Source: Tannerella sp. (GTDB taxonomy: Bacteria; Bacteroidota; Bacteroidia; Bacteroidales; Tannerellaceae). Taken from it: a stretch of 10,820 nucleotides of DNA. Made by a program: the position numbers and the translations under genes. Shown in pieces: positions 1 to 10,820 of the stretch (positions are counted from its first letter, which is position 1; each line of letters opens with the position of its first letter). The stretch covers positions 1 through 10,820 of the forward strand of contig JAIRYY010000300.1 of assembly GCA_031267485.1 (NCBI GenBank), given 5' to 3'. The notes below the pieces were generated by a model, which saw only the letters and a list, made by a program, of their open reading frames with translations, did not search any database and was not told the origin of the DNA.

Positions 1-35
1 TCTTTTTTTTAAATATATATTGAAATTTGTCGACA

Positions 36-64
36 CAAAGATATAAAAAAAATTAAATATCAAA
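36..64 (-). promoter_or_regulatory. Possible leftward promoter for a gene beyond the left edge
   Basis: Read on the minus strand, positions 36-43 give TATCTTTG, a perfect match to the Bacteroidetes -7 element TAnnTTTG. A TTTG that could serve as -33 lies at 61-64, 17 bases upstream. The surrounding 60 bases are very AT-rich and hold no gene. This suggests a divergent gene whose start lies left of the window, but that gene is not visible, so the call depends on motif matching alone. Confidence 0.35.
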
Positions 65-69
65 CTTTT

Positions 70-103
70 TTTGCTTCGCGACCGGCTCTTTTATTTACTT
101 TTG
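70..103 (+). promoter_or_regulatory. Bacteroidetes-type promoter, distal, upstream of the glycosyltransferase
   Basis: TTTG at 70-73 and TACTTTTG at 96-103 match the primary sigma factor consensus of Bacteroidetes (TTTG / TAnnTTTG) with a 22-base spacer. Transcription would begin near 110 and leave a leader of about 158 bases before the glycosyltransferase start. In that leader ATCTGTT at 122-128 can pair with AACAGAT at 181-187, and the overlapping TGTTCG (125-130) with CGAACA (175-180), so it may fold into alternative stems. No stable small gene is evident there. Confidence 0.45.
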
Positions 104-237
104 CAGCGGAAAAAACTGAAAATCTGTTCGCAAACTTTGTGATGGTTGACAATATTATAACCTCGACGGATTTCCGAACAAACAGATACGCCTTATGAAA
201 AACATGGAAGCCGGTGCGGAAAAGAAAATAAAATGCG

Positions 238-245
238 TATCTTTG
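238..245 (+). promoter_or_regulatory. Proximal -7 element of the glycosyltransferase gene
   Basis: TATCTTTG is a perfect TAnnTTTG match and would start transcription near 252, about 16 bases before the ATG at 268. No good TTTG -33 box is present at the right distance. It may be a weaker second promoter or may need an activator. Together with the element at 70-103 it would make a tandem promoter pair. Confidence 0.4.
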
Positions 246-267
246 TGCGGTTAAATTTGAGCGAGGA

Positions 268-1218
268 ATGGATATATCGATTGTAATACCTTTGTATAAC
301 GAAGCGGAGTCGCTTCCTGAATTGCATGAATGGATAAAACGTGTGATGGACGAAAGCGGGTTTTCTTATGAGATTATTTTCGTGGACGACGGCAGCACGG
401 ATGAATCGTGGAATATAATTGAGGCGTTGAATGGAAAGGCGCCGGAGGTGAAAGGAATCCGGTTTCGCCGGAATTATGGCAAATCGCCTGCGCTTCAATG
501 CGGGTTTCAGCGTGCACAGGGTGATGTTGTCGTCACAATGGATGCCGATTTGCAGGACAGCCCGGACGAGATACCGGAACTTTACCGCATGATAAGGGAA
601 GATGGGTATGACCTCGTTTCCGGCTGGAAGAAAAAACGCTATGACAACAAACTGACGAAAAATCTTCCGTCTAAACTGTTTAACGCTACGGCGCGGAAGT
701 TCTCCGGCGTCAATCTGCATGATTTTAACTGCGGGCTGAAGTCGTACAATAAAGAGGTCATTAAGAACATCGAAGTTTATAACGACATGCACAGATACAT
801 CCCGTATTTGGCGCGGATTGCCGGATTTTACAAGATAGGGGAGAAAGTTGTTCAGCATCAGGCCCGCAAGTACGGGAAGACGAAATTCGGGATAAGCCGT
901 TTCTTCAACGGTTATCTGGACCTTATCACACTTTGGTTTACGTCGAAGTTCGGCAAGAAGCCGATGCATATTTTCGGACTTTGGGGCAGTGTCATGTTCT
1001 TTATCGGGTTTGTCGCTTTAGTTGTCGTGCTTGCCGCCAAACTGATGTCTATCATTGATGGCGATTTGCGTCCGCTGGTCACAAATTCGCCCTATTTTTA
1101 TATTTCACTTGCGGCGATGATTATCGGCACCCAGCTTTTCCTTGCCGGTTTTATAGGCGAACTCATTTCACGCAATGCGCCTAACCGGAACAGATATAAG
1201 ATTGAAAAGGAAATATGA
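268..1218 (+). CDS. Family 2 glycosyltransferase, polyprenyl-phosphate sugar transferase type (DPM1/GtrB-like)
   Basis: The 316-residue product is a membrane-anchored GT-A fold glycosyltransferase of family GT2. Visible motifs are an N-terminal nucleotide-binding strand starting MDISIVIPLYNE, VDDGSTD at 39-45, the metal-binding DAD at 92-94 followed by LQDSPDEIPEL, and a RKYGKTKF segment near 200-207 like the RxxGxSK motif of GtrB and ArnC relatives. Two hydrophobic segments at about 234-258 and 277-300 are the usual C-terminal membrane helices. Such enzymes move a sugar from a nucleotide donor to undecaprenyl (or dolichyl) phosphate at the inner membrane, for later use in glycan or protein decoration. 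The particular sugar cannot be read from sequence. The start at 268 lies shortly after a -7 element and gives the full conserved N-terminus. The gene is single and converges on the kinase downstream, with a terminator between. Confidence 0.9.
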   Translation: MDISIVIPLYNEAESLPELHEWIKRVMDESGFSYEIIFVDDGSTDESWNIIEALNGKAPEVKGIRFRRNYGKSPALQCGFQRAQGDVVVTMDADLQDSPDEIPELYRMIREDGYDLVSGWKKKRYDNKLTKNLPSKLFNATARKFSGVNLHDFNCGLKSYNKEVIKNIEVYNDMHRYIPYLARIAGFYKIGEKVVQHQARKYGKTKFGISRFFNGYLDLITLWFTSKFGKKPMHIFGLWGSVMFFIGFVALVVVLAAKLMSIIDGDLRPLVTNSPYFYISLAAMIIGTQLFLAGFIGELISRNAPNRNRYKIEKEI

Positions 1219-1221
1219 ACG

Positions 1222-1274
1222 AAAAAACGGGCAGACTCCCCTACCCCGTACGGGAATCGGCCCCGTTTTTTTTT
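1222..1274. terminator. Bidirectional intrinsic terminator between convergent genes
   Basis: AAAAAACGGG at 1222-1231 pairs with CCCGTTTTTT at 1262-1271, and inside it GACTCCC (1234-1240) pairs with GGGAATC (1252-1258) apart from one mismatch. The stem is flanked by an A-tract on one side and a T-tract on the other, so it yields a U-tract in transcripts from either direction. It starts a few bases after the glycosyltransferase stop and touches the kinase stop, so it fits termination of both. Confidence 0.8.
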
Positions 1275-2364
1275 ACAGCCATTCATTCATAAAGGAATCC
1301 ATTTCCGCTGCGTGTTCTTCCAGGCTTTGCAGCAGTTTGAACTGCGCTTTTGTGCGCTGCAGATTATGTTCGGGATGATGTATTTTATAATATGTATCGC
1401 CGTTGATATAGTCGGTGAAAAAGCGCACGGCCTGCATGTAGGTGAGTAGCCGCCCGCCGTACGGGAGCAGGCATATTTCCGTCGGAGTGAGGAACGAACG
1501 GGCCGTTTCCATGTAACCGCGCGTGTAGGACTTGAATATTTCCATGTTGACGTTCACGCGGTTCAGGTCCGCATCGTCTTCCGCTCCCGTGTTTGCGCCC
1601 GTGCGGATGAAATCGCCGATGTCCGAAAGGACGTATCCCGGCATCACCGTATCCAGGTCGATGACGCACAATACTTTCCCGCTGATATCGTCGAACAGGA
1701 TGTTGTTTACTTTCGTGTCGCAGTGGTTGATGCGTTTTTTAAGTTTGCCTTCGCGGTACAGTTCCTCCTGAACACACATGGCTTTCGCACGTTTTTCAAT
1801 CTCGTCAACGAGATTCGCCACGCTGTCCGACCGTCCCGCAACATCCGTTTTCAGGGCGTCGCGGAATTGCTGCAGGCGAAATTCCATGTTGTGAAAATTG
1901 GGAATCGTTTCTCCAAGCGTGCCGTCGGGAATATCCGCAAGCATCGACTGAAAATCTCCAAACGCCTTTCCCGCCTCGTAAGACAGCTCCGGAGTGATTT
2001 CCTCCAGACTTTTGCTGCCGGGAATCATCAGGCACACGCGCCAGTAATTTTCACCGTCATAATAATATTGTCTGCCGTCTTTTGCCGGCAGGAAAGTAAG
2101 AACCTTGCGGTCTATATCCGTTTCGCCGCGTTCTTCCAGTTTTTTCCGGATGTGCGACGTTACAATCCGTATATTGTCCTGCAGCATGTCCACATTCGTG
2201 AAAATAAGGTGATTGATGCGTTGCAGTATGTATTCTGCCGTTCCGGATGCGGTTGTAATCTTCAACGTATCATTGATATGTCCATTGCCGAAAGGAGTTG
2301 CATCCACCGCATTTTCTTCCGGGATGAAATGCGACAGTATCTGTAAATAAGCCTCTTTAGTCAT
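1273..2364 (-). CDS. APH-family sugar kinase, NahK-like (N-acetylhexosamine 1-kinase type)
   Basis: The 363-residue cytoplasmic protein belongs to the aminoglycoside phosphotransferase/choline kinase fold. It shows a glycine-rich nucleotide loop (FGNGHIND, 25-32), the catalytic segment INHCDTKVNN (212-221, probable base D216) and the magnesium-binding VIDLDTVMPG (234-243). The HCDTK-type loop and overall length match the branch containing N-acetylhexosamine 1-kinase, which phosphorylates GlcNAc or GalNAc at C1. Relatives in Bacteroidetes are often just called phosphotransferases, and the substrate here is not proven. The start at 2364 is preferred over an ATG at 2472 because a perfect promoter (2397-2427) lies between them, and the extra 36 residues would be AT-rich leader rather than protein. 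It is divergent from the pectin operon and probably separately expressed. Confidence 0.8.
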   Translation of the reverse strand: MTKEAYLQILSHFIPEENAVDATPFGNGHINDTLKITTASGTAEYILQRINHLIFTNVDMLQDNIRIVTSHIRKKLEERGETDIDRKVLTFLPAKDGRQYYYDGENYWRVCLMIPGSKSLEEITPELSYEAGKAFGDFQSMLADIPDGTLGETIPNFHNMEFRLQQFRDALKTDVAGRSDSVANLVDEIEKRAKAMCVQEELYREGKLKKRINHCDTKVNNILFDDISGKVLCVIDLDTVMPGYVLSDIGDFIRTGANTGAEDDADLNRVNVNMEIFKSYTRGYMETARSFLTPTEICLLPYGGRLLTYMQAVRFFTDYINGDTYYKIHHPEHNLQRTKAQFKLLQSLEEHAAEMDSFMNEWL

Positions 2365-2396
2365 AATATTATAGGTTGTGTTGTTAATATTCGCTG

Positions 2397-2427
2397 CAAA
2401 TATAGTGCAAGCCGGGAGCAATACAAA
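2397..2427 (-). promoter_or_regulatory. Consensus promoter of the kinase gene
   Basis: On the minus strand the sequence has TTTG (2424-2427), a 19-base spacer and TATATTTG (2397-2404), a full match to the Bacteroidetes housekeeping promoter. Transcription would begin near 2390, giving a leader of about 26 bases before the ATG at 2364. This placement decides the start codon of the kinase. Confidence 0.75.
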
Positions 2428-2490
2428 ATAAACGGGTTTATTTTTGCCTGCCGGACGCGTTTTGGGGCGCATGCAGCGCTGCCGGACATG

Positions 2491-2520
2491 CCGTGTATGT
2501 ATTTACATGGTTTTCATACA
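2491..2520. promoter_or_regulatory. Dyad-rich operator candidate upstream of the PL11 operon
   Basis: Two nested inverted repeats overlap here. CCGTGTA (2491-2497) and TACATGG (2504-2510) are related by symmetry with one wobble and a 6-base gap. TGTATG (2494-2499) and CATACA (2515-2520) form a perfect repeat with a 15-base gap. The block lies about 75-100 bases before the PL11 ATG, in the 229-base gap between divergent genes. No perfect TAnnTTTG for the operon is present (best is TAATTTTA at 2551-2558, without a clear -33), which is in line with activator-dependent transcription of a polysaccharide operon. That it binds a regulator is inference. Confidence 0.35.
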
Positions 2521-2593
2521 ATAATCCAGCGTGAGGTGTGAAAGATTGCCTAATTTTATGCCCTGATTCGCATGTGATAAATAAAATATAATT

Positions 2594-4414
2594 ATGGTAA
2601 AGCGATTGAATTTAATTATTTTGTTTGTATCTGTAAGCATTGCGTCCTTTTCGCAGCGACAGATGGAGTATTTGGACCGGGGACTTGTCGCTGTGAAAGC
2701 GGCTGACGGAGTTTTCCTGAGCTGGCGCCTGCTGGACGGCGATTCTTCCGGCGAGTCATTCAATATCTATAAAAACGGCGTCCTGCTGAATCAGCAGCCG
2801 CTATCGGAAGCGACCTGTTATACGGATGAAAACGGAACGGTTTCGGACAGATATGCCGTCAAAACATTATCCGGCAAAGTCGCGGCTGAGTCAAAAACGG
2901 TCAGCCCCTGGGAACAGCCGTATAAAATCATACGGATGAACAGGCCCGAAGCGCCGGAAGCCGGGACTCCCGAACCCGGACGCAATGCGCCGGCTTATTT
3001 GCCGAATGATTGCGGCGTGGGAGATTTGGATGGAGACGGCGAATATGAAATTGTAGTTAAGTGGAATGCGCGTGCGCGCGATAATTCGCACGAGGGCATG
3101 ACCGACAATGTATATCTTGACGCTTATAAACTGGACGGAACGCAGCTGTGGCGAATTGATTTGGGGAAGAACATCCGCGCCGGAGCGCATTATACGCAGT
3201 TTATGGTATATGACCTGGACGGAGACGGAATTGCGGAAATTGCCTGTAAAACGGCTCCGGGCACGATTGACGGACGGGGTGAAGCCGTTCTTTTGGACAG
3301 GGATGACCCGAATATGAATTATCGCAACGAAAAAGGACATGTCATAGACGGGCCTGAATATCTGACCGTTTTCAACGGGAAGACGGGCGCTGCCGCGACG
3401 ACGATTCCATACAATCCTCCGCGCGGCAACGATTTGAGAGCCATTTGGGGAGATGCCGGCGGCAACCGCTCCGACCGTTATCTCGCCTGTATCGCTTATC
3501 TGGACGGCAAACATCCCTCGCTGGTGATGTGTCGCGGATATTATACAAGAGCCGTGCTCGCCGCTTACGATTTCAAAGACGGCAAACTGACGGAACGCTG
3601 GGTCTATGATTCCGGTTTGCAGAAAGACACGAAAAATACCGCTTACGGCCAGGGCAATCACAGTATTGCCGTCGGGGATACGGACGGGGATGGCTGCGAC
3701 GAAATTATTTATGGCGGAGCGGCGATTGACCATGATGGCGTTTTGATGTATTCTACCGGTCTGGGGCATGGCGACGCCCATCATCTTTCGGATTTGAATC
3801 CCGACCGCAAGGGGCTGGAATTTTTCACCGTACATGAGTCAAAACCCAATCCGGCAGGCGTGGAACTTCGTGATGCACGGACGGGAGAACTGCTTTTCGG
3901 GAGACCGACAACGATTGATGTGGGGCGCGGACTTGCCGCCGACATAGACCCCCGTTATCGCGGCTTTGAATTTTGGAGTTCCGCTTCCGACAGTGTTTAT
4001 AACATAAACGGTGAAGTTATTTCCACTCAAAAACCCAGCGTCAATTTCCGCATATATTGGGATGGCGACCTGCAGGACGAATTGCTGGACGGAACAAAAA
4101 TCGCGAAATGGAACGGAAACGGAACCGATTTGCTGGTCGATTTCAAGACCTGCGGAGCTGCGTCCATCAATGGGACTAAAAACAATCCCTGCCTGAGCGC
4201 CGATTTATTGGGAGACTGGCGCGAGGAAGCCATTTATTATAACCAGGAAGAACCGGATAAACTGATGATATTCACAACCGTTATCCCTACTCAGTATCGC
4301 CTGCCGGCGCTGATGCAGGACCCTGTTTACCGTCTGAGCGTCGCCTGGCAGAATGTCGCCTATAATCAGCCTCCCCATTTGGGATTTTATATCGGGGACG
4401 GTATTCATCCATGA
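2594..4414 (+). CDS. Rhamnogalacturonan lyase, polysaccharide lyase family 11
   Basis: The 606-residue protein starts with a signal peptide (about 1-20, cleavage likely at SFS|QRQ) and therefore works outside the cytoplasm. A short N-terminal beta domain (about 22-105) is followed by the family's beta-propeller. The propeller carries repeated calcium-binding loops DLDGDG (144-149 and 207-212) and DTDGDG (362-367), plus conserved blocks such as AGAHYTQFMVYD, YGQGNHSIAVGD and GLGHGDAHHLSD. PL11 enzymes cleave the rhamnose-(1,4)-galacturonic acid linkage of the rhamnogalacturonan I backbone by beta-elimination, leaving an unsaturated galacturonic acid end. The length is normal for the family. 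The ATG at 2594 follows an A/T-rich leader without a Shine-Dalgarno site, as is usual in Bacteroidetes. It is the first gene of a three-gene operon, and the next start lies 31 bases after its stop. Confidence 0.94.
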   Translation: MVKRLNLIILFVSVSIASFSQRQMEYLDRGLVAVKAADGVFLSWRLLDGDSSGESFNIYKNGVLLNQQPLSEATCYTDENGTVSDRYAVKTLSGKVAAESKTVSPWEQPYKIIRMNRPEAPEAGTPEPGRNAPAYLPNDCGVGDLDGDGEYEIVVKWNARARDNSHEGMTDNVYLDAYKLDGTQLWRIDLGKNIRAGAHYTQFMVYDLDGDGIAEIACKTAPGTIDGRGEAVLLDRDDPNMNYRNEKGHVIDGPEYLTVFNGKTGAAATTIPYNPPRGNDLRAIWGDAGGNRSDRYLACIAYLDGKHPSLVMCRGYYTRAVLAAYDFKDGKLTERWVYDSGLQKDTKNTAYGQGNHSIAVGDTDGDGCDEIIYGGAAIDHDGVLMYSTGLGHGDAHHLSDLNPDRKGLEFFTVHESKPNPAGVELRDARTGELLFGRPTTIDVGRGLAADIDPRYRGFEFWSSASDSVYNINGEVISTQKPSVNFRIYWDGDLQDELLDGTKIAKWNGNGTDLLVDFKTCGAASINGTKNNPCLSADLLGDWREEAIYYNQEEPDKLMIFTTVIPTQYRLPALMQDPVYRLSVAWQNVAYNQPPHLGFYIGDGIHP

Positions 4415-4445
4415 TGCAATGAATTTGCATGCAATCACGATAAAA

Positions 4446-7322
4446 ATGGAACACAAAAGACTGATAACAATATTCATGCTTTTTGCCCTGATGAGCGGTT
4501 TAACCGGCTGTGGAGAATCGACGCGCAGCCGCAATTCCGAAACGGGAAAAATCGAATGGCCGGAAGTTACCGGGGAAACGAAGCCCTGGACAAGATGGTG
4601 GTGGCACGGAAGCGCCGTTACCGAAGAGGGTCTTACCGCAGCGCTCGAAGCATACCGGGATGCGGGATTGGGAGGCGTGGAGATCACGCCGATTTACGGC
4701 GTCCGCGGAAAGGAAGACCTGTTCATCGAATTTCTTTCTCCGGAGTGGATGGACAAACTCGCGTATACGCTCAAAGAGGCGCAGCGGCTTGGCCTGGGCG
4801 TTGACCTGGCCAACGCGTCGGGATGGCCTTTCGGCGGCCCCTGGGTGGATGACGAAACAGCCTGCAAATATATGGTTTCGAAAGTATATAAGGTGCAGGG
4901 AGGCCAGAAACTGACGGAAGCAGTCGAATACATCCAGCAGCCGATAGTCCGCACGGCCGGCAGTAAACGGGTTACAATAAAAGACATTAAAGAGCCGGTG
5001 ACGGCGAACTCCAATCTGCAGGAATATGCGTTCGACCAGGTGCGCTATGAAAAGAAACTGCCGGTTATTGCCGTAACTGCCGGCAGGAACGGCGAGGACG
5101 GTTTTACGGAATCCATAGACCTCACGGACAGGGTCGCCGACGGCAGGCTCGAATGGACTGCTCCCGAGGGCGAATGGACGGTATGCGCACTTTTTCTGGG
5201 TCATCACGGTAAAATGGTGGAACGCGCGGGCCCCGGCGGCGAAGGCAATGTAATCGACCATTTTTCCGCGGAAGCGCTGGAGAAATATCTGACCCGGTTT
5301 GATGAGGCTTTTAAGGGGCGCGACCTCGGTTACCTGCGTTATTTCTTCAACGATTCGTATGAGGTGGACGACGCACAGGGGGAATCGAACTGGACGCCGG
5401 AGTTTTTTGCCGGATTCAGGGAACTGAACGGCTACGAACTGAAAGAACATCTGCCGGCTTTGCTGGGATTGGATACCGAAGAAAAAAACAGCCGGGTAAT
5501 ATACGATTACCGCGCGGCCATCAACGGCCTGCTGCTTGAGAAATATACCCGGAACTGGCAGCGCTGGGCGGCCGGACAGGGCAAGGGGATCCGGAATCAG
5601 TCACACGGCTCGCCGGGCAATCTGCTCGACCTGTATGCGGCAAGCGATGTGCCCGAAATAGAGGGGAACGACATCGTGAATCTCAAGAGCGCCCCTTCGG
5701 CGGCGCACGTGACAGGAAAGAAACTCATTTCGTCCGAATCGGCCACCTGGCTGGGCGAACATTTCGAGTCAACATTGGGTGACGTTAAATCGAACATCGA
5801 CAGGTTCCTGCTGGCCGGGGTAAATCATGTTTTCTACCACGGCACGGCCTACTCTCCGACGGACGCCGCATGGCCGGGCTGGCTGTTCTATGCGGCCGTT
5901 CATTTTGAGCCGGCCAACAGTTTTCACGACGATTTCGGAGCGGTCAACCGTTCTGTGGCGCGTGCACAGAGTTTCCTGCAGTCCGGCAGGCCATCGAACG
6001 ATATCCTGGTGTACTATGCGATTGCCGACGAATGGTCGGCTCCGTCCCGCAGCATGCTCCGGCACACACATACCAACACGGTTTTTCAGGGAATCAGGGA
6101 ATACGTGAATGAGCTTACGGAAAACGGTTACACCTGGGATGCCATATCGGACAGACAGCTGCTTGATGTGTTGTACCGCAATTCCACGCTGCATACGGGC
6201 GGCAACAGTTACAAAACCATCCTGGCGCCTGCAACGCACTACATGCCCGCCGCAACGTTCGAAAAATTAATGTCTCTGGCGCACGACGGCGCTACCGTAT
6301 TATTCTGTAAAGAGCTTCCGGCGGATGTGCCGGGGCTGGCCGGCCTTGAACCGTCGCGCAGGAAGATGGTTTCACTGAAGGAAAATCTCTCTTTTGAGCA
6401 AAACGGCCGTATCCGGATTGCCGGGCATGGCAAAGGGCGCATCATTGTTTCGGATGATATAACCGCGCTCATGGCCGAAGCCGGCGTCGTTCCCGAAAGC
6501 ATGTATGCGGCCGGACTTCAATGCATCCGGCGAATCAGGGACGACGGCAATTTTTACTATTTCATCCTGAACGCATCCGAAAAACCGTTTGAAGGATGGC
6601 TCACGCTCAACGCGGATTATGGCTCTGCCGCGTTATACAACCCGATGACCGGCGCCGACGGCTATGCCAGTACACGCGGGAACAACGGCCAAACGGAACT
6701 GTATGTACAGATGAAACCGCGCGAATCGCTGATAGTCGAAACATTCAAAGGCAGGCGTTCCGGCGCCGCATATCCCTTTTACGAACTTTCCGGCGAAGCG
6801 GTTGCAGTTTCCGGAAACTGGGATATTTCTTTCGTGAAAGGCGGGCCGGTACTCCCGGCAGCATTATCGGTTAACGCGCCGGTACTATGGAACAGTTACG
6901 GCGGAGAATATGCCGCCTTCTCCGGGACGGCGGCATATACGGCCCGGATACCGTCTTTGCCGTCCACTCCCGATGCCTGGCTTCTGGACCTCGGCGAAGT
7001 TCACGAGAGCGCCTCAGTGCATATTAACGGAAAATATGTGGGGACGCTCGTCAACAGCCCGTACAGCCTTGAAATACCTGCCGGAGCGCTGAAAGGCGGC
7101 GACGAACTGACGGTAAGGGTGTCGAACCTGATGGCCAACCGGATAGCCGAGCTCGACAAAAGAGGCGTGGAATGGAAAATCTTCTACAACACCAATATCA
7201 ACGCACGGTTCAGGGAAAATACGGGAACAGACGGCAAATTCTCGGCCAAAGGCTGGACGCCCAAAGATTCCGGACTTTCGGGGCCGGTAACATTAACGCC
7301 ATTAGTATTAAAAAACAAATAA
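4446..7322 (+). CDS. Alpha-L-rhamnosidase, glycoside hydrolase family 106, lipoprotein
   Basis: From the ATG at 4446 the product has 958 residues and opens with a textbook lipoprotein signal, charged MEHKR, a hydrophobic core and lipobox LTGC with the lipidated cysteine at 22. It should therefore be anchored in the outer membrane, facing the periplasm or the surface. Family GH106 hallmarks include RWWWHGSAVTEEGL (50-63), GGVEITPIYG (76-85), ASGWPFGGPWV (124-134), YFFNDSYE (299-306) and SSESATWLGEHFEST (429-443) in the long catalytic region, and a C-terminal jelly-roll domain (about 780-895, with DLGEVHESASVHINGKYVG). GH106 enzymes remove rhamnose, including rhamnose exposed at chain ends of rhamnogalacturonan oligosaccharides. 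In-frame ATGs at 4353 and 4419 also exist. The first would overlap the lyase gene, and both blur the signal peptide. GH28 begins 10 bases after the stop. Confidence 0.92.
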   Translation: MEHKRLITIFMLFALMSGLTGCGESTRSRNSETGKIEWPEVTGETKPWTRWWWHGSAVTEEGLTAALEAYRDAGLGGVEITPIYGVRGKEDLFIEFLSPEWMDKLAYTLKEAQRLGLGVDLANASGWPFGGPWVDDETACKYMVSKVYKVQGGQKLTEAVEYIQQPIVRTAGSKRVTIKDIKEPVTANSNLQEYAFDQVRYEKKLPVIAVTAGRNGEDGFTESIDLTDRVADGRLEWTAPEGEWTVCALFLGHHGKMVERAGPGGEGNVIDHFSAEALEKYLTRFDEAFKGRDLGYLRYFFNDSYEVDDAQGESNWTPEFFAGFRELNGYELKEHLPALLGLDTEEKNSRVIYDYRAAINGLLLEKYTRNWQRWAAGQGKGIRNQSHGSPGNLLDLYAASDVPEIEGNDIVNLKSAPSAAHVTGKKLISSESATWLGEHFESTLGDVKSNIDRFLLAGVNHVFYHGTAYSPTDAAWPGWLFYAAVHFEPANSFHDDFGAVNRSVARAQSFLQSGRPSNDILVYYAIADEWSAPSRSMLRHTHTNTVFQGIREYVNELTENGYTWDAISDRQLLDVLYRNSTLHTGGNSYKTILAPATHYMPAATFEKLMSLAHDGATVLFCKELPADVPGLAGLEPSRRKMVSLKENLSFEQNGRIRIAGHGKGRIIVSDDITALMAEAGVVPESMYAAGLQCIRRIRDDGNFYYFILNASEKPFEGWLTLNADYGSAALYNPMTGADGYASTRGNNGQTELYVQMKPRESLIVETFKGRRSGAAYPFYELSGEAVAVSGNWDISFVKGGPVLPAALSVNAPVLWNSYGGEYAAFSGTAAYTARIPSLPSTPDAWLLDLGEVHESASVHINGKYVGTLVNSPYSLEIPAGALKGGDELTVRVSNLMANRIAELDKRGVEWKIFYNTNINARFRENTGTDGKFSAKGWTPKDSGLSGPVTLTPLVLKNK

Positions 7323-7332
7323 AACAAATGTC

Positions 7333-8673
7333 ATGGTAAATAAAAAGATTTTTTTACTCGTATTGATAACCCTTGCAGGGTTGGAATCCCGCGTGGGATT
7401 AAGCGCGCAAACCGGCCTGTTTCCCGATGGAACGCCTGTTCCGGAATGGTTTCGGCAAACAGAGCCAACCGACATCAACAAGCTGGGCCGGCATTACCGC
7501 ATAACCGAGCATGGCGTTGCGAACGACAGCGCCGAAGTTCAAACTTCCCTGATTCAGGCGGTTATTGACAAAGCCCACGAAAACGGTGGCGGCGTGGTGC
7601 TTATTCCGAAAGGTACATTTCTCAGCGGCTCTCTATTCTTCAAACAGGGCGTGCATTTGCATCTGGAAGAAGGGGCGACGCTCAAGGGCAGCGATGATAT
7701 TTCCGACTTTGCCATTGTCAGCACACGAATCGAAGGGCAGACTCTTAAATATTTTGCGGCGCTTGTCAATGCCGACGGCCTGGACGGCTTTACCATATCG
7801 GGCAGGGGAACGATAAACGGCAACGGACTTCGCTTCTGGAAAGCATTCTGGCTGCGTCGCCAGTGGAATCCGAGGTGTACCAATATGGACGAGCAGCGCC
7901 CGCGCCTGCTGTTTGTTTCAAACAGCCGTAACGTTCAGATTTCCGATGTCCGTCTGATTAATTCGCCGTTCTGGACAAGTCATTATTACAAATGCGAAAA
8001 ACTGAAACTGCTGAATCTGCACATCTTTGCGCCAACTTCGGGCGTTAAGGCGCCCAGTTCGGATGCCATCGACATCGACGTTTGCCAGGATGTACTGATT
8101 AAAAACTGCTATATGTCGGTCAATGATGATGCCATAGCGCTGAAAGGCGGAAAAGGCCCGACGGCCGACCAGGACCCCAACAATGGCGCAAACCGGAATA
8201 TCATTATAGAAGACAATACGTTCGAAAATTGTCCCGTACTGACCTGTGGCAGCGAATCGGTTCACACATACAACGTCATTCTGCGCCGCTGCAAGTTTGA
8301 AAATGCCCACAACGTCCTGCTGCTGAAAATGCGCCCCGACACGCCGCAGAAGCACGAATATATTCTGGTGGAAGATGTCTCCGGCACAACCAGAACACTC
8401 CTGAACATCAGCCCGTGGACACAGTTTTTTGACCTCAAGGGACACGAACCGCCCACCTCGTCGGCAAGCAATATTGTCATGCGCAATATCACGGTTAAAA
8501 GCCGGACGGCTTTCAATATCAGAGAATCGGAGCAATATAAACTGTCGGATTTCACGCTCGAAAATCTGCAGATATCTTCGGAAGAAGAATCGAAACAGCC
8601 GTTTGACTTTATCAAAAATCCGGTTTTGAAAAATGTTACGGTGAATGGCCAAAAAATAGAAAACACCCGGTAA
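7333..8673 (+). CDS. Polygalacturonase-type glycoside hydrolase, family 28
   Basis: The 446-residue protein has a signal peptide (about 1-25, LSA|QTG) and a right-handed beta-helix of family GH28. Conserved blocks are NSPFW (210-214), SSDAID (242-247, in the place of the NTD motif), NDDAIALKGGK (264-274, the paired catalytic aspartates D265 and D266), CGSES (305-309, where classical members have GHG) and LLKMRPD (330-336, corresponding to RIK). The three acidic catalytic residues are kept. The histidine of GHG is replaced by a GSE-type loop, which I believe occurs in many bacterial members. GH28 enzymes hydrolyse galacturonic acid linkages in homogalacturonan or rhamnogalacturonan. With PL11 and GH106 next door, a role in rhamnogalacturonan or its oligosaccharides is most likely, but endo or exo action cannot be told. 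It is the last gene of the operon, followed at once by a strong hairpin. Confidence 0.9.
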   Translation: MVNKKIFLLVLITLAGLESRVGLSAQTGLFPDGTPVPEWFRQTEPTDINKLGRHYRITEHGVANDSAEVQTSLIQAVIDKAHENGGGVVLIPKGTFLSGSLFFKQGVHLHLEEGATLKGSDDISDFAIVSTRIEGQTLKYFAALVNADGLDGFTISGRGTINGNGLRFWKAFWLRRQWNPRCTNMDEQRPRLLFVSNSRNVQISDVRLINSPFWTSHYYKCEKLKLLNLHIFAPTSGVKAPSSDAIDIDVCQDVLIKNCYMSVNDDAIALKGGKGPTADQDPNNGANRNIIIEDNTFENCPVLTCGSESVHTYNVILRRCKFENAHNVLLLKMRPDTPQKHEYILVEDVSGTTRTLLNISPWTQFFDLKGHEPPTSSASNIVMRNITVKSRTAFNIRESEQYKLSDFTLENLQISSEEESKQPFDFIKNPVLKNVTVNGQKIENTR

Positions 8674-8678
8674 TCATG

Positions 8679-8705
8679 TAAGGGCGCCCACAAGGGGCGC
8701 CCTTA
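8679..8705 (+). terminator. Strong GC-rich hairpin ending the PL11-GH106-GH28 operon
   Basis: TAAGGGCGCCC (8679-8689) and GGGCGCCCTTA (8695-8705) form a perfect 11-base-pair stem with a 5-base loop, starting five bases after the GH28 stop. No clear T-tract follows, so it may be a weak intrinsic terminator or an RNA 3' end protecting structure. Either way it marks the boundary between the enzyme operon and the susC transcription unit. Confidence 0.7.
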
Positions 8706-8744
8706 ACATATCCGCACCGATAGGTTACCAAAAAGTTAAAAAAC

Positions 8745-8794
8745 ATGATTTTTTTAATCTATCATTGTTTTTTTGAAATATGTACTTATATTTG
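8745..8794 (+). promoter_or_regulatory. Promoter region of the susC transcription unit
   Basis: TATATTTG at 8787-8794 is a perfect -7 element, with ATTG at 8764-8767 as a -33 box (TTG core) at a 19-base spacing. Just upstream ATGAT (8745-8749) and ATCAT (8761-8765) form an inverted repeat overlapping the -33 box, a plausible operator. Transcription would start near 8801, leaving a leader of about 390 bases before susC. A poorer -7 like element, TATTTATG at 9167-9174, lies close to susC but has no convincing -33. Confidence 0.55.
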
Positions 8795-8828
8795 CCGGCG
8801 AAAACTTGATGGAGAGTTTGTAAAATGT

Positions 8829-8954
8829 ATGAAAACAATAATTAATATGACTATTTTTTCGCCATCTCATATCACGGATAACTTTCATTCAAACCTTTGG
8901 ATGAGAGGGTTTGGCATGATTCTTGCAGAGAGAGAGAGAGAGAGAGAGAGATGA
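8829..8954 (+). other. Small leader open frame ending in the AG repeat, doubtful gene
   Basis: An ATG at 8829, downstream of the predicted transcription start, opens a 41-codon frame. Its last eight codons are the AG repeat read as alternating Glu and Arg, and it stops at TGA 8952-8954. The frame after the repeat that stays open to 9183 is offset by one base, so gain of one AG unit (or loss of two) would fuse them into a frame of about 118 codons ending 10 bases before susC. The peptide has no recognisable similarity and may well be untranslated. Confidence 0.15.
8927..8950 (+). repeat. (AG)12 dinucleotide microsatellite
   Basis: Twelve uninterrupted AG units lie in the susC leader. Pure dinucleotide tracts this long are rare in bacterial genomes and mutate readily by slipped-strand mispairing. 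The tract is all-purine on the + strand, so it could also take up triplex-type structure. Its place between promoter and start codon means length changes could affect transcription, leader folding or translation of a leader frame. Such an effect is inferred, not shown. Confidence 0.97.
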
Positions 8955-8982
8955 GCAGGCTTATCAGAAATTAGCCACACTT

Positions 8983-9002
8983 GCATACGCGCGCGCATAC
9001 GC
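8983..9002 (+). repeat. GCATACGC direct repeat in an alternating purine-pyrimidine tract
   Basis: GCATACGC at 8983-8990 is repeated at 8995-9002 with GCGC between, giving a 12-base period. All 20 bases strictly alternate purine and pyrimidine, the pattern that favours left-handed DNA under negative supercoiling. It lies 32 bases after the AG repeat. It could also be a direct-repeat protein binding site. Confidence 0.8.
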
Positions 9003-9193
9003 AAATAATAAATTCCTAAAAAACTATCTTTTAATTTTATTCTTTATTAAATCCTTACCGGGGGCTTTATCTTTAAAAGTTCCGGGTGGTGGTATATCCG
9101 CGCCTTTCCGGGTGCGGCCGTTTTCCCATGCTCAAAAAGCGTATTTTTCTTTATTCTTTATATATCTATTTATGTTAAACTAAAAAATGTAAC

Positions 9194-10820
9194 ATGATGA
9201 AAATTAAATTTGTTGTTGTCAAAAGGAATACATGGCGCAAAATCGCTTGCGCGATGCTGTGTATTTTCTTTGGTTCGCTTGTCGCCTTTGCGCAGAGACA
9301 GGTGACGGGAACTGTGAAAGATTCCGGAGGAGAGGCCCTTATCGGTGCAAACGTCATCGAGAAGGGAAAGGCCAACGGGGTAATTACGGATGCGGATGGG
9401 AATTTTTCGCTGAAAGTGTCGGAGAATGCCGTATTGCAGGTGTCGTATATCGGGTATGTGACACAGGAAATCAGGAACTTTTCTACGGACAGGCCCGTGC
9501 ATGTCATCCTGTCGGAAAATGTTCAGATGCTGGATGAAGTGGTTGCCATAGGGTATGGTTCCCAATCCAAAATGAAATTGACGGGTTCATCTTCCTTTTT
9601 AAAATCGGAGGAACTCGGTAAAATGCAGAGCACAAATTTCGCCCAGCAGATAATCGGGAAAATGTCGGGCATTATCATTAACGAAACGTCCGGACAGCCC
9701 CATCAGTCTCCCCAAATAATTATACGGGGCATAGGAACTTTGACTGCCGGGATTGCTCCGCTGATTGTCATCGACGGTTTTCCGCTGTCGGAGGGGACTG
9801 CATTAAATGCAATAAACCCCAATGATATTGAATCCGTCAATGTACTGAAAGATGCTGCCGCTGCTTCAATTTACGGTTCCAGAGGGGCCAACGGGGTTAT
9901 TCTCGTTACGACGAAAAAAGGACAGTCCGGCAGTCGCAGCAAGGTTGAATTTAATTACTACACGGGCTTTCAGCAGCAATCTTCCAAACTGGAATTAGCC
10001 AATGCTGCAGAGACTGCTCAATTCCTGACGGAAGCAAGGGATTGGGGGTATGTATCAAGAGATCCTGACAATAGAAATGAAAATGACGACGAGGCTACCC
10101 GAATCGCCAAAGGAGCGAACTTACGTCAAAGGCGTTTGCATTATCTTACCAATCCGGGATTATCCGGGCTGGCAGATACAAACTGGCTGGATGAAGTATT
10201 CAGGACGGCTCCCGTCAGCAGCTATTCCGCCAGCATATCTGGAGGAACCGACAGGACTTCCTATCTGATTTCAGCCAACTATCTTGATCAGCAGGGGACA
10301 ATTATCGAGACAGACTACAAGCGCTATTCGTCCTCTTTCTCTCTGGAGACAAAACTTGGCAATAAATTTAAATTTGACGTCAGTCTTAATCCGTCCTATT
10401 CAATCTATAATACGTACAATGAAGGGGGAGGAAATAACCAGAATCCGCTTGCCATTTCCTTAATCATGTATCCGTTTTTTTCACCGTATAATGACGACGG
10501 CACTCTGGCTATCGGTACGCAGCTTACCGCTAACGCTCCCGAAGACGGAGCCCTGGCCGAAAATCCCGTAGCGATCATGAAAACAAACATCTATAAACGG
10601 AATAATTTCAGGATTTTCGGACGGGGTGCACTGACTTTTGACATCACAAAAAATCTGCAGTTCAAATCCATGCTTGGCGGAGATTATCGCGGAGAAAACC
10701 AAACGTTTTATACCCCCTCCTATGTAGGACAATATAGAACGACGGCGCCCAAACCGGCAAGTACGATTGAATATTCATTCTTCAGAAACAATTTTATAAC
10801 GGAGAATACCCTGTCTTTTA
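9194..10820 (+). CDS. SusC/RagA-type TonB-linked outer membrane receptor, partial (3' end beyond window)
   Basis: An uninterrupted frame runs from the ATG at 9194 (or the next codon, 9197) to the right edge, giving 542 residues of a protein that usually has about 1000. A signal peptide (1-33, VAFA|QRQ, with the hydrophobic core near 17-32) is followed by a carboxypeptidase-regulatory-like domain (about 36-107, VTGTVKDSGGEALIGANV). Next come the TonB-box-like DEVVAIGYG (114-122) and the plug domain with IIIRGIG, LIVIDGFPL and the SusC signature block NDIESVNVLKD and SIYGSRGANGVILVTT (210-240). The beginning of the beta-barrel follows. SusC proteins import oligosaccharides through the outer membrane with a SusD lid lipoprotein, which should lie to the right. 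Beside the pectinase operon, rhamnogalacturonan oligosaccharides are the likely cargo. It has its own promoter and an unusual repeat-bearing leader. Confidence 0.95.
   Translation, partial: MMKIKFVVVKRNTWRKIACAMLCIFFGSLVAFAQRQVTGTVKDSGGEALIGANVIEKGKANGVITDADGNFSLKVSENAVLQVSYIGYVTQEIRNFSTDRPVHVILSENVQMLDEVVAIGYGSQSKMKLTGSSSFLKSEELGKMQSTNFAQQIIGKMSGIIINETSGQPHQSPQIIIRGIGTLTAGIAPLIVIDGFPLSEGTALNAINPNDIESVNVLKDAAAASIYGSRGANGVILVTTKKGQSGSRSKVEFNYYTGFQQQSSKLELANAAETAQFLTEARDWGYVSRDPDNRNENDDEATRIAKGANLRQRRLHYLTNPGLSGLADTNWLDEVFRTAPVSSYSASISGGTDRTSYLISANYLDQQGTIIETDYKRYSSSFSLETKLGNKFKFDVSLNPSYSIYNTYNEGGGNNQNPLAISLIMYPFFSPYNDDGTLAIGTQLTANAPEDGALAENPVAIMKTNIYKRNNFRIFGRGALTFDITKNLQFKSMLGGDYRGENQTFYTPSYVGQYRTTAPKPASTIEYSFFRNNFITENTLSF

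Follow-up and report, generated by a model that had tools for sequence, protein, structure and literature searches.

An AG-repeat leader reading frame as a probable phase-variation switch ahead of susC-type receptor genes in Bacteroidales

The best known phase-variation switch of the Bacteroidales is the invertible promoter, which is turned by an invertase and phase-varies SusC/SusD families and capsules in Bacteroides. Leader-peptide attenuation of the trp type has a different layout: a leader ORF, a hairpin in the ORF region and a downstream terminator hairpin, with tRNA charging as the signal. The closest described system comes from Streptococcus gallolyticus. According to the available part of PMC3894217, which also mentions leader-peptide attenuation such as trp, GCAGA (5 nt) repeats lie in a leader ORF ahead of the pil1 (and pil3) pilus genes. 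At pil1 the number of repeats sets the frame, and hence the position of the leader-peptide stop relative to a hairpin terminator; in the same excerpt the two expression states are given as proven. Twelve AG repeats are described, in the portion available of PMC3498834, in the Mycoplasma methyltransferase M.MmyCI, a case of classical simple sequence repeat (SSR) phase variation in a coding gene. In B. thetaiotaomicron some long 5' UTRs contain short ORFs (PMC7366714, excerpt). No description of a repeat-bearing leader ORF in Bacteroidales was found in the open-access PMC literature among the matches listed, and the available part of PMC11868660 lacks the terms leader peptide, attenuation, gallolyticus and dinucleotide.

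The window, a stretch of 10,820 nt of Tannerella sp. DNA, carries a pure (AG)12 tract at 8927-8950, followed by one further A (8927-8951; 25 nt, 12.5 units). The initial annotation had reported the 12 copies and had placed them between the best promoter and the susC start; both points were borne out, the trailing A being the one addition, with a promoter-like site at 8765-8794 and the susC ATG at 9194. A 24 nt AG run has a single match in the window and is contained in 0 of 200 dinucleotide-preserving shuffles; the tract is no chance repeat. From 9194 onwards the susC frame has no stop within the window. Upstream ORFs encode a PL11 rhamnogalacturonan lyase (2594-4414), a GH106 (4353-7322) and a GH28 (7333-8673), and the receptor thus adjoins, by domain search, the enzymes of a SusC-type polysaccharide utilisation locus; the window stops before any susD could appear. 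At gathering scores no Rfam family matched anywhere in the window, and both leader ORFs were without a Pfam match. A perfect 11-bp inverted repeat, TAAGGGCGCCC, is found at 8679-8705, 3' of the GH28 stop; it is terminator-like and divides GH28 from the susC unit. The features of the leader and receptor are as follows.

8765..8794, + strand: promoter-like site read from the sequence, with ATTG at 8765-8768 and a -7 type box TATATTTG at 8787-8794; we take the box types to be those of the Bacteroidetes -33/-7 consensus
8847..8954, + strand: predicted leader ORF at 12 AG copies, 27 codons plus (ER)4, stop TGA at 8952-8954 (from the ORF, the conserved ATG position and a purifying pattern)
8875..8913, + strand: RNA hairpin just before the tract (dG -14.6, z -3.29 for 8871-8916)
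8927..8951, + strand: (AG)12 + A simple sequence repeat, read as Glu-Arg codons (from the sequence and shuffles)
8951..9183, + strand: long open frame after the tract, stop TAA at 9181-9183, which joins the leader ATG at 10, 13, 16... copies (10 and 13 computed)
8955..8959, + strand: GCAGG motif after the tract, common to many genus loci (locus comparison)
8982..9004, + strand: alternating CG/CA stretch, present after many genus tracts (read from the sequences, no statistics)
9058..9086, + strand: leader hairpin 1 (dG -10.9, z -2.67)
9098..9117, + strand: leader hairpin 2 (dG about -13), then CCGTTTTCCC; weak candidate attenuator
9194..10820, + strand: susC-like TonB-dependent receptor with PF13715 (CarboxypepD_reg-like) and PF07715 (Plug), which runs off the window

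The initial annotation had missed that the tract lies inside an ORF and that one of the frames leaving it is open to 9183, 10 nt before susC. The tract is in frame within the leader ORF, directly 3' of the RNA hairpin, and a second in-frame ATG is present at 8829. As at pil1, the repeats sit in a short ORF 3' of a promoter, the translation itself being predicted. The post-tract stops are TGA at 8952-8954, TAG at 8972-8974 and the TAA of the long frame. The peptide computed for the window has 35 aa at 12 copies, ending 239 nt before susC; at 13 copies it has 112 aa and ends 10 nt before susC, and at 14 copies it has 43 aa and ends 219 nt before susC. The AG unit is not a multiple of 3 and the copy number sets the stop position, again as in pil1. 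From the distance of 239 nt the assembled state (12 copies) is predicted to be OFF, and one copy more would give the ON frame. Two other ways of reading the tract were rejected. Classical translational SSR phase variation does not apply to susC itself, as the tract ends 242 nt before its ATG. An SD-like or ATG-after-tract gene start (ATGNGCAGG) is not favoured; in motif-bearing loci this frame usually ends after about 15-21 nt, and it runs on in a few (e.g. L052, L059, L075, L079).

These features suggest that the AG tract is probably a phase-variation switch acting via a translated leader, by attenuation that depends on the length of translation. Transcription would start near 8800, and ribosomes would begin the leader ORF at 8847 and read on through to the tract. 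Slippage would gain or lose AG units, 2 nt each, and so shift the exit frame. In two of the three frames translation would halt directly after the tract (8954 or 8974), some 220-240 nt of leader RNA would be free of ribosomes, and transcription would end early or the susC start would stay closed; this would be the OFF state. In the third frame, ON, ribosomes would keep up behind the polymerase as far as 9183, which is 10 nt short of the susC ATG. The ON frame would disrupt the attenuator, for which the sequence logic is found in relatives and is weak in the window, and it may couple translation to susC. The scheme presumes transcription-translation coupling in Bacteroidales. It builds on the observed ORF, frames, conservation, hairpins and covariation, and from these we infer slippage, transcription, translation, termination and expression.

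The same arrangement recurs in this genome, which has 17 tract starts (45 in the genus genome G049, some of them in another element). An ORF enters the tract in all 17. An ATG is found at -80 in 13 and at -74, -79, -152 and -159 in the remainder, a TAnnTTTG box lies at -200..-80 from the tract in 16/17, and the 70 nt preceding the tract have a folding energy of -10 kcal/mol or lower in 15/17. Eight of the tracts have 1.5 kb or more of sequence after them, and susC follows in 7 of these; the other nine lie too close to a contig end. Promoter and leader were matched at six other places in this genome with 73-84% identity. Across the genus, tract starts of (AG)>=8 are present in 32 of 41 genomes and in 6 of the 13 most complete. 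The anchored form AG...ATGNGCAGG is present in 12 of the 41, with 0 in the reversed control and 0 matches to the pattern on viral contigs. The named carriers in a contig scan were 24 loci of 'Tannerella sp.' MAGs, one Dysgonamonadaceae MAG, Bacteroidales bacterium OttesenSCG-928-M11 and one 'bacterium' MAG. Such 'Tannerella sp.' bins presumably come from termite guts. The pattern match in the GC-rich 'bacterium' MAG (L174) was judged by eye to be chance.

A genus set was made of the window and 113 fetched loci, selected non-randomly from among the matches listed and holding 116 tracts; 2 of the 113 loci are without a tract of at least seven units. In 76/116 tracts an open ATG is found 68-83 nt upstream, and the same test at six shifted control points gave 12/106, 9/105, 12/105, 11/102, 14/102 and 8/98. 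A leader ATG, taken as the candidate closest to -79, is present for 100 tracts, and its distance modulo 3 is distributed 77/19/4. The TAnnTTTG box at -175..-80 is found in 75/105 genus tracts, compared with 4/98 at -400..-305; the tracts of the other G049 element are still within these ATG-position and promoter counts, within the comparison of sequences that follow the tract and within the count of current frames given below. susC is downstream on the same strand in at least 60 of the 76 tracts that are followed by 1.5 kb or more of sequence, and antisense in none, the 60 being a lower bound because the window susC served as the one tblastn query. Tracts with <1,500 nt downstream were left out of this count, the split-tract loci L153 and L162 were counted twice, and 14 G049 tracts of the dispersed element were filtered from it; two tracts resembling that element escaped the filter, L158, among the 16 without susC, and one at L109, dropped for its short downstream sequence. 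Near the 16 tracts without a susC match within 2 kb, the downstream genes look HU-like, FecR-like and IPT/TIG-like by eye.

Two side observations concern the same loci. Small genes, several of which we take to be HU-like, separate the tract from susC or from a TIG-like lipoprotein at L075, L080, L081, L101, L113, L124 and L148. In G049 (L104-L107, L109-L111, L114-L116, L118-L120, L122, L158) AG tracts lie inside another dispersed, strongly folding element with a peptide like AINNARSAYAYI, often followed by a ATTCATAACAAACAAA-like stretch and a terminator-like hairpin. None of these elements was seen ahead of susC, and they occur in both orientations relative to the next gene.

The AG tracts range from 15 to 81 nt in length. 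In near-identical leader pairs (at most 6 of 80 positions differ) the length differs in 12 of 13, for example 47 vs 49 nt and 49 vs 53 nt, each with one leader difference; four of the 13 pairs are from the other G049 element and one, the equal-length pair, is from G196. The 12 differing pairs fit slippage, as a comparison of loci, not clones. At L153 and L162 two AG runs are split by one changed base, as expected of interrupted microsatellites.

The frames that leave the tract are far from random. In 40 genus leaders (150-450 nt from tract to susC ATG) the longest frame is 223 nt, compared with 96.5 nt (sd 8.5, max 126.6) in 200 shuffles and 77 nt on the antisense strand. The middle frame is 115 vs 43 nt in shuffles, and the shortest, 18 vs 15 nt, is alike. 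Of 88 tracts, 39 are assembled in the shortest frame, 28 in the middle one and 21 in the longest. The leader peptide itself shows two patterns. In the window's leader family (8 sequences) pS/pN is 2.49 in frame vs 0.73 and 1.36 off frame, which points to purifying selection on the peptide. In a second family (23 sequences) the ratio is 1.15 in frame and 0.94 and 1.70 off frame, and the peptide sequence there is therefore without detectable constraint.

This last result, the wide range of tract lengths and the CG/CA alternating stretch after many tracts would also fit a tract that serves as a length-variable spacer or as a structural or protein-binding element (mRNA stability, an RNA-binding protein, an unusual DNA structure), the ORF being incidental. 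Such a role is unlikely, as the fixed ATG position, the frame bias of the ATG distance and the excess of long frames on the sense strand, with none antisense, need translation. The initial annotation had proposed that copy-number change alters the leader and leaves the receptor untouched, and had named no mechanism. Action in the leader is well supported by the comparison; a reading-frame switch of the leader ORF is favoured over a change in leader length.

In the second leader family, the hairpin before the tract was compared in 22 aligned leaders, chosen for likeness and with the structure derived from one of them; 92.2% of cells are paired and 7 of 14 pairs have changed on both sides. The covariation score was reached by 0 of 500 shuffles, and slid structures fall to 19-45% paired. 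Judged by this covariation, the pre-tract hairpin is conserved as a structure in that family, and it may have a role in pausing; the window's hairpin at 8875-8913 has a comparable position.

Downstream of the tract, a terminator-like hairpin with a T-tail is found at dG<=-8 in 32 of 64 genus leaders (L162, a split tract, being counted twice), vs 7.2 (max 12) in 20 shuffles and 24 antisense. At dG<=-11 the count is 20/64, vs 2.3 (max 5) in shuffles and 17 antisense. The enrichment of hairpins is therefore clear and the strand bias is weak. In 30 of the 32 leaders the longest frame runs beyond the end of the hairpin, vs 7.8 (max 16) in shuffles; the shortest stops before it in all 32, which at 31.0 in shuffles is uninformative. 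Two frames stop before the hairpin in only 18/32, below shuffles (28.1), and the middle frame is long, so that the genus logic is not a clean one-of-three; two frames, not one, are often open.

The window does not belong to these 32. Its leader scores no better than -6.5 in the search for terminator-like hairpins, and the whole-leader fold has a z of only -1.74; its weak hairpins are traversed by the long frame only. As a strong intrinsic terminator is lacking there, the effect would have to come from weaker hairpins, from Rho or from translational coupling. For this reason coupling was kept as a rival: the frame switch in the leader ORF would be the same, and its output would be a ribosome that ends beside the susC start and opens or reloads it, with no terminator. 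The stop of the window's long frame 10 nt before the susC ATG is what this would predict, and the longest frame ends within 30 nt of the susC ATG in 18/40 genus leaders, vs 1.8 (max 5) in shuffles, and close to the gene ATG in two other genomes described below. Against it, in many genus leaders every frame ends at least 60 nt before the susC start, the starts being assigned by script and uncertain for some loci, and the enriched terminator-like hairpins are placed before the long-frame stop. Coupling as the sole output is possible and is held tentatively; attenuation through the translated leader is preferred.

Attenuation of this kind was also looked for across the order, where an AG tract of at least 9 units after a pyrimidine is present in 42 of 295 sampled genomes (own included). 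Loci were fetched for 13 of 17 tracts in G173, 7 of 11 in G070 and 3 of 3 in G059. In G173, a single 4.3 Mb contig, the leader ATG is at -83 in 13/13 loci, and two frames end within 21 nt in 12/13, the exception being L211, whose middle frame runs 226 nt. The longest frame ends within 45 nt of the ATG of a secreted-looking protein in 12/13 (0.3 in shuffles). In G070 it ends within 45 nt of the gene ATG in 7/7 (0.0 in shuffles), and in G059 in 0/3. Over G173 and G070, terminator-like hairpins at <=-11 are present in 15/20 leaders, vs 0-5 in ten shuffles. For the 19 hairpins at <=-8, the longest frame passes in 18/19, vs 2.3 (max 5) in shuffles, and two frames stop before the hairpin in 18/19, vs 17.4 in shuffles. 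All 20 of these loci, and 2/3 in G059, were assembled in a non-long frame and are predicted to be OFF.

On the G173 contig (C1) one strand holds 16 of the 17 AG tracts, with a cluster at 3.00-3.03 Mb. The following proteins often start ..AQVGINT.. and therefore look like an expanded surface-protein family.

Other relatives share less of this layout. At L169 and L179 the leader ORF, tract, GCAGG and CG element are all present; the longest frame ends 131 nt past the tract, and the next ORF start is at 199 and 468 nt. In G196, G185 and G091 (10 loci) the gene is reached no more than in shuffles (3 vs 3.8), and the longest frame is nonetheless 149, vs 80 (max 140) in shuffles. Among 20 tracts from 20 further genomes only 2 follow even a loose form of the rule. 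By these shuffle-level results and the 2/20, only some lineages carry the full architecture. Several tracts of other Bacteroidales families, at L232, L233, L242 and others in L231-L250, are preceded by a CTGAAACCC-like motif and a shorter ORF; they lie a short way ahead of secreted or surface-type proteins and are possibly a second kind of repeat switch. The initial annotation's proposal of a phase-variable switch thus gains comparative support from many loci, differing lengths, non-random frames and terminator-like hairpins in relatives, and on this footing it is upheld in part.

Two further explanations are both very improbable. One is an invertible promoter. A 15-nt inverted repeat (14/15; 8645-8659 / 8851-8865) flanks the window's promoter and is above its 15 shuffles (max 13), but one arm is inside the GH28 coding sequence. 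At the 15 other tracts of the genome the best arm pair has 10-13 of 15 matches, which is no higher than the tract's own shuffle maximum in 14/15 (L131 is above by one), and the arms differ from those of the window; the inverted repeats are not shared. The other is a neutral microsatellite or an assembly artefact, which a fragmented MAG of 351 contigs, several of them ending near tracts, might suggest. It is hard to reconcile with the recurrence of the layout on the one 4.3 Mb contig of G173 and with dozens of relatives that have fixed orientation and frame logic.

If the proposed switch operates, Bacteroidales would have, beside DNA inversion, another and independent way of diversifying their surface: a slippage-driven leader switch ahead of many susC genes and, in other families, of other surface proteins. 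The ON and OFF states would be legible in the sequence, tract length modulo 3 indicating the receptors open to expression in a strain. Possible drivers are diet, phage and immune escape. On balance we lean, by a modest degree, to the broader view that in some Bacteroidales lineages such leaders form a contingency system across the whole genome. At least a dozen surface-receptor operons would each have an AG-repeat leader ORF of their own, the frame read by the ribosome would open or close a single receptor, and slippage, with no recombinase, would let a clone try out different sets of glycan receptors. The switch also makes a testable claim on transcription-translation coupling in this phylum.

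Compared with the known systems, the invertible promoters exert the same reversible control on SusC-type receptors and differ in acting by DNA inversion, there being no shared inverted repeats here. In M.MmyCI the AG copy number likewise sets the frame, but the tract is in the gene itself, whereas here it is in a separate leader ORF about 240 nt upstream. The trp-type layout is alike, with the downstream hairpin here terminator-like, and the signal here would be the repeat number, not tRNA charging. The likeness to pil1 is the closest: simple repeats in a short leader ORF, a frame set by copy number, genes for surface proteins downstream and, in many relatives, a terminator-like hairpin. pil1 has a 5 nt GCAGA unit at two pilus loci in Firmicutes; here the unit is a 2 nt AG (Glu-Arg), in Bacteroidales, with 17 tracts, mostly susC targets and a predicted effect on expression. 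Unlike pil1, a covarying hairpin precedes the tract and the long frame often ends at the gene start. The best reading by this analogy is a pil1-like attenuation that would be multi-locus, act on glycan receptors and operate in Bacteroidales.
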